From positions 1 through 64,000 of the forward strand of contig NZ_JASHHX010000008.1 of NCBI RefSeq assembly GCF_030056575.1: a stretch of 64,000 nt of DNA, in the 5' to 3' direction. This stretch comes from Rhodoblastus sp. 17X3 (GTDB lineage: Bacteria; Pseudomonadota; Alphaproteobacteria; Rhizobiales; Beijerinckiaceae). The notes under the pieces are model-generated. The model worked only from the letters and a program-made list of their open reading frames with translations. It made no database searches and was not told where the DNA came from. The position numbers and the translations under genes are program-made. This document shows positions 1-64,000 of the stretch, one piece after another; position 1 is the stretch's first letter, and each line of letters begins with the position of its first letter.

Positions 1-40
1 TGGCGGCGTGGATCGTGGCGCGTTCGATATCGAGGATTAA
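1..40 (+). CDS. C-terminal tail of an unidentified upstream gene (partial)
   Basis: An open frame entering from the left edge reads GGVDRGAFDIED and ends at a TAA at 38-40. Only twelve codons are visible, so the product cannot be identified from sequence. In many Hyphomicrobiales ftsK lies just upstream of lolA, so an FtsK C-terminus is possible, but that is inferred from order only. Confidence 0.35.
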   Translation, partial: GGVDRGAFDIED

Positions 41-185
41 ACCCTCCGCATTGCCGCCACAGGAAGGGTCTAGATGCTTGGCGCCGCCATTGGCGACGTC
101 GCGGCTTGGAATTCCCTGACATGATGGCAAGGACGCCAGACATGACGCCAATCAAATTACATTCGGACAAGAGGCGAAAAGCAAA

Positions 186-872
186 ATGAAGCGCGGCACC
201 ATGTTGTTTTTCGGCGCTCTGGCGACATCTGCGTTGATGAGCGGCGCCTTCGCGCAAAAGCTTCCCGCGCCGGAAAAAAAGCCATCTGCGAAATCCGCCG
301 AAGCGCCGAAATCGGCGCCTGATCCGGTCGATTCGCAAACGGCAATCCAGATGGCGAATGACTATTTCAACGCCGCGCAGGTCATGACCGCCGATTTCGT
401 GCAGGTCGGCGCCGACGGACGGCGTTCGGAAGGCAAACTCTATGTCCTGAAGCCCGGACGCCTCCGCTTCGAATATGCCTTGCCCGCGACAATGGAAATT
501 ATCGCCGACGGAGTTTCAGTGGCGATTCGCGATCGCAAGCTCCAGACCCAACAGCTTTATTTTATCAACCAGACCCCCCTCAAATTTCTCCTGAAGGACG
601 AGCTCAATTTGAAAAAGGACGTCAAGATAACTGGCGTCTCGTCCGACCCGAAATCGACGACCATCACGATCGAGGACAGCGCCACCTTCGGCGGCTCGTC
701 GACAATCAAGCTCAATTTCGACCGCAAGGCCTTCGCCTTGCAACAATGGGAAGTCACAGACCCTCAGGGCTACCAAACTCTGGTCACGCTGCATAACATC
801 GACCTGAAGTCGGTTCCGGATCGCGGTCTTTTTCGTATCCCCCCGACGTCTTTCTGGCCCATGCAGAACTGA
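186..872 (+). CDS. lolA: LolA-like outer-membrane lipoprotein carrier protein
   Basis: LolA is the periplasmic chaperone that takes lipoproteins from the LolCDE transporter and hands them to the outer membrane. The 228-residue product starts with a signal peptide (M1 to about A23, ending AFA before QK) and a Pro/Ala/Lys-rich linker. It then has the family's beta-sheet half-barrel pattern, including the VLKPGRLRFEY segment where LolA usually has a KPGRFRW-type motif. The ATG at 186 is preceded by a purine-rich AAGAGGCG. The gene lies upstream of xthA on the same strand, an arrangement common in this order. A parS-like site sits 16 bp after the stop. The family call is firm; the exact substrate range cannot be read. 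Confidence 0.88.
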   Translation: MKRGTMLFFGALATSALMSGAFAQKLPAPEKKPSAKSAEAPKSAPDPVDSQTAIQMANDYFNAAQVMTADFVQVGADGRRSEGKLYVLKPGRLRFEYALPATMEIIADGVSVAIRDRKLQTQQLYFINQTPLKFLLKDELNLKKDVKITGVSSDPKSTTITIEDSATFGGSSTIKLNFDRKAFALQQWEVTDPQGYQTLVTLHNIDLKSVPDRGLFRIPPTSFWPMQN

Positions 873-887
873 TTCGTCGCCTAGCGT

Positions 888-903
888 TGTTTCACGTGAA
901 ATG
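888..903. promoter_or_regulatory. parS-like centromere site 1 (14/16 match)
   Basis: TGTTTCACGTGAAATG differs from the consensus TGTTTCACGTGAAACA only at the last two bases and keeps the 12-bp palindromic core TTTCACGTGAAA. It lies in the lolA-xthA intergenic region, about 8 kb from parB. ParB-family proteins bind this sequence and use it to load CTP-dependent clamps near the origin. Confidence 0.75.
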
Positions 904-1013
904 AGGCGACCGCGCTTTGCGAAGGGCGATTCAGCATCGCGCCTTGATTCCTTGCCGGTTCTTGGGCTTAGTCGCACAGCCGCGCACCAATTGCGCCGCC
1001 ACGGGGTGACGAC

Positions 1014-1820
1014 GTGAACCTGAAAATTACGACCTGGAACATCAATTCCGTTCGGCTGCGGATCGCCCAGGTTGGCGCCTTCCTGCGCGATCACCAGCCC
1101 GATATTCTTTGCCTTCAGGAAACAAAATGCCGGGATACCGAATTCCCGACCGCCGATATTCGTAAGTTCGGCTACGAGCACATCGCGATCAATGGACAGA
1201 AGGGTTACCATGGCGTCGCCATTATCTCGCGCCTGCCGCTGAGCAATATTGATCGAAAGGCCTTTTGCGAGATGGGCGATGCGCGGCATATCTCTGCCGC
1301 GATCGAAATCGCAAACCGCCCGGTCCGGATCGACAATCTTTATGTTCCGGCTGGCGGCGACGAGCCGGACCCGGTGATAAACCCCAAATTCGCGCACAAG
1401 CTCTCGTTTTTGGACGAAATGTCCCATTGGATCGACAAGGAATCCTTCGCGAAGGAATCGTCGATTCTGGTCGGCGATCTCAATATCGCGCCGCACGAGA
1501 ATGACGTCTGGAGCCACAAGGCGCTGTTGCCGGTGGTCAGCCACACGCCGATCGAGACCGACAAGTTGAAATCCCTCATTGCGCAGGGATCATGGATCGA
1601 CACGCTGCGTCATTTCACTCCGATGGAGGAAAAGCTCTACACTTGGTGGAGCTATCGCGCCCAGGACTGGTCCAAGGCGAACAAGGGACGCCGTCTCGAC
1701 CATATCTGGGCGTCGCCGGCGCTGGAGCCGCATCTCGAAGGAATCGACATCCTGCGGGAAGCACGCGGGTGGGAGCGGCCATCCGATCATGTTCCGGTGA
1801 GTCTGCGTCTGCGTTTCTGA
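1014..1820 (+). CDS. xthA: Exodeoxyribonuclease III (AP endonuclease)
   Basis: This is a class II apurinic/apyrimidinic endonuclease with 3'-5' exonuclease activity, acting in base-excision repair. The 268-residue protein has the exonuclease-endonuclease-phosphatase fold motifs in order: WNINSVR (8-14), LQETK with the metal-binding Glu36, GDLNIAP (154-160) with the catalytic Asp/Asn, and the C-terminal SDHVPV (257-262) with Asp258/His259. Length matches the family. The start is a GTG with only a weak upstream GGGG. Its 3' end abuts the convergent cyclic-nucleotide-binding-like gene, and a 21-bp inverted repeat covers the junction. Confidence 0.95.
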   Translation: MNLKITTWNINSVRLRIAQVGAFLRDHQPDILCLQETKCRDTEFPTADIRKFGYEHIAINGQKGYHGVAIISRLPLSNIDRKAFCEMGDARHISAAIEIANRPVRIDNLYVPAGGDEPDPVINPKFAHKLSFLDEMSHWIDKESFAKESSILVGDLNIAPHENDVWSHKALLPVVSHTPIETDKLKSLIAQGSWIDTLRHFTPMEEKLYTWWSYRAQDWSKANKGRRLDHIWASPALEPHLEGIDILREARGWERPSDHVPVSLRLRF

Positions 1821-1830
1821 CGCCTGGCCG

Positions 1831-2277
1831 TCACAAGGCCCGCCGGGCCTTGTCCAACTCTTGCCCGAAATTCTCGATTTCCTGGCGGACGGCTTCTCTC
1901 GCCCGCCTCGCGCTTTCGGGAAACTCTTCCAGCACGCGACGAATCAGGGAACGCGGAAGCTTGAGCGTCGTCGCGTTTTCGCGGGCGATGGCGGTCGAGG
2001 GCTGAACGGTTGGCGCGAGCAATGCCAATTCCCCGATCAGGGCGCCCGGACCGACAATTTTGCCATTGTCCATTGTGCCGTGTCCGAGATCGAGCATGAT
2101 CGACCCGGACAGTACGAGAAAGCCGCCATCCGAGACGTCGCCATTGCGAAAAACCACGTCGCCGGCGCCAAATTTCACGGGTTCCGCAGCAAATGCAATG
2201 AGCTTCAGCGCCTCCGGCTCAAAAGCCGAGAAGATCGGAAGGCGAGCGAGCGCTTTGACATCGCTTTCCAAAGACAT
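1831..2277 (-). CDS. Cyclic nucleotide-binding-like domain protein
   Basis: The 148-residue protein is a single Crp/cNMP-binding beta-roll with no helix-turn-helix. The FxAGDVVFRNGD and GFLVLSGS segments and a GELALLAP stretch mark the domain. The phosphate-binding cassette reads GELALLAPTVQPSTA: the arginine that normally contacts the cyclic phosphate in Crp-type proteins is replaced by proline, so cyclic nucleotide binding is doubtful. It is followed by a charged C-terminal helix (about 125-148). It is encoded 21 bp downstream of the OmpR-type regulator on the same strand, so the two are probably co-transcribed and may share a signalling role. Confidence 0.75.
   Translation of the reverse strand: MSLESDVKALARLPIFSAFEPEALKLIAFAAEPVKFGAGDVVFRNGDVSDGGFLVLSGSIMLDLGHGTMDNGKIVGPGALIGELALLAPTVQPSTAIARENATTLKLPRSLIRRVLEEFPESARRAREAVRQEIENFGQELDKARRAL
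1833..1853. repeat. Perfect inverted repeat at the xthA / cNMP-gene junction
   Basis: ACAAGGCCCG and CGGGCCTTGT are exact reverse complements separated by one base. The repeat overlaps the stop codon of the convergent minus-strand gene. The position suggests a shared transcription stop, but there is no T-run on either strand and the loop would be too tight unless several pairs open. Confidence 0.4.
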
Positions 2278-2298
2278 GACGTTTCCCCAAGATAGCCA

Positions 2299-2985
2299 TC
2301 ATACCGCGAGGCGATAACCGCCGGCGTCCGTCAGCAGCAGCCGCGCGCTCGCGGGATCCGGCTCGATCTTCTGCCTGAGGCGATAGATATGTGTTTCCAA
2401 CGTATGGGTCGTGACGTTGGAATTATAACCCCACACGTCGCGGAGGAGATCCTCCCGGGAAACAACAATCCCCTTCGCCCTGTTCAGATATTGCAGGATC
2501 GCCGTTTCCTTTTCGGTCAACCGCAGCTTTTCGCCATTCCCGCCGATCAGCAGCTTCGCGCTCGGCTGGAATTGATAGGACCCGATCTGGAAGGTCGCGT
2601 CTTCGCTGAATTCGTGCTGGCGCAAATGGGCGCGAATACGGGCGAGCAGAACCGCGAAGCGAAAGGGCTTGCTGACGTAATCATTGGCGCCCGAATCAAA
2701 TCCGGAAACAATATCGTTTTCCGAATCATGTCCCGTCAGCAGAATAATCGGCTTTTGGAATCCTTCGGCGCGCAGGCGTTTCACGGCGTCGCGCCCATCG
2801 CCATCCGGCAGTCCGACGTCCATAATGATCAAGTCGAGCGGCTCTTTGCGAGCGACGGCAAGCGCCTGGGCGACATCCGCGGCCTCGGACGCGATAAATT
2901 CGTGGTGGACGGTCAATTGCTCGACCAAAGAGAGGCGCAAAAGGGCATCGTCGTCGACAATCAAAATCCGGCGGACTTGCGACAT
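2299..2985 (-). CDS. OmpR/PhoB-family two-component response regulator
   Basis: The 228-residue protein has a receiver domain (1-120) with the acidic pocket Asp11-13, phosphoacceptor Asp56, Thr84 and Lys106. A winged-helix DNA-binding domain follows (about 130-228), with the TLETHIYRLRQKIE recognition segment. The start at MSQVRRILIVDDD is preferred over one 14 codons earlier because the receiver domain begins there. No cognate kinase is adjacent. It is divergent from the L,D-transpeptidase gene (71 bp gap) and upstream of the cNMP-like gene. Canonical phosphorylation residues are all present. The regulated genes are not evident. Confidence 0.88.
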   Translation of the reverse strand: MSQVRRILIVDDDALLRLSLVEQLTVHHEFIASEAADVAQALAVARKEPLDLIIMDVGLPDGDGRDAVKRLRAEGFQKPIILLTGHDSENDIVSGFDSGANDYVSKPFRFAVLLARIRAHLRQHEFSEDATFQIGSYQFQPSAKLLIGGNGEKLRLTEKETAILQYLNRAKGIVVSREDLLRDVWGYNSNVTTHTLETHIYRLRQKIEPDPASARLLLTDAGGYRLAV

Positions 2986-3055
2986 GAACGATCCTGTTAC
3001 CCGCGCACATGCTAGCTGGAAGGCCAACCGGGTTGAAAAGGGCGAAATTCCGACA

Positions 3056-3712
3056 ATGCGGAAAGAATCTACGCTGTATCTTAAGCTTCGTCAAAAGCAG
3101 GACGTCTTTTGCACACGTGGCGCAGCCCAAATTTCGTGCGCTTTCGTTCGCCAATTGCCTCGGCTGCCTGGTCGCCCACCGTTGGGACTCGTCAGAATCG
3201 GCGCGCAGGCGCTTTTTTGCGCGCTCGGTCGAAACGGCGTCGGCGTCAAGCGTCACGAGGGTGATTCGATAACGCCGATCGGCCGCTTTCGAATCACACG
3301 ATGGATGCGGCGACCCGATCGCTGGACCAGCTTCCGAGCAGATTGTCGTGCGATTTCAAAGGCCGATGGCTGGTGCGACGATCCGCGTTCGTTCGGCTAT
3401 AACCGCGCGGTCCGCTTGCCGGTCCCCTTTAGCGCGGAGACGCTCTGGCGTGACGACGGGCTTTACGACATCCTCGGCGTGATCAATTTCAATCAGCGGC
3501 CTCGCGTCATCGGACGCGGCAGCGCCATTTTCATGCATATCGCTCAGGACGGCTATCGCCCCACCGCCGGCTGCATCGCCCTCGCCGCCGAGGATTTCAG
3601 AAAAATACAATTTCGTCTGGGATCTGCGCCTCAAATCGTCGTCGGCGATATTTTCATCCGACGATCGCCGAAAATCGCCGAACCAACTCGGACCTTCGTG
3701 GCGCCCATTTGA
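3056..3712 (+). CDS. L,D-transpeptidase (YkuD) family protein
   Basis: YkuD-type enzymes form 3-3 peptidoglycan cross-links or attach proteins to the wall, using a catalytic cysteine. The 218-residue product has the EGDSITPIGRFRI entry motif (68-80) and the active-site region HIAQ...PTAGCIAL with His161 and Cys173. The usual SHGC is here TAGC, a variant also found in a proteobacterial subgroup. No clear signal peptide is visible from the chosen ATG; a longer frame upstream would run through the divergent regulator. The last 82 bp overlap the 3' end of yggS on the opposite strand. Confidence 0.75.
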   Translation: MRKESTLYLKLRQKQDVFCTRGAAQISCAFVRQLPRLPGRPPLGLVRIGAQALFCALGRNGVGVKRHEGDSITPIGRFRITRWMRRPDRWTSFRADCRAISKADGWCDDPRSFGYNRAVRLPVPFSAETLWRDDGLYDILGVINFNQRPRVIGRGSAIFMHIAQDGYRPTAGCIALAAEDFRKIQFRLGSAPQIVVGDIFIRRSPKIAEPTRTFVAPI

Positions 3713-4338
3713 ATGGCCAGTTCGAAATCGTCGCTCATTCCCATCGACAGCTCCTTCAACTGAAACTCCCTCGCCAGTTGATTGAGCAGCGCAAAATGAG
3801 GCGACGCCAGTTGATCAACCGGCGGAATACACATCAGGCCGTCAATCTCCAATAGTGTCCGTTCGCGGCAGAACGACAGCAGCGCGCCAAGTTCGCGCGG
3901 CGCGACCCCCGCCTTCTGAGGCTCCTCCCCTGTATTGACCTGAACATATAGCTGCGGCGTCTTGCCGCTCTCCCGCATCGCAGCATCAATCGCCGCGGCG
4001 ATTTTCGGCCGATCGATCGTTTCGATGACGTCGAACAGCGCGACGGCCTCGGCAGCCTTGTTCGATTGCAGCGGCCCGATGAGGTGCAGCGTTATGCCGG
4101 GATAGAGGGCGCGAAGTTGCGGCCATTTTTCCTTGGCCTCCTGGACGCGGTTTTCCCCGAAGACCTTTTGCCCGGCGGCGAGGAGAGGAAGGATGTCTTC
4201 CGCGCCGAAATTCTTGGAAACGCAGACCAGCTCGACGGAATTTTCCGAACGGCCAACGTCCCGGCACATGCGCTGGATGCGCGTACGGATAGTTTGCAGG
4301 CCGGCGAGGGCTGGGCTCGCAACAGATTCTTTTTCCAC
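3631..4338 (-). CDS. yggS: YggS/PROSC family pyridoxal 5'-phosphate homeostasis protein
   Basis: This family binds PLP on a single-domain alanine-racemase-like barrel and buffers free PLP in the cytoplasm. The PLP-lysine motif VCVSKNF lies at 39-45 (Lys42). FGENRVQEAKEKW, HLIGPLQSNK and LSMGMSDDFELAI are hallmark segments. A GTG start at 4338 is preferred: it has a good AAGGGAGAT ribosome site just upstream and gives 235 residues, near the family norm. An in-frame ATG at 4422 would add 28 residues unlike the family. The 3' end overlaps the convergent L,D-transpeptidase gene by 82 bp. Confidence 0.9.
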   Translation of the reverse strand: MEKESVASPALAGLQTIRTRIQRMCRDVGRSENSVELVCVSKNFGAEDILPLLAAGQKVFGENRVQEAKEKWPQLRALYPGITLHLIGPLQSNKAAEAVALFDVIETIDRPKIAAAIDAAMRESGKTPQLYVQVNTGEEPQKAGVAPRELGALLSFCRERTLLEIDGLMCIPPVDQLASPHFALLNQLAREFQLKELSMGMSDDFELAIQMGATKVRVGSAIFGDRRMKISPTTI

Positions 4339-4568
4339 GGGATCTCCCTTTATCGCTGTGAACCATGCCGGCCGCGCCGCGCCATTCGAGCCGCCAAATT
4401 TCGCATTTCGTCGCTCGCTCATGCGTTGCAGGCGTCAGGTCTAGAAAGGGAATCCACCGGAATCAAGCCGGCTGCGCCACTTGTCTGTTTCGCCCTGCTA
4501 AACAAATTGACCATCGCCCGGAAATCATGCTCATTGCAGGCAATTTCCGATGTCGCGCGAGAATTGAA

Positions 4569-7190
4569 ATGACGATGCGGTCTGAGCGTTACAACGCTCG
4601 TGAAGTCGAGTCGAAATGGCAGAATATCTGGCAGGAACGGCAGACGTTTGAAACCCGGAACGACGATCCGCGACCAAAATATTACGTCCTCGAAATGTTT
4701 CCCTATCCCTCGGGACGCATTCACATGGGCCATGTCCGCAATTATGCGATGGGCGACGTCGTCGCGCGCGTGATGCGGGCGAAGGGCTTTAGCGTCCTGC
4801 ACCCCATGGGCTGGGACGCGTTCGGCATGCCCGCCGAGAACGCCGCGCGGCTTAACCGCTCGCACCCCGCGACCTGGACCTACGCAAATATCGCCACCAT
4901 GCGGAAACAGTTGCAAAGCATGGGGCTGTCGATAGACTGGAAGCGTGAAATCGCGACCTGCGATCCCTCCTATTACAAGCATCAGCAGTCGATGTTCCTC
5001 GATATGCTGGGCAAGGGCCTGGTTTACCGCAAGAACGCCAAGGTGAACTGGGATCCCGTCGACCAGACTGTTCTAGCCAATGAACAGGTGATCGACGGCC
5101 GCGGCTGGCGCTCGAACGCCCTGGTCGAGCAGCGCGAATTGACGCAGTGGTTTTTCAACATTACCGCCTTTTCCGAGGACCTTCTGGACTCTCTGGACAC
5201 CCTGAAGCGGTGGCCGGAAAAGGTGCGCCTGATGCAGAAGAACTGGATTGGCCGGTCGGAGGGAGCTCTGGTCCGCTTCGCCGTCGCGCAGCCCGCTCCA
5301 GCATCCGAGATCGAGGTCTATACGACGCGCCCGGACACCCTGTTCGGAGCGAAATTCATCGCGCTTTCCCCCGATCACCCACTTGCCCTGCAACTCGCCG
5401 AAGGCAACCCGAACCTTGGCGCCTTCATCGAAGATTGCCGCCGGATGGGAACATCGGTCGCGGCCCTCGAAACGGCCGAAAAGAAGGGTTTCGATACCGG
5501 ATTGCGTGCGGTCCATCCCTTCGATCTCCAATGGTCGATTCCAGTCTATGTCGCGAATTTCGTCCTCATGGACTACGGAACCGGCGCCGTCTTCGGCTGT
5601 CCGGCCCATGATCAGCGCGACTTCGAATTCGCTCGCGCCTATGGCCTCGGCCATACCATCGTCGTCTGCCCTGAGGGCGCGGACCCGGCGACCTATCGGC
5701 TGACCGACGCCGCCTATGAAGGCGACGGCCGGATGATCAATTCCCGCTTCCTCGACGGCAAGACGCCAAAGGAAGCGCAGGACGAGGCCATTCGCCGCCT
5801 CGAATCCGAAATGCTCGATGGCCGCCCGCGCGCCCAGCGCAAGGTCAATTTCAAATTGCGCGACTGGGGCGTTTCCCGCCAACGCTATTGGGGCTGCCCG
5901 ATTCCGATCATTCATTGCGAGACCTGCGGCGTCGTTCCCGCGTCGAAGGACAGTCTGCCGATCACCCTTCCCGCGGATGTCTCCTTCGACATTCCGGGCA
6001 ATCCGCTCGACCGTCATCCGATCTGGAAGAATGTCGATTGTCCGCAATGCGGCCGCCCGGCGCGGCGCGAAACCGATACGATGGACACTTTTGTCGATTC
6101 CTCCTGGTATTTCGCCCGCTTTACCGATCCGAACAACGAAACCGCGCCGACCACGCCTGCCATTGTCGACCACTGGCTCCCTGTCGACCAATATATTGGC
6201 GGCATCGAGCACGCGATTCTGCATCTGCTTTATTCGCGTTTCTTCACCCGCGCCATGAAGGAGACCGGCCATGTTGGCGTCAAGGAACCGTTCGCCGGTC
6301 TGTTCACGCAGGGCATGGTCGTCCATGAAACCTATCGCGCCGCTGATGGCGCATGGCTTTCGCCAACTGAAATCCGCTTCGACGCTGACGGCTCGGGACG
6401 TCGCGCCTTTGCGCTGAGCGATGGCCAGCCGATCGCGATCGGCGCGATCGAGAAGATGTCGAAATCGAAACGCAACACCATCGATCCCGACGACATCATC
6501 GGAACCTACGGAGCCGACACCGCGCGCTGGTTCATGCTGTCCGACTCCCCGCCGGATCGAGACGTCATCTGGACCGAGGAAGGCGTTCAGGGCGCGGCCA
6601 AATTCGTCCAGCGCCTTTGGCGGTTGATCGGCGACATCGCCGATTTCAGCCGCAACGCGGGGAAAGTGACAAGCTATGGCGAATTCGCGCAAAGCATTCG
6701 GCGAGCGGCGCATGGCAGCCTGGTGAAGGTCGAAGAGGACCTTGAACGCCTTCGCTTCAACCGTTGCGTCGCCCAGGTCTATGACCTGACGAACCAATTG
6801 ACGGCGCTGCTCAATTCGATCGACAAAGTCGCCATCGACGACGATATCCGCGCCGCTTTTAACGAATCTGGAAAGATTCTCGTTCACCTTTTCGCGCCAA
6901 TGATGCCTCACCTGGGTGAAGAATGCTGGGCGGAACTGGGCGAGGCAACGCCCATTGCCGAATCGCCCTGGCCCAAGGCCGATCATTCTCTTGTCGTGGA
7001 TAACGTGCTAATGCTTCCGGTGCAGGTGAACGGAAAAAAACGCGCGGATCTGACGATCGCCCGTGACGCGACTTCGAACGAGATCGAAGCGGCAGTGTTG
7101 AACCTGGATGTTGTCCAACGTGCTCTGGAAGGCCGGACGCCGAAAAAGATCATCGTCGTGCCGCAAAGGATCGTCAATGTTGTCGTCTGA
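4569..7190 (+). CDS. leuS: Leucyl-tRNA synthetase
   Basis: This class I synthetase charges tRNA-Leu and edits mischarged residues. The 873-residue protein shows HMGH (52-55, the HIGH signature), an editing-domain insertion containing [10 protein letters not shown] and the [17 protein letters not shown] segment, and KMSKS (629-633). A C-terminal anticodon-binding domain follows. The ATG of [12 protein letters not shown] matches the family N-terminus. The stop overlaps the lptE start by 14 bp, so leuS, lptE and holA form one translation-coupled unit, an order common in alphaproteobacteria. The 230 bp between yggS and leuS probably holds divergent promoters. Confidence 0.97.
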
Positions 7191-7725
7191 TCAGCCCGTT
7201 GCGCCCAAGGCCCGTAAAGCCGTCAAGGCTTGCGGATTTGCCGTACTTCTTTCTTTTGGCCTGTCCGGCTGCGTCGAACCCCTCTATGGCCCCAAGATCG
7301 GCGGCGTCTCGATTGTCCCCGATATGCAGGCGATCAAGGTCGAGCCGATTCCGGATCGCATCGGTCACTACCTTGAAAACGAGCTGATCTTCGCACTCAA
7401 CGGCACAGGGTCTTCCCCCACGCCGAAATATCGGCTGGTGGTGACTGTTCGGGAACGGCTCAGCACGCCGATTGTCAACACCGTCACGGGCGAGGCGCAA
7501 GCCGGCGACGTCAATATCGACGCCGATTACCGGCTCTATCCGATCGCTGGCGGGGGCGAACCGATCGCAAGCGGCAACGTCACCCAATTCGTTGTTTATG
7601 ACCGCTCCAGCCAGCGGCTGTCGAATGTCCGCGCCGCACGCGACGCCGAGATTCGCAACGCCAAGGTGCTCGCCGATCAAATCCGCACGCGCATCGCAGC
7701 TGCACTGGCGACGCGCGGCTCCTGA
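7177..7725 (+). CDS. lptE: LPS-assembly lipoprotein LptE
   Basis: LptE plugs the LptD barrel and helps deliver lipopolysaccharide to the outer leaflet. The 182-residue product has a lipoprotein signal peptide with lipobox LSGC, so Cys32 would be lipidated. GCVEPLYGP right after it is typical of alphaproteobacterial LptE. The remainder is a small alpha/beta domain with low sequence conservation, so position between leuS and holA carries much of the identification. The ATG lies inside the leuS 3' end and the stop shares one base with the holA start. Confidence 0.85.
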
Positions 7726-8771
7726 TGGCCGCCATCGCGCATAGGGACGCCGACCGCTATATCGAGCGGCCCGACCGTGCGCATTTTCTCTTTCTCGTTT
7801 TCGGCGCCGATCAGGGACTGATCTCCGAACGATCGCGACGATTGCTCGCTTCCATCGCCACAAATGGACGCCAGGCGCAGAACATTATCGATCTTTCGGG
7901 CGACGCGATTGCGCAGGACCCGCTTATCCTGGTCGATGAAGCGCATTCCATCGGCCTTTTCGATGGGCCGTCCCGCGAAATCCGAGTCATGCTCGGCGGA
8001 AAATCGATTTTGCCCGCGCTCGAGATGATCGAGCGCTCGCCGCCGACATCAAGCACCATCGTTCTCATCGCTGGCGACCTGAAGCGCGACGCCCAAATAC
8101 GCAAGTGGATTGAAAGGCAGCCTTTCGCGGCCTCTATCGAATGTTCGCTGGACGACGCCCGGGACATCCAGCGCCTGCTGGACGCCGAACTGAAGCGGGC
8201 GAACCTCACCATCGAACCCGAGGCGCGGGAAATCCTGTCGGAAATACTCGGCGATGATCGGATGTCGACCAGATCGGAGATCGACAAACTGCTGCTCTAT
8301 GCCAAGGACCAGAGCACGGTCACCGTCGAGCATGTCCATGACATTCTCCTCGACGCAACCGCGGTGAATCTCGACGCTCTGCTCTCAGGAACCTTTACCG
8401 GTCGCCCCGAGCGGATCATCGAGGCCTCAAGCAAACTGTCGCTCGCAGATCTGGACGTGAACAGGCTCTTCGCCGCGGCATTGCGCTATGCGCTCGCGAT
8501 CCATCGCGCCCGCGCCGAAATCGAGAGCGGCGCCTCGCCGGATGAGGCGCTCCAGATCCTGCTCCGTCTCATCAATGGCTTCAAAAGGAAATCAGAGGTG
8601 ACGACTGAACTCCGGCAAGCGCAATCGGCAAAGACGGTCGATTTCGTCAACGCGATTTACGTCGCGATCAAGGACCTTCGTCAGAATAACATTCTCGGCG
8701 ATGAGCGCTTTTCGCGCCTTATGCTTGCCATGGCTCGCTCGATGCAAAACGCTAACCGCAAAAGAGCCTGA
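7725..8771 (+). CDS. holA: DNA polymerase III subunit delta
   Basis: Delta is the clamp-loader subunit that opens the beta sliding clamp. The 348-residue protein has the RAHFLFLVFGADQGLISERSRRL N-terminal segment seen in alphaproteobacterial HolA, an AAA+-like middle and a helical C-terminal collar domain. It begins on the last base of the lptE stop (TGATG), indicating coupled translation. It is convergent with parB, with a 32-bp gap that contains no obvious terminator hairpin. Confidence 0.9.
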   Translation: MAAIAHRDADRYIERPDRAHFLFLVFGADQGLISERSRRLLASIATNGRQAQNIIDLSGDAIAQDPLILVDEAHSIGLFDGPSREIRVMLGGKSILPALEMIERSPPTSSTIVLIAGDLKRDAQIRKWIERQPFAASIECSLDDARDIQRLLDAELKRANLTIEPEAREILSEILGDDRMSTRSEIDKLLLYAKDQSTVTVEHVHDILLDATAVNLDALLSGTFTGRPERIIEASSKLSLADLDVNRLFAAALRYALAIHRARAEIESGASPDEALQILLRLINGFKRKSEVTTELRQAQSAKTVDFVNAIYVAIKDLRQNNILGDERFSRLMLAMARSMQNANRKRA

Positions 8772-8803
8772 TCTTTCCGGCCTTTCGCAAGTTTAATAAA
8801 TCG

Positions 8804-9670
8804 TTAGCCCTGCAAGCGTTTGCATAACAAGTCCAATTGCTCCATCGATTTGTAATGAATGCGAACATCTCCCGCATCATTTTTATGCGAAATCTTGACC
8901 CCGAGCCCGAGCAAGTCGCCCAGCAACTTTTCCAGAGCCCGCGTGTCCGAATCCTGTTCAGCCCTCGCCCTCGGCTTTTTCGGCGCCTCTCCCGCGTCTT
9001 CCTGCGCAAGACGCTCGACGTCCCGAACGGTAAGCCCTTCCTCGACGATCCGGGCCGCGACTTTTTCGGGATGCGAAACGGACAACAAGGCGCGCGCATG
9101 GCCTGCTGAGATCTGCCCATTGACGAGATAACCCTGGGCCTCTTCCGGCAACTTGAGCAGTCGCAACGTATTCGCGACGTGGCTCCGGCTCTTGCCGATG
9201 ATCTTGGCCAGATCCTGTTGGCTATAGGAAAACTCCTCCGTCAACCGTTCATAACCCCGCGCTTCCTCCAAGGCGTTGAGATCGGCGCGCTGAACGTTCT
9301 CGACAATCGCGATTTCAAGCGATTGCTGGTCATCTGCCTCGATGATGACGATCGGAACTTCGTGCAACCCCGCCCGCTGCGCTGCACGCCACCGTCGTTC
9401 GCCGGCGATGATCTCGTACACGTTGATGAGGCCCCGGATCGTCCGCACAAGGATTGGCTGAACAATCCCGCGCTCGCGTATTGAATCCGCAAGTTCCTGG
9501 AGATCGCCCTCATTGAAACTCTGTCGAGGATTTCGCGGGTTCGGCCGCAAGAACTCAATCGGCGCCTTGGCCGGCTTCTGCTGCTCTGCGAACTCGGCGT
9601 CACTCACTCCGACATCGCCAATCAAGGCGGCCAAGCCACGGCCCAAACGCGATCTTGCTTCTTCAGCCAT
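8804..9670 (-). CDS. parB: Chromosome-partitioning protein ParB
   Basis: ParB is a CTP-dependent DNA clamp that loads at parS and interacts with the ParA ATPase to segregate origins. The 288-residue protein has the N-terminal SRLGRGLAALIGD ParA-interaction segment, the CTP-binding GERRWRAAQ motif (90-98), a helix-turn-helix around QQDLAKIIGKSRSHVANTL, and a C-terminal dimerisation segment ending in LDLLCKRLQG. The start at MAEEARSRLG is chosen over an ATG four codons upstream by family match. It lies 73 bp downstream of parA on the same strand. Three parS-like sites lie within about 8 kb. Confidence 0.96.
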   Translation of the reverse strand: MAEEARSRLGRGLAALIGDVGVSDAEFAEQQKPAKAPIEFLRPNPRNPRQSFNEGDLQELADSIRERGIVQPILVRTIRGLINVYEIIAGERRWRAAQRAGLHEVPIVIIEADDQQSLEIAIVENVQRADLNALEEARGYERLTEEFSYSQQDLAKIIGKSRSHVANTLRLLKLPEEAQGYLVNGQISAGHARALLSVSHPEKVAARIVEEGLTVRDVERLAQEDAGEAPKKPRARAEQDSDTRALEKLLGDLLGLGVKISHKNDAGDVRIHYKSMEQLDLLCKRLQG

Positions 9671-9743
9671 GAAAACCCCCATCTCGCGCGACGAAGGTTA
9701 AAAACACCTCGCCCGAGAATTCTGCACCCGATTACGAACGCCC

Positions 9744-10562
9744 TTACGCCGCCCGCAAATTCCGCTCGCGCTGAATAACCTCTGAAGCCAGCTTTAAATA
9801 GGCTTGCGACCCGCTGCACTTCAGATCGTAAAGCAACACAGGCTTGCCATGCGACGGCGCCTCGGAAACGCGGACGTTCCGCGGAATAACCGTCTCATAA
9901 ACCTTGTCGCCGAGAAAGGCTCGCACATCGGCCACGACCTGCGCCGCGAGGTTATTCCGGGAATCGAACATTGTCAGGACGATCCCATGAATGGACAATT
10001 GGGGGTTCAATCCCTTCTTGACCTGCTCGACAGTCGACAGGAGCTGCGACAAACCCTCGAGCGCGAAAAATTCACATTGCAATGGCACAAGAACGGCGTC
10101 GCTCGCCGCCAATGCATTGATGGTCAGCAAATTCAGCGACGGCGGACAGTCGACTAGGACATAGGTAATCCGATCGCCATTCGGCAATGCGCCCCTACCG
10201 GCCAAAGCCCGCAACGCGTTTCGTAGCCTGAAATTGCGCTCTTTTTGATCCGCAATTGCAAGTTCGACGCCCAAGAGGTCCAGAGTTGATGGAGCAACAT
10301 ATAGGCGGGGCACGGAAGTAGGCCGGATCGCGGCGTCCAGCGCGCGCTCCCCCATCATCACGTCAAAAGTCGAGATGGTCCGCTGCTTCCGATCAATGCC
10401 CAGGCCGGTCGACGCATTGCCTTGCGGGTCGAGATCTATGATCAGAACGGTTTCGCCGATGGCCGCCAAAGCCGTACCAAGATTGATGGCCGTCGTGGTC
10501 TTGCCGACCCCGCCTTTTTGATTGGCCAGTACAAGGACGCGCATCTGATCATCATTTTTCAT
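9744..10562 (-). CDS. parA: Chromosome-partitioning ATPase ParA (Soj)
   Basis: ParA is a Walker-type ATPase that binds the nucleoid in its ATP dimer form and pulls ParB-parS complexes apart. The 272-residue protein carries the deviant Walker A KGGVGKTT (16-23), the DLDPQGNASTGLG Walker A' region and a VLVDCPPSLNLLT Walker B region. The ATG at 10562 is preceded by an AAGGG ribosome site and gives a usual length. Upstream in-frame starts exist but would run into rsmG. The stop of rsmG is 10 bp upstream. Confidence 0.96.
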   Translation of the reverse strand: MKNDDQMRVLVLANQKGGVGKTTTAINLGTALAAIGETVLIIDLDPQGNASTGLGIDRKQRTISTFDVMMGERALDAAIRPTSVPRLYVAPSTLDLLGVELAIADQKERNFRLRNALRALAGRGALPNGDRITYVLVDCPPSLNLLTINALAASDAVLVPLQCEFFALEGLSQLLSTVEQVKKGLNPQLSIHGIVLTMFDSRNNLAAQVVADVRAFLGDKVYETVIPRNVRVSEAPSHGKPVLLYDLKCSGSQAYLKLASEVIQRERNLRAA

Positions 10563-10572
10563 AGCCACACCC

Positions 10573-11208
10573 TTAAACGCGATTCGTTCGAGAGTCATGC
10601 GCCCGAACAACAACAATACTACCACCTGGTTCAGTGCGGCTTGCGACAATCTGGATATCCAAACTATTATTCGGCGGTAAATCGGTCAATTCAGCCGACA
10701 GCCCTCTCCCCTTTAAAAACAGCCCTGTCGCGCCCTTAACCAGCGCCGGCCATGCATATTCCACAAGAAGGGGCAAAGGCGCCAAAGCCCGCGCGGAAAT
10801 GACGTCGAAATCGGTCTGTTCGCAAAGCTTTGGAAGGATGGATTCGATCCGCCCGACATGGATATCGACATCGATCCCTGTTTCACGTGAAACCTCACGC
10901 AAGAAAGCGACCTTTCGCTTATCCGATTCGATCAGATGAACCCGGCCCGCGCTCCCCTTCGTCATGGCGATCACGAGGCCCGGAAATCCGCCGCCGGACC
11001 CGAGATCAACCCATTCGGCCCATCCCCCCGCGAGTTCAGCCAGTTGATACGAATCCTCGAAATGACGCGTCCACAGGTCAGCCAATGTGGACGGACCGAT
11101 CAGATTGATCTTGGGCTGCCACTTGCCGATCAAGGAGGCGTAGATTTCAAGCTTGGATTTCATCTCCGGCGTGAGCAGAGCCAAACCGTTCGAGCGTGAA
11201 GCGGTCAT
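10573..11208 (-). CDS. rsmG: 16S rRNA (guanine-527-N7)-methyltransferase RsmG
   Basis: RsmG (GidB) methylates G527 of 16S rRNA using S-adenosylmethionine. The 211-residue protein shows the SAM-binding WVDLGSGGGFPGL motif, LIESDKRKVAFLREV and SARALAPLPLL, all family signatures. It sits 4 bp after mnmG and just before parA in the standard order. A parS-like site lies inside its coding sequence at 10879-10894, as can occur in parAB-linked clusters. Confidence 0.95.
   Translation of the reverse strand: MTASRSNGLALLTPEMKSKLEIYASLIGKWQPKINLIGPSTLADLWTRHFEDSYQLAELAGGWAEWVDLGSGGGFPGLVIAMTKGSAGRVHLIESDKRKVAFLREVSRETGIDVDIHVGRIESILPKLCEQTDFDVISARALAPLPLLVEYAWPALVKGATGLFLKGRGLSAELTDLPPNNSLDIQIVASRTEPGGSIVVVRAHDSRTNRV
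10879..10894. promoter_or_regulatory. parS-like centromere site 2 (15/16 match), inside rsmG
   Basis: TGTTTCACGTGAAACC differs from the parS consensus only at the last base and keeps a perfect 14-bp palindrome GTTTCACGTGAAAC. It lies within rsmG, about 300 bp from the parA start. Conservation of a parS core through coding sequence suggests selection for ParB binding. Confidence 0.82.
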
Positions 11209-11212
11209 GGCG

Positions 11213-13111
11213 TCAACCCGTAAGCACCGCCCCTGGCTGACCGCGCTTACGCTGCCACGCCAGGATCAAGGTTAGCGCCGCAGGAGTGATCCCCTCGATC
11301 CTGGCCGCATGACCAAGACTTTCGGGCATTCCCGCTTTCAGTTTTGCGCGCGCTTCGTTCGAAAGCCCAACGACCGAATCATAGTCGATATCTGGCCCGA
11401 GCCGCACGGCCTCATCGCGCTTAAGCGCGGTGACGGCAGATGACTGTCGGTCGAGATAGACCGCGTATTTTGCGTCGATCTCCACCTGCTCACGGACCTT
11501 CGGTCCATATTGGCTCAGCTCCGGCCAGACTCGAATGAGATGATCGAAGGTGACGTCCGGATAGGAAAGGATTGCGAAGGCCGCCCGGCGCACGCCGTCT
11601 CGATTCAGTTTCACGCCATATTTCGCGGCGTCCGATGGCGCCAGATCAAGCGACTGCAACCTGCCCGTCAGAGCCTCGAGTTCGCTCAGCCGTTCCCCAA
11701 AAAGCCTGCGCCGAGCCGACCCGACGCAGCCGATATCGTCGCCTTTCCTCGTCAGCCGCAAATCCGCGTTATCGCAGCGCAAGGACAGCCGGAATTCCGC
11801 GCGCGAGGTGAACATGCGGTAGGGCTCGGATACACCCTGCGTGACCAGATCATCGATCATCACGCCAAGATAAGCTTCGGTGCGATCAAATATGACTTCT
11901 CCGGATCCTCCAGCGAGGGCGGCCGCATTGAGTCCAGCGACCAATCCTTGCGCGGCTGCTTCTTCATATCCGGTGGTTCCGTTGATCTGGCCTGCCAGAA
12001 ACAGTCCCGGGAATTTCTTGACTTCGAGCGTCGATTTGAGTTCGCGCGGATCGACATAATCATATTCCACGGCGTAACCCGGCCGAATCACATCGACATT
12101 CTCAAGCCCCGGAATGGTCCGAAGAAACTCCTCCTGGACATCCGCCGGAAGAGAGGTCGAAATGCCATTCGGATAGATGGTGTCGTCGTCCAGGCCCTCG
12201 GGTTCGAGAAAAATCTGATGACTATCCCGTTCCCCAAATCGAACGATTTTATCCTCGATCGACGGGCAATAGCGCGGGCCACGACCCGAAATCTGTCCGG
12301 AATAAATCGGCGCCCGATCCAGATTGCGGCGGATCACGTCGTGGCTAGCCTGCGTCGTGTGGGTTATCGCGCAGGCGACCTGGCGATTCCTGCAAGACGT
12401 CGTGAAGGCTGAAAAGAATTCAGGATTGGCGTCGCCCTCCTGTTGCTCCAACTCGTTCCACCGAATCGAGCCGCGCCGCAACCGTGGCGGCGTACCGGTC
12501 TTCAAGCGCCCGAGACGAATGCCCCGTGCGGCAAGGCCGTCGCTCAGATGCAAAGCGGGAGCGTCCCCGATGCGACCTGCTGGCTTTGTCTCCGGTCCGA
12601 TATGAATGCATCCATTCAGGAAGGTTCCGCTCGCGATTACGAAGGCTTTTGCGGAAATTGTCTTCCCCTCTTCCAGATGCAATTTGATCCGTCCGGAGCC
12701 TACGATCTCCTCGATCCCGATCGCAGCGCCTTCGGCCAAATCGAGATTTTCGGTCGCCTTAAGCAGGTGGCCGACAGCGGCTTTATAAAGTTTCCGATCG
12801 GCCTGGGCGCGGGGCCCGCGAACTGCCGGACCCTTCGACCGGTTCAGCAGTCGGAACTGAATGCCCGCTTCATCCGCGGCGCGGCCCATGATTCCGTCCA
12901 GCGCGTCGACCTCGCGAACAAGGTGGCCTTTCCCCAGCCCCCCGATCGCCGGATTGCAGGACATTTCGCCAATGGTCGAAAATTTATGCGTCAACAGCAA
13001 GGTATGAGCGCCGCAACGCGCGGCAGCCGCCGCCGCTTCACACCCGGCGTGACCACCGCCGATGACGACGACATCATAATGCGAAGCATCGTGGATCATG
13101 ACCACACTCAT
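11213..13111 (-). CDS. mnmG: tRNA uridine-34 5-carboxymethylaminomethyl modification enzyme MnmG
   Basis: MnmG (GidA) is the FAD-binding partner of MnmE in modifying the wobble uridine of several tRNAs. The 632-residue protein has the dinucleotide-binding [14 protein letters not shown] near the N-terminus, then [30 protein letters not shown]-type segments. [13 protein letters not shown] and the [14 protein letters not shown] motif are further signatures. Its ATG immediately follows the mnmE stop, and a second ATG four codons on is also possible. It forms an operon with mnmE and rsmG. Confidence 0.96.
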
Positions 13112-14464
13112 TCATTTTCCGATACAAAAGCGGGCGAACAAGCTGTCCAGTATATCTTCGACACCGACCTTGCCGATCAGTTCCTCAAGCGCAAAACACG
13201 CGCGACGAAGATCTTCAGCAAGGATCTCCAAGGGTAAATTCATCCGCCCGGCATCGGCCAAGGCGTCCAGCGCGCGATCGATCGCGTTCCTCTGCCGTGC
13301 ATTCGCCACGACGAGGGAGCCGGCAACCGTCATATTTTCATTGGCGAAAACTTGCAAGCGATCCATCAGGAATCCAAGATTAAGGCCCGTCTTCACCGAA
13401 AGATCGAAAGACTTCTCGTCCCGCCCGCCCGGAAATTCGCAACTGACAAGTTCCGACGACAGATCGGCCTTGGTCGCAATGCGCCATAACGGACGCTGAA
13501 GCAACTCCGCGGGCGGCTCGATTTGATTCGCCCTCGGAGCCAGCCAAAGTACAAGATCCGCGCTTCGTGATTTTGTCAGCGCGCGGTGAATCCCTTCGCG
13601 TTCGATTGGGTCTTCGCTCTCACGAATGCCAGCAGTATCGATCACATTGACCGGAAAGCCGCCAAGATCGAGTTTGACTTCGATCAGGTCACGGGTCGTT
13701 CCCGCATATTCCGAGACAATGGCGGCTTCGCGTTTGGCTAGAGCATTGAGCAGACTTGATTTTCCCGCATTGGGAGGGCCCGCAATCAGCACCGAAAGCC
13801 CTTCCCTGATGAGTTCCGCGCGTTCGTGGGTGGACCTCAAAGATTGGAGCTGCTGTCGAACTTCAGGAATTCGCTCCTGAACCTGGTTCGTAACGTCGTG
13901 AGGGCGATCGCCTTCATCCGAGAAATCGAGTTCTGTTTCGACCAGAACCATGAGATCGAGCACCCGACCGCGCAACTGACCAATCGCCTCCTGCAAAACT
14001 CCGGAAGCAGCGATTGTCGCCAGACGGCGCTGCTGCTCCGTCTCGGCGTCGATCAAGTCAGCCAAGGCTTCCGCACCGACCAGATCCAGCTTGCCGTTGG
14101 CCAAGGCCCGGCGAGCAAATTCACCGGGCAGCGCCATCCTCGTTTCCCCGAATGTCGCCAAGACATCAAGCATCGCCCTAACGACGGCCCGGGAGCCGTG
14201 AATCTGCAATTCGACACAGTCTTCGCCGGTGAAACTGCGCGGCGCAGGAAACCACAGAACGACGGCCTTATCCAGGATCTCAGCGGTGTGCGGATTTCTG
14301 ATCGGACGCAAGGTCGCAACACGCGGCGAGGGCGCGGCTCCAGCGACGGAACCCAAGATTTCTAAAGCCTTGTGGCCCGAAATGCGAATGATGGCGACGG
14401 CCGATTTGCCTGCACCTGACGCCAGTGCGTAGATGGTCGCACTGTGTTCGCATCCGGGACTCAT
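13112..14464 (-). CDS. mnmE: tRNA modification GTPase MnmE
   Basis: MnmE (TrmE) is a dimeric GTPase that works with MnmG on tRNA wobble uridines. The 450-residue protein has the N-terminal tetrahydrofolate-binding domain (TIYALASGAGKSAVAIIRISG), the G1 motif GPPNAGKSSLLNAL, the YAGTTRD switch and DTAGIRE. It ends in the catalytic C-terminal FCIGK. The ATG at 14464 is chosen because GGAGG lies at 14471-14475 (minus strand), an almost ideal ribosome site; an ATG nine codons upstream lacks this. The parS palindrome sits about 19 bp upstream of the start. Confidence 0.96.
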   Translation of the reverse strand: MSPGCEHSATIYALASGAGKSAVAIIRISGHKALEILGSVAGAAPSPRVATLRPIRNPHTAEILDKAVVLWFPAPRSFTGEDCVELQIHGSRAVVRAMLDVLATFGETRMALPGEFARRALANGKLDLVGAEALADLIDAETEQQRRLATIAASGVLQEAIGQLRGRVLDLMVLVETELDFSDEGDRPHDVTNQVQERIPEVRQQLQSLRSTHERAELIREGLSVLIAGPPNAGKSSLLNALAKREAAIVSEYAGTTRDLIEVKLDLGGFPVNVIDTAGIRESEDPIEREGIHRALTKSRSADLVLWLAPRANQIEPPAELLQRPLWRIATKADLSSELVSCEFPGGRDEKSFDLSVKTGLNLGFLMDRLQVFANENMTVAGSLVVANARQRNAIDRALDALADAGRMNLPLEILAEDLRRACFALEELIGKVGVEDILDSLFARFCIGK

Positions 14465-14482
14465 AAGGAACCTCCAAATCAA

Positions 14483-14514
14483 ATCGACCATGTTTCACGT
14501 GAAACATGGTCGAT
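14483..14514. promoter_or_regulatory. parS site 3 (16/16 match) inside a 32-bp perfect palindrome
   Basis: TGTTTCACGTGAAACA at 14491-14506 is an exact parS. The symmetry extends without a mismatch eight bases further on each side, giving a perfect 32-bp palindrome centred between 14498 and 14499. It lies in the rho-mnmE intergenic space, just upstream of the mnmE ribosome site. As RNA it would form a long hairpin, so it might also affect readthrough from rho into mnmE. Confidence 0.92.
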
Positions 14515-14541
14515 CAAGTTCTCTAATAATGAATAGCTCGC

Positions 14542-15846
14542 TCAGGTGTTCATGGAGTCGAAAAACGTCGCATTGCCTTTCGGCGTTTCACGCAACTTCC
14601 CGAGCAGGAACTCAATAGCGTCCACAGTGCCCATCGGGTTCAGGATGCGGCGGAGAACATACATCTTCTTGAGAATGTCGGCCGGCACCAGGAGTTCTTC
14701 CTTACGCGTACCGGACCTGGTGATGTCGATCGCGGGAAAGACACGCTTGTCGGCGACCTTGCGGTCGAGAATAATCTCTGAATTGCCGGTGCCCTTGAAT
14801 TCCTCGAAAATAACTTCGTCCATGCGCGATCCGGTCTCAATGAGCGCGGTCGCGATGATCGTCAGCGATCCGCCCTCTTCGATGTTTCGGGCCGCACCAA
14901 AAAACCGTTTCGGCCTTTGCAGGGCGTTGGCGTCGACGCCGCCCGTCAGCACCTTGCCGGAAGATGGCACGACGGTGTTATAGGCGCGACCCAAACGCGT
15001 GATCGAATCCAGAAGGATGACGACGTCGCGACCATGCTCCACCAAGCGCTTCGCCTTTTCGATTACCATTTCCGCGACCTGGACGTGGCGAACCGCCGGC
15101 TCGTCGAAAGTGGATGACACGACCTCGCCCTTTACGGAGCGCTGCATGTCCGTGACTTCCTCCGGGCGCTCATCGATCAACAGGACGATAAGATAGCATT
15201 CCGGATGATTGGTCGTGATCGACTGCGCAATATTCTGCAGGATGACCGTCTTGCCGGTACGTGGCGGAGCAACGATGAGTGCGCGCTGGCCCTTTCCGAT
15301 AGGCGCGACAATATCAATGACCCGAGCGGAGAAATCCCTTTTCGTCGGATCCTCGATTTCAAGCTTCAAGCGCTGGTTCGGATAGAGCGGCGTCAGGTTG
15401 TCGAAATGAACCTTGTGGCGAACCTTCTCCGGATCTTCGAAATTAATCAAATTCACTTTGAGCAGAGCGAAATAGCGCTCGCCCTCCTTCGGACTCCGAA
15501 TGAGCCCTTCGACCGTATCGCCGGTGCGCAAACCAAACCTGCGGATTTGCGAAGGCGAGACATAAATATCGTCCGGCCCCGCAAGATAATTTGCATCGGG
15601 CGCGCGCAAGAAGCCAAAGCCATCCTGAAGCACTTCGACGACGCCCTCGCCGACGATCTCAATTTCCCGAGACGCCAGCTGCTTCAAAATCGCAAACATC
15701 AATTCCTGTTTGCGCATGATCGAAGCATTCTCGACCTCATGCTCTTCAGCAAAGGCGAGCAGATCCGTCGGGGATTTCGCCTTCAGATCCTGAAGCTTGA
15801 TTTCACGCTTCCGGCTTTCCGCGCCGGCTTTATCAATATCTGTCAT
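14542..15846 (-). CDS. rho: Transcription termination factor Rho
   Basis: Rho is the hexameric RNA helicase that ends transcription at C-rich unstructured RNA. The 434-residue protein has the N-terminal helical [18 protein letters not shown] region, the cold-shock RNA-binding domain ([27 protein letters not shown]), Walker [26 protein letters not shown] and the C-terminal MDAIEFLL-like segment. [10 protein letters not shown] is chosen as the start; an upstream in-frame ATG would add 13 residues unlike the family. Rho precedes mnmE in the order usual for Hyphomicrobiales, although hemE-hemJ, which often sit next to rho, are 6.5 kb away here. Confidence 0.96.
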
Positions 15847-16084
15847 GGCGCGATGCGCTCTTCTGATCGTGTTGGGAATATTCAATCATCGACGCGATCC
15901 GCGCCCCTTGTCATCGCGCCAATCGTGCGCTGCTGGACAAGTGATTGCTTTGAGGAGAGGAGGCAAGCCTATCCACTTTAGCCGTCCTCGTAAAGTCTAT
16001 CTTCGAGACAATCCGAAAATATCCCTCGGTTCCGTCGCTAGACCTTGGCCCCGGCCAGATACGTTCGGAGGCCCGAGAATAGGT

Positions 16085-16621
16085 TCAAGCTTTAGATTTC
16101 AGCACGAGGGGCAATCCCGCGGCGACGAAGGTGACCTGCTCGCAAGCAGCCGCTAGAGTTTGATTCATTCGCCCATGACTGTCCCGGAACGCGCGGCCGA
16201 GCGATGTCTCGGGAACGAGACCCATTCCCAGCTCATTCGAAACGAGGACCAGCGGCAACGGCTTCTCTTTGACCAAAGCGGCAAGTTTTGCCACTTCGCT
16301 CGCATGATCGATCTCTCTTAACAGCAAATTGGATAGCCAGATCGTCAGGCAATCGACGACGACGATGCGGTCGGGTCGGGAAATCTGGTCCAGGACTCCG
16401 GCAAGATCGATGGGCTCTTCCCAGACCTGCCAGGTTTCATCACGTTCAGCGCGATGCAGCGCGATCCGCTGTTCCATTTCCGGATCAAAGGCTTCCGCGG
16501 TGGCGACCATCCATTTTTCAAGTCGGGAATCGGTCGCCAGCTTCAATCCAAAGGCCGTTTTCCCGGATCTGGCGCCTCCGAGCACCAGATGCGTCCGCCA
16601 TTCCATGGTGGTCTCAGCCAT
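16085..16621 (-). CDS. cobU: Adenosylcobinamide kinase / adenosylcobinamide-phosphate guanylyltransferase
   Basis: This bifunctional enzyme (CobU, or CobP in aerobic organisms) phosphorylates adenosylcobinamide and attaches GMP during nucleotide-loop assembly of cobalamin. The 178-residue protein has the P-loop GGARSGKTAFGL, the VVDCLTIWLSNLL motif and VSNELGMGLVPE...GRAFRD, all diagnostic. It lies 28 bp downstream of dnaA on the same strand, an unusual partner, and may be read from the dnaA promoter. The start may be M1 or the ATG five codons later. Confidence 0.93.
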   Translation of the reverse strand: MAETTMEWRTHLVLGGARSGKTAFGLKLATDSRLEKWMVATAEAFDPEMEQRIALHRAERDETWQVWEEPIDLAGVLDQISRPDRIVVVDCLTIWLSNLLLREIDHASEVAKLAALVKEKPLPLVLVSNELGMGLVPETSLGRAFRDSHGRMNQTLAAACEQVTFVAAGLPLVLKSKA

Positions 16622-16649
16622 CTCAACGCAACTCTATGACTTGAACGTC

Positions 16650-18119
16650 TCAATCGCTCAACAGGCGCTTCAATAATTCCAGTTCCTGATTAAGTCCGGA
16701 ATCCTTTGAAACCAAATCCTCGATTTTGCGAACCGCATGCAAGACGGTCGTGTGATCCCGGCCGCCAAAACGCCGACCGATCTCCGGCAAGGATCGCAGA
16801 GTCATGGTCTTGGCCAGATACATCGCAATTTGTCGCGGGCGCACGACATTCGCCGTGCGTCGCGACGACAGGATATCCGCCCGGCTCACATTAAAATGCG
16901 TCGCCACGAGCTTCTGAATATCTTCGATCTTCACCCGCTTGGGTTCGCGGACCCGGATCAGGTCGCGGATCGCGGCTTCGGCGGCCTCGATGGTCAAGGA
17001 CGCGCCCGCAAGGATCGTATGAGCCAAGAGGCGATTGACCGCGCCATCCAGATCGCGACCATTGGTGTCGATGGAGCGGGCCACCATTGCTACGACCGCG
17101 TTTGTGACCTCAAATCCCGGCTGAGCGGTGCGCGCATTTTCGATCCGAGCTTCCAGAATACGCATGCGCAGGCCTTCGTCGAGCGGCTGCATTTCAACGC
17201 ATAGGCCACCCGAAAAGCGCGACCGCACGCGCTCGTCCAGATTCTCCAGCTCGTTCGGCGCACGATCGCCGGCGATGACGACCTGCTTGCCGGAATCGAT
17301 CAGCGCGTTCAGCGTATGGCAGAATTCATGCTGGATGGTCTTACCCTGCAGGAACTGGACATCGTCGATCACCAGCAGATCAATCGACCGCAATTTCTCC
17401 TTAAAGCCAATGGAGTTCTGGGACTTCAGCGCCGAAACGAAGCCATACATGAACTTCTCGGCCGTGAGGTAGATCACCCTGCGGCCCGCTTCCAGGCCGG
17501 CGTGTCCGATCGCCTGAATCAAATGGGTTTTTCCAAGTCCCACATTTGAAAAGATGTAGAGCGGGTTGAACATGGCGCCCACGCCGGGATTGATCGTCGC
17601 GACCTGTTGCGCCGCCGCATAGGCCAGCTGGTTCGAGGGACCCACCAGGAAATTTGCGAAGTTAAGCCGACGATCGAGACTGGAGCCTTCGATCCCCTCT
17701 ATGACCCTGCGAGCCGGAGTTGGTCCGTCCGACCGCACATCCTCGCTCGAATTTTCATGTCCCAAGCCGACGCGGGCGCCTTCAATCGCCTGACGCTCGC
17801 TTGCAGCACGGATGGCATTCCGCGCCGTCGCCCTCAAATTGAGCACGATATCACGGACTTCGGGAACTTCCTGAACCACGACAGCCCGCAATTTTTCAAG
17901 ATAATGGGCGTGAATCCAGCTCTTCAAGAATTTGGTCGGAACGGACAGATAGGCGACTTCGTTCACGACCTCGTCGAGCTCAAGACATTTGAACCAGGAG
18001 GAATAGACGGCGTCGCCGACCTCCGATTTGAAACGGGCGCAAAATCTGACCCAAATTTCCGAGGTCGGCTTTGCATTCCGCTCTTCGGGGATGTTCATCT
18101 GAATTTGGGCCTTCGACAT
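16650..18119 (-). CDS. dnaA: Chromosomal replication initiator protein DnaA
   Basis: DnaA binds 9-mer boxes at the origin and, in its ATP form, melts the unwinding element. The 489-residue protein has domain I (SEIWVRFCARFKSEVGDAVYSSWF), a linker with low-complexity sequence, the AAA+ domain with GLGKTHLIQAIGH and VIDDVQFLQGK, and the C-terminal DNA-binding signature GGRDHTTVLHAVRKIE. Upstream is a 788-bp non-coding stretch with a very AT-rich core. Downstream is cobU, 28 bp away. dnaA is about 4 kb from the hemE-linked origin candidate. Confidence 0.97.
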   Translation of the reverse strand: MSKAQIQMNIPEERNAKPTSEIWVRFCARFKSEVGDAVYSSWFKCLELDEVVNEVAYLSVPTKFLKSWIHAHYLEKLRAVVVQEVPEVRDIVLNLRATARNAIRAASERQAIEGARVGLGHENSSEDVRSDGPTPARRVIEGIEGSSLDRRLNFANFLVGPSNQLAYAAAQQVATINPGVGAMFNPLYIFSNVGLGKTHLIQAIGHAGLEAGRRVIYLTAEKFMYGFVSALKSQNSIGFKEKLRSIDLLVIDDVQFLQGKTIQHEFCHTLNALIDSGKQVVIAGDRAPNELENLDERVRSRFSGGLCVEMQPLDEGLRMRILEARIENARTAQPGFEVTNAVVAMVARSIDTNGRDLDGAVNRLLAHTILAGASLTIEAAEAAIRDLIRVREPKRVKIEDIQKLVATHFNVSRADILSSRRTANVVRPRQIAMYLAKTMTLRSLPEIGRRFGGRDHTTVLHAVRKIEDLVSKDSGLNQELELLKRLLSD

Positions 18120-18907
18120 TTTTTCTCTTCTTCAGGCAATGGTTCGCCCTTTCGCGCCGGAGCGAAAGACGCGACGTCCGATATGGCTGGATGTATTGAA
18201 CGAGTGTTGGGATGTCTAATCCAACCGAGCCTCAAGCACCCGGAGGATACCAGGCTTCTCGATCAGGAATAAAAGACATCATGCTCTGACCCGCCGAACT
18301 GCAGTTAAGACGCGCTCGAAGGAGTCGCACTGATAAAAAGCTGAATCTGCAATATCATCATGCCCCCCTTGCGCCTAAATCCCGCTTCGGTCTGTTTCTC
18401 TCGTATCACGTAATAAGAACACATAATACCTATATTCTCATCCGAATATAAGTTATGTTATTACTTAATACAAATCAGATATAGTTCGTTATTTGCTATC
18501 TCTGGTCCCGTTATATTTTATGCTTGGTCATTTATGAAGCTTTCGACATCGGGCTTTCCGTGACAGCCAAGAAACCATACACAGGGCGTCCGAGCTAGGC
18601 AATGCCTCCAGAGCCAGATTCACGAATCCAAATGGACCTCTCAGCGAGCCGGCAGACACCGAAAATGCATTTCGCTTGAGAACAAGGCGAGTCCGAGCAA
18701 AGCTGTTCATGCATCGCAAAATCCACCCGAAAAAAACCATTATCAAATTTGCGATTCGGACCAAACGCTCCAGCTTGTCAAGATCACGCCGCAGCGGCGT
18801 GGCGACGGCTTTATAAATAAGCTTTTGTTTTTATGTGAGCTTCTCTGACCGGCCTTGAACCTGTCATAAATTTTTATCGTTCGGTTTCCTGGAACCCCAA
18901 AGCTGCG
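18120..18907. other. 788-bp non-coding gap upstream of dnaA with AT-rich core
   Basis: No convincing gene lies here. The stretch at about 18400-18535 is markedly AT-rich against the surrounding high-GC DNA. Six GANTC motifs (starts 18322, 18343, 18617, 18624, 18689, 18753) are present, about twice the chance expectation; CcrM methylates GANTC in this class. On the minus strand a TTGTAT / TTATAT pair spaced about 16 bp near 18440-18475 could be a promoter for dnaA with a long leader, at low confidence. No perfect DnaA box was found. The region could be the dnaA control region, a DNA-unwinding element, or both. Confidence 0.6.
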
Positions 18908-19627
18908 TCACTCTGCCACAGCTTCGCCAACATTCACCGGATCGCGATAGCGGCGCCAAAATGGATTCGCTCCCAGAGTCTCGATGAGCGTCGAATGGCT
19001 TGCCTCGCTGGTCTCCGTCACACGGCTGGGCAATGGCCGCGGTCTTTCCGTCATTCCGCCCGTGAATTCTGCCTTTCGGATTTCCTTTCGAACTTGCAAG
19101 GACAAGGACGTCTGGCGGCCGCCGCGGAGCTCAATATAGACCTCCGCCAGAATCTCGGCGTCGATCAACGCGCCGTGCTTGACCCGGCGGCTTCGATCGA
19201 CGCCATAACGCGTGCAAAGCGCATCCAGAGAATTCGACGCCCCCGGATGTTTTTTCCGCGCAAGCGCCAAAGTGTCGACAACCCTTTCGCCCGAGATTGG
19301 CGGTCGACCGATCTTCTGCAGTTCGCAATTAATGAATTTCAGGTCGAATTCCGCGTTATGGGCGACGATCGGATCGTCGCCGACGAAATCCATGAATTGA
19401 TCGACGATGCCACTGAATACTGGCTTATCGGCGACCATATCGAAAGATATGCCATGAACTCTGAAGGCTGAATCCGGGATATCTCTTTCTGGATTGATGT
19501 AACAATGAAAATTATTCGTCGTCACAGAGCCATTGAGGAGTTCAATTGCCGCAATCTCAATTATCCTGTCCCCAGCTTGCGCATCGAGCCCAGTGGTTTC
19601 CGTGTCTAAAATGATCTCTCGTGACAT
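18908..19627 (-). CDS. dnaQ: DNA polymerase III subunit epsilon
   Basis: Epsilon is the 3'-5' proofreading exonuclease of the replicative polymerase. The 239-residue protein carries the DEDDh exonuclease motifs: ILDTETTGLD at the N-terminus, VAHNAEFDLKFIN in the middle and HGALIDAEILAEVY with the catalytic His and Asp. Length is normal. It is the last gene of a ppsR-aroE-coaE-dnaQ run on the minus strand, with 36 bp to coaE. In many relatives secB follows nearby; here that position holds the AT-rich gap and dnaA. Confidence 0.95.
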   Translation of the reverse strand: MSREIILDTETTGLDAQAGDRIIEIAAIELLNGSVTTNNFHCYINPERDIPDSAFRVHGISFDMVADKPVFSGIVDQFMDFVGDDPIVAHNAEFDLKFINCELQKIGRPPISGERVVDTLALARKKHPGASNSLDALCTRYGVDRSRRVKHGALIDAEILAEVYIELRGGRQTSLSLQVRKEIRKAEFTGGMTERPRPLPSRVTETSEASHSTLIETLGANPFWRRYRDPVNVGEAVAE

Positions 19628-19663
19628 ACCGTGCTGATCACCCTTCGATAAGAACCGGCGTCC

Positions 19664-20254
19664 TTATCGATCTGTCTGTCGAAGCGCAGCAATCAGCAGA
19701 TGCGTCTGCCGCCGCGCCGATTCAATTCCGTCGTCTGAACTTATCATGAAATGGGACCGCTGACGTTTTTCCGCGTCGGGAACCTGCCGACGCAAGATGG
19801 CGAAAAACTTATCCTCGTTCATCATGGGACGCGACAAAACGCGCCGCTTTTGTTCGCCGAATGAAGCGGACACGACGACGACCGCATCAACGTCTCGCCA
19901 TGCCTTTGTTTCAAACAGAAGGGGGATATCGACCACGGCCAGAGCCGAACCTTTTTGTTGTTCCCGGCGCAGAAAGTCGGCCCGGGCGGAGGCGACCTGC
20001 GGATGGATGATCCGCTCGAGTTCCGTCATGGCGTCGGGATCGTTCAGCACCAGACGCCCAAGAATGTCTCGTTGGATCTCGCCATCGCGGACAGCTTCCG
20101 GGAAGCGCGCTTGCACGGCCTCGAATGCGCTGCCACGATAGAGATCATGCACACATTTGTCGGCGTCGAAAACCGCAACGCCCTGGTCGCGAAACAATTC
20201 CGCCGTGGTGGACTTTCCCATCCCGATCGAGCCAGTAAGCCCCAGCACGATCAT
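19664..20254 (-). CDS. coaE: Dephospho-CoA kinase
   Basis: CoaE phosphorylates the 3'-hydroxyl of the ribose in dephospho-CoA, the last step of coenzyme A synthesis. The 196-residue protein has the P-loop GLTGSIGMGKST, the VFDADKCVHDLY motif and VVDIPLLFET, all family signatures. Its start overlaps the aroE stop by 4 bp, so translation is probably coupled. Length fits the family. Confidence 0.95.
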   Translation of the reverse strand: MIVLGLTGSIGMGKSTTAELFRDQGVAVFDADKCVHDLYRGSAFEAVQARFPEAVRDGEIQRDILGRLVLNDPDAMTELERIIHPQVASARADFLRREQQKGSALAVVDIPLLFETKAWRDVDAVVVVSASFGEQKRRVLSRPMMNEDKFFAILRRQVPDAEKRQRSHFMISSDDGIESARRQTHLLIAALRQTDR

Positions 20255-21105
20255 GTATGCGCCTGCTGCAAATCCGCGATGATCAGATCGCGCAGATCCG
20301 GCGTCACTTCGGGTCGAACCCCGAACCAGCGTTCAAATCCCGGCGCCGCCTGGTGCAGAAGCATCCCCAGGCCCGACGAAATCCTGTGACCCCGTCGCTT
20401 TGCATTTGCCAGCAGATCCGTTTCAAGCGGCGCATAGACGATGTCGCTGACGACGGCATTTTGCCGCAATCCATCTAGATCGATTGCGAGCTTCGGTTGC
20501 CCGGTCATCCCCAAGGACGTCGTATTGACCAGCAGCGCCTCGCCATTCAGCGCGCCCGGCTCGTCATTCAAAAATTGCGTCCAAACACGCCGGAAGCCCC
20601 AGCCCTCGGCCTCTGCCGCCAATTTCAACATCCGATCGGCTGATCGATTCAATAATTTGACTTCGGGAATCCCGCGCGCGGCCAAGCCGACCAGAATAGC
20701 CCGGGCCGCGCCTCCGGCGCCGATGACCGCCGCCCTTTCGCAATCTTCATTCCAATCCGGCGTTTCGGCGTCAAGATTGGCCAGGAATCCGCCGACGTCC
20801 GTATTATCGCCGCACAGCCGGCGGCCCTCGCGCCAAAGCGTGTTCACTGCGCCAATCCGCCGCGCCATTTCCGTGACGGTCGCGCAGGCTGCAAAGGCCC
20901 GCTCTTTATGGGGCAACGTGATATTGCCGCCGCAATAGCCGAAACGGTCCATTTCAGACAGAAAAGCATCGAGCTGATCTGGCGGGATTTCCAATTTCAC
21001 ATAGGAGCCCTGGATATCGTATTTCGACAGCCAATAATTATGAATGAGGGGAGATCGACTATGTTTTATAGGAAATCCAATGACAAAAGCCTTGTTGTCG
21101 CTCAT
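20251..21105 (-). CDS. aroE: Shikimate dehydrogenase
   Basis: AroE reduces 3-dehydroshikimate to shikimate with NADPH in aromatic amino acid synthesis. The 284-residue protein shows the shikimate-binding GFPIKHSRSPLIHNYWL (Ser and Ser/Pro contacts), NITLPHKE with the catalytic Lys, GDNTDVGGF and the NADP-binding GAGGAARAI. Its start is 16 bp after the ppsR stop. A maf gene commonly lies between these two in related genomes but is absent here. Confidence 0.95.
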   Translation of the reverse strand: MSDNKAFVIGFPIKHSRSPLIHNYWLSKYDIQGSYVKLEIPPDQLDAFLSEMDRFGYCGGNITLPHKERAFAACATVTEMARRIGAVNTLWREGRRLCGDNTDVGGFLANLDAETPDWNEDCERAAVIGAGGAARAILVGLAARGIPEVKLLNRSADRMLKLAAEAEGWGFRRVWTQFLNDEPGALNGEALLVNTTSLGMTGQPKLAIDLDGLRQNAVVSDIVYAPLETDLLANAKRRGHRISSGLGMLLHQAAPGFERWFGVRPEVTPDLRDLIIADLQQAHT

Positions 21106-21121
21106 AGCGGTCCCCGATACT

Positions 21122-21955
21122 TCAAGAGCTAGCTATGAATTTCATTGAATGAACGCGGTAAAGATCCATGATCGCCGCCGCTGTCTCCTCGATCGAGCGC
21201 CGGGATACGTCGATTGTAGGCCAACCGCGTTCTGAAAAAAGTCTCCGCGATCGACTGATTTCGTCGGCGACCGAAGTCCTGTCGACATAAGAGGAGTCCT
21301 GGGTCGCATTGAGCGCCAGCAACCTGTTCTGCCGAATTTGCACAATCCGCTCCGGCGAGGCGAAAAGTCCAATGACCAATGGTTTTCGCACGTTTTCCAT
21401 CACGGATGGAAGCGGCACGCCGGGAACGAGCGGAATATTCGCGGTCTTGACGCCACGATTGGCCAGATAAATGCTCGTCGGGGTCTTTGAAGTCCGGCTG
21501 ACGCCAAGAAGAACGACGTCGGCGCTCTCCAGGTCTTCGGCCATCTGCCCATCGTCATGCATCATGGTGTAATTCAAAGCTTCGATACGCTTGAAATATT
21601 CGGAGTTCAAAACATGCTGGGCGCCCGGTCGCGGGGCCGAGGCAGGACCGAGATAGGACTGAAAAAGCCCCAATATTGGAGCAAGGACGGAAAGCGCCGG
21701 CGAACCGGCGTCCGCACAGGCTTTCTCGAGCCTTTCAGCAAGTTCTGAATCCACCAAAGTGAAGAGCACGATCCCGGGCGAGGACTGGATTCCGGCGATG
21801 ACTCGCTCCAGTTGCTCGTGATTGCGGATCAAAGGGTAGATATGTTCGATCGACGCGATGCCCTGATATTGCGCGGCGGCGGCCCGACTCACGGCGATAA
21901 GGGTCTCTCCCGTCGAGTCAGACACCAGATGAAGGTGAAAATAGTTTCTGGTCAC
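21122..21955 (-). CDS. ppsR: Pyruvate, phosphate dikinase / PEP synthase regulatory protein (DUF299)
   Basis: This family has kinase and phosphorylase activities that switch PPDK or PEP synthase off and on. The 277-residue protein has the N-terminal [12 protein letters not shown] motif and the P-loop-like [11 protein letters not shown], both diagnostic. It is the homologue of the gene called RP001, which with hemE flanks the origin in Caulobacter and Rickettsia. It is divergent from hemE across a 416-bp non-coding region that is the best origin candidate. Whether PPDK or PEP synthase is the local partner cannot be seen in this window. Confidence 0.92.
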
Positions 21956-22091
21956 AGCGCGCCTGGTTCGTTGTCAACGAGACACAATCCGTAATCCGAC
22001 CCCACGCGACAGGCAAGGCTTGTTGAAGCCTGTGAATATCCGTTCAAATGCGACCAAAATATCGCACCTCGCATTCCGGCGACGCCATTCC

Positions 22092-22106
22092 TTTAGAATT
22101 TATTAA
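22092..22106. promoter_or_regulatory. Near-match CtrA binding site (7/8)
   Basis: TTTA-GAATTTA-TTAA matches the CtrA consensus TTAA-N7-TTAA at seven of eight fixed bases with exact 7-bp spacing. It lies 115 bp from the perfect CtrA box in the same region. Confidence 0.45.
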
Positions 22107-22220
22107 CCGGCGTCAATCTGTCATCAAAAATCCTCACCCCTGTCCAAAATAATGGGAATTACGGGTATAATTCCGGCGGAACGCCTCTGCGGCCGGCTCG
22201 GGGAAGCAGAGAAATTATCG

Positions 22221-22235
22221 TTAAAAAAGGTTTAA
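22221..22235. promoter_or_regulatory. Perfect CtrA binding site TTAA-N7-TTAA
   Basis: TTAA-AAAAGGT-TTAA matches the CtrA consensus exactly in half-sites and spacing. CtrA is the alphaproteobacterial cell-cycle regulator that represses initiation at the Caulobacter origin and also controls the overlapping hemE promoter. The site lies 137 bp upstream of the hemE start. Confidence 0.7.
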
Positions 22236-22371
22236 CGTCAAAGCGCGTCGAACCTGAATTCCATCTCAAAAATTCCGGTCTGTTGGGGATCCATTGTGTG
22301 TGGCCGTGAATAAGGCTATTCCCTCGGCTAATAACAGAAAAAGAGATTCTAGAAAGATATAGGATTATTCC

Positions 22372-23436
22372 GTGACCGCGCCGGCGACCAGTGGCCTCTC
22401 AAGCAAGACCAACAAGGCCTTTTTGTCCGTTCTTGATGGACAGCAGCTCAAGACTCCGCCGATCTGGCTGATGCGCCAGGCCGGGCGATACTTGCCGGAA
22501 TATCGCGAACTGCGCGCGACCGCGAAAAACTTTCTCGATTTCTGCTATTCTCCCGCTCTTGCCGCGGAAGCGACACTTCAGCCAATCCGGCGCTTTGGTT
22601 TCGACGCCGCCATTCTTTTCAGCGATATCCTCGTCATCCCCGACGCGTTGGGCCAGACGGTGACGTTCGAAGCTGGCGAAGGTCCTCGTCTCAATCCTTT
22701 GACGTCCGTCGAAGACATCGAACGGCTTCCCGAATTATCGCTGGGCCGGCTCTCCGCCGTTTTCGAGACGATCGACCGGGTCAAGCCCCGGCTTGCTCCG
22801 CAAACGGCCTTCATCGGTTTCTGTGGCGCTCCCTGGACCGTCGCAAGCTATATGATCGCCGGACGCGGCACCCCGGACCAGGCGCCCGCCCGACTCTTCG
22901 CCTATCGAAATCCCGCCGCGTTTCAATTGCTCATCGATAAATTGGTCGACGCCTCGATCGCCTATCTGAGCGAACAGATCCGCACAGGCGTCGAAGCGGT
23001 CCAGATTTTCGATTCCTGGGCCGGAATTTTGCCGCCATCCGAATTTCAGCGTTGGAGCCTCGCGCCGATCGCCCGCATCATTTCCGGCGTCCGCACCAGC
23101 CATCCTGCGGCGCGCATCATCGCCTTTCCGCGCGGCGCCACGACCCATCTTCCGAACTTCATTCGTCAGACCGGCGCGCAAGCCATTGGCCTCGACACAG
23201 CTGTCGATCCGAACTGGGCCGTGAACGCCATTCCGGAACAGGTGGTGGTGCAGGGCCATCTCGACCCGCTCGCGCTGCTGGCGGGCGGAAGAGCGCAGAC
23301 CGAGGCTGTCGACGCCCTTCTCACGGCCTACCGGGGCCGTCGCCACATCTTCAATCTCGGCCACGGAATTTTGCCTGAGACTCCGATCGATCATGTGGCG
23401 GCGCTGGTCGATCAGGTTCGCTCATTCGAGGGCTGA
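22372..23436 (+). CDS. hemE: Uroporphyrinogen decarboxylase
   Basis: HemE removes four carboxyl groups from uroporphyrinogen III to give coproporphyrinogen III in haem and chlorophyll synthesis. The 354-residue protein has the signature [17 protein letters not shown] near the N-terminus and [13 protein letters not shown] in the middle. Further on come a QIFDSWAG segment and the C-terminal [12 protein letters not shown]. It starts with GTG, preceded by an AGGA ribosome site. The stop and the hemJ start are one base apart, so the two haem genes form a pair. Its upstream region is the origin candidate. Confidence 0.96.
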
Positions 23437-23437
23437 A

Positions 23438-23857
23438 ATGTATCTTTGGATCAAAGCGCTGCATGTCGTCTCGATCATCTCGTGGATGGCCGGGTTGCTC
23501 TATCTTCCCAGGCTTTTTGTCTATCACTCCGACGCCGAATTGAAATCGATCCAGTCCGAAACATTCAAAGTGATGGAAAAAAGATTAGCCCATGCAATCA
23601 TGACGCCAGCGATGGTCATGAGCTGGATTTCTGGTTTGTTTATCGCGATTCATTCTGGATTTTATTCAGAAAATTGGTTCAAGATAAAATTCATATTGGC
23701 TATATTCATGACGGTATTTCATTTTTATCTATTGAATTTACAAACGAAATTCAATTTCGACAATAATCGCCACTCCAATCGATTTTACCGTCTCATCAAT
23801 GAGATTCCGACCGTGCTCATGTTGCTGATCGTCGGTCTTGTCATCCTGAAGCCGTGA
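23438..23857 (+). CDS. hemJ: Protoporphyrinogen IX oxidase HemJ
   Basis: HemJ is the membrane-embedded protoporphyrinogen oxidase of most alphaproteobacteria and cyanobacteria lacking HemG or HemY. The 139-residue protein has about four membrane segments and the N-terminal ALHVVSIISWMAGLLYLPRLFVYH motif with conserved histidines. It follows hemE by one base. Base composition is visibly more AT-rich than its neighbours (roughly 23580-23800), which may reflect the hydrophobic coding or a separate history. It ends one base from the convergent regA stop. Confidence 0.9.
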   Translation: MYLWIKALHVVSIISWMAGLLYLPRLFVYHSDAELKSIQSETFKVMEKRLAHAIMTPAMVMSWISGLFIAIHSGFYSENWFKIKFILAIFMTVFHFYLLNLQTKFNFDNNRHSNRFYRLINEIPTVLMLLIVGLVILKP

Positions 23858-23858
23858 G

Positions 23859-24449
23859 CTAGCGCGGCGCTCTCTTCGCAAGGATTCGCTGCAAGGTGCG
23901 CCTATGCATGTTCAGGCGGCGGGCGGTCTCGGAGACATTCCGCTCGCAAAGCTCATAGATTCGCTGGATATGCTCCCAGCGCACGCGCTCGGCGGACATC
24001 GGATTTTCCGGAGCTGTTCCGACTGGCGAGTCGCTCGATTTCATCAGCGCGAGGAATATCTCGTCGGCGTCGGCGGGCTTGGCCAGATAATCGAATGCGC
24101 CGAGTTTGATTGCGATGACGGCGGATGAAATATTCCCATAGCCCGTCAGGATGATTCCACGGGCCTCGGGGCGCCGGGTCTTGAGCTCGGTGATAACGTC
24201 GATGCCGTTGCCGTCATTCAAGCGCATGTCGATGATCGCGAATGCCGGCGGAAATTCGCGCAAGCGGGCGAGGGCCTCGGCGACCGATTCCGCTGTGGAG
24301 ACGATGAAGCCCCGCGCCGTCATCGCCTTGGCGAGACGATTCAAAAAGGGCTTGTCATCGTCGAGGATGAGGAGAGTCTTGTCTTTCTCGAACAGAAGCA
24401 GGGCCTCGTTCAATGCCGAGGCTTCCTGATTTTCAGACGAGTCATCCAT
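23859..24449 (-). CDS. regA: Redox response regulator RegA/ActR/PrrA
   Basis: RegA-type regulators control energy metabolism, carbon and nitrogen fixation and photosynthesis genes in response to redox state. From the chosen ATG (24449) the 196-residue protein has a receiver with Asp30-32, phosphoacceptor Asp74, Thr102 and Lys124. A proline-containing linker follows, then a Fis-type helix-turn-helix (NVSETARRLNMHRRTLQRIL) at the C-terminus. In-frame ATGs up to 24485 are possible starts. The regB kinase gene is just upstream on the same strand, an 81-bp gap, so this is a complete two-component pair. Confidence 0.92.
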   Translation of the reverse strand: MDDSSENQEASALNEALLLFEKDKTLLILDDDKPFLNRLAKAMTARGFIVSTAESVAEALARLREFPPAFAIIDMRLNDGNGIDVITELKTRRPEARGIILTGYGNISSAVIAIKLGAFDYLAKPADADEIFLALMKSSDSPVGTAPENPMSAERVRWEHIQRIYELCERNVSETARRLNMHRRTLQRILAKRAPR

Positions 24450-24530
24450 GGCAAGTCTCATTCTTTTTTGGACCATTTGCAGCAAATTAAGCGAATTTAT
24501 CGCTCATTTGTCTAATCTTGTTCCAGATCG

Positions 24531-25847
24531 TCACGAGCGATCAGCGGCGCCGGTTCGATTTTCCAGGCGCGTCCGATTCCATATCATCTGCACGGAAGCG
24601 CCGCCGCCGTCGAGATTGGAGAAGCGCATTGCGGCGCCCGTCCGCTCCAACAAGGTCTTGGAGATGAAAATGCCCAGGCCGAGTCCGGCGCTGGTTTCGG
24701 ATTTCAGACGCCGCGCCGCGCGGCCTCTCAAATAGGGCTCGCCGATCTGGTTGAGGATTTCGTTGGAGAAACCGGGACCATCGTCACGGATAACGATGAT
24801 GATGTCCTTGTTCGTCCACATGGCCGATAAAAGGACCTTTTCCTTGGCGAAATCGACGGCGTTCTCGAAAAAATTGCCGACGCCATAGGTCAAGGCGGCG
24901 TCATTGAGGATGATCGGCTCGTCCCCTTCGCCCTGGAGACTGATCTCGATATCCACGGCATATTGCCGGAACGGCGCGGCTATGTTCTCCAGCAGATGCC
25001 GCAGACGGATATGGTCCAGCGGAGGTTGCCTCTCGTCCGCGAGGGACGAAAGCCGCCCCAGAATGGCGCGGCAGCGCTGGGCCTCCTGCGTCAATAATTC
25101 AATATCCTCGGAAAATTCGGAGGGTAATTTGGCTTTGCTGAGTTCCCGGCTGACCAGGGCGATCGTCGCCAGAGGCGTCCCGAGTTCGTGTGCCGCGGCG
25201 GCGGCAAGACCATCGAGCCGGGACAGATGATTTTGCCGCTCCAGAACGAGTTCGGCTGCGGAAAGCGCCGTTTGAAGGTCTCTCTTTTCGCTCGCGACCC
25301 GCGCCGCATAAAGGCAAATGAAAGTCGTCGCGACGAGAAGCGCGCTCCAGAGAGCAAGACGGTAGAGGGGCGCAAGCTGGAAGGTTTCCGCGCGATACCA
25401 GGGCAGCGGCCAATGAAAGGCGGTCAGGAAACTGGCGGAAAGGACAACCAGACCCGCAATAATCAGAATCTGGCTGGAACGAAGGGAAACGGCCGCGATC
25501 GTGACCGGAGCCAGGAGAAGGATCGCGAAAGGATTTTCGATGCCGCCGGCGAGGAAAAGCAGCGCCGAGAGCTGCAACACATCAAAGGCCAGAAGCGCGG
25601 TGGCGGGCTGTTCTTCCAGTCGAAGATTTTTAGGAACGAAAATCTCGACGAGGACATTCAGGACGGCGGATGTCGCGATAATGGCCAGGCACAGGGCGAC
25701 AGGCGCCGAAAATTGCAGGCCGTGGGCCACAAACAAGACAGTCGCCAGCTGACCGAAAATGGCGAGCCAGCGCAGCCGCGTCAGGGTCTCGATACGGAGG
25801 TGGCGACCCTCGGAGCCGATGATCAGGGAAAAGGGCCTTGTCTCCAT
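24531..25847 (-). CDS. regB: Redox sensor histidine kinase RegB/ActS/PrrB
   Basis: RegB senses the ubiquinone pool and cysteine redox state, then phosphorylates RegA. The 438-residue protein has about six membrane segments (roughly 28-185) with the quinone-associated GGIENPF at 101-107. The dimerisation/phosphoacceptor site is AHELGTPL with His220. The conserved redox cysteine is probably Cys259 in EAQRCRAIL. The ATP-binding domain contains NFFENAVDFA and GLGLGIFISK. It is paired with regA downstream. Residues tied to redox sensing in Rhodobacter are all present, so redox control is likely. Confidence 0.92.
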   Translation of the reverse strand: METRPFSLIIGSEGRHLRIETLTRLRWLAIFGQLATVLFVAHGLQFSAPVALCLAIIATSAVLNVLVEIFVPKNLRLEEQPATALLAFDVLQLSALLFLAGGIENPFAILLLAPVTIAAVSLRSSQILIIAGLVVLSASFLTAFHWPLPWYRAETFQLAPLYRLALWSALLVATTFICLYAARVASEKRDLQTALSAAELVLERQNHLSRLDGLAAAAAHELGTPLATIALVSRELSKAKLPSEFSEDIELLTQEAQRCRAILGRLSSLADERQPPLDHIRLRHLLENIAAPFRQYAVDIEISLQGEGDEPIILNDAALTYGVGNFFENAVDFAKEKVLLSAMWTNKDIIIVIRDDGPGFSNEILNQIGEPYLRGRAARRLKSETSAGLGLGIFISKTLLERTGAAMRFSNLDGGGASVQMIWNRTRLENRTGAADRS

Positions 25848-25918
25848 GGGAACCGCGACCTTGATGAACGGAAGCCCCGGGCCGCGCCGGGTCCAGAGCT
25901 TCCGCGCAAAGGATTAAC

Positions 25919-27739
<1,821 letters not shown>

Positions 27740-28023
27740 GGGCGCCTGGCTATTGGGCCGGCCCCGGCCAAGGGCAAGGGCAAGCGTTGATAAGATGAAC
27801 AGGGGCCATTCCCGATGGATCTGGGGAAGAGCCGCCCGTTTCGCATGCGCGACAGGAAAGACGTCACCGAATTTTCTGTTCCGGCCCGGTAAAGAATTAC
27901 GGGCCGATGACACTGCTGTGAGCGTAAATCGCGCAAGCTTTTACAAGTTTGCGCCTGCTCTACCTGAAAATGAACAGATTGGAAACCCGCGATGCAGCCG
28001 GCATTCGATTGAAAATTCCCCGA

Positions 28024-29358
28024 TCACCGCAGGGAAAGGATATTATTTGGCGGGCTCGACGGACGAAGCGTCAAATCGGATCGCCGTTCGGCGATGGCCA
28101 GGCGCGCCTGCTGGACCGCAAGCGTAAGCGCGGCGAGTTGATGGCCGTCAAGCTTCGGCATTTCTCCGGCGGCGAGCGATTGCGTGAGGATCTCATCGAT
28201 CTGGATCTCCAGCTTCGAGAGGGTTTCCAGATCCGGGGCTTCCCGGCCGGCTTTCAAGATCGTCAGCGCATCTTCCATCAGGCGATCGAACCGCGCATAT
28301 CCCGTGACCGCCATTCGGCTGGCGAGCGTCGCAAATCCGGAAATCAGGATGCTTCCAACCATTGCGCTGATATAAATCAGGTCGCTGTATTTCTCGAAAA
28401 AGCTTTCTTCCTCGCCGTCGAAGAAGGCGGCGGCGCCGGGATGCGTCGGCAAAACCTCGCCCTTGTCCGTACTGGGCGCTTCAATATGGTTGGCGACGGC
28501 CGTCGTCGCGGCGGCGACCCCGCGATTGGCGAGGATCAGCCGGGTGACCTCGCCAACCGTCGCATTGTCCAGATCGTTTTCTGCGACGAGACGCACCGTG
28601 GCGCCGATTGTTTCGATCGTTTCCGCAGGCCGCGAGGGCGATCCCCCGAATGCGCCGCGCAGGATTTCATTTTCCTCCAGGCCGGGAAATTTTTCGGCGA
28701 TCGCCTTCGCTTCGCGGATTGGGATGAAGATTGGAGCGCCCGAAACGGCGCCTTCCTTCGAAACGGCGTTGACGATCTCGGAAATATGCGGGGCGTCGAA
28801 CAGACCTACCGCGAAAACGGCGTCAACCTCGCCAGAACGCAAGAGTTTCGGCAATTCGCTCAGGGCAACAGGCGCTTTTTTGATCGCGTCTGGCGCAAGG
28901 GAGTATTGCGACTCAATGGTCGCCAGCAAATGGCGATTGGCGTCCCCCGAGTGCTCCGATTCGACAACCGCGATCCGCTTTCCGTTCAACTCGGAGAAAT
29001 TTGCGAAGGGCACGCCGGGCGGAGCGACGACGATGGCGGAAACATGGGCGAGGATCAAAGCCGTCTGCGCATTGGTCGGCATGGAAATGTCCGAGCGGAC
29101 GACGGCGAGGTCGGCGGCGCCCGCTTCGATCGCCCGGGCCGAGGCGGGCTCGTCGGGCGTTGGAACGAGCCTCAGCCTGATGTCCGCATGGGTGTGGACG
29201 AATTGCTGATTCAGGGCCGTGAGCAGCTTATGGAACTCACTTCCACGCGAAACCGCGACGCGCAGGGACGTCGGCCGCTCGTAGAAGTAGATCCCGATGG
29301 TGGCAAGGGCGACCAAGGCGGCGCCCGAGGCCAGGATCAAGGAAAAAAAGCGCCGCAT
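28024..29358 (-). CDS. TAXI-family TRAP-type solute-binding protein, membrane-anchored
   Basis: TAXI proteins bind small organic anions for TRAP transporters. From ATG 29358 the 444-residue product has an N-terminal hydrophobic segment (about 5-24), a periplasmic binding domain starting LRVAVSRGSEFHKLL, and a second membrane segment near 338-358 (ISAMVGSILISGFATLA). A C-terminal, probably coiled, cytoplasmic region of about 80 residues follows. No TRAP permease gene is adjacent, so it may act as a sensor or with a distant permease. Substrate unknown. Confidence 0.75.
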   Translation of the reverse strand: MRRFFSLILASGAALVALATIGIYFYERPTSLRVAVSRGSEFHKLLTALNQQFVHTHADIRLRLVPTPDEPASARAIEAGAADLAVVRSDISMPTNAQTALILAHVSAIVVAPPGVPFANFSELNGKRIAVVESEHSGDANRHLLATIESQYSLAPDAIKKAPVALSELPKLLRSGEVDAVFAVGLFDAPHISEIVNAVSKEGAVSGAPIFIPIREAKAIAEKFPGLEENEILRGAFGGSPSRPAETIETIGATVRLVAENDLDNATVGEVTRLILANRGVAAATTAVANHIEAPSTDKGEVLPTHPGAAAFFDGEEESFFEKYSDLIYISAMVGSILISGFATLASRMAVTGYARFDRLMEDALTILKAGREAPDLETLSKLEIQIDEILTQSLAAGEMPKLDGHQLAALTLAVQQARLAIAERRSDLTLRPSSPPNNILSLR

Positions 29359-29455
29359 CGCCCCGCCAACCTGAAACTCTTCACTCAAGAAGATCAGCAA
29401 GTCGCGTCAAATTTGCGGCGCGGCCGGCGCAACTTGGCGCCGGCCAGGATCAAAA

Positions 29456-30697
29456 TCAGATTTTCGCCGTTTTGCGTTCGCGTTTCGCCAGGGTCCGCAG
29501 GCGAAGGGCGTTGAGCTTGATGAAGCCCGCGGCGTCGCGGTGGTCATAGGCGACGGCGCCTTCCTCGAAAGTCACCAGCTCCTGATCATAGAGCGAATAG
29601 GGGCTTTCGCGTCCGACGACGGTGGCGTTGCCCTTGTAGAGCTTCAGCCGGACCCGGCCCGTGACCTTCTCCTGGCTCTTGTCGATCAGGCCCTGCAGCA
29701 ACTCGCGCTCAGGCGCGAACCAGAAGCCATTGTAGATCAGCTCGGCATATTTCGGCATCAACTCATCTTTGAGATGCGCGGCGCCGCGGTCGAGCGTGAT
29801 CGATTCAATGCCGCGATGGGCGAAATAGAGAATCGTGCCGCCGGGCGTTTCGTACATGCCGCGCGATTTCATGCCGACAAAGCGGTTTTCGACCAGATCG
29901 AGACGGCCGATGCCGTTCTCGCGGCCCAGATCGTTCAGTTTCGTCAGCAGCCGCGCCGGCGAGAGCGCTTCGCCGTCAATGGCGACAGGGTCGCCCTTTT
30001 CAAAATCGATGGTGATGTAGGTGGGCTTGTCGGGGGCGTCTTCGGGATTGACAGTGCGGGAATAGACGTAATCGGGCGTCTCCTGCGCCGGATCTTCGAG
30101 CACCTTGCCCTCGGACGACGTGTGCAACAAGTTCGCGTCGGTCGAAAAGGGCGAATCGCCGCGCTTGTCCTTGGCGATCGGAATCTGGTGTTTTTCGGCG
30201 AATTCGATCAAGGCCGTGCGCGACGTCAAATCCCACTCGCGCCAGGGCGCGATGACCTTGATGTCGGGCTCGAGCGCATAATAGGAAAGCTCGAAACGCA
30301 CCTGGTCATTGCCCTTGCCGGTCGCGCCATGGCAGACGGCGTCAGCCCCGACCTGGCGGGCGATCTCGATCTGCTTCTTGGAGATGAGCGGTCGGGCGAT
30401 CGACGTGCCGAGCAAGTAGAGGCCTTCATATTGCGCATTGGCCCGGAACATCGGGAAGACATAGTCCCGGACGAATTCCTCGCGCAGATCCTCGATGAAG
30501 ATGTTTTCCGGCTTGATGCCGAGAAGCTCCGCCTTCGCGCGGGCTGGCTCCAGTTCTTCGCCCTGGCCGAGATCGGCGGTGAAGGTGACGACTTCACATC
30601 CATAGGTGGTCTGGAGCCATTTCAGGATGATGGACGTATCCAGGCCGCCGGAATAGGCGAGGACGACCTTTTTGACTTCTTTGCTGGGCTTGGACAT
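29456..30697 (-). CDS. argG: Argininosuccinate synthase
   Basis: ArgG condenses citrulline and aspartate with ATP to form argininosuccinate in arginine synthesis. The 413-residue protein has the N-type ATP pyrophosphatase P-loop [12 protein letters not shown] near the N-terminus and [37 protein letters not shown] segment and [12 protein letters not shown]-like [11 protein letters not shown] follow. Length and start match the family. It is flanked by the TAXI gene and maeB, all on the minus strand with gaps near 100 bp. Confidence 0.97.
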
Positions 30698-30788
30698 GAA
30701 TTTCGATCCGGGTAGAAAATTTGGCGCGACTATAGGCGCGCCGACGGCGGGCGCAAGCCCAGCATCGCGCGTCGCGAGCGCCGAGGAA

Positions 30789-33074
30789 TCAGGCTTCGGC
30801 GTTGAAGGCGGCGAGCGCCGCCATATTGACGATGTCTGAATCCTTGCCGCCGAGCTGAACGATCTGAACGGGCTTGTCGAAACCGACGAGCATCGGTCCG
30901 ATCACGGTGGCCCCGCCAAGCTCCTGCAGCATCTTGGTGGAGATCGAGGCGGCGTGAAAGGCGGGCATGATCAGCACATTGGCCGTGTCCGTGAGGCGGC
31001 AGAACGGGTAAAGCGCCATCGCCTCCTTGTTGAGCGCGACGTCCGCCGCCATTTCGCCGTCATATTCGAAATCGACGCGACGGTGGTCGAGGATGCGGAC
31101 CGCCTCCTTGACGCGCGTCGAACGCTCGCCCGGCGGATGGCCGAAATTGGAGAAGGCGAGCAACGCGACTCGTGGCTCATAACCGAGACGTCGGGCGAAG
31201 CCGGCTGCTTCGACAGCGATATCGGCGATTTCTTCGGCTTCCGGCAGTTCGGTGATCGCCGTATCGGCGACGATGACCGGACGGCCGCGCGCGAGAATGA
31301 GCGACACGCCGATCAGCCTGTGCCCAGGCTTGGAATCGATCACGCGCTGGACTTCTTCGAGAGCGATCGAGAAATTGCGGGTGACGCCCGTGACCATCGC
31401 GTCCGCGTCGCCGGAGGCGACCATCGTCGCCGCGAAATGGTTGCGGTCATTGTTGATGATGCGTTGGCAGTCGCGCATCAGGAAGCCTTTGCGTTGCAAA
31501 CGTTCATAGAGCATTTGCGCATAGGCGGCGTTGCGCTGGGAAATCCGCGCGTTATGGATTTCAATCAGCTTTTCATCGAGTTCGATGCCGGTTTTCTCGG
31601 CGACTTCGGCGATTCGTTCCTCGCGGCCGACGAGGATGGCGGTTCCTAGCCCCTGGTTGACGAAAGTCGTCGCGGCGCGAATGACCTGCTCTTCCTCGCC
31701 TTCGGCGAAGACCACCCGCTTCGGGTTGCGTTTGATGCGATCCATGATGCCCTGCATCATGCCTGCGACTGGGTCGCGACGCGCGGAAAGCTCGGCGCGA
31801 TAGGCGCCCATGTCGATGATCGGTTTTTGCGCGACGCCCGTATCCATCGCCGCCTGGGCGACCGCCGGAGGAACGATCGAGATCAGGCGCGGGTCGAAAG
31901 GCGCGGGAATGAGGTAATCGCGGCCAAAGCGCGGCCTCGCGCCCTGATAGGCGCGCGCCACGTCGTCGGGCACGTCCTCGCGCGCGAGCTGAGCCAGCGC
32001 TTCGACAGCGGCGATTTTCATCTCCATGTTGATGGTTTTGGCGCGCACATCCAACGCGCCCCGGAAGATGTAGGGAAATCCGAGCACATTATTGACCTGG
32101 TTCGGATAATCCGACCGACCGGTCGCAACGATGGCGTCGGGACGCACGGCATGGGCGTCTTCGGGCGTGATTTCCGGATCCGGATTGGCCATCGCGAAGA
32201 TGATCGGGTTCGGCGCCATGGATTTGACCATGTCCGGGGTCAGGGCGCCCTTGGCGGAGAGACCGAAAAAGATGTCCGCTCCAGCCATGGCCTGTTCGAG
32301 CGTGCGGTTGTCGGTTACGACGGCGTGGGCGGATTTCCACTGGTTCATGCCGGCCGTCCGGCCCTGGTAAACCACGCCCTTGGTGTCACACAGGGTGACG
32401 TTTTCAGGCGCGAAGCCGATGGCCTTGATCAGGTCGAGACAGGCGATGCCGGCTGCGCCGGCGCCGTTGCAGACCAATTTGGTCTTCTTGATGTCGCGCC
32501 CGGTCAGGTGCATGGCGTTGATCATGCCGGCGGCGGCGATGATGGCGGTGCCGTGCTGGTCGTCGTGAAACACGGGAATGTCCATCAACTCCCGCAGCCG
32601 GGCCTCGATGATGAAACATTCCGGCGCCTTGATGTCTTCAAGGTTGATGCCGCCGAACGTCGGCCCGAGGAAACGAACGGCGTTGATGAATTCGTCCGGA
32701 TCTTCCGTCCCGATTTCCAGGTCGATCGAATCGACGTCCGCAAAGCGCTTGAACAGGACGGATTTGCCTTCCATTACCGGCTTGGAGGCGAGGGCGCCCA
32801 GATTTCCCAGCCCGAGAATGGCCGTTCCATTGGTGATGACGGCGACCAGATTGCCCTTGGTCGTATAATCATAAGCCTTCGACGGATCTTCCGCGATCGC
32901 AAGGACGGGCACGGCGACGCCGGGGGAATAGGCGAGCGAAAGATCGCGCGCCGTCGCCATCGGCTTCGTCGGCGAAATCTGGAACTTTCCGGGCCTGCCC
33001 CGGGAGTGAAACAGCAACGCTTCCTGCTCGGTGAAGGTCGGCCGCTTCCCGCGGCTCGGCTTTGTCTCGGACAT
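30789..33074 (-). CDS. maeB: NADP-dependent malic enzyme with phosphotransacetylase-like domain
   Basis: MaeB decarboxylates malate to pyruvate, supplying NADPH. The 761-residue protein has an N-terminal malic enzyme domain with the [15 protein letters not shown] segment, [13 protein letters not shown] and the NAD(P)-binding [13 protein letters not shown]-terminal phosphate acetyl/butyryltransferase-like domain (about 430-761) is usually regulatory in this class. Length matches hybrid MaeB proteins. It is divergent from mutS across 218 bp, an arrangement common in related genomes. Confidence 0.95.
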
Positions 33075-33292
33075 TCTTTAACTCTGGTCGGCGCTGAAAG
33101 AGCGGCGAACTTAGCGGCGCCAAGCCCGGGATGCCAAGCAATCCTTTCGGCATAGGCGATTTTTTTGGTCGAATTTCCTCTATGGGAGCAGCATCGAGAA
33201 TCCTTTGGGAAAATCCCCGCGATTTGGCCAATCGAGGTGCGGGACGCGCGCGCCTTTGTTAGCTTCGCGTTCCGGAAAGCGTCGAGGACGGC

Positions 33293-36064
33293 ATGAGTGT
33301 TGACGAAGGACAGGGTGTGGCCGAGGCGACGACGCCGACACGCACGGCGGCGGCCCGCGAGGATGTGTCCGGAAAGGGCGGTCGGGAGACGCCGGAGCGC
33401 GTCACGCCGATGATGGCGCAATTCCTTGAAATCAAGGCCGCAAACCCCGATTGCCTGTTGTTTTATCGGATGGGCGATTTCTATGAGCTGTTTTTCGAGG
33501 ACGCTGAACTTGCTTCGCGGACTCTCGGCATCGTTCTGACCAAGCGCGGAAAGCATCTCGGCGAAGACATCCCCATGTGCGGCGTGCCGATTGAAAGGTC
33601 GGAGGATTATTTGCAGCGGCTGATCACGGCCGGACATCGCGTCGCCGTCTGCGAGCAGATTGAGGATCCGGCGGAGGCGCGCAAGCGCGGCGGCAAATCG
33701 GTCGTCCGCCGGGCGGTTGTCCGTCTGGTGACGCCGGGCACACTGACGGAGGATCAATTGCTCGATCCCGGCCGGGCGAATCTTTTCATTTCTCTGGTCC
33801 GTCAGCGCCTCAATGATACGGATTGGCTGTTCGGGGTCGCGGCCGTGGATATCTCGACCGGCGCCTTCGAGGTGTTCGAGACCGACTTTCCGGGGCTTCC
33901 CGGGCTGATCGCGCGATTAGACCCGCGGGAAATCGTCGCGTCCGACGCGATCCTTGGCGATGAGGGGCTGAAGCGCCTGCTGCAGGATTTCGGGGCGGCT
34001 CTGGCGCCTTCCGATCGTTCGGCGGGCGGAGGGGCGCTCGCCGAACGCCGCCTCAAGGAATATTTCGGCGTTTCGACCCTCGACGGCTTCGGCCCGCTGT
34101 CACAAGCCGAAATCAACGCCGCCGCCGCAGCGGTCGCCTATGTTGAGCGGACGCAGTTTTCCGCGCGCCCCCGCCTGTCCTATCCGGGACGCGCCGAAAC
34201 CAGAGCCTGCCTGCAGATCGACGCCTCGACGCGGGCGAATCTGGAGCTCAGCCGAACGCTTGGCGGCCAGCGGTCGGGTTCGCTGCTCTCGGTTCTTGAT
34301 CGCACGACAACGCCGGCCGGGGCGCGTCTCCTCTCGGACTGGATCGCGGCCCCCTTGTGTAATTGCGCCAAAATTGTCGCCCGTCAGGACGCCGTCGGGT
34401 TTTTCGCCCAGGATCCGCTGTTGCGGAAAGAAACGAGGGATCGGCTGAAGGGCGTTCCCGACATGATGCGCGCGCTTGGCCGGCTGGCCTTGGATCGCGG
34501 CGGCCCGCGCGATCTCGCGGCTTTGCGCGACGGCTATCTTGCTGCGCGCGATTGCGGCGCGCGCTTGCAAGCGGAAGCGCCGCCGGAATTGCTCGCCAGC
34601 GCGGCGGCTTTCCTGTCCCAAGTCGATCTGGCTCTGGCGGAGGATCTGGGCGCGGCGCTGGCGGATGAGTTGCCGCTCGATCGGCGGGACGGTCATTTCA
34701 TTCGAGGCGGCTACAATACGGCGCTTGACGAGACGCGGGGCCTTCGCGACGAAAGCCGACGCATCGTCGCGGCGTTGCAAGGCCGCTATTGCGATCTGGC
34801 CGAAACCAGACAGTTGAAAATCAAGCACAATAATTTTCTCGGCTATTTTATTGAGGTCTCGCAGGCGCAGGGCGAGAAATTCTTGCGCGCGCCGCTCAAT
34901 GCGACCTTCATCCATCGCCAGACGATGGCTGGCGCCATGCGGTTTTCCACCAATGAACTGGCGGAGCTGGAAGGACGCATCGCGAGCGCGGCGGACGAGG
35001 CGCTCGCGATCGAAAAAGGAATTTTCGAGCGTTTCGCGGCGCAGGCGCAACGCAATTCCGCCGAGATCGAGACGGCGGCCAAGGCGCTTGCCGCCGTCGA
35101 CGCGCTCGCGGCGCTCGCGGAAATCGCCGTGGACGCCGACTGGGTGCGCCCCCGGGTCGATGAGAGCCTCGATTTCGAAATCATGGGCGGCCGCCATCCC
35201 GTCGTCGAAGCCGCGTTGCGCGGGCGCGGCGAAGCCTTCGTGCCCAATGATTGCGAACTGAGCGGAATCGTCCGCAAGAAATTCGCCGCGTCGGGCGGCA
35301 AGGTCGCCGTCGTCACCGGCCCGAACATGGCGGGCAAATCGACTTTTCTCCGGCAGAACGCCCTGATCGTCGTGCTGGCGCAGATCGGCTCTTTCGTTCC
35401 GGCCAAGGAGGCGAAAATCGGGGTGGTGGATCGGCTTTTTTCCCGTGTCGGCGCCTCGGACGATCTGGCGCGCGGCCGCTCGACCTTCATGGTGGAAATG
35501 GTCGAAACCGCCGCCATTCTCAATCAGGCGACCCTGAATTCGCTGGTCATTCTCGATGAGATCGGCCGCGGGACCGCGACTTATGACGGCCTTTCCATCG
35601 CCTGGGCGGTGATGGAGCATCTTCATGAGTCCAATCGCGCGCGGGCGCTTTTCGCGACGCATTTTCATGAATTGACCCATCTGGGTCAGCGCCTGCCGCG
35701 GCTGGTCAATCTTTGCATGCGCGTCACGGACTGGAACGGCGACGTCGTCTTCCTGCACGAGGTCGCCCGTGGCGCGGCGGATCGGTCCTATGGCGTGCAG
35801 GTCGCCAAATTGGCCGGACTTCCGAAGACTGTGGTCGAGCGCGCCAGAAATATCCTGGCCGAGCTGGAAAAGACCGATCGCCATGGGCCGGTCGAGAGGC
35901 TGGTCGCCGATCTGCCATTATTCGCCGGACTGGATGTCCCGGCGTCGCAGCCGGTGGCGCAAGGTGCGCTTCGCTCGGCGCTCGACGCGCTCAATCCGGA
36001 CGAAATGACCCCGCGAGAGGCGCTGGAGGCGCTCTATGCGCTCAAGAAAGCCGCCAGCGCCTGA
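33293..36064 (+). CDS. mutS: DNA mismatch repair protein MutS
   Basis: MutS recognises mismatches and recruits MutL. The 923-residue protein has an N-terminal extension of about 38 residues, the mismatch-binding motif [17 protein letters not shown] with the intercalating Phe and Glu, and connector and lever domains. The ATPase has [14 protein letters not shown] and [15 protein letters not shown], followed by ATHFHELT. It starts with ATG at 33293. It is convergent with the ABC-transporter ATPase gene, leaving a 9-bp gap without a visible terminator. Confidence 0.97.
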
Positions 36065-36073
36065 GCGGCGGCG

Positions 36074-37393
36074 TCAATTCGGGTTTTCAAGGCTGAACAT
36101 TTCCGACATTTCGTCATAGGCGAACAGCTCGGCGTAACGGGCCCAGGACACCACCGTGTCCAGCGTCTCTTCCGCATAATCTTCCGACATATAGTCTTCC
36201 AGCTCGTTGCGGAAACGCGCGGCCGGGGCCGAATGGCTGGGGCGTTCGTCAAGGACGCGGCGGATCAGGCTGATGATCGGCACATAATTGATGAGGTGCT
36301 GGGAAAACAGCTTTTTGCGCTCATCGGTATCGAGGTCCGCGAAGGCGCGGCCAGCGTCCGAGAGCAGGAAGTCGCCCTCGCTGAGCATGCCGAAACGCAG
36401 CAGCTGAATCGCTTCCGCGATATGGAACAATTCGTCGGCTTCCATCTGAAGCTTGTCGGCGAGCACCGGCAAGTCCGCGCGTCCATAGAAGGGCTCGGCG
36501 GCGACGGCCTCGATCAGGCCCGCGAGAACGTTGGTCGAAATGGGATGGAGGACCATGCCGACGCCGGTGCCCGGAATGCCATCGACGGTTGAGGGACGCG
36601 GCTCGGCCCGCTGCGTCATGCGGGCGTAAATGCTGTCGACCAGCGCCCGGAACTGCGGATTGAGACGATTGCGCGGATGCGGCAATTCAACCTTGATCTC
36701 GGAAGCGATCCGGCCCGGATTGGAGGAAAAGACCAGGATCCGGTCGCACATCAGGACCGCTTCCTCGATGTTATGCGTGACCATCAGCACGGATTTCATC
36801 GGCAGGCGCCCTTCGACCCAGAGGTCGATGATGTCGGTGCGCAGCGTTTCGGCGGTCAGTACGTCGAGCGCCGAGAAGGGCTCGTCCATCAGGAGAAGAT
36901 CGGGATGGACGACAAGGGCGCGGGCAAATCCGACGCGCTGGCGCATGCCGCCGGACAGTTCCTTCGGATAGGCGGATTCGAAACCGTCGAGACCGATCAG
37001 ATCGATGGCTGCGAGCGCGCGCTTGCGCTGTTCCGCCTGGGCGACGCCGAGCGCGTCGAGGCCGAGCTCGACGTTCTCAAGCACTGTGAGCCAGGGGAAA
37101 AGCGCGAAGGACTGGAACACCATCGCTATTCCGCGCGGCGGTCCATCGATCGGCTTGCCGCGGCAGGCCGCCAGTCCCGACGAGGGCTTCACCAGTCCCG
37201 CGATAATGCGAAGCAAGGTGGATTTGCCGGAGCCGGAGCGTCCGAGCAGTCCGACGATCTCTCCCGATTTGATCGTGAGATCGACTTTTTCGAGCACGAC
37301 CAGTTCGTCGCCGTTCGCCTTGGCGAAGCTGCGATTGACGCTTTCCAGATCGATCAGCGCGGATTCGGGTCCGGCATTGACGACATCGAGCAT
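36074..37393 (-). CDS. ABC transporter ATP-binding protein, nitrate/sulfonate/bicarbonate type with C-terminal AAA-associated domain
   Basis: The 439-residue protein has an ABC ATPase domain (about 10-260) with Walker A GLLGRSGSGKST, the signature LSGGMRQR and Walker B LLLMDEPFSALD. A C-terminal domain (about 275-430) is found in a subgroup of NitT/TauT transporters. It is encoded 21 bp downstream of its permease gene. No solute-binding protein is adjacent, so the substrate cannot be inferred beyond an anion-like uptake family. Confidence 0.88.
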   Translation of the reverse strand: MLDVVNAGPESALIDLESVNRSFAKANGDELVVLEKVDLTIKSGEIVGLLGRSGSGKSTLLRIIAGLVKPSSGLAACRGKPIDGPPRGIAMVFQSFALFPWLTVLENVELGLDALGVAQAEQRKRALAAIDLIGLDGFESAYPKELSGGMRQRVGFARALVVHPDLLLMDEPFSALDVLTAETLRTDIIDLWVEGRLPMKSVLMVTHNIEEAVLMCDRILVFSSNPGRIASEIKVELPHPRNRLNPQFRALVDSIYARMTQRAEPRPSTVDGIPGTGVGMVLHPISTNVLAGLIEAVAAEPFYGRADLPVLADKLQMEADELFHIAEAIQLLRFGMLSEGDFLLSDAGRAFADLDTDERKKLFSQHLINYVPIISLIRRVLDERPSHSAPAARFRNELEDYMSEDYAEETLDTVVSWARYAELFAYDEMSEMFSLENPN

Positions 37394-37414
37394 GGCGATC
37401 TCCGATAGATCCGT

Positions 37415-39145
37415 TTAACCGAGGCGAAGGCGGCTTTCAGCGAAGCCGTAAAGCGGTCGCCAAAGCAAGCGATTGAACAAGGTGACAAAAATACACATCA
37501 CGACGATGCCGAGAACGACGCGGTGGAAGTCGCCCGCCTCGGTCGCGTTGGCGATATAGGAGCCGAGACCCACCGCGGTCAGCTTCTGGTCGCCCCAGCT
37601 CGCCACTTCGGCGACGATGGCGGCGTTCCAGGAGCCGCCCGACGCGGTGATCGCGCCTGTTATATAATAAGGAAAGACGCCGGGAAGAATGACGAAGCGC
37701 CACCATTTCCATCCTGTGAGGTGGAAACTTTGCGCGGCTTCCTTCAGGTCGCCCGGAAAGGCGCTGGCGCCGGCCACGACATTGAACAGAATGTACCATT
37801 GCGTGCCGAGGATCATCAGCGGACTGAGCCAGATATTCGGGTTCAGCTGGAAATGGATGATCAGCACGACGGCGGCGGGGAACAGGATATTGGCTGGAAA
37901 GGCCGCAAGGAACTGGGCGAGCGGTTGAACCTTTTCCGCGATCGACGGACGCAGCCCGATCCAGACGCCGATGGGAACCCAGATCAGCGAGGCCAGGGCG
38001 ATGAGCACCACGACGCGGATCAGGGTGTAGAAGCCGTCGGTGAAGGCGGTCAGCACGTCGGACCAGTTCAAAGTGGCGAAGACATATGCGAACACACGCC
38101 ATCCGATCACGAGGGCGCCGCCAAAGATGATCGTGATCCAGATGGCGTCGACCAGGCGCGCCGGGACATTCAGCTGGAATTTCAGCTTTGACAGGTCGGG
38201 CGCGGGCAGGCGAATGCGCGTCGTCGATTCGACGATGTCGGAAACGGCGCCGGCAAAGGTCCGCAGGAAGCGGGTCTGACGAAAGAGATCCAGCAGCCAT
38301 GAACTCGGCGCTTCGGCGGAGGCGGTCTGTTCGAAGCGAAACTTGTCGGCCCAGGCGACGATCGGCCGGAATAGCAGCTGGTCGTAAATGATGATGACCG
38401 CCAGCATTGTGAGCACGGCATAGCCCACCGCCGGAAGATTCTGGTCCTTGATCGCGGTGGCCACATAGGCTCCGACGCCGGGCAGGGTCACGGTAGTGTC
38501 GCCGACGGTGATCGCTTCCGAGGCGACGACGAAGAACCAGCCGCCGGACATGGACATCATCGCATTCCAGACGAGGCCCGGCATGGCGAAGGGCACGTCC
38601 AGACGCCAGAACCGCCGCCACCACGAGAGGTGAAAGCTCTTGGCCGCCTCGTCCAGATCTTTCGGCACGTTGCGGAGCGACTGGTACATGCTGAAGGTCA
38701 TGTTCCAGGCCTGGCTGGTGAAAATGGCGAAAACGGAAGCCAATTCCGCGCCCAGCACCCGTCCGGGGAACAAATTCATGAAAAAGATGACCGTGAAGGT
38801 CAGAAAGCCGAGAATCGGAACCGACTGAAGGATGTCGAGAATGGGAATCAGCACAATTTCCGCGCGCCGGCTTTTCGCTGCGAGCGTGGCGTAAATGAAG
38901 GTGAAGACGAGCGACGCGACCATCGCCGCCAGCATGCGCAAGGTCGTGCGAAGCGCATATTCAGGCAGATTGGCGGGATCGAGGCTGATTGGCGTCGCGT
39001 CCAGCAAGGTCAGCGGAACATCGGTCTGGCTGGCGCCGTGGACAATCATGACCAGCGCGCCAGCGACGAGCGAAAGGGCCGCGAGGTCGAAGAGATTGGG
39101 GGCCAAGGCGCGGCCCAGGCCAGTCGGCGGCGCGGGATTTTTCAC
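37415..39145 (-). CDS. ABC transporter permease with two fused transmembrane domains (NitT/TauT-like)
   Basis: The 576-residue protein contains two tandem binding-protein-dependent transport domains. The first has the loop EAAKSFHLSWWRRFWRLDVPFAMPGLVW and the second has EAAQSFHLTGWKWWRFVILPGVFPYY, both matching the EAA motif that contacts the ATPase. Each half has about five to six membrane segments. A single gene therefore supplies both halves of the channel. It starts with ATG 39145 and is followed by the ATPase gene, forming a two-gene operon without a binding protein. Confidence 0.9.
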   Translation of the reverse strand: MKNPAPPTGLGRALAPNLFDLAALSLVAGALVMIVHGASQTDVPLTLLDATPISLDPANLPEYALRTTLRMLAAMVASLVFTFIYATLAAKSRRAEIVLIPILDILQSVPILGFLTFTVIFFMNLFPGRVLGAELASVFAIFTSQAWNMTFSMYQSLRNVPKDLDEAAKSFHLSWWRRFWRLDVPFAMPGLVWNAMMSMSGGWFFVVASEAITVGDTTVTLPGVGAYVATAIKDQNLPAVGYAVLTMLAVIIIYDQLLFRPIVAWADKFRFEQTASAEAPSSWLLDLFRQTRFLRTFAGAVSDIVESTTRIRLPAPDLSKLKFQLNVPARLVDAIWITIIFGGALVIGWRVFAYVFATLNWSDVLTAFTDGFYTLIRVVVLIALASLIWVPIGVWIGLRPSIAEKVQPLAQFLAAFPANILFPAAVVLIIHFQLNPNIWLSPLMILGTQWYILFNVVAGASAFPGDLKEAAQSFHLTGWKWWRFVILPGVFPYYITGAITASGGSWNAAIVAEVASWGDQKLTAVGLGSYIANATEAGDFHRVVLGIVVMCIFVTLFNRLLWRPLYGFAESRLRLG

Positions 39146-39437
39146 TGGCGCTGTTCCTTGTGCGCTCGATCGGAAACAACAGGCTTGAAACGGTGAAGAC
39201 GAGCTCGCCGCATTTATTCGTTACCCCAATGTGAATGACAAAACTGTGACATTTTTGCCCGTTAGCGCGAGTCTTCAGACTTCCTCTGTCCGTCACGCGG
39301 CGATCGTCAAGAAAAATTAATTAAAACAACCTGTTCAATGGCTTGTTGCGGGTGCGGCGGGTCTGAGCCGCGTTCGATAAATGTTCTTGCCAAGCCAAAG
39401 GTGATTCGTTAGCGTTCAGCCAATCCGGGGAAGGCCC

Positions 39438-40976
39438 ATGGTTGTTCGCGTATCGACGGTGGCGTTCGAGGGCGTAGAAGCTCGCCCTGTCGATGTACAG
39501 GTTCAATTGTCCAACGGCAGCGTCGTCTTCAATGTCGTCGGTCTTGGCGATAAAGCCGTCGCCGAATCCCGGGAACGGGTCCGATCCGCTTTGGTCGCTT
39601 CTGGTCTTTCGTTGCCGGCGAAGCGGATCACGGTCAATCTCGCCCCGGCCGATCTGCCTAAGGAAGGCAGCCATTACGACCTGCCGATCGCGCTGGGCGT
39701 GATGGCGGCGATTGGCGCGATCCCCTTCGACGCCCTCGAAGGCTATACTGTTCTCGGCGAACTGGCGCTCGACGGCGCGATCAGTCCGGTCGCCGGCGTC
39801 CTGCCCGCGGCGGTCGCTGCCGGGGCGCGTGGCCGGGGGCTGATTTGTCCCGCGGATTGCGGGCCAGAAGCGGCCTGGGCCTCCGCCGACATCAAGATCA
39901 TCGCGCCGCGATCGCTCATTCAGCTTGCCAATCATTTCAAGGGATCGCAGGTCATTTCGCGGCCCGCGCCAGCCATTCGCTCATCCAGTGGCGTCTTGCC
40001 CGATTTACGCGAGATCAAGGGGCAGGAAAGCGCAAAACGCGCGCTGGAAATCGCCGCGGCGGGCGGGCACAACCTTCTCTTCAACGGCCCCCCCGGAGCG
40101 GGAAAGAGCATGCTGGCGGCCAGGTTGCCGTCGATCCTGCCGCCGCTGACGCCTCGCGAGCTGCTCGAAGTTTCGATGATTCATTCGGTCGCCGGCGCAT
40201 TGGCCGGTGGCGAACTGACTGACAGTCGGCCGTTTCGTGCGCCCCATCATTCAGCATCGATGCCGGCCCTCGTCGGCGGCGGCTCCGGGGCGCGGCCCGG
40301 CGAGATTTCGCTGGCCCATAACGGCGTGCTTTTCCTTGACGAATTGCCTGAATTCCAGCCTCAGGCCCTCGACGCGCTGCGTCAGCCTCTGGAAACGGGG
40401 GAGGTCGCGATCTCTCGGGCCAATCACCGCTGCGTCTATCCTGCGCGGTTCCAATTGGTGGCGGCGATGAATCCCTGCCGCTGCGGCCACGCGCTGGAGC
40501 CGGGCTATTCCTGCCGCCGCGGCGAGCCGAAACGTTGCGCCCAATCCTATCAGACGCGTCTCTCGGGTCCGCTGCTGGACCGCATCGATCTTCATCTGGA
40601 GGTGGCGGCGATTCGGGCGTCGGACCTGATCCTGCCGCCGGCCGCCGAGGGATCGGCGGAGGTCGCCGCACGCGTCGCCGCCGCGCGCGAATTCCAGCGC
40701 GAACGCTTTCAACGGCTGGGGCGTCCGGACATTTCCTGCAACGCCGCCGCTCCCGCCGCTCTTGTCGAACAGATCGTGAGTCTGGATGAGCCGGGGATCA
40801 AGCTGATCCGGGACGCCTCGGAAAAGCTGCGGCTTTCGGCGCGCGGTTTTCATCGCGTTCTCAAACTGGCGCGCACCATCGCCGACCTTCAGGGGGCCGA
40901 GCATGTCCGGCGTCCGCATCTCGCCGAGGCGCTTTCCTACCGGGCCGCGTCCGATCGCAATGAAATGGCCGCGTAG
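39438..40976 (+). CDS. YifB/ComM-family magnesium chelatase-like AAA+ ATPase
   Basis: ComM is a hexameric helicase that promotes branch migration during integration of transforming DNA; YifB is the related name. The 512-residue protein has an N-terminal Lon-protease-like domain, the P-loop NGPPGAGKSMLAARLPSILPP, Walker B GVLFLDELPEF, and a C-terminal Mg-chelatase-type domain with RPHLAEALSYR. Length matches ComM. The 292-bp upstream gap contains TTAATTAA-like AT-rich sequence near 39317-39327 and nothing else recognised. Confidence 0.92.
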   Translation: MVVRVSTVAFEGVEARPVDVQVQLSNGSVVFNVVGLGDKAVAESRERVRSALVASGLSLPAKRITVNLAPADLPKEGSHYDLPIALGVMAAIGAIPFDALEGYTVLGELALDGAISPVAGVLPAAVAAGARGRGLICPADCGPEAAWASADIKIIAPRSLIQLANHFKGSQVISRPAPAIRSSSGVLPDLREIKGQESAKRALEIAAAGGHNLLFNGPPGAGKSMLAARLPSILPPLTPRELLEVSMIHSVAGALAGGELTDSRPFRAPHHSASMPALVGGGSGARPGEISLAHNGVLFLDELPEFQPQALDALRQPLETGEVAISRANHRCVYPARFQLVAAMNPCRCGHALEPGYSCRRGEPKRCAQSYQTRLSGPLLDRIDLHLEVAAIRASDLILPPAAEGSAEVAARVAAAREFQRERFQRLGRPDISCNAAAPAALVEQIVSLDEPGIKLIRDASEKLRLSARGFHRVLKLARTIADLQGAEHVRRPHLAEALSYRAASDRNEMAA

Positions 40977-41071
40977 CGCAACGAAAGATTTAGCGCGGGC
41001 CGCTAGAATTCCGTCGGGACTTGCCGGGCGGAGATAAACCGTGCGCCCGTCTGTCGATCGAACTGGCGTCG

Positions 41072-42802
41072 ATGATGATTGGGACTTTGACGACGAATTT
41101 GGCGCTATTTGCGGGGGTCGCCGGTCTTTCCGTGGCCGTCGCGCTTCATTTCATTCGCGCCGCGCGCCGCCAGCAGGGTCTCGCCGAGAAGGAAAAGGAA
41201 CGACTTCTCGACGAAATCTGGGAGTTGAAGGCGACCGCCAGCGCGCTGAACAAGGCCGAAGCCGCCAATGATGCGAAATCGCGTTTTCTCGCCATGGTCA
41301 GCCATGAGGTCCGGACCCCGCTGACGGGCATCTTGGGCATGGCCGAACTCCTGACGGCGACAGAATTGACGGCGGAACAATTGACCTATGTCGACGCGAT
41401 CCGCCTGTCGGGCGAATCCCTGTCGTCCCTCATCAACGAAATTCTCGATTTCTCCAAGATCGAGGCGGGCAAGCTCGACCTTAACAAAGCCGCCTTCGAC
41501 CTGCAGGCGCTGGTCGAAGGCATCGCGGAATTGCTGGCGCCGCGCGCTCAAGGCAAGGGAATCGAAATCGCCACGTCAATCGATCGCGCCCTTCCCAGTC
41601 GCGTGCTTGGCGATTCGGAGCGCCTTCGGCAGGTCCTGATGAATCTCGCGGGCAACGCCGTGAAATTTACCGAGCATGGCGGAGTCGGGATCGTCATCCG
41701 GCAGGCGCAGGGCGGGAAGGTTCATTTTTCGGTATGCGATACGGGTCCCGGGGTTCCCGAAGGTCGGCGCCAGTCGATTTTCGAGGAGTTCGAACAGGTG
41801 GACGGGTCCATGACCCGCCAGCATGAGGGGACGGGGCTGGGCCTCGCCATATCGAAATTGCTCGTCGAATTGATGGGAGGCGATCTGAAACTGGAACGTT
41901 CGGGTCCTGAAGGCTCGGTTTTTTGCTTTTCGATCGCCCTGCCTCCAGCCGAAGCCCGGGCGATGATTCAGGAGCCGCCGTCGGGGCTGAACGGAAAGAC
42001 CGCTCTGATCGTCGCGGATTCGCCTTTCGGGGCCCCGTTCCTGGGCGAGCGATTGGCCGAACTGGGGGCCAAGGTGTTTCACGCTCAGGATGAAGCGGCG
42101 GCGCTGATTCTCCTGCGCGAAAAAACGCCCGATCTGGTGATCGTCGATTGTGCATTGGGCGAGGTGGAGACCCATCGTGTGGTCGTCGAGGCGCGCAAAA
42201 GCGGAGCGAAAAGCAATCTCGTCCTGTTCTCGCCTTTCGAGCGCAGGGCGTTCGGCGAAGCCCTGGTCAAGGATTGCGACGGCTGGCTGGTCAAGCCGGT
42301 TCGTCTCCAGTCTCTTCACGCGAGGCTTGGCCCGAAGCGCGCGCCATTCTCTGTCGCCCGCGACGCCTCCTTGCAAACAGGGATCGCGCAGCCTTTGGCC
42401 GGGCGCAAAATCCTGCTGGCGGAAGACAACGACATCAACGCGCTGCTTATCGAGCGCCATCTTTCCCGTCTCGGCGCCCAGATGGTCCGAGCGCGCGACG
42501 GCGCCGAGGCGGCGGCTCTCGTCTGCGCGAACATCGGCGGATTCGACGCCGTGCTGATGGATATTCGAATGCCGCGCCTCGACGGGTTTTCCGCCGCCCG
42601 GCAAATTCGCGCAGTTGAGAAGAAACCGGCGTCCGACCGGCTTCGCATGATCGCCCTGACGGCCAATGCTTCGGAAGAAGATCGATTGGCGGCCGAGGCC
42701 GCCGGAATGGATGGTTTCCTCACCAAGCCCGTCGACTTGAACGAACTGGCCCGGGCGATCGGACCGCAAGGCGTTCCGCCGATTGCGCGGCGCGCGCTTT
42801 GA
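41072..42802 (+). CDS. Hybrid sensor histidine kinase with two receiver domains
   Basis: From the ATG at 41072 the 576-residue protein has one N-terminal membrane segment (about 8-28) and a short coiled coil. The dimerisation/phosphoacceptor helix is SHEVRTPLTGILG with His78, and the ATPase domain contains NLAGNAVKFTE, DTGPGVP and GTGLGLAISK. Receiver 1 (about 305-415) keeps an acceptor Asp359 and a Lys but its acidic pocket reads VADSPF, so it may be degenerate. Receiver 2 (about 447-570) is canonical, with AEDND and Asp497. A start further upstream is open but lacks support. No sensor domain beyond the membrane anchor is present. Confidence 0.88.
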   Translation: MMIGTLTTNLALFAGVAGLSVAVALHFIRAARRQQGLAEKEKERLLDEIWELKATASALNKAEAANDAKSRFLAMVSHEVRTPLTGILGMAELLTATELTAEQLTYVDAIRLSGESLSSLINEILDFSKIEAGKLDLNKAAFDLQALVEGIAELLAPRAQGKGIEIATSIDRALPSRVLGDSERLRQVLMNLAGNAVKFTEHGGVGIVIRQAQGGKVHFSVCDTGPGVPEGRRQSIFEEFEQVDGSMTRQHEGTGLGLAISKLLVELMGGDLKLERSGPEGSVFCFSIALPPAEARAMIQEPPSGLNGKTALIVADSPFGAPFLGERLAELGAKVFHAQDEAAALILLREKTPDLVIVDCALGEVETHRVVVEARKSGAKSNLVLFSPFERRAFGEALVKDCDGWLVKPVRLQSLHARLGPKRAPFSVARDASLQTGIAQPLAGRKILLAEDNDINALLIERHLSRLGAQMVRARDGAEAAALVCANIGGFDAVLMDIRMPRLDGFSAARQIRAVEKKPASDRLRMIALTANASEEDRLAAEAAGMDGFLTKPVDLNELARAIGPQGVPPIARRAL

Positions 42803-42888
42803 GGCCGGATGTCATATTTCCGTATCGACTTCGCTATAAATATGCTCAACCCAATGCGAAGGCTGGCGCCATTCAGGGAAACGCTTTT

Positions 42889-43836
42889 ATGAACGGATTG
42901 GCCGTGATCGCGGGTCTGTCGTCGAAGATCCCGTTCCTCCCGAAAAAGCCGAAAGAAACCGGCTCGAGGAAAATCAGCCGTTTCGGCGCCTGGCGAGGCG
43001 CTTTTTCGCATACGGGCCTTGGTCCGAATCTTGGTTGGTCAGGCTCGCTCGAATTGCGTCTGGCGACGAAAAAATCGGATATCCGCAAGGCGCAGCGCCT
43101 GCGCTACAGAGTTTTCTTCGAGGAAGGCGGCGCGGCGCCGGACGGCGCCGGGGCTCTCGTTCGTCGCGACATCTGCCGTTTCGACAAGGTTTGCGATCAT
43201 CTTCTGGTGATCGACCACGCCGCGCGCAATCGCTTCGGCAAGATCAAGCCGAAGGTCGTCGGCGCCTATCGCCTGCTGCGCCACGAGGTCGCGCAGGAAA
43301 ATTTCGGTTTTTACAGCGCGCAGGAATTCAATATCGGACCGCTTCTGGCGCGCCATCCCAATTCGCGTTTCCTTGAGCTCGGGCGGTCTTGCGTTCTCGC
43401 GGATTACCGCGGCAAGAAGACGATTGAAATGCTTTGGCGCGGAATCTGGACCTATGTGAAGCATTACCGCATCGATGCGATGATCGGCTGCGCGAGCCTT
43501 GAGGGCACTGATCCGGACAAGCTCGCGCCGCAGCTGAGCTTTCTTTTTCATCACGCCAAGGCCGCGCCGGAATGGCTCGTCAGTCCCTTGCCGCAGCGTT
43601 TCGTGACGATGAATCGTCTCGAAAAAGAGCAGGTCGACGCCAAGCGCGCATTGGCCGCGCTGCCGCCGCTCATCAAGGGCTATATGCGGGTCGGCGCCAA
43701 ATTCGGCGAGGGCGCGGTCGTCGATCGCCAGTTCGGCGTGACCGATGTGTTCGTCGTCATGCCGATCAACGAGATCGAAGGGCGTTATATCGAATATTTC
43801 GGCGCGCCCGAGGATCTGGCCCGCCGCGCCGCCTAG
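42889..43836 (+). CDS. olsB: OlsB-like L-ornithine N-alpha-acyltransferase (GNAT fold)
   Basis: OlsB transfers a 3-hydroxyacyl group from acyl carrier protein to ornithine, the first step of ornithine-lipid synthesis. The 315-residue protein carries the family segments AQRLRYRVFFEEGG, CDHLLVID, VVGAYRLLRHEVA and FLELGRSCVLADYRGKKTIEMLWRGIW. An atypical N-terminal extension of about 50 residues precedes the domain. The ATG at 42889 gives this protein; the frame is open 30 codons further back. The stop overlaps the convergent yihY-like gene by 4 bp. OlsA was not found nearby, so the ornithine-lipid role is from family only. Confidence 0.8.
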   Translation: MNGLAVIAGLSSKIPFLPKKPKETGSRKISRFGAWRGAFSHTGLGPNLGWSGSLELRLATKKSDIRKAQRLRYRVFFEEGGAAPDGAGALVRRDICRFDKVCDHLLVIDHAARNRFGKIKPKVVGAYRLLRHEVAQENFGFYSAQEFNIGPLLARHPNSRFLELGRSCVLADYRGKKTIEMLWRGIWTYVKHYRIDAMIGCASLEGTDPDKLAPQLSFLFHHAKAAPEWLVSPLPQRFVTMNRLEKEQVDAKRALAALPPLIKGYMRVGAKFGEGAVVDRQFGVTDVFVVMPINEIEGRYIEYFGAPEDLARRAA

Positions 43837-44738
43837 TCAGCGTCTTTCGTTTGCGCGTGATCGGCGTTTGCGTTGCGCGCACAACGTCGGCTCTCGATCG
43901 CCGCATTCACCTCCGCCCCAAAGATGAAAATCGCCGCGAGAGAATAAAGAAAGACGATGGCGATCATGACCGACGCCAGCCCGGCGTAAGTCGCCACGTA
44001 ATTCAAGGCGAAGCGGGCGATATAGGACCCGAAAGCCGACGCGAAAATCATCCAGGCGCAAAAGGTCAGGATCACGCCGGGAGCCGTCTGGCGCAGGGTG
44101 AGCTTCACATTGGGCAAGACCCTGTGCGCAATGATCAGCGCGGCGAGCAGGATGATGGTCGCGATCGCATAGCGCCCGACCTCGACCTTGGCGTTGAAGG
44201 CGCCAAGCGCAGGCGCCTGCTTGAGCGCGGCCTCCCACAGGATAGGGCCCAGAATAAGCAGGAAGGCCATGGCGAGCAAAGCGAGCGCGCCGATGAAGAC
44301 ATAGCCGATTGACTGGACGCGCAGGCGCCACCAGGGCCGGGTCTCCCGCGCGCCATAGGCGCGGTTGAGTCCGGTCCGCAAAGCTTCGACGCCGCTCGAT
44401 GAAAAATAGACGGCGAGCGCCGCGCTGATCGTCAGCAGCCCGCCGTGCCTGTTGCTAAGCACATTATGGATTTCGAGCAGGATCGGCGCCGCGACGCGCT
44501 GCGGCCAGATATCGAAAAAGGCGGAGAACGCCTCGTCCGCGAGGGGCTGCACGCCGAACAGGCCGGCGAGGCTCGTCACGACGATCAGGAAGGGAAAGAT
44601 CGCGGTCAGACCGGCCAGCGCAATGTGGCTCGCCATGGCGTAGCCGTCGTCCCTTTCGAAATTCTGGGCGGCTTCCAGCAATAGGCGGGCGTTTTTTCGC
44701 AAAGGGCCCCTCCGGGGCAAAAATTCCATGGGGTTCAT
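43833..44738 (-). CDS. YihY/UPF0761-family membrane protein
   Basis: The 301-residue protein has about six membrane segments and the family N-terminus DDGYAMASHIALAGLTAIFPFLIV, followed by FSSSGVEALRTGLNRAYG. The family was once misnamed ribonuclease BN; its function is unsettled and no nuclease residues are visible. The C-terminus is hydrophilic. It is divergent from the M3 oligopeptidase gene with a 92-bp gap. Confidence 0.85.
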   Translation of the reverse strand: MNPMEFLPRRGPLRKNARLLLEAAQNFERDDGYAMASHIALAGLTAIFPFLIVVTSLAGLFGVQPLADEAFSAFFDIWPQRVAAPILLEIHNVLSNRHGGLLTISAALAVYFSSSGVEALRTGLNRAYGARETRPWWRLRVQSIGYVFIGALALLAMAFLLILGPILWEAALKQAPALGAFNAKVEVGRYAIATIILLAALIIAHRVLPNVKLTLRQTAPGVILTFCAWMIFASAFGSYIARFALNYVATYAGLASVMIAIVFLYSLAAIFIFGAEVNAAIESRRCARNANADHAQTKDAD

Positions 44739-44830
44739 TTAGCAATATTTCTGCAGGCCGGGAAATTTACGCGCCCAAGCGCTGGCTTCGCGGCGGACGG
44801 CGTCCTATTTGAGCCGAAAGGGAGATTTTC

Positions 44831-46867
44831 ATGGACGCGCAAAACCCGCTTCTCGCCGGCTGGGACACGCCATTCGGGATCCCGCCTTTCGAGGGGATCA
44901 AAACCGAACATTATCGGCCGGCCTTCGAGGCCGCCTTGCGTGAACATGAGGCGGAAATCGCCGCGATCGTCGAAAATCCGGAGCCGCCGACCTTTAGCAA
45001 TACGATCGACGCGCTGGAGCTGGCAGGCCAGGGTCTGAATCGGATCGGCGGGGTCTTCTGGAACATCACGGGAACGGATTCGACGGAAGAATTGCGCGCC
45101 GTCGAACGCGAATTGTCGCCCATTCTCGCCCGGCATTTCGCCGCGATTTCGCTCAATGAAGGTTTGTTCGCGCGCGTCGCCACTCTTTATGAGCAACGGG
45201 AAGGCTTGACCCTGACCGACGAGCAGGCGCGGCTTCTGGAATTGACGTACAAGAGCTTCATTCGCAGCGGCGCCAGGCTAGAGGGCGCAGCCCGCGCGCG
45301 ATTCGCGGAAATCGCGGAACGACTCGCGAGCCTCGAAATGGCGTTCGCCCAAAACATTCTCGCCGACGAGAATAATTTCGTGCTGCCGCTGGATGAGGCC
45401 GATCTGTCGGGCGTGCCCGATGACGTGAAGGCCGCCGCCGCGCAAACGGCCGCGGATCGCAACGTCGCACGCCCCTTCGCGCTGACCTTGTCCCGATCAA
45501 GCGTCGAGCCTTTCCTGAGCCACGCCCATCGCCGCGATTTGCGCGAGGAATTGTTCAAGGCCTGGATCGCGCGCGGCGAACATGACGGCGCGACGGATAA
45601 TCGGGGCCTGATCTGCGAGATTCTCGCGCTGCGGAACGAACGCGTGAATTTGCTGGGTTACGCGACCTTCGCCGATTACAAGCTGGAGCCGACCATGGCG
45701 GGCGCGCCGCAGGCGGCGCTCGATCTTCTGGACAAGGTGTGGGCGCCGGCGCGCGCCAAGGCCGCGCAGGAATGCGAGGCGCTCCAGGCCGTCGCCGACG
45801 CGGAAGGCGCGAATTTCCAGATCGCCGCGCATGACTGGCGCTATTATTCGGAAAAATTGCGCCTCAGTGAATATGACATCGATCAGAGCGAGCTGTCCGG
45901 CTACTTCCAGCTCGATAAAATGATCGAGGCGGCGTTTTATTGCGCGGAGCGGCTGTTCAGCCTGCATTTTGCGCCGAAGTCCGACGCGCCGGCCTATCAC
46001 CCTGACGTGCAGGTTTTCGAGGTCAAGGATCGGGACGGCCGCCATCTGGCGCTGTTCCTGGGCGATTATTACGCGCGCTCCGGCAAGCGCTCGGGCGCGT
46101 GGATGTCGAATTTCCGCAGTCAGAAAAAGCTCGGCGGCGAAGTTCGGCCGATCATCGTCAATGTGATGAACTTCTCTAAGCCGGTTCCCGGCCGCCCGGC
46201 CTTGCTGACCTTGACCGAAGTGCTCACCCTGTTTCACGAATTCGGCCACGCCTTGCACGGCATGCTGTCCGACGTCGTCTATCCGTCGATGAGCGGTACG
46301 GCGACGCCGACCGATTTCGTCGAACTACCGTCGCAGCTCTATGAACATTGGGCCTTGCGGCCGGAAGTCCTGGAAAAATTTGCGATCCATCACGAGACCG
46401 GCGCGCCCATTTCGCAGCAGATGATCGACCGGGTCATCGCCGCGCGCAATTTCAGCCAAGGCTTTGCGAGCGTCGAATTTTGCGGCTCGGCTTTTGTCGA
46501 TTTCCTGCTCCATTCGAAAAGCGAACCGCCGAAGGACATCATCGCCGCCGAAAAGGAAATCCTGGCCGGCATCGGCATGCCGTCGCAGATCGTGATGCGC
46601 CACCGAACCCCGCATTTTTCCCATATTTTCGCGGGCGACAGCTATGCGGCCGGCTATTACAGCTATCTCTGGTCGGAAGCTCTGGACGCGGACGGCTTTG
46701 CGGCGTTCGAGGAAACCGGCGACATCTTCGATCCGGAGGTCGCTGGGCGCCTGAGGGATTTTGTCTACGCCGCAGGCAACCAGCGCGATCCCAACGAGGC
46801 CTATGCCTTGTTCCGCGGGCGCAAGCCGGAATTCGACGCGCTCCTGCGAAAGAAGGGCTTGGCCTGA
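44831..46867 (+). CDS. M3-family oligopeptidase (Dcp / oligopeptidase A type)
   Basis: M3 metallopeptidases are cytoplasmic or periplasmic zinc enzymes that degrade short peptides. The 678-residue protein has the active-site HEFGHALHG motif at 469-477 with zinc ligands His469 and His473 and catalytic Glu470. The downstream LPSQLYEHWA segment supplies the third ligand region. There is no signal peptide, so a cytoplasmic role is likely. Whether it is closer to dipeptidyl carboxypeptidase or to oligopeptidase A cannot be settled by eye. Confidence 0.92.
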   Translation: MDAQNPLLAGWDTPFGIPPFEGIKTEHYRPAFEAALREHEAEIAAIVENPEPPTFSNTIDALELAGQGLNRIGGVFWNITGTDSTEELRAVERELSPILARHFAAISLNEGLFARVATLYEQREGLTLTDEQARLLELTYKSFIRSGARLEGAARARFAEIAERLASLEMAFAQNILADENNFVLPLDEADLSGVPDDVKAAAAQTAADRNVARPFALTLSRSSVEPFLSHAHRRDLREELFKAWIARGEHDGATDNRGLICEILALRNERVNLLGYATFADYKLEPTMAGAPQAALDLLDKVWAPARAKAAQECEALQAVADAEGANFQIAAHDWRYYSEKLRLSEYDIDQSELSGYFQLDKMIEAAFYCAERLFSLHFAPKSDAPAYHPDVQVFEVKDRDGRHLALFLGDYYARSGKRSGAWMSNFRSQKKLGGEVRPIIVNVMNFSKPVPGRPALLTLTEVLTLFHEFGHALHGMLSDVVYPSMSGTATPTDFVELPSQLYEHWALRPEVLEKFAIHHETGAPISQQMIDRVIAARNFSQGFASVEFCGSAFVDFLLHSKSEPPKDIIAAEKEILAGIGMPSQIVMRHRTPHFSHIFAGDSYAAGYYSYLWSEALDADGFAAFEETGDIFDPEVAGRLRDFVYAAGNQRDPNEAYALFRGRKPEFDALLRKKGLA

Positions 46868-46960
46868 CGCCAAGACATATTGCGCTGCGGCATCCGGGCT
46901 GGCAATAAAGTCACAGATTGATCTCTATCAAGCCCGTAGCAGCCAGATCAGGAGTCCCGG

Positions 46961-48631
46961 ATGACGCAGGCCGCGCACATGATCGCCACCGACAAATTTT
47001 TCGAGCTCGGCCGCGAGGCGAACCACGCCATCGAAGCCCTCTATGCCGAGGCGGTCGCCAGCGTTCGCGCCAGGGTGACCGAAAACGGCAAGCTGTCCAA
47101 TGCGGCGATCGAGCGTGAGCAGCATGCGGCGCATGGCATCGCCTGGCTCGCCACTTACGTCGAATCCGTCCGCGAATTGTTCGCCTATGCCGAGCGTCAG
47201 AAGGCGGAGGGCCGCTATGGCGAAACCGAGGATCTGCTGACCCGGATCGGCGTCGGCGAATATCTCGCCCAGATCTTCGGCGGCATCCCGATGAGCCAGG
47301 GCGAAATCATTCGTCTCGGCGATTTCGGCCTTGCCAATGAAACGATTGCGGCCAAGCGCATCGCCGCGATCGAAACCCTGATCGCGACCGGCAATACGGC
47401 GCCCAACCGCGCGCGGCTGGTCGATCTGGTCGACCATGCCGAAGCTTCGGCGACCGTCGGCTCGCCGGGTCTCGACGAGACTCTCGAAGCCATTCGCGAA
47501 GAAATCCGCAAATATGCCGAAGCTGAAGTGCTGCCCCACGCGCATGAATGGCATCTGAAGAACGCCTATATTCCGCTCGAAATCATCCAGGGTCTCGCCG
47601 ATCTCGGCGTGTTCGGCCTGACCGTGCCGGAAGAATATGGCGGCATGGGTCTGGGCAAGGTGGCGATGTGCGTCGTCACGGAAGAATTGTCGCGCGCCTA
47701 TATCGGCGTCGGCTCGCTGGGCACGCGCTCCGAAATCGCCGGCGAGCTGATCCTTTGCGGCGGCACGCAGGAACAGAAGGAAAAATACCTGCCGAAGATC
47801 GCGTCCGGCGAAATTCTTCCGACGGCGGTCTTCACGGAGCCGAATACCGGCTCCGACCTCGCGTCGTTGCGCACACGCGCCGTGCGCGAGGGCGACACAT
47901 ATATCGTCAATGGCAACAAGACCTGGATCACCCATCCGGTGCGCGCCGATTTGATGACGGTGCTGACCCGCACCAATCCCAACGAGCCGGGCTACAAGGG
48001 CCTGTCCATGCTGCTGGCCGAAAAACCGCGCGGCGACGATGCCAATCCCTTCCCCGCCAAGGGCATGTCCGGCGGCGAGATCGAAGTGCTCGGCTATCGC
48101 GGCATGAAGGAATATGAGATCGCGTTCGACGGTTTCGAGGTTCCCGCCGAAAACCTGCTCGGCGGCGTCGAGGGCCAGGGCTTCAAGCAGCTGATGCAGA
48201 CCTTCGAGGGCGCGCGCATCCAGACCGCCGCGCGCGCCGTCGGCGTGGCCCAATCCGCGATGGAGCTGGGCCTGCGCTATGCGAAGGAGCGCATTCAGTT
48301 CGGCAAGGCTTTGGTCCATTTCCCGCGCGTCGCGGACAAGATCGCCATGATGGCCGTGGAAATCCATATCGCGCGCCAGCTCACCTATTTCGCGGCGCGC
48401 GCGAAGGATGAAGGCAAGCGCTGCGATCTCGAGGCGGGGCAGGCGAAGCTGCTCGGCGCTCGCGTCGCCTGGGCTGCGGCGGACAATGCCTTGCAGATTC
48501 ATGGCGGCAATGGTTTCGCGCTGGAATATCCGGTTTCGCGCGTCCTTTGCGACGCCCGCATTCTCAATATTTTCGAAGGCGCGGCGGAAATCCAGGCGCA
48601 GGTCATCGCGCGCCGGTTACTCGAGGGCTGA
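46961..48631 (+). CDS. mcd: Probable (2S)-methylsuccinyl-CoA dehydrogenase
   Basis: Mcd oxidises (2S)-methylsuccinyl-CoA to mesaconyl-CoA in the ethylmalonyl-CoA pathway of acetyl-CoA assimilation. The 556-residue protein has an extra N-terminal helical region of about 160 residues before an ordinary acyl-CoA dehydrogenase fold; this extension and length are characteristic of Mcd. The dehydrogenase part has GVFGLTVPEEYGGMGLG, AVFTEPNTGSDLAS, GNKTWITHP and the C-terminal QIHGGNGFALEYPVSRVLCDARILNIFEGAAEIQ with the catalytic Glu. Neighbouring pathway genes are absent. A generic acyl-CoA dehydrogenase is the main alternative. Confidence 0.78.
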   Translation: MTQAAHMIATDKFFELGREANHAIEALYAEAVASVRARVTENGKLSNAAIEREQHAAHGIAWLATYVESVRELFAYAERQKAEGRYGETEDLLTRIGVGEYLAQIFGGIPMSQGEIIRLGDFGLANETIAAKRIAAIETLIATGNTAPNRARLVDLVDHAEASATVGSPGLDETLEAIREEIRKYAEAEVLPHAHEWHLKNAYIPLEIIQGLADLGVFGLTVPEEYGGMGLGKVAMCVVTEELSRAYIGVGSLGTRSEIAGELILCGGTQEQKEKYLPKIASGEILPTAVFTEPNTGSDLASLRTRAVREGDTYIVNGNKTWITHPVRADLMTVLTRTNPNEPGYKGLSMLLAEKPRGDDANPFPAKGMSGGEIEVLGYRGMKEYEIAFDGFEVPAENLLGGVEGQGFKQLMQTFEGARIQTAARAVGVAQSAMELGLRYAKERIQFGKALVHFPRVADKIAMMAVEIHIARQLTYFAARAKDEGKRCDLEAGQAKLLGARVAWAAADNALQIHGGNGFALEYPVSRVLCDARILNIFEGAAEIQAQVIARRLLEG

Positions 48632-48657
48632 TCTGGCTCGATCAGGCTTCTTACATA

Positions 48658-48689
48658 AACGCCCGCTCAGATTTGAGCGGGCGTTTTTT
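48658..48689 (+). terminator. Rho-independent terminator after mcd
   Basis: AACGCCCGCTCA and TGAGCGGGCGTT form a perfect 12-bp stem with a 4-base loop GATT, followed by a T-run to 48689. It lies between convergent mcd and the S4-domain gene and may serve both, though the minus-strand T-run is short. Confidence 0.9.
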
Positions 48690-48693
48690 GTGG

Positions 48694-49005
48694 TCAGTCA
48701 GGGCGTTCGGGCGTTTCCAGACTTGGGCCCATCCTGCCCTCGATCAGCCGATAGAGCTTCGAGGCTTCCGCATAGGGGCCGCGTCTGTCCGCGCAAGCCA
48801 GAACCTCCAGAACGACGACGCGGTTGTGGAAGGCGATGGTCAGAACGTCGCCAACGCCAACCGGCTTGGCTGCCTGCTCGACCCGCTTCGAATTGACCCG
48901 GACATGGCCTTGAATGATGAAATCGGCGGCGCCCGTACGCGTCTTGACGATGCGCGCGTGCCAGAGCCATTTGTCGAGACGCTGACGATTTTCGCTTGAA
49001 TTCAT
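48694..49005 (-). CDS. S4-domain RNA-binding protein (Hsp15-like)
   Basis: The 103-residue protein has the S4 fold signature RLDKWLWHARIVKTRT...AADFIIQGHVRVNSKRVEQAAKPVGVGDVLTI. Hsp15-type proteins bind the 50S subunit carrying a stalled nascent chain and help recycle it. In many alphaproteobacteria this gene sits beside fdxA and carD; here those genes are about 8.5 kb away. It lies 14 bp downstream of the CelD-like gene on the same strand. Confidence 0.9.
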   Translation of the reverse strand: MNSSENRQRLDKWLWHARIVKTRTGAADFIIQGHVRVNSKRVEQAAKPVGVGDVLTIAFHNRVVVLEVLACADRRGPYAEASKLYRLIEGRMGPSLETPERPD

Positions 49006-49019
49006 GTCTTGTCCCGCGC

Positions 49020-50291
49020 TCAGGCAAATCCGAGATGAGCCCAGGCCGATTTGGCTTTTTCACGCATGCGTCGGCGAAACAATTCGCGTTTGACAGCGCC
49101 TTCCAGTTCCTGCGGCCGATCGGCGCGCAGCGACAGCATGACGTCGGCCATGGGCGTTCGATCGCGCCAGATGTGGTCGATCATGGGATGACCCGAAACC
49201 GCGCAGGAATCGACCGAGCGAACGCCGGGTTCGTGCAACAGCGAGTCGGTCATGCTCATCGTGAGCAAGACGCCGGGGGAGGAGAAGGCGAAGTCCTCAT
49301 CATAGGCCGTCTTCCAGAAATATGCGGTCTCGCCGGTGAAGAAGACGACATTGCTGGCGATGATCTTGTCCTCGCTGGCCATCCAGTAGACCCGGCATTT
49401 TCCTTCGGCGCCCAGCGCTGCCGCGATCGACCGGACAAAGGCGGCGTGGTCCGGCCGATTCAGAAATGCGCCGCCATCCCGCCCCTTCCAGCCGCTTTTT
49501 TCGAGAGCCAGGAAAGATTCGATATGCCGCGCCATGTCGGCCCCTTCGCGCGTCACGCCCAGAGTGAGCGGCCCCATGTCGCGAAGTCGGCGCAGCTGGC
49601 GATCCAGCTCCTTCTTTTTTTTCCGCGAAACGAAATCCGCCGCGGAGACGCCGGGCCGCGCGGCCTCGAGCGCGGCGCGGTCATAATGTGCGACGATGTT
49701 GAGCGCGAGGCCTCGCAGCGCTGAGAAATGGCGCAGTAGCGCAGCGGTGGCGCCGTGTTCGCGGATCTGGGAAATCGCAAGGATGGAGACGGAGTTCTGC
49801 GACGCCCGCAAATAGGCCAGGATGGCGTCGAGGCTGCGGAGCGCCTGCGCCTTGTCGAGCAGCGGCGCTCCGGAGCAGCAATAATCGTGAACCCATGTCT
49901 TGCAGGTTGAGCCAAACCACAGGCGCGGCCGCACAATGGGCCAGACCGCGATGAGACGTTTGCGCGGCGAAGTTCCATCCTGCTCCCAGGCGAGCAGAAA
50001 TTCGGGACCTTTTCGATCGGAAAGATGTCGCGCGGCCGGCAAGGCGAAGGCCGGATCCAGAAAGATGTTCGACTCGAGCGCGCGCGTCGTCAGGTCGGCC
50101 CAGGCCACGACGTAACGTCGCGCCTGTTCTGCACTGATACGTTCGACGAAAGCAGGAAAGATAGAGCGATCGGCATCGCAGCAGCCATGGAGCCGCCGTT
50201 CGTCAAGCAGGCCGAAGCGATCGGACGCGCTGAACGCGGCGGGCTGATGCGTGAATTGCGGACGTCTGAACATTTCCGTCAACCGCGCCAA
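49020..50291 (-). CDS. GNAT-family N-acetyltransferase of the CelD/BcsL type
   Basis: The 423-residue protein belongs to the acetyltransferase group linked in some species to cellulose or exopolysaccharide synthesis. Signs are the central SRKKKKELDRQLRRLRDMG segment, followed by FLALEKSGWKGRDGGAF and YWMASEDKIIASNVVFFTGETAYFWKTAYDEDFAFSSPG. These are typical of the CelD-like GNAT domain (about 205-360). No polysaccharide operon is near, so its substrate is unknown. The gap of 180 bp upstream to the CobW-type gene holds no feature I recognise. Confidence 0.75.
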   Translation of the reverse strand: MARLTEMFRRPQFTHQPAAFSASDRFGLLDERRLHGCCDADRSIFPAFVERISAEQARRYVVAWADLTTRALESNIFLDPAFALPAARHLSDRKGPEFLLAWEQDGTSPRKRLIAVWPIVRPRLWFGSTCKTWVHDYCCSGAPLLDKAQALRSLDAILAYLRASQNSVSILAISQIREHGATAALLRHFSALRGLALNIVAHYDRAALEAARPGVSAADFVSRKKKKELDRQLRRLRDMGPLTLGVTREGADMARHIESFLALEKSGWKGRDGGAFLNRPDHAAFVRSIAAALGAEGKCRVYWMASEDKIIASNVVFFTGETAYFWKTAYDEDFAFSSPGVLLTMSMTDSLLHEPGVRSVDSCAVSGHPMIDHIWRDRTPMADVMLSLRADRPQELEGAVKRELFRRRMREKAKSAWAHLGFA

Positions 50292-50471
50292 TTCAGATGG
50301 GCAAGCCGCTTCAGAGAGGGACGCTTCAGAGCAGGAAGCTCGGACGCGCCAGCGCCAAAACGGGACTGCTGGATCATTTCGACGCGATATTCCTCGAAAA
50401 TCTTTCTAGCAGTTCAACTCAATCAAGCATCAGGCCAATGGGGAAGTAAATTCAAGCAAGGCGAAGGCGCC

Positions 50472-51620
50472 TCAAGCCAGCAGGCCGCCGAGGGAGGGCT
50501 TGAGGGGATTGTCGGCAAGCGCCGCCGCATCTGGCTGGCCGATATTCGGCTTGCCAACGAAAGCGTCATGAAGCCCCTGAATGAAATGAGGACTCAGATC
50601 CTTGACGATGAAGACGATTCGGGTCCGGTGATCGGCGTCGGGCCAGGCGTCAAGCCGCACGGGCGGATGAAAAATGTGCTGGACGCCATGGATGATCAAG
50701 GGCCGGTTCGGATCGTCGGCGAGCGCGATGATTCCCTTGACCCGAAGCAGATTGGGGCCGTGGGCGTTGCGCAGGATTTCGAGGAACAGATCACAGGCCG
50801 AGGGCGGCATGGGCGTTTCGCTGGTCAGGCAGAATGCGCGAATGGATTCGCCATGGCGGTTGACGTCGTCATGTGCGTGGCCATGCCCATGATGATGGTC
50901 GTGTTCCGCCTTGGTCAGACTCTCCGCATTCAGCCAGCGGGCGATGTCGGGGGCTTTGGTCGCGGGGTTGTACAGGCCGGCGTCCAGCAGATGTTCGGCG
51001 TCGAAGGATTCTGACACATCCAGCAGGCGCGCGGTCGGATTGAGGGTCGACAGGCGCTCGCGCAGACGCGCCAGCGCCCTTTTTTCCTCGGGCGACTGGA
51101 GCAGATCGCATTTGGACAGCACGAGACGATCGGCGACGGCGGCCTGCCTGACGGCCTCGGGATGCGCCGCCAGCGTCGCCTCGCCATTGACCGCGTCGAC
51201 CATGGTCACGACGCCGTCGAGCCGGAAGCGCAACAGCAGATAGGGATGGCTCATGATCGTGTGCAGCACGGGCGCGGGATCGGCGAGGCCCGTCGTCTCG
51301 ATGATAAGGCGGTCAAAGGGTGGGATTCGCCCGTTGTCGAGCCGGCGCAACAGATTTTCGAGCGCGTCGATCAGGTCGCCCCGGAGCGTGCAGCAGAGGC
51401 AGCCCGAAGCCATCATGACCATGTCGCCGTCGATTTTCTCGACAAACAGATGATCGAGCCCGATCTCGCCGAATTCGTTGATCAGGACGACCGTGCGCGC
51501 CAGCGCCGGATCCCGTAGCAGCCAATTGAGCAAGGTCGTCTTCCCGGCGCCGAGGAAGCCGGTGAGGATCGTCACGGGAATCGGCGCGGGCGGGCGCCGG
51601 ACGCCTATGCCGCTGGTCAA
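50472..51620 (-). CDS. CobW/COG0523-family GTPase (metal chaperone type)
   Basis: This G3E GTPase family includes cobalt/cobalamin-linked CobW and zinc-linked ZNG1/YjiA. The 382-residue protein has Walker A GFLGAGKTTLL, the metal-binding CLCC motif (CxCC), the ETTGLADPAPVL segment, SKCD in place of NKxD, and a His-rich linker HDHHHGHGHAHDD before the CobW C-terminal domain. Start appears to be TTG at 51620, overlapping the stop of the carboxypeptidase gene, so the two are coupled. Given cobS and cobT 3 kb away, a role in cobalt supply is possible; zinc is the alternative. Confidence 0.85.
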   Translation of the reverse strand: MTSGIGVRRPPAPIPVTILTGFLGAGKTTLLNWLLRDPALARTVVLINEFGEIGLDHLFVEKIDGDMVMMASGCLCCTLRGDLIDALENLLRRLDNGRIPPFDRLIIETTGLADPAPVLHTIMSHPYLLLRFRLDGVVTMVDAVNGEATLAAHPEAVRQAAVADRLVLSKCDLLQSPEEKRALARLRERLSTLNPTARLLDVSESFDAEHLLDAGLYNPATKAPDIARWLNAESLTKAEHDHHHGHGHAHDDVNRHGESIRAFCLTSETPMPPSACDLFLEILRNAHGPNLLRVKGIIALADDPNRPLIIHGVQHIFHPPVRLDAWPDADHRTRIVFIVKDLSPHFIQGLHDAFVGKPNIGQPDAAALADNPLKPSLGGLLA

Positions 51621-53044
51621 TTCTGCCCCGTCTTGCCGGCGGCGGCCGCGGCTTTATCGGGATGCTTGGCCGCAGGTTTCGGAGCCGCGGTTTTTGGGTG
51701 TTCCCTGGCGGGTTTGGCGGCCGCCTTGGGGGCCGGCTTGTGGCTGGCCTTGGCCTCCGGCTTCGCCTTGTGCTTGGCCTGCGCCTCGCGCTTCATGGGC
51801 AGCGCCTTGGGATCGGGCTTGATGGGCGAAGGCGCGGCGGCGTGCTCCGGCGGCGCATAGGCGATGGCGCCGATGGGGGTGTTGGCGGGGCGCGGTCCGG
51901 CGACCGGCCCCTGATAGCCGGGCGTGGGGCCAACGAAAACGGGCACGGCGTCATAGGCGGGACGCGGCAAGGCTGCGATCTGCGCGCCATTGCCGGGCGC
52001 GGGCGGCGCCGATCCGGCCGCGGACGAAATCGCGGCGTTGAAATCTTCCGTCTCGGCCGCAAGCTGCGCTTTCTGGCTTCGCCTCCCGCAAATCTCGCCG
52101 CGCATGTCGGGCGGCGCGCCGCCGACCGACGCCAGGTCGCTGGCGGGTTCGCCGAGTTGCGAAGTCGCGAAGGCGCGATCCAGAAGGTCGGCGGCATGCG
52201 CGGTGCGGACGCGCGCGGAAGTGTCGCCCATGACGACGACGATGACTTTTCGTCCTCCGCGCGTGGCGCTGGCCACCAGGTTGAATCCGGCCGGGCAGGT
52301 GAAGCCCGTCTTCATGCCGTCGGCGCCGGGATAGCGGCCGATCAGGCCGTTATGGGTCGGGATGATCTGTTCGCCGAGCTTCAACGCGCCGATATTGTAG
52401 AGATCGGCATATTGCGGGAAGGCCAGCAGCAGCGCGCGGCCGAGGACGGCCATGTCTCGCGCCGAGCTGACGTGGCTAGGGTCGGGCAGGCCGTTCGGAT
52501 TGACGAAATGCGATTCGCGCATCCCGAGCGCGGACGCGGTCTGGTTCATCTCGGCGGCAAAGGATTCGACCGAACCGGAGACGCCCTCGGCGATGACGAC
52601 CGCGATGTCATTGGCCGATTTCACCATCAGCATCTTGAGCGCATTGTCGAGCGTCACCTGCGAGCCCGGCGCGAAACCCATTTTTGAGGGCTTCATGTTG
52701 GCGGCGCGCGCCGAAACGACCAGTGGAGTGTCGAGGCTGAGGCGGCCTTGCCGCACGGCATTGAGCGCGACATAGACCGTCATCAATTTGGTGACGGAGG
52801 CGGGATACCAGGGGCGCGTCGCGTCGCGCGCCTCGATCACGCGGCCCGTCGCGAGATCTGTCGCGATGAAGGGCGGCGGCGTATGGTGAACCGGTTCAGC
52901 CTTCGCCTGCGCATGTGCATGCGTCGCCGGGCGCTTGTGCGCCGCAAGGGCCATTGCGCCGAGCGGTCCCTGGAACAGGACGGCGGCGGCGATTACAGCG
53001 AGCGGGGCCCGTCGAAACCTGAAGCGATTCGAAGCAGTCATCAT
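51617..53044 (-). CDS. D-alanyl-D-alanine carboxypeptidase (S11 family, PBP5/6-like)
   Basis: S11 enzymes trim the terminal D-Ala of peptidoglycan stem peptides. From ATG 53044 the 475-residue product has a signal peptide (cleavage near 33-35), the active-site SVTK (Ser83, Lys86), KSANDIA and GMKTGFTC. The C-terminal 120 or so residues are low-complexity, first Pro/Ala/Gly rich and then Lys/Ala/Pro/His rich, replacing the usual C-terminal beta-domain and membrane anchor. The cobW-type gene follows in an overlapping arrangement. Confidence 0.9.
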   Translation of the reverse strand: MMTASNRFRFRRAPLAVIAAAVLFQGPLGAMALAAHKRPATHAHAQAKAEPVHHTPPPFIATDLATGRVIEARDATRPWYPASVTKLMTVYVALNAVRQGRLSLDTPLVVSARAANMKPSKMGFAPGSQVTLDNALKMLMVKSANDIAVVIAEGVSGSVESFAAEMNQTASALGMRESHFVNPNGLPDPSHVSSARDMAVLGRALLLAFPQYADLYNIGALKLGEQIIPTHNGLIGRYPGADGMKTGFTCPAGFNLVASATRGGRKVIVVVMGDTSARVRTAHAADLLDRAFATSQLGEPASDLASVGGAPPDMRGEICGRRSQKAQLAAETEDFNAAISSAAGSAPPAPGNGAQIAALPRPAYDAVPVFVGPTPGYQGPVAGPRPANTPIGAIAYAPPEHAAAPSPIKPDPKALPMKREAQAKHKAKPEAKASHKPAPKAAAKPAREHPKTAAPKPAAKHPDKAAAAAGKTGQN

Positions 53045-53276
53045 TCTCGCGCCATTTCGGCCGGATTGTTCCGGCCAGGAGTGAAAAGCAGCACGGTCCA
53101 GGGCAATGGACCGGAATCCAGAGAACCCGGACCAGTGCGAAAGCCGAAGCAGGTTCATAGCCGTCGGGCTTTTATGAACCAAGCCGATCGAAACGTAATT
53201 ACGACGCTTCCGACGTTGCGCCACGTCTGCCTTGTGAAGCGCGCTTTTAAGACTCTTTTATGGCGGCGCGCCACAA

Positions 53277-53573
53277 TCACTCGCCCGGCGCCTTGATTTC
53301 GAGCGCGAGGGCATGGACGCCGCCCGCGATCTCATCGGCCAGGAGGCTGTTGACGGCGCGGTGGCGCTCGATGCGGCTCTTGCCCGAAAATCCGGGCGAA
53401 ATCATCTGGACCCGGAAATGCGTCTCGCCGCCATGGCCGGCGCCGCCGTCATGGCCGGCATGTCCGGCGTGTTTGTGCGATTCGTCGATGACCTTCAGGA
53501 ATTGGGGCGCGAAGGCCGCCGTCAGTTTCGTTTCCATCCGTTCGCGGACGGTCTGTTCACCTGATTGCGCCAT
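53277..53573 (-). CDS. bolA: BolA-family protein
   Basis: BolA-type proteins pair with monothiol glutaredoxins in iron-sulfur cluster trafficking and some act on gene expression. The 98-residue protein has the family core FLKVIDESHKHAGHAG and GETHFRVQMISPGFSGKSRIERHRAVNSLLADEI. A His/Gly-rich HDGGAGHGG stretch extends the usual loop before GETHF. The ATG at 53573 is chosen by family match, since the frame is open further back. It is divergent from the J-domain gene (about 100 bp gap), a pairing common in this order. Confidence 0.93.
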   Translation of the reverse strand: MAQSGEQTVRERMETKLTAAFAPQFLKVIDESHKHAGHAGHDGGAGHGGETHFRVQMISPGFSGKSRIERHRAVNSLLADEIAGGVHALALEIKAPGE

Positions 53574-53675
53574 ATTGATTCTCCTGTGTTCCCTGAGAGG
53601 GGGCCGGGCAGTCAAGCGATTTAATCTATCTCGCGTTCTTGCTCCGGCCGCCTCTTCGACCATATTGTGTTCAAC

Positions 53676-54260
53676 ATGGACTTTAATTCCCCCATCTTCG
53701 ATCGGATCCGGACCCGACGCAACGCCGGGCCGGCTCAGACCGCTCCGTCGGGGCCGCGCTGTCAGCATCCAGGGTGCGACGTGGCGGGACAATTTCGCGC
53801 GCCGATGGGGCGATTGCGCGAAGGGCAGTATTTCTCATTCTGTCTCGATCATGTGCGCGAATATAATGCGACCTATAATTATTTTAACGGCATGAGCGAC
53901 GAGGCGGTCCTGTCCTATCAGAAGGACGCCCTGACCGGGCATCGGCCGACATGGAAAATGGGCGCGAACCGGCAGGACGCCGCCTCCGGCCCGATGCGCG
54001 ATCCATTCAGCATGCGAGGCGACGGGAGTGGGGCGAAGCGTCGCGGCGCCCGTGCGCCACGCCACGGCGTAGTCGCGCTGAAGGCGCTGAACGCGCTCGG
54101 GCTGGATGATGAGGCGGGTCCGGAGGAAATCAAGGCGCGTTACAAGGAACTGGTCAAGAGATTGCATCCGGACGCCAATGGCGGCGACCGTTCGAACGAA
54201 GACCGGCTGCGCGAGATCATCAACGCCTATAACGTATTGAGATCGTCACGCGCGGTTTAA
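53676..54260 (+). CDS. J-domain protein with N-terminal Cys-rich segment
   Basis: The 194-residue protein ends in a J-domain (about 135-194) with the catalytic KRLHPDAN motif, so it likely stimulates an Hsp70 partner. Its N-terminus has CQHPGCDVAGQF...YFSFCLDHVREYN, a Cys/His set that resembles a small zinc site. The same architecture occurs in alphaproteobacteria beside bolA and cobS. ATG 53676 matches the expected MDFNSPIFDRIR start. Specific client unknown. Confidence 0.85.
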   Translation: MDFNSPIFDRIRTRRNAGPAQTAPSGPRCQHPGCDVAGQFRAPMGRLREGQYFSFCLDHVREYNATYNYFNGMSDEAVLSYQKDALTGHRPTWKMGANRQDAASGPMRDPFSMRGDGSGAKRRGARAPRHGVVALKALNALGLDDEAGPEEIKARYKELVKRLHPDANGGDRSNEDRLREIINAYNVLRSSRAV

Positions 54261-54457
54261 GCTCCCGGGAGCCGCGCCATTCTTTCGGAACGGGTTTCCG
54301 CCCCTTGTGGCGCGCGCCGCCGCAAGGTTATCGTGTCGCGCAAATGTCAGGGGCGCCGCGCATGGGTTTGAATTGGATTCAGCAAGCCTTTGCAGGTTAG
54401 TTGGTCATCATCCGCTCCGCCAGGTGTTGCCTCTGGCGGAATGGAGACGGAGGTTTG

Positions 54458-55453
54458 ATGCAAGTTTCTCATTCTGCGGGGCTGGTTCAGGGGCTCCCGG
54501 ACAAAATGGTTTCGGTGCGCGAGGTTTTCGGGATCGATTCCGACATGAAGGTTCCGGCTTTTTCCGTAGCCGATGAACATGTCCCGGCCATCGACCCGGA
54601 TTATCTGTTCGACCGCACCACAACCTTGGCCATTCTCGCCGGTTTCGCCTACAATCGCCGCGTGATGGTGTCAGGCTATCACGGCACCGGCAAATCGACC
54701 CATATCGAGCAGGTGGCGGCGCGGCTGAACTGGCCTTGCGTCCGCGTCAATCTCGACAGCCACGTCTCGCGCATCGATCTCGTCGGCAAGGATGCGATCG
54801 TCCTGCGCGACGGCAAACAGGTGACGGAATTCCGCGACGGCATCCTGCCCTGGGCGCTGCAACACAATGTGGCTTTATGCTTCGACGAATATGACGCGGG
54901 CCGGCCCGATGTAATGTTCGTGATCCAGCGCGTCCTGGAGGTTTCCGGGCGGCTCACCTTGCTCGATCAGAATCGGGTCATCAGTCCCCATCCGGCCTTC
55001 CGGCTGTTCGCGACGGCGAACACCATCGGGCTCGGCGACACGTCGGGCCTCTATCACGGCACGCAGCAGATCAATCAGGGGCAGATGGACCGCTGGTCGA
55101 TCGTCGCGACCCTGAACTATCTGCCGCATGACAAGGAAGTCGATATCGTCGCGGCCAAGGTCAAGCAGTTCCAAAACGACAAGGACAGCCTCGACATCAT
55201 CAACAAGATGGTTCGCGTCGCCGATCTGACCCGCAACGCCTTCATGGGCGGCGATCTTTCGACGGTCATGAGCCCGCGCACGGTGATCACCTGGGCGGAA
55301 AACGCCGCGATCTTCGGCGATGTCGGCTTCGCCTTCCGCCTGACCTTCCTCAATAAATGCGACGAGCTCGAGCGGCCGCTCGTGGCTGAATTCTACCAGC
55401 GCTCTTTCGGGAAGGAATTGCCGGAAAGCGCGGTCAATGTGGCCTTGAGCTGA
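54458..55453 (+). CDS. cobS: Aerobic cobaltochelatase subunit CobS
   Basis: CobS is the AAA+ subunit that with CobT and CobN inserts cobalt into hydrogenobyrinic acid a,c-diamide, using ATP. The 331-residue protein has Walker [14 protein letters not shown], Walker [27 protein letters not shown] and the C-terminal [11 protein letters not shown]. The ATG at 54458 follows a good GGAGG ribosome site. cobT follows 49 bp downstream. cobN is not in this window. Confidence 0.95.
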
Positions 55454-55502
55454 GCGGGGCGGGTTTTTCGCATCCTGCGCGCAACCGGATCGGAACCGCC
55501 GC

Positions 55503-57374
55503 GTGAGTCTGTCGAACGTCAAACCTTCCTCGCCGCGCGAGGCGCCGCACGAGCCCTTGAAGCGCGCGGTGTCCGCCTGCCTGCGGGCGATGGCGCGCGC
55601 GCCTGAGCTTGAGGTTTCCTTCGTCCCGGAAAAGGCGAGCGTCATCGCCGGCGCCGATAGCGGCAAGGCTCGGCTGTTCGAGCCGCCGCGCCGCATGACG
55701 CTCCGCGACGCGGCGATTCTGCGCGGCCAAGCCGACGCGGTCGCCTTGCGCATCGCCTGCCACGACGTTCAGACCCATCGCAAATTCGCCCCGCAGGCGC
55801 CCTTGGGACGCGCCATTTATGACGCGATGGAGCAGGCGCGCGTCGAGGCCATCGGCGCGCGGCGCATGGTCGGCGTCTCGCAAAATCTTGCGGCCGTGCT
55901 GGAGGATCGCTACCAGCGAGGACCCTATGCCGAGATTCATCAGCGCGCGGACGCGCCCATCGAAGACGCCCTCGCCCTGCTGGCGCGCGAAGTCCTGACC
56001 GGCGCGCCGCCGCCGCCCGCCGCGGAGCATCTGGTCGAACTTTGGCGCGAGACGATCGAATCGCGCGCCAAGGCCGATCTGTCGCGCCTCGCGGGCGCGA
56101 TCGAGGACCAGAAGGCTTTCGCCAAATTGACGCGAAAAATCCTTTCCGATCTCGACATGGCCGAGCAGAGCGACGCCGAGGAGCAGGACGAGGACGACGA
56201 AGGCGCCGACGATCAGCCGCAATCGGATCAGGCGGATGAATCCGGCGGGGATCAGGAGGACGAGTCCTCGCAGGCGCAAAGAACCGAACGCGTCGAGGAG
56301 GCCGCCGACGAGATCCTCGACGGAGAAATGGAGTCCGAGGAGGGGCCGCCCGGCGACGAGGCCGACGAGCTCGATCCGGGCGAGGGCGAGGAGGCGGAAG
56401 CCGCCCACCGCCCGCCCGGCAATTCCGCGCCCTTCGCCGGGAGCGAATATCGCGCTTTTGCGCCGCAGTTCGACGAGATCGTTCACGCGGAGGATCTATG
56501 CGACCCCGAGGAGCTGGATCGCCTTCGCGCCTATCTCGACAAGCAGTTGCAGAACCTCTCCGCTGTCGTCGCCCGGCTCGCCAACCGGTTGCAGCGGCGG
56601 CTGATGGCGCAGCAGAACCGGGCGTGGGAATTCGACCTCGAAGAGGGCATGCTGGACCCGGCGCGGCTCTCGCGGGTCGTCGTCGATCCGCAATCGCCGC
56701 TGTCGTTCAAGCGCGAGAAGGATTCGAATTTCCGCGACACCGTCGTCACGCTGCTGATCGACAATTCCGGATCAATGCGCGGCCGTCCCATCACCGTCGC
56801 CGCGACCTGCGCCGATATTCTCGCCCGGACGCTCGAACGCTGCGGCGTCAAGGTGGAGATTCTGGGATTCACGACGCGCGCCTGGAAGGGCGGCCAGTCG
56901 CGCGAGCATTGGCTGCAGGCGGGGAAGCCGCTCAATCCGGGCCGGCTCAACGATCTTCGCCATATCATCTACAAATCGGCCGACGCGCCCTGGCGCCGCG
57001 CCCGCAAAAATCTCGGCCTGATGATGCGCGAGGGACTGCTCAAGGAGAATATCGACGGCGAGGCGCTCGATTGGGCGCATCGCCGCCTTCTGGGGCGTCC
57101 GGAGCAGCGCAAAATCCTCATGATGATCTCGGATGGCGCGCCGGTCGACGATTCGACGCTCTCGGTCAATCCCGGCCATTATCTCGAGCGCCACCTGCGT
57201 CAAAAAATCGAGGAGATCGAAATGCGATCCCCGGTCGAACTGATCGCGATCGGCATCGGACATGACGTTACGCGCTATTACCGGCGCGCGGTCACAATCA
57301 CGGACGCCGAGGAGCTCGGCGGCGCCATGACCGAAAAGCTCGCTGAATTGTTCAGCGACGCCGTCGGCGCTTGA
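55503..57374 (+). CDS. cobT: Aerobic cobaltochelatase subunit CobT
   Basis: CobT is the VWA-domain partner of CobS in cobalt insertion. The 623-residue protein has an N-terminal domain, a central very acidic stretch (about 218-300, many Asp/Glu) and a C-terminal von Willebrand A domain with the MIDAS motif [11 protein letters not shown]. It starts with GTG, as judged from the family N-terminus, with a weak ribosome site. Length fits the family. It is the second gene of the cobS-cobT operon. Confidence 0.95.
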
Positions 57375-57502
57375 TCTTTGTCCGCTGGAGCTTGTCGTTG
57401 GGGCGACCCGCCGCTAATGACTTGCATGGACGCGCCAAAAGCGTTAGCTAGCCACCGCATCGGGTTGAACGCGCGAGCATCGGGCCGCGCGCGGAGAGGC
57501 AA

Positions 57503-57841
57503 ATGACCTACGTCGTCGTCGAAAACTGCATCAAGTGCAAATATATGGATTGCGTCGAGGTCTGCCCGGTCGATTGTTTCTATGAAGGCGAGAACATGCT
57601 CGTCATTCACCCCGACGAATGTATCGACTGCGGCGTTTGCGAGCCGGAATGCCCCGCCGAAGCGATCAAGCCCGACACCGAGCCGGATCTCGAAAAGTGG
57701 CTCGGATTGAACGCGGAATACGCCCAGCTCTGGCCGAATGTCACGATCAAGCGCGATGCTCTGCCGGAAGCGAAAGAATTCGACGGGCGCGAAGGCAAGT
57801 TTGACGCCTATTTCAGCAAGAACGCCGGCCAGGGCGACTGA
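57503..57841 (+). CDS. fdxA: 7Fe-8S ferredoxin FdxA
   Basis: FdxA is a small cytoplasmic electron carrier with one 3Fe-4S and one 4Fe-4S cluster. The 112-residue protein has cluster ligands in [18 protein letters not shown] and [16 protein letters not shown], then a C-terminal [14 protein letters not shown] tail typical of the seven-iron family. It follows cobT by 128 bp and precedes the long carD leader. A small hairpin with a short T-run follows the stop. Confidence 0.96.
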
Positions 57842-57846
57842 CCACG

Positions 57847-57863
57847 CCCCCGTTGTCGGGGTT
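57847..57863 (+). terminator. Possible terminator after fdxA
   Basis: CCCCCG-TTGT-CGGGG gives a short GC-rich stem with a TTGT loop, followed by TTTCTCGTTTT. The stem is only five to six pairs and the T-run is broken, so it is a weak terminator candidate. Confidence 0.5.
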
Positions 57864-58008
57864 TCTCGTTTTGGCCGCCGCGCTTAACCATCGCGCTGCC
57901 CGTTTTCGCGCCGAATCAATTAATCTTTGATTCGCGCGTTAACTTGTGATATTGGTCTTTACCAGAACAATCTGGCCCATCGCTCGCTTAATTTTTGACA
58001 TTGTCAGC

Positions 58009-58037
58009 GGCTCCCGCTCCGGCGCGGAGCCTGTTTT
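58009..58037 (+). terminator. Terminator-like hairpin in the carD leader
   Basis: GGCTCC (58009-58014) and GGAGCC (58026-58031) flank an 11-base loop and are followed by TGTTTTT. It lies about 370 bp before the carD start, so it may end the fdxA transcript or act as an attenuator. Confidence 0.5.
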
Positions 58038-58287
58038 TACCTCAGGCCATTAAATTTCCGGGTCGCCCGTCACGGGAGACAGGGAGTTTGTGTTTTGCGG
58101 TAATGCGAGGCTTCCGGCAGGTTGTTTCACGCGACCCGACGTCATGATCTCATTTCCATGATTTCATTTCGGAGGGTTGACCATAGCGCCGCGCTCCACT
58201 GGAGTGCGCGGGCGATCTGCTAAGGGTGCGTTCTGAAAACAAGCTCCAGACATCAAGATAGCGGGTTTTGCGCTCCCCAAATGCGCC

Positions 58288-58318
58288 GGCCGTGAGGAAT
58301 CGACGATTCGTCACGGCC
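58288..58318. repeat. 31-bp hairpin in the carD leader
   Basis: GGCCGTGA and TCACGGCC form an 8-bp outer stem; inside it GAATCG and CGATTC form a 6-bp inner stem around a single A, with one G-G mismatch between the stems. No T-run follows, so it is more likely an RNA structure or protein site than a terminator. Confidence 0.6.
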
Positions 58319-58408
58319 TGAATTCAGCTGAAGAGTCGACTGGCGTGGTTTCTCCTGAACCGATTCAGCTGTCAATGTGGACCTCGAACCATCAGTGATT
58401 GGACCAAG

Positions 58409-59080
58409 GTGACGCAGAAAAAATCAACTCTGGCGGCCGATGCCGCTCCGTTAGCCCCTCGTTCCTCCGATCCGAGCAAAGTTACCGTGTCCCAGACAAA
58501 AATCCCGAGCAAAGTCGCCAGCCCCAAGGCCAGCTTCAAGGCCAATGAATTCATCGTCTATCCGGCCCATGGCGTTGGCCAGATCGTCGCGATCGAGGAG
58601 CAGGAAGTCGCCGGCTTCAAGCTTGAACTTTATGTCATTTCCTTCGCCAAGGACAAGATGACGCTCAAGGTTCCGACGCCCAAGGTTGCGTCGGTGGGCA
58701 TGCGCAAGCTGGCCGAGGCGGATGTCGTCCGCAAGGCGCTTGACACCCTGATGGGCCGCGCGCGCATCAAGCGCACCATGTGGTCGCGCCGCGCTCAGGA
58801 ATATGAAGCCAAGATCAATTCGGGCGACCTCGTCGCGATCGCCGAGGTCGTGAGGGATCTTTATCGTTCGGACGTTCAGCCGGAACAGTCATATTCGGAA
58901 CGCCAGCTTTACGAAGCGGCGCTCGACCGGATGGCTCGTGAAATCGCCGCCGTGCAGAAGATTGGCGACCCGGAATCGCTCAAGCTGATCGAAGGCCAGC
59001 TTTCGAAGGGCCCGCGTCGCCTGGCGAAGGGCGAAGAAGCCGCCGTCGTCGAAGAGACGGACGTCGACGAAGCCGCGTGA
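58409..59080 (+). CDS. carD: CarD-family transcriptional regulator
   Basis: CarD-type proteins bind the RNA polymerase beta subunit and stabilise open complexes at rRNA and other promoters. The 223-residue protein has a Ser/Lys-rich N-terminal extension of about 45 residues, the polymerase-interaction Tudor-like domain FIVYPAHGVGQIVAIEEQEVAG...YVISFAKDKMTLKVPTPK, and the helical DNA-binding domain including WSRRAQEYEAKINSGD. A short acidic tail ends the protein. Start is GTG at 58409 after a long leader. A strong terminator follows. Confidence 0.93.
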   Translation: MTQKKSTLAADAAPLAPRSSDPSKVTVSQTKIPSKVASPKASFKANEFIVYPAHGVGQIVAIEEQEVAGFKLELYVISFAKDKMTLKVPTPKVASVGMRKLAEADVVRKALDTLMGRARIKRTMWSRRAQEYEAKINSGDLVAIAEVVRDLYRSDVQPEQSYSERQLYEAALDRMAREIAAVQKIGDPESLKLIEGQLSKGPRRLAKGEEAAVVEETDVDEAA

Positions 59081-59103
59081 AACTTCCATTCGCGCCTGAT
59101 TTC

Positions 59104-59132
59104 AAACCCCCGCCGATCGGCGGGGGTTTTTT
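59104..59132 (+). terminator. Rho-independent terminator after carD
   Basis: The 26-bp perfect palindrome AAACCCCCGCCGA/TCGGCGGGGGTTT (59104-59129) is followed by further T residues. It starts 23 bp after the carD stop. Confidence 0.92.
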
Positions 59133-59161
59133 CGTGCTGCCGGAACGGCGAACAAAAGGAA

Positions 59162-59191
59162 AGGCGGGCCGTTCTGGCGAAGGGCCCGCCT
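59162..59191 (-). terminator. Probable terminator after secB (minus strand)
   Basis: AGGCGGGCC and GGCCCGCCT form a 9-bp stem with a 12-base loop. Read on the minus strand it is followed by TTCCTTTTGTT, a T-rich tail suited to ending secB transcription, 43 bp after the secB stop. Confidence 0.75.
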
Positions 59192-59234
59192 GAAATTATT
59201 GCTTCTTGCGACGAATGGTCCCGGTTCAGGACCT

Positions 59235-59702
59235 TCAGTTCGGCTGCGTGGCCTGCGCCTGCTGCATGCGCTGCGCATAGAGCGCGGCGAAATCGATCGG
59301 ATCGAGGTACAGGGGCGGGAAGCCGCCGTTGCGCACCGAATCCGCCACGATCTGCCGGGCGAAGGGGAAGAGAAGGCGCGGGCATTCGATCATGACGACC
59401 GGATGGGTCTGTTCCGCCGGGATGTTGACGAGCCGGAACACGCCCGAATAGGTCAGCTCGAACTTGAAGAGCAGATCAGCGCCTTCGCCCGCGGAGCCTT
59501 CAAGGAGCAGCTCGACTTCGAAATCGTGCTCGGCCAGTTGCTTGGCGTTGACATTGACCTGGATATTGATGTTCGGGCCGCCTTCCTGCGGGCCGAGCGA
59601 GCGTGGCGCATTCGGGTTTTCGAACGAAAGGTCTTTGCAATATTGCACCAGGCAGTTGAGCGCCGGCGCGGCGTTGGCCTGTCCGCCGTTGGTATCCGTC
59701 AT
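59235..59702 (-). CDS. secB: Protein-export chaperone SecB
   Basis: SecB holds preproteins unfolded and delivers them to SecA. The 155-residue protein has the core [24 protein letters not shown], followed by [61 protein letters not shown], which is diagnostic. It is divergent from the Tim44-like gene (about 300 bp apart). In related genomes this block lies near dnaQ at the origin; here the two are about 40 kb apart. Confidence 0.96.
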
Positions 59703-60007
59703 GAAAATCTCCCGCTAAAGCATGGAATGACGGAGCCAGACCGCCATTTCTTCGTGTGGTTTGGCCGAGATGGCGGAAAAGCCCGAGTTCAGCGCCGGAC
59801 GCCCGCATCCGGCCGGACAAACCTGCCGCCCGGTAGCACGAAACGCCGGGAAAAAACAAGGTCCGCAATCGGCGACGCTCTGGCTCGCGGGGAATTCCGC
59901 ATCGGGACTCTGGCGCTTGCTGGCGCCTTGCGGCAATGCTACCCATCGGCGTGTTGCTCAGTCTCGCGCAGCGATCCGCCTGCGTGAAAATCGAATCGGG
60001 AGCTCAG

Positions 60008-60655
60008 ATGCAGTTGGATCCGGCCACAGTCATTTTTGCCCTGCTGGCGGTGTTCGTCCTGTGGAAGTTGCGGTCGGTCCTCGGCGAGCGCACGGGCATG
60101 GAGCAGCCGCCGGGCGTCGGGCCTTCCCCAAACGCGCTCGCCCCGCAGCCGGCCCCGATCGACGAGACCTTGCGGTGGAAGGATTTCGCGGAGCGCGGCA
60201 GCCCTGTCTGGTCCGGCCTCGACGAGGTTTCGCGCGCGCAGCCGGGATTTGACCCCCGCGCCTTTCTCGACGGGGCCAGCCAGGCCTATAAGCTGGTCGT
60301 TCAGGCTTTTTCCGCTGGCGACGAGGCGACCCTGCGTTCGCTGACCAGCGACGACGTCTTTGGAAGCTTCAAGGCCGCCCTGGCCGACCGCGCCGCCAAG
60401 GGCGAGACGCTGGAGACGACCTTTGTCGGGTTTCAGGACCTCAAGATCGTCGAGGCGGCTTCGGATCCTGTCGGCTGTCGGATTTCCGTCCGCTTCGACG
60501 CCCAGTTCATCACGGTGACGCTCGATCGCGCCGGCGAAGTGGTTGAAGGCGACCCCGCGAAGACGTCGAGCATTATCGATATCTGGACGTTCGCCCGGCG
60601 CAATGACTCAAGCGCTCCGAACTGGACGCTGGTCGCGACCTCGCCGACGCAATGA
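60008..60655 (+). CDS. Tim44-like domain protein
   Basis: Bacterial Tim44-like (TimA) proteins are membrane-anchored relatives of the mitochondrial import motor adaptor. The 215-residue product has one N-terminal membrane segment (about 5-18) and a proline-rich linker. The Tim44 fold follows (about 85-212), with FDPRAFLDGASQAYKLVVQAFSAGD near its start and IIDIWTFARR near its end. ATG 60008 is chosen; the frame is open 24 codons earlier. The stop overlaps the mltA start by 4 bp. The precise role in bacteria is not established. Confidence 0.87.
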   Translation: MQLDPATVIFALLAVFVLWKLRSVLGERTGMEQPPGVGPSPNALAPQPAPIDETLRWKDFAERGSPVWSGLDEVSRAQPGFDPRAFLDGASQAYKLVVQAFSAGDEATLRSLTSDDVFGSFKAALADRAAKGETLETTFVGFQDLKIVEAASDPVGCRISVRFDAQFITVTLDRAGEVVEGDPAKTSSIIDIWTFARRNDSSAPNWTLVATSPTQ

Positions 60656-61854
60656 ACTCATCATTTCCGGCAAGGCGTCTTCGCCACAGGCCGCCTCGCC
60701 CGGGAGTTGTCGCGCTCGCCGCATTGCTGAGCGCCTTCACTGTCGCCGGCTCACGGGGCGAGACGCTTCAGTTTCATTTGACGCCCGTCGCCTTTCGCGA
60801 CCTGCCGGGTTTTTCCGAAGACCGGCTGGACGAGGCGCTGAAAGTCTTCGCAAGGACCTGCGATAGGCCGGCCCGGAGCGAAAAACCCATCGAGGGCTTT
60901 AGCCCAGCGGCGCAGGCGAAAGTTTGTGCATCCGCCCGCAAAGGAGAAGGCGCGTCCGACCCGCGCGCTTTCTTTACCCGCCATTTCCGCCCTTGTCTCG
61001 TCGCGGCTGATCCGTCAGCCGACGCCTTTTTCACCGGCTATTATCAACCGGAAATTCCCGGTTCGCTCGTCAGAACCAGGGCCTTCGCAACGCCGGCCTA
61101 TGGCTTGCCGCCCGATCTCGTGACGCTTTCGCGCCAGCAGAGGGTCGGGGCTTTCGCCGATCTGACCGCCGCGCGAAAGGGACCGGACGGCGCGCTGACG
61201 CCTTATCCGGATCGCGGGGCCATCGAAGACGGCGCGCTGGAAAAGCTCCCCGGCGTCAAGATCCACGTTTACCTCAGGGACAATGTCGATCTTTTCCTCG
61301 CGCAGGTGCAGGGCTCGGCGCGCGTCCGCCTCCCCGACGGCCGCGTGCTCAGGCTCAGCTTCGCCGGCCGCAACGGACAGCCCTATACGGCGCTGGCGCG
61401 GGTGCTGGTTCAGCGCGGCGTCGCCGCGCCCGCCGAAATGACCATGCGCCGGCTGACCGACTGGATCAGGGAGCATGGCGTGGCGCGCGGCGAAGCCGGC
61501 GACGATCTGCTGCGGCTCAATCGGTCCTTCGTTTTTTTCGACGGGCGTCTCGACACCCGGCCCGACCAGCAGCCGGAAGGTGGAAGCGGCGCGGCGCTGA
61601 CCCCGCTCCGCTCGATTGCGATCGACTCCCGGATCTGGCCCTATGGGCTGCCCTTTTTCATCGACGCCAGAATGCCGTGGCGCAGCCCGGAGCCGGAGCC
61701 GTTCCAGCGGGTCATGATTGCGCAGGACACGGGTTCGGCTATCGTAGGTCCGGCGAGAGCCGATGTTTATTTCGGCCTGGGCGACACGGCGGGCGGGCGC
61801 GCCTCCGAAATTCGTCATCATGGCCGGTTTTACCTGCTCTTGCCGATAGATTGA
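60652..61854 (+). CDS. mltA: Membrane-bound lytic murein transglycosylase A
   Basis: MltA cleaves the MurNAc-GlcNAc bond with 1,6-anhydro product formation during wall turnover. The 400-residue protein has a signal peptide-like N-terminus (about 18-40), the FFTGYYQPEIPGS segment, VQGSARVRLPDGR, and the C-terminal 3D domain with QDTGSAIVGPARADVYFG. The catalytic aspartate is expected in that last segment. No lipobox is evident. It is translationally coupled to the Tim44-like gene and followed by the Smr gene. Confidence 0.93.
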   Translation: MNSSFPARRLRHRPPRPGVVALAALLSAFTVAGSRGETLQFHLTPVAFRDLPGFSEDRLDEALKVFARTCDRPARSEKPIEGFSPAAQAKVCASARKGEGASDPRAFFTRHFRPCLVAADPSADAFFTGYYQPEIPGSLVRTRAFATPAYGLPPDLVTLSRQQRVGAFADLTAARKGPDGALTPYPDRGAIEDGALEKLPGVKIHVYLRDNVDLFLAQVQGSARVRLPDGRVLRLSFAGRNGQPYTALARVLVQRGVAAPAEMTMRRLTDWIREHGVARGEAGDDLLRLNRSFVFFDGRLDTRPDQQPEGGSGAALTPLRSIAIDSRIWPYGLPFFIDARMPWRSPEPEPFQRVMIAQDTGSAIVGPARADVYFGLGDTAGGRASEIRHHGRFYLLLPID

Positions 61855-61886
61855 CCAGCAAGCACTGCTCGACAGGGGATCGTAGG

Positions 61887-62480
61887 ATGAAAGGCGGCGG
61901 GGAGTTCAAGCGTGCGCCGCGCATTCGCAGGCTTTCGCGCGAGGAACTGGCGCTTTGGCGCCACGCGACCGCGGATGTCAAGACGGCGAGGGAACGGACC
62001 CGCCCCGACCCGGAGTCGGCGCCGCCAGCTCCCGAACCTCCGGTCGCGCCGCTTGTCGCTTCGCCGGTTCGAACCCCGCCCCGGATCGTGGAGGAAAAGC
62101 CAAAAACCCCGGCTCTGGCTCCGCTGGCGCCTTTGGAGCGCCGGATGAAACGCCGGCTGTCGGCGGGCAAGGCGCAGGTGGATGACGTTATCGATCTGCA
62201 CGGCCTGACCCAGGCGCAGGCGCATCGCGCGCTGAATAATTTCCTCTGGCGCTCCGCCGAGAACGGCGCGAAACTGGTGCTGGTGATCACCGGCAAGGGC
62301 GCGCCAGCCGGCGAGGAGGAGCGTTATGACAGCGAACGCGGCGTGCTGCGCCGCAATGCGCCGCACTGGCTACGGACGCCGGAATTGCGCGCCATCGTCC
62401 TCTCGATCGAGGAGGCAGCGCGGCCGCATGGCGGGTCGGGCGCCCTTTATGTCCGCCTGCGGCGGCGCTCCCCCGGCTGA
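61887..62480 (+). CDS. Smr-domain protein
   Basis: The Smr domain, first seen at the MutS2 C-terminus, often has DNA- or RNA-nicking activity. The 197-residue protein has a proline-rich N-terminal half (about 45-85) and the Smr core DDVIDLHGLTQAQAHRALNNFL, VITGKG and GGSGALYVRLRR. The ATG at 61887 after GGGGATCGTAGG is chosen. It is the third gene of a Tim44-mltA-smr run, an order common in Hyphomicrobiales. Its substrate is unknown. Confidence 0.88.
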   Translation: MKGGGEFKRAPRIRRLSREELALWRHATADVKTARERTRPDPESAPPAPEPPVAPLVASPVRTPPRIVEEKPKTPALAPLAPLERRMKRRLSAGKAQVDDVIDLHGLTQAQAHRALNNFLWRSAENGAKLVLVITGKGAPAGEEERYDSERGVLRRNAPHWLRTPELRAIVLSIEEAARPHGGSGALYVRLRRRSPG

Positions 62481-62545
62481 GGAAAGAGCTTGACCCCGCT
62501 TCCATGCGGGGGCAAGACCCTGACGTTTCCTGAGAGAGTTTCACC

Positions 62546-63574
62546 ATGACCGCCCATCGATATGACGTCCTCGGCCTTGGCAATGCGATTGTCGACGTCA
62601 TCGCGCCCGTCGACGAGGAGTTCCTCGTCAAAGCCAAGCTTCGCAAGGGCGCGATGCAATTGGTCGACGAACAGCAGGCGCAATGGCTCTATGACGCGAT
62701 GGGCGCGACGACGATCGTGTCGGGCGGTTCGGCGGCGAACACCATCGCCGGCCTGGCGAGCTTCGGCGGAAAAGGTGTCTTCGTCGGCAAGGTTGCGGCG
62801 GACGAGGCGGGCCGCGCCTTCGCCCATGACATCAAGGCGGCGGGCGTTCATTTCGCGACGCCGCCCGCGAGCGACGGCCCCTCCACGGCGCGCTGCCTCG
62901 TGCTCGTCACGCCGGACGGCCAGCGCACGATGAACACCTTTCTCGGCGCCTGCCAGAATCTGACCTGCGCCGATCTCAACGCCGCCGACGTCGCCGCGTC
63001 GAAGATCATTTACCTCGAAGGCTATCTGTGGGATCCGCCGGCGGCGAAGGAAGCCTTCGTCGAAGCGTCGCGGATCGCCCACGCCGCCCGGCGCGAAGTG
63101 GCGCTCACCCTGTCGGACGTGTTTTGCGTCGATCGCCACCAGCAGGAATTCCTGCGGCTGATGCGCGACGGGATCGTCGATATTCTGTTCGCCAATGAAT
63201 CCGAGCTTCACGCGCTCTATGAAACGGCGGATTTTGCGACCGCTGTCGCTGCGCTGCGTCAGGAAAACGTGCTGGCCGCGATCACGCGCTCCGAGAAAGG
63301 CGCGGTCGTGATCAAGGGCGACAAGACCTGGGAAGTTCCCGCCGCGCAGATCGATCGCCTCATCGACACCACGGGGGCCGGCGATCTGTTCGCGGCTGGC
63401 TTCCTGACTGGCTATACGAGAGGCGAGCCGCTTGACGCCTGCGCGCGTCTCGGCGCCCTGGCGGCGAGCGAGATCATACAGCATTTCGGCGCGCGTCCGG
63501 AGGTCAACCTCGCGCAACTGGCCGAACAGAGCGCCTATCTGCACGCTGACGGCGTGGCGCCACAGAGCGCCTGA
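62546..63574 (+). CDS. PfkB-family carbohydrate kinase (adenosine kinase-like)
   Basis: The 342-residue protein has the ribokinase-type N-terminal YDVLGLGNAIVDVIAPVDEEFL, the GGSAANTIAG substrate motif, the NESEL segment and the C-terminal DTTGAGDLFAAGFLTGY with the anion hole and catalytic Asp. Members of this subgroup in alphaproteobacteria are often annotated adenosine kinase, but the exact sugar or nucleoside cannot be read here. A strong terminator follows its stop. Confidence 0.85.
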   Translation: MTAHRYDVLGLGNAIVDVIAPVDEEFLVKAKLRKGAMQLVDEQQAQWLYDAMGATTIVSGGSAANTIAGLASFGGKGVFVGKVAADEAGRAFAHDIKAAGVHFATPPASDGPSTARCLVLVTPDGQRTMNTFLGACQNLTCADLNAADVAASKIIYLEGYLWDPPAAKEAFVEASRIAHAARREVALTLSDVFCVDRHQQEFLRLMRDGIVDILFANESELHALYETADFATAVAALRQENVLAAITRSEKGAVVIKGDKTWEVPAAQIDRLIDTTGAGDLFAAGFLTGYTRGEPLDACARLGALAASEIIQHFGARPEVNLAQLAEQSAYLHADGVAPQSA

Positions 63575-63620
63575 ACCGAGGGAGCCTGATCAGGCTCAAT
63601 ATTTCAAGGCGGTCATGATC

Positions 63621-63653
63621 GTCGGCGCTCCAATCGGGCGCCGACGTTTTTTT
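63621..63653 (+). terminator. Rho-independent terminator after the PfkB gene
   Basis: GTCGGCGC (63621-63628) and GCGCCGAC (63638-63645) form an 8-bp perfect stem with a 9-base loop, followed by GTTTTTTT to 63653. It begins 46 bp after the stop. Confidence 0.9.
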
Positions 63654-63662
63654 GCGACTTAT

Positions 63663-63698
63663 ACCAAGACTTACAGGTGAGAATCTGTGAGTCTTGGT
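63663..63698. repeat. Inverted repeat A between PfkB gene and purH
   Basis: ACCAAGACTTACAG (63663-63676) pairs with CTGTGAGTCTTGGT (63685-63698) at 13 of 14 positions, around an 8-base loop. It is the second of four successive hairpins in this gap. Confidence 0.75.
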
Positions 63699-63722
63699 TA
63701 GGCGCGACTGCGCCCAATAGCC

Positions 63723-63748
63723 CGTCGCAAGACGGGCGTCTTGCGACG
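63723..63748. repeat. Inverted repeat B between PfkB gene and purH
   Basis: CGTCGCAAGAC (63723-63733) and GTCTTGCGACG (63738-63748) are exact reverse complements separated by GGGC, giving an 11-bp stem with a 4-base loop. Confidence 0.8.
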
Positions 63749-63770
63749 CCCTTTGGGCTTACGCGAGGGA

Positions 63771-63802
63771 CTCCTTGACCACGACGAGTCGCGGTCAAGG
63801 AG
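63771..63802. repeat. Inverted repeat C between PfkB gene and purH
   Basis: CTCCTTGACC (63771-63780) and GGTCAAGGAG (63793-63802) are exact reverse complements around a 12-base loop, 10 bp from the purH stop. On the minus strand it lies just after purH and could end its transcript, but no T-run is present. Confidence 0.75.
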
Positions 63803-63812
63803 AAGCGGTAAA

Positions 63813-64000
63813 TTAGTGGCGGAAGTGGCGATAGCCGGTCATGACCATCGCCAGACCGGCCTCGTCGGCCGCCTTTATCACTTCATCGTCGCGCATCGAA
63901 CCGCCGGGCTGGATGACGGCCGTCGCGCCCGCTTCCGCCGCGGCGAGCAGGCCGTCGGCGAAGGGGAAAAAGGCGTCGGAGGCGACCACCGAGCCCTTGG
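63813..64000 (-). CDS. purH: Bifunctional AICAR transformylase / IMP cyclohydrolase, C-terminal part
   Basis: Only about 62 codons of the 3' end are inside the window. The translation reads [17 protein letters not shown], followed by [15 protein letters not shown] and the C-terminus [11 protein letters not shown], which is the characteristic end of PurH. PurH performs the last two steps of IMP synthesis. The gene runs off the right edge and is convergent with the PfkB gene across the hairpin cluster. Confidence 0.95.

Follow-up and report, generated by a model that had tools for sequence, protein, structure and literature searches.

Gene content and organisation of the locus

The window, that is the whole 64-kb stretch of DNA that was analysed, contains an intergenic region between the divergent genes ppsR and hemE, and the coordinates and flanking genes proposed for this 416-bp gap in an earlier note on the same DNA are correct (Table 1). 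To the left of the gap the minus strand carries, in order, parB-parA-rsmG-mnmG-mnmE-rho-cobP-dnaA-dnaQ-coaE-aroE-ppsR, and to the right hemE and hemJ on the plus strand are followed by actR-actS-typA on the minus strand (parA, parB, rsmG, mnmG, mnmE, rho and typA were named by reading their translations by eye). In most relatives, matches to hemE begin at residue 7 or later. The gap has two traits of alphaproteobacterial origins of the hemE type: its flanks are a divergent ppsR (COG1806) and hemE, and it is longer than 300 bp and richer in AT than its surroundings (47% GC versus 52-66% across the 2-kb bins of the window).

Table 1. Coordinates of the genes and motifs considered here (positions in the window).
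Feature	Position	Strand	Remarks
Candidate chromosomal origin (oriC), ppsR-hemE gap	21956-22371	.	416 bp, 47% GC
ppsR	21122-21955	-	DUF299/COG1806 type regulator; left flank of the gap
hemE	22372-23436	+	GTG start; right flank of the gap
hemJ	23393-23857	+	next conserved gene after hemE
dnaA	16650-18119	-	
parB and parA	8804-10649	-	named by eye from translation and from place beside mnmG-rsmG
Perfect CtrA box (TTAA-N7-TTAA), TTAAAAAAGGTTTAA	22221-22235	.	151 bp before the hemE start adopted here
7/8 CtrA-like site, TTTAGAATTTATTAA	22092-22106	.	shared with the near-identical congener G003
DnaA-box-like site, TTGTCAACG	21971-21979	+	8.1 bits; absent from the earlier note
DnaA-box-like site, ATATTCACA	22031-22039	-	7.1 bits; TGTGAATATC kept in G003, G002 and G007
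DnaA-box-like site, TTATTCACG	22305-22313	-	7.5 bits
GANTC	22345-22349	.	AGATTC common to all five aligned gaps
Perfect parS-like palindrome	14491-14506	+	7.7 kb from the gap

CtrA and DnaA motifs in the gap

The perfect TTAA-N7-TTAA motif described in the gap proved to be the single one in the whole 64 kb, and the accompanying 7/8 site is likewise present. Dinucleotide shuffles give an expectation of 0.01 perfect boxes for the gap and of 0.26 CtrA-like sites with at most one mismatch. Across the genome (4.18 Mb), 25 perfect boxes were counted versus 48 occurrences of a reversed-pattern control and, the reversed pattern being the commoner, there is no genome-wide enrichment of the perfect box. 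CtrA itself is encoded (423 bits on the CtrA family model for a cut-off of 350, the next best match reaching 180.5), and is nearly identical in its receiver domain to a CtrA of known structure (chain 4qpj). For the IHF site WATCAN5WTR, the gap contains no exact match and one match with a single mismatch.

The two DnaA-box-like 9-mers announced as 8/9 matches (22031 and 22305) are found with the loose pattern TTWTNCACA only, which matches the gap three times (mean 0.68, P = 0.038); no site in the gap matches TTATCCACA or TGATCCACA with fewer than two mismatches. When a DnaA matrix trained on gaps of other genera, outside the clade of the window, was applied, three matches of at least 7 bits were obtained in the gap against 0.36 expected from the window density (Markov P = 0.041), and the gap was the densest, or co-densest, 400 bp of the 64 kb. 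The canonical TTATCCACA at up to two mismatches has two matches in the gap (0.46 expected) and is exceeded by a cluster of five sites with two mismatches within 400 bp in and beside rsmG (window 10476-10950), which is probably due to chance in coding DNA. With two canonical matches in the gap versus five at rsmG, the DnaA boxes of the window taken by themselves prove little. The GANTC of the gap was correctly placed and is unremarkable, as 452 such motifs occur in the window counting both strands. Judged on these sequence statistics, the predicted CtrA box of the gap is clearly above chance and the DnaA boxes alone are marginally so.

Conservation of the gap and of the CtrA box

We searched 32 regions from relatives, nine of which were chosen for a split ppsR/hemE pair. 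Of the 23 regions with ppsR beside hemE, 20 show the entire arrangement dnaQ-coaE-aroE-ppsR|hemE-hemJ. Perfect CtrA boxes are present in 13 of 23 gaps, window included, against 0.115 expected from shuffles, and in 15 of 27 after the addition of four gaps. An unbiased search for enriched words over 25 gaps recovered both TCCACA, the DnaA-box core (22 gaps, 4.4 expected), and GTTAAC, a CtrA half-site (10 gaps, 1.35 expected). Over 24 loci, the hemE-side gap is the densest or co-densest stretch for TTATCCACA-like sites (at most two mismatches) in 20, the window being among the four misses; counts are low in one region (L106) because it contains 3971 N.

The conservation is specific to the spacing of the two half-sites. 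Among the matches listed, TTAA-Nk-TTAA occurs with k = 7 in 22 of 104 gaps, a proportion that is not a class-wide frequency since 27 of these gaps were chosen as relatives and the others are mostly best hemE matches; the other spacings (k from 0 to 15) are found in at most four gaps each, and in 16 in all over 15 spacings, among the same matches. Besides the 27 gaps from chosen relatives, the set includes 77 loci with the divergent pair within 2.5 kb, drawn from 109 loci made up of the best 80 of a hemE survey and of 29 from the matches listed in a second survey (160 of 231 genomes matched, 30 loci including the window). The remaining 32 were dropped, some of them at contig ends; L263, which comes from the same genome as L010, and the near-duplicates L002/L003 and L004/L006 were retained.

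In the family of the window, which we take to be the Beijerinckiaceae, a perfect box is present in 11 of 18 gaps, the seven gaps without one including those of congeners G002, G006 and G007. An alignment of five gaps places the CtrA box within one or two columns of the same position in all of them, perfect in the window, G003 and G019 and at 7/8 in G002 and G007. Among the matches listed, both of the named Methylobacterium records have the box, and the family member G018 groups with Methylobacterium (tree support 100/100). No box was found in the 11 listed matches named Rhizobium, Mesorhizobium, Ochrobactrum, Shinella, Aminobacter, Aquamicrobium or uncultured Rhizobiaceae, nor in the 10 labelled Sphingomonas, Novosphingobium, Erythrobacter, Sphingomonadaceae or Sphingomonadales.

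A P of about 0.04 for the DnaA boxes of the window alone would be compatible with motifs that arose by chance in an AT-rich promoter gap and have no special function; this reading is strongly disfavoured, given the spacing-specific conservation of the box, the enrichment of the DnaA word over 25 gaps and the synteny.

parS-like sites, GC skew and position of the probable origin

In addition to the perfect parS-like palindrome, weaker copies lie at 10879 (one mismatch) and 888 (two mismatches), which makes three sites within 22 kb, all called with what we take to be the parS consensus. A switch in the GC skew of the window was placed at 23812 (likelihood range 23.1-24.2 kb, gain 46.9), which is 1.4 kb beyond the hemE start and within about 2 kb of the gap; points inside the gap are 6.3-7.5 log units worse than the best point.

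Skew over longer distances was sampled on contig C67 (161 kb), the genome of the window being assembled in 68 contigs; beyond the window it is positive in four of five stretches and -0.0035 in the remaining one. For congener G006, 20 stretches of a 4.13-Mb contig were sampled; the cumulative skew reaches its lowest, flat section at 0.2-0.64 Mb, hemE occupies 424089-425108 and a local minimum is found at 421788. In G019 (single contig, 20 stretches) the sampled skew is lowest after the 0.63-Mb stretch, the local minimum being at 706595 and hemE at 703818-704831. The sampled skew thus turns in the hemE part of both chromosomes, and the minima of the window, G006 and G019 are all displaced to the side of hemE, by 1.4-3.4 kb from its start.

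When the minimum within 9 kb was determined in 24 regions, it ranged from -8994 to +3526 relative to the hemE start (median +863), seven of these minima being beyond -8 kb, close to where the stretch ends; with such kilobase-scale scatter, many single regions do not locate the origin. Moreover, fourfold-site skew tracks codon bias, rho, typA and argG of the window being C-rich on the coding strand, and around hemE, hemJ and rho the fourfold-site and averaged skews show a bias that depends on the gene. The hemE-side offset may be due to gene composition. Because of this bias skew is good to a few kb at best, and we rejected it as a fine locator on account of its dependence on codon bias and of the spread of per-region minima over kilobases.

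The skew minimum at 23812 and the recurrence of the offset in G006 and G019 would fit a true origin lying nearby at hemJ/actR, around 23.8 kb, where however hemJ and actR are one base apart. Another candidate is the dnaA-dnaQ gap (18.1-18.9 kb), which includes the alternative of about 18.4 kb raised in the earlier note and, at 18444, the 40 bp with the highest AT content in the window. It was rejected, as it is 13.7-16.5 log units worse in skew and holds neither a DnaA-matrix match (1.27 expected) nor a CtrA box; in addition, only two of the 23 regions from relatives have dnaA next to dnaQ. Altogether, an origin at either of these nearby places appears very unlikely. Synteny, motif conservation, parS and parAB, together with a skew switch no more than about 2 kb away, rather indicate that the ppsR-hemE gap is very probably the chromosomal replication origin.

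Congeners in which hemE and ppsR are apart

In four congeners (G001, G004, G005 and G008) hemE and ppsR are on different contigs, and neither was traced near the other. Protein trees group the hemE (81/88, moderate) and the ppsR (98/97) of all four with the genus, so that these genes have most likely moved rather than been replaced. In the stretches examined, no perfect CtrA box was found upstream of hemE or upstream of ppsR in any of the four. Upstream of rho in G008, at a distance of 0.4-0.7 kb, a region adjoining tRNA-Ala(GGC) contains two perfect CtrA boxes, together with two DnaA boxes having at most one mismatch, one of them identical to TTATCCACA, at a density no higher than elsewhere on the contig. 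G005 and G004 possess a comparable region beside tRNA-Ala (located in G004 by sequence match), each with a single perfect box; four and five DnaA-like sites, respectively, lie within 450 bp and form the densest cluster of the stretch read. We infer that these tRNA-Ala-linked regions are origins; the skew change of G008, at 71070, is 0.5 kb from the region and weak (gain 3.2), and that of G005, at 91068, is 22 kb away. No origin-like region was found in G001, where the search returned tRNA-Ala copies and a 41-bp match only. G010, in which hemE and ppsR were both looked for without success, yielded tRNA-Ala and a single match of 37 bp, and the 15 kb read contain no DnaA-like site or perfect box.

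These congeners bear on the reason for which the box is kept. The gap could be oriC and its CtrA box nevertheless serve the transcription of hemE or ppsR, without replication control, as might be suggested by the position of the box 127-228 bp upstream of hemE in 16 of the 22 boxed gaps among the matches listed. Moreover, in the extracts consulted, the Sinorhizobium meliloti origin has no CtrA motif and no CtrA binding (PMC4433202), and CtrA of Brucella abortus does not bind its own origin (PMC2877005), with which the absence of boxes in Rhizobium-, Mesorhizobium- and Ochrobactrum-type records agrees. However, in G008, G005 and G004 the perfect boxes stay with origin-like DNA and none lies upstream of the displaced genes, which argues that the box is tied to the origin-like DNA rather than to hemE. 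The split-pair congeners thus lower the hemE promoter as the reason for the box, and a purely transcriptional role seems rather unlikely. Nor do they support the coupling of replication to hemE transcription, proposed in the earlier note, as the reason why the box is kept.

Comparison with known origins and proposed control

Considering all these elements, it is likely that the ppsR-hemE gap is an oriC equivalent in position to the hemE-COG1806 origin of Caulobacter and Rickettsia, opened by DnaA and hindered by CtrA~P. As regards the CtrA-controlled origin proposed initially, the origin part is supported by synteny, motifs, parS/parAB and skew, and control through the predicted CtrA binding is plausible, because CtrA is encoded and the box recurs at the exact 7-bp spacing in the gaps of relatives. 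By analogy with Cori, several weak boxes would serve for the assembly of DnaA and the AT-rich DNA would melt; phosphorylated CtrA, bound to the perfect box at 22221, would hinder DnaA, and replication would fire only while CtrA is inactive. The single strong CtrA box may then represent a reduced version of Cori control, and the simplest reading would be that DnaA drives opening, with CtrA~P acting as a brake at a single site.

As a hemE-side oriC, the gap would belong to a kind of origin already known in Alphaproteobacteria. Like Cori of Caulobacter crescentus, it holds at least one CtrA box (the perfect one), but it differs from Cori by its number of CtrA sites (five across the origin there, one perfect and one 7/8 here), by the lack of an exact IHF match and by the lack of any site within one mismatch of TGATCCACA, which we take to be the G-box sequence. 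Since neither several CtrA sites spanning the origin nor an exact IHF site were found, the gap was not classified as a Cori-type five-site CtrA origin. The features common to both are the hemE and COG1806/DUF299 flanks, TTAA-N7-TTAA, DnaA-like sites and an AT-rich gap, as far as Cori is described in extracts of PMC1914354 and PMC4468827, and in the latter CtrA is thought to exclude DnaA at Cori. The Rickettsia prowazekii origin similarly combines hemE-COG1806 flanks with CtrA motifs but is about 82% AT, with usually four to seven CtrA sites in insect-associated Rickettsia (extracts of PMC1914354).

Among the matches listed, named Rhizobium, Mesorhizobium and Ochrobactrum records resemble the window in having DnaA boxes in a ppsR-hemE gap. 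The organism of the window, whose family has CtrA boxes, is of the same order as Sinorhizobium meliloti and Brucella abortus. Hyphomonas neptunium belongs to a different order. There, ChIP-seq shows CtrA bound at a site adjacent to the origin (PMC7200025, in extract), a binding that was measured in that species and is predicted in the window.

We lean slightly towards a broader reading in which one family (including Methylobacterium) has direct CtrA control of oriC, absent in Sinorhizobium and Brucella, in which the element would be selected for origin control itself, and in which the origin of a subclade would have lost hemE and ppsR yet kept perfect boxes beside tRNA-Ala(GGC). Changed origin neighbours are known in Wolbachia and relatives (PMC1914354, in extract), and our literature search, conducted partly by title and with most subscription journals outside its scope, found no report of CtrA boxes at Beijerinckiaceae origins. 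A family with frequent, spacing-exact origin boxes beside box-less families makes the gain or loss of CtrA origin control testable, and lineages in which hemE has another location make it possible to tell origin control apart from hemE regulation. Annotators should also be warned that, in the group of the window, oriC is not safely located from hemE.

Additional observations

The rho-mnmE-mnmG-rsmG-parA-parB block (window 8804-18119) lies beside dnaA, on the other side of the candidate origin compared with relatives such as G019, and has retained what is presumed to be the leading strand despite this change of side. The actR-actS-typA genes are on the dnaQ side in G002 and G006, and actR was seen there in G007. 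In G001, G004, G005 and G008 (L122-L129, L154-L169), the matches to ppsR, hemE, dnaQ, a hemJ-like gene, dnaA and parB are each on a separate contig, while parAB-rsmG-mnmG-mnmE has remained a block, which in three of the four includes rho; with an identity of only 31%, the hemJ match may represent a different member of that family. Perfect TTAA-N7-TTAA motifs also occur 3-5 kb downstream of hemE in these four congeners and were left out of the box counts, as they look unrelated to the origin. In G005 and G001 they are spaced by 111 bp or a multiple of it (L124:7188-7646, L126:8243-8590) and probably form a tandem repeat, which is a warning for motif counting. In G005, IS66-like ORFs (identified by eye; L158:17197-18962) lie between rho and the origin-like region, beside an apparent inversion relative to G008.

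The family member G017 has kept a hemJ-ppsR gap with DnaA-like sites, without a perfect box or hemE. Its hemE, found elsewhere, groups with Bradyrhizobium (L170:9160-10003; L131:9407-10447), an apparent xenologous replacement beside the origin. Finally, a block GGGGATCCATTGTG...GAATAAGGCTATTCC with the inverted repeat GAATA-AGGC-TATTC lies 5' of hemE (window 22286-22322); its partial conservation reaches even G019, and it is perhaps a hemE promoter or an origin element.
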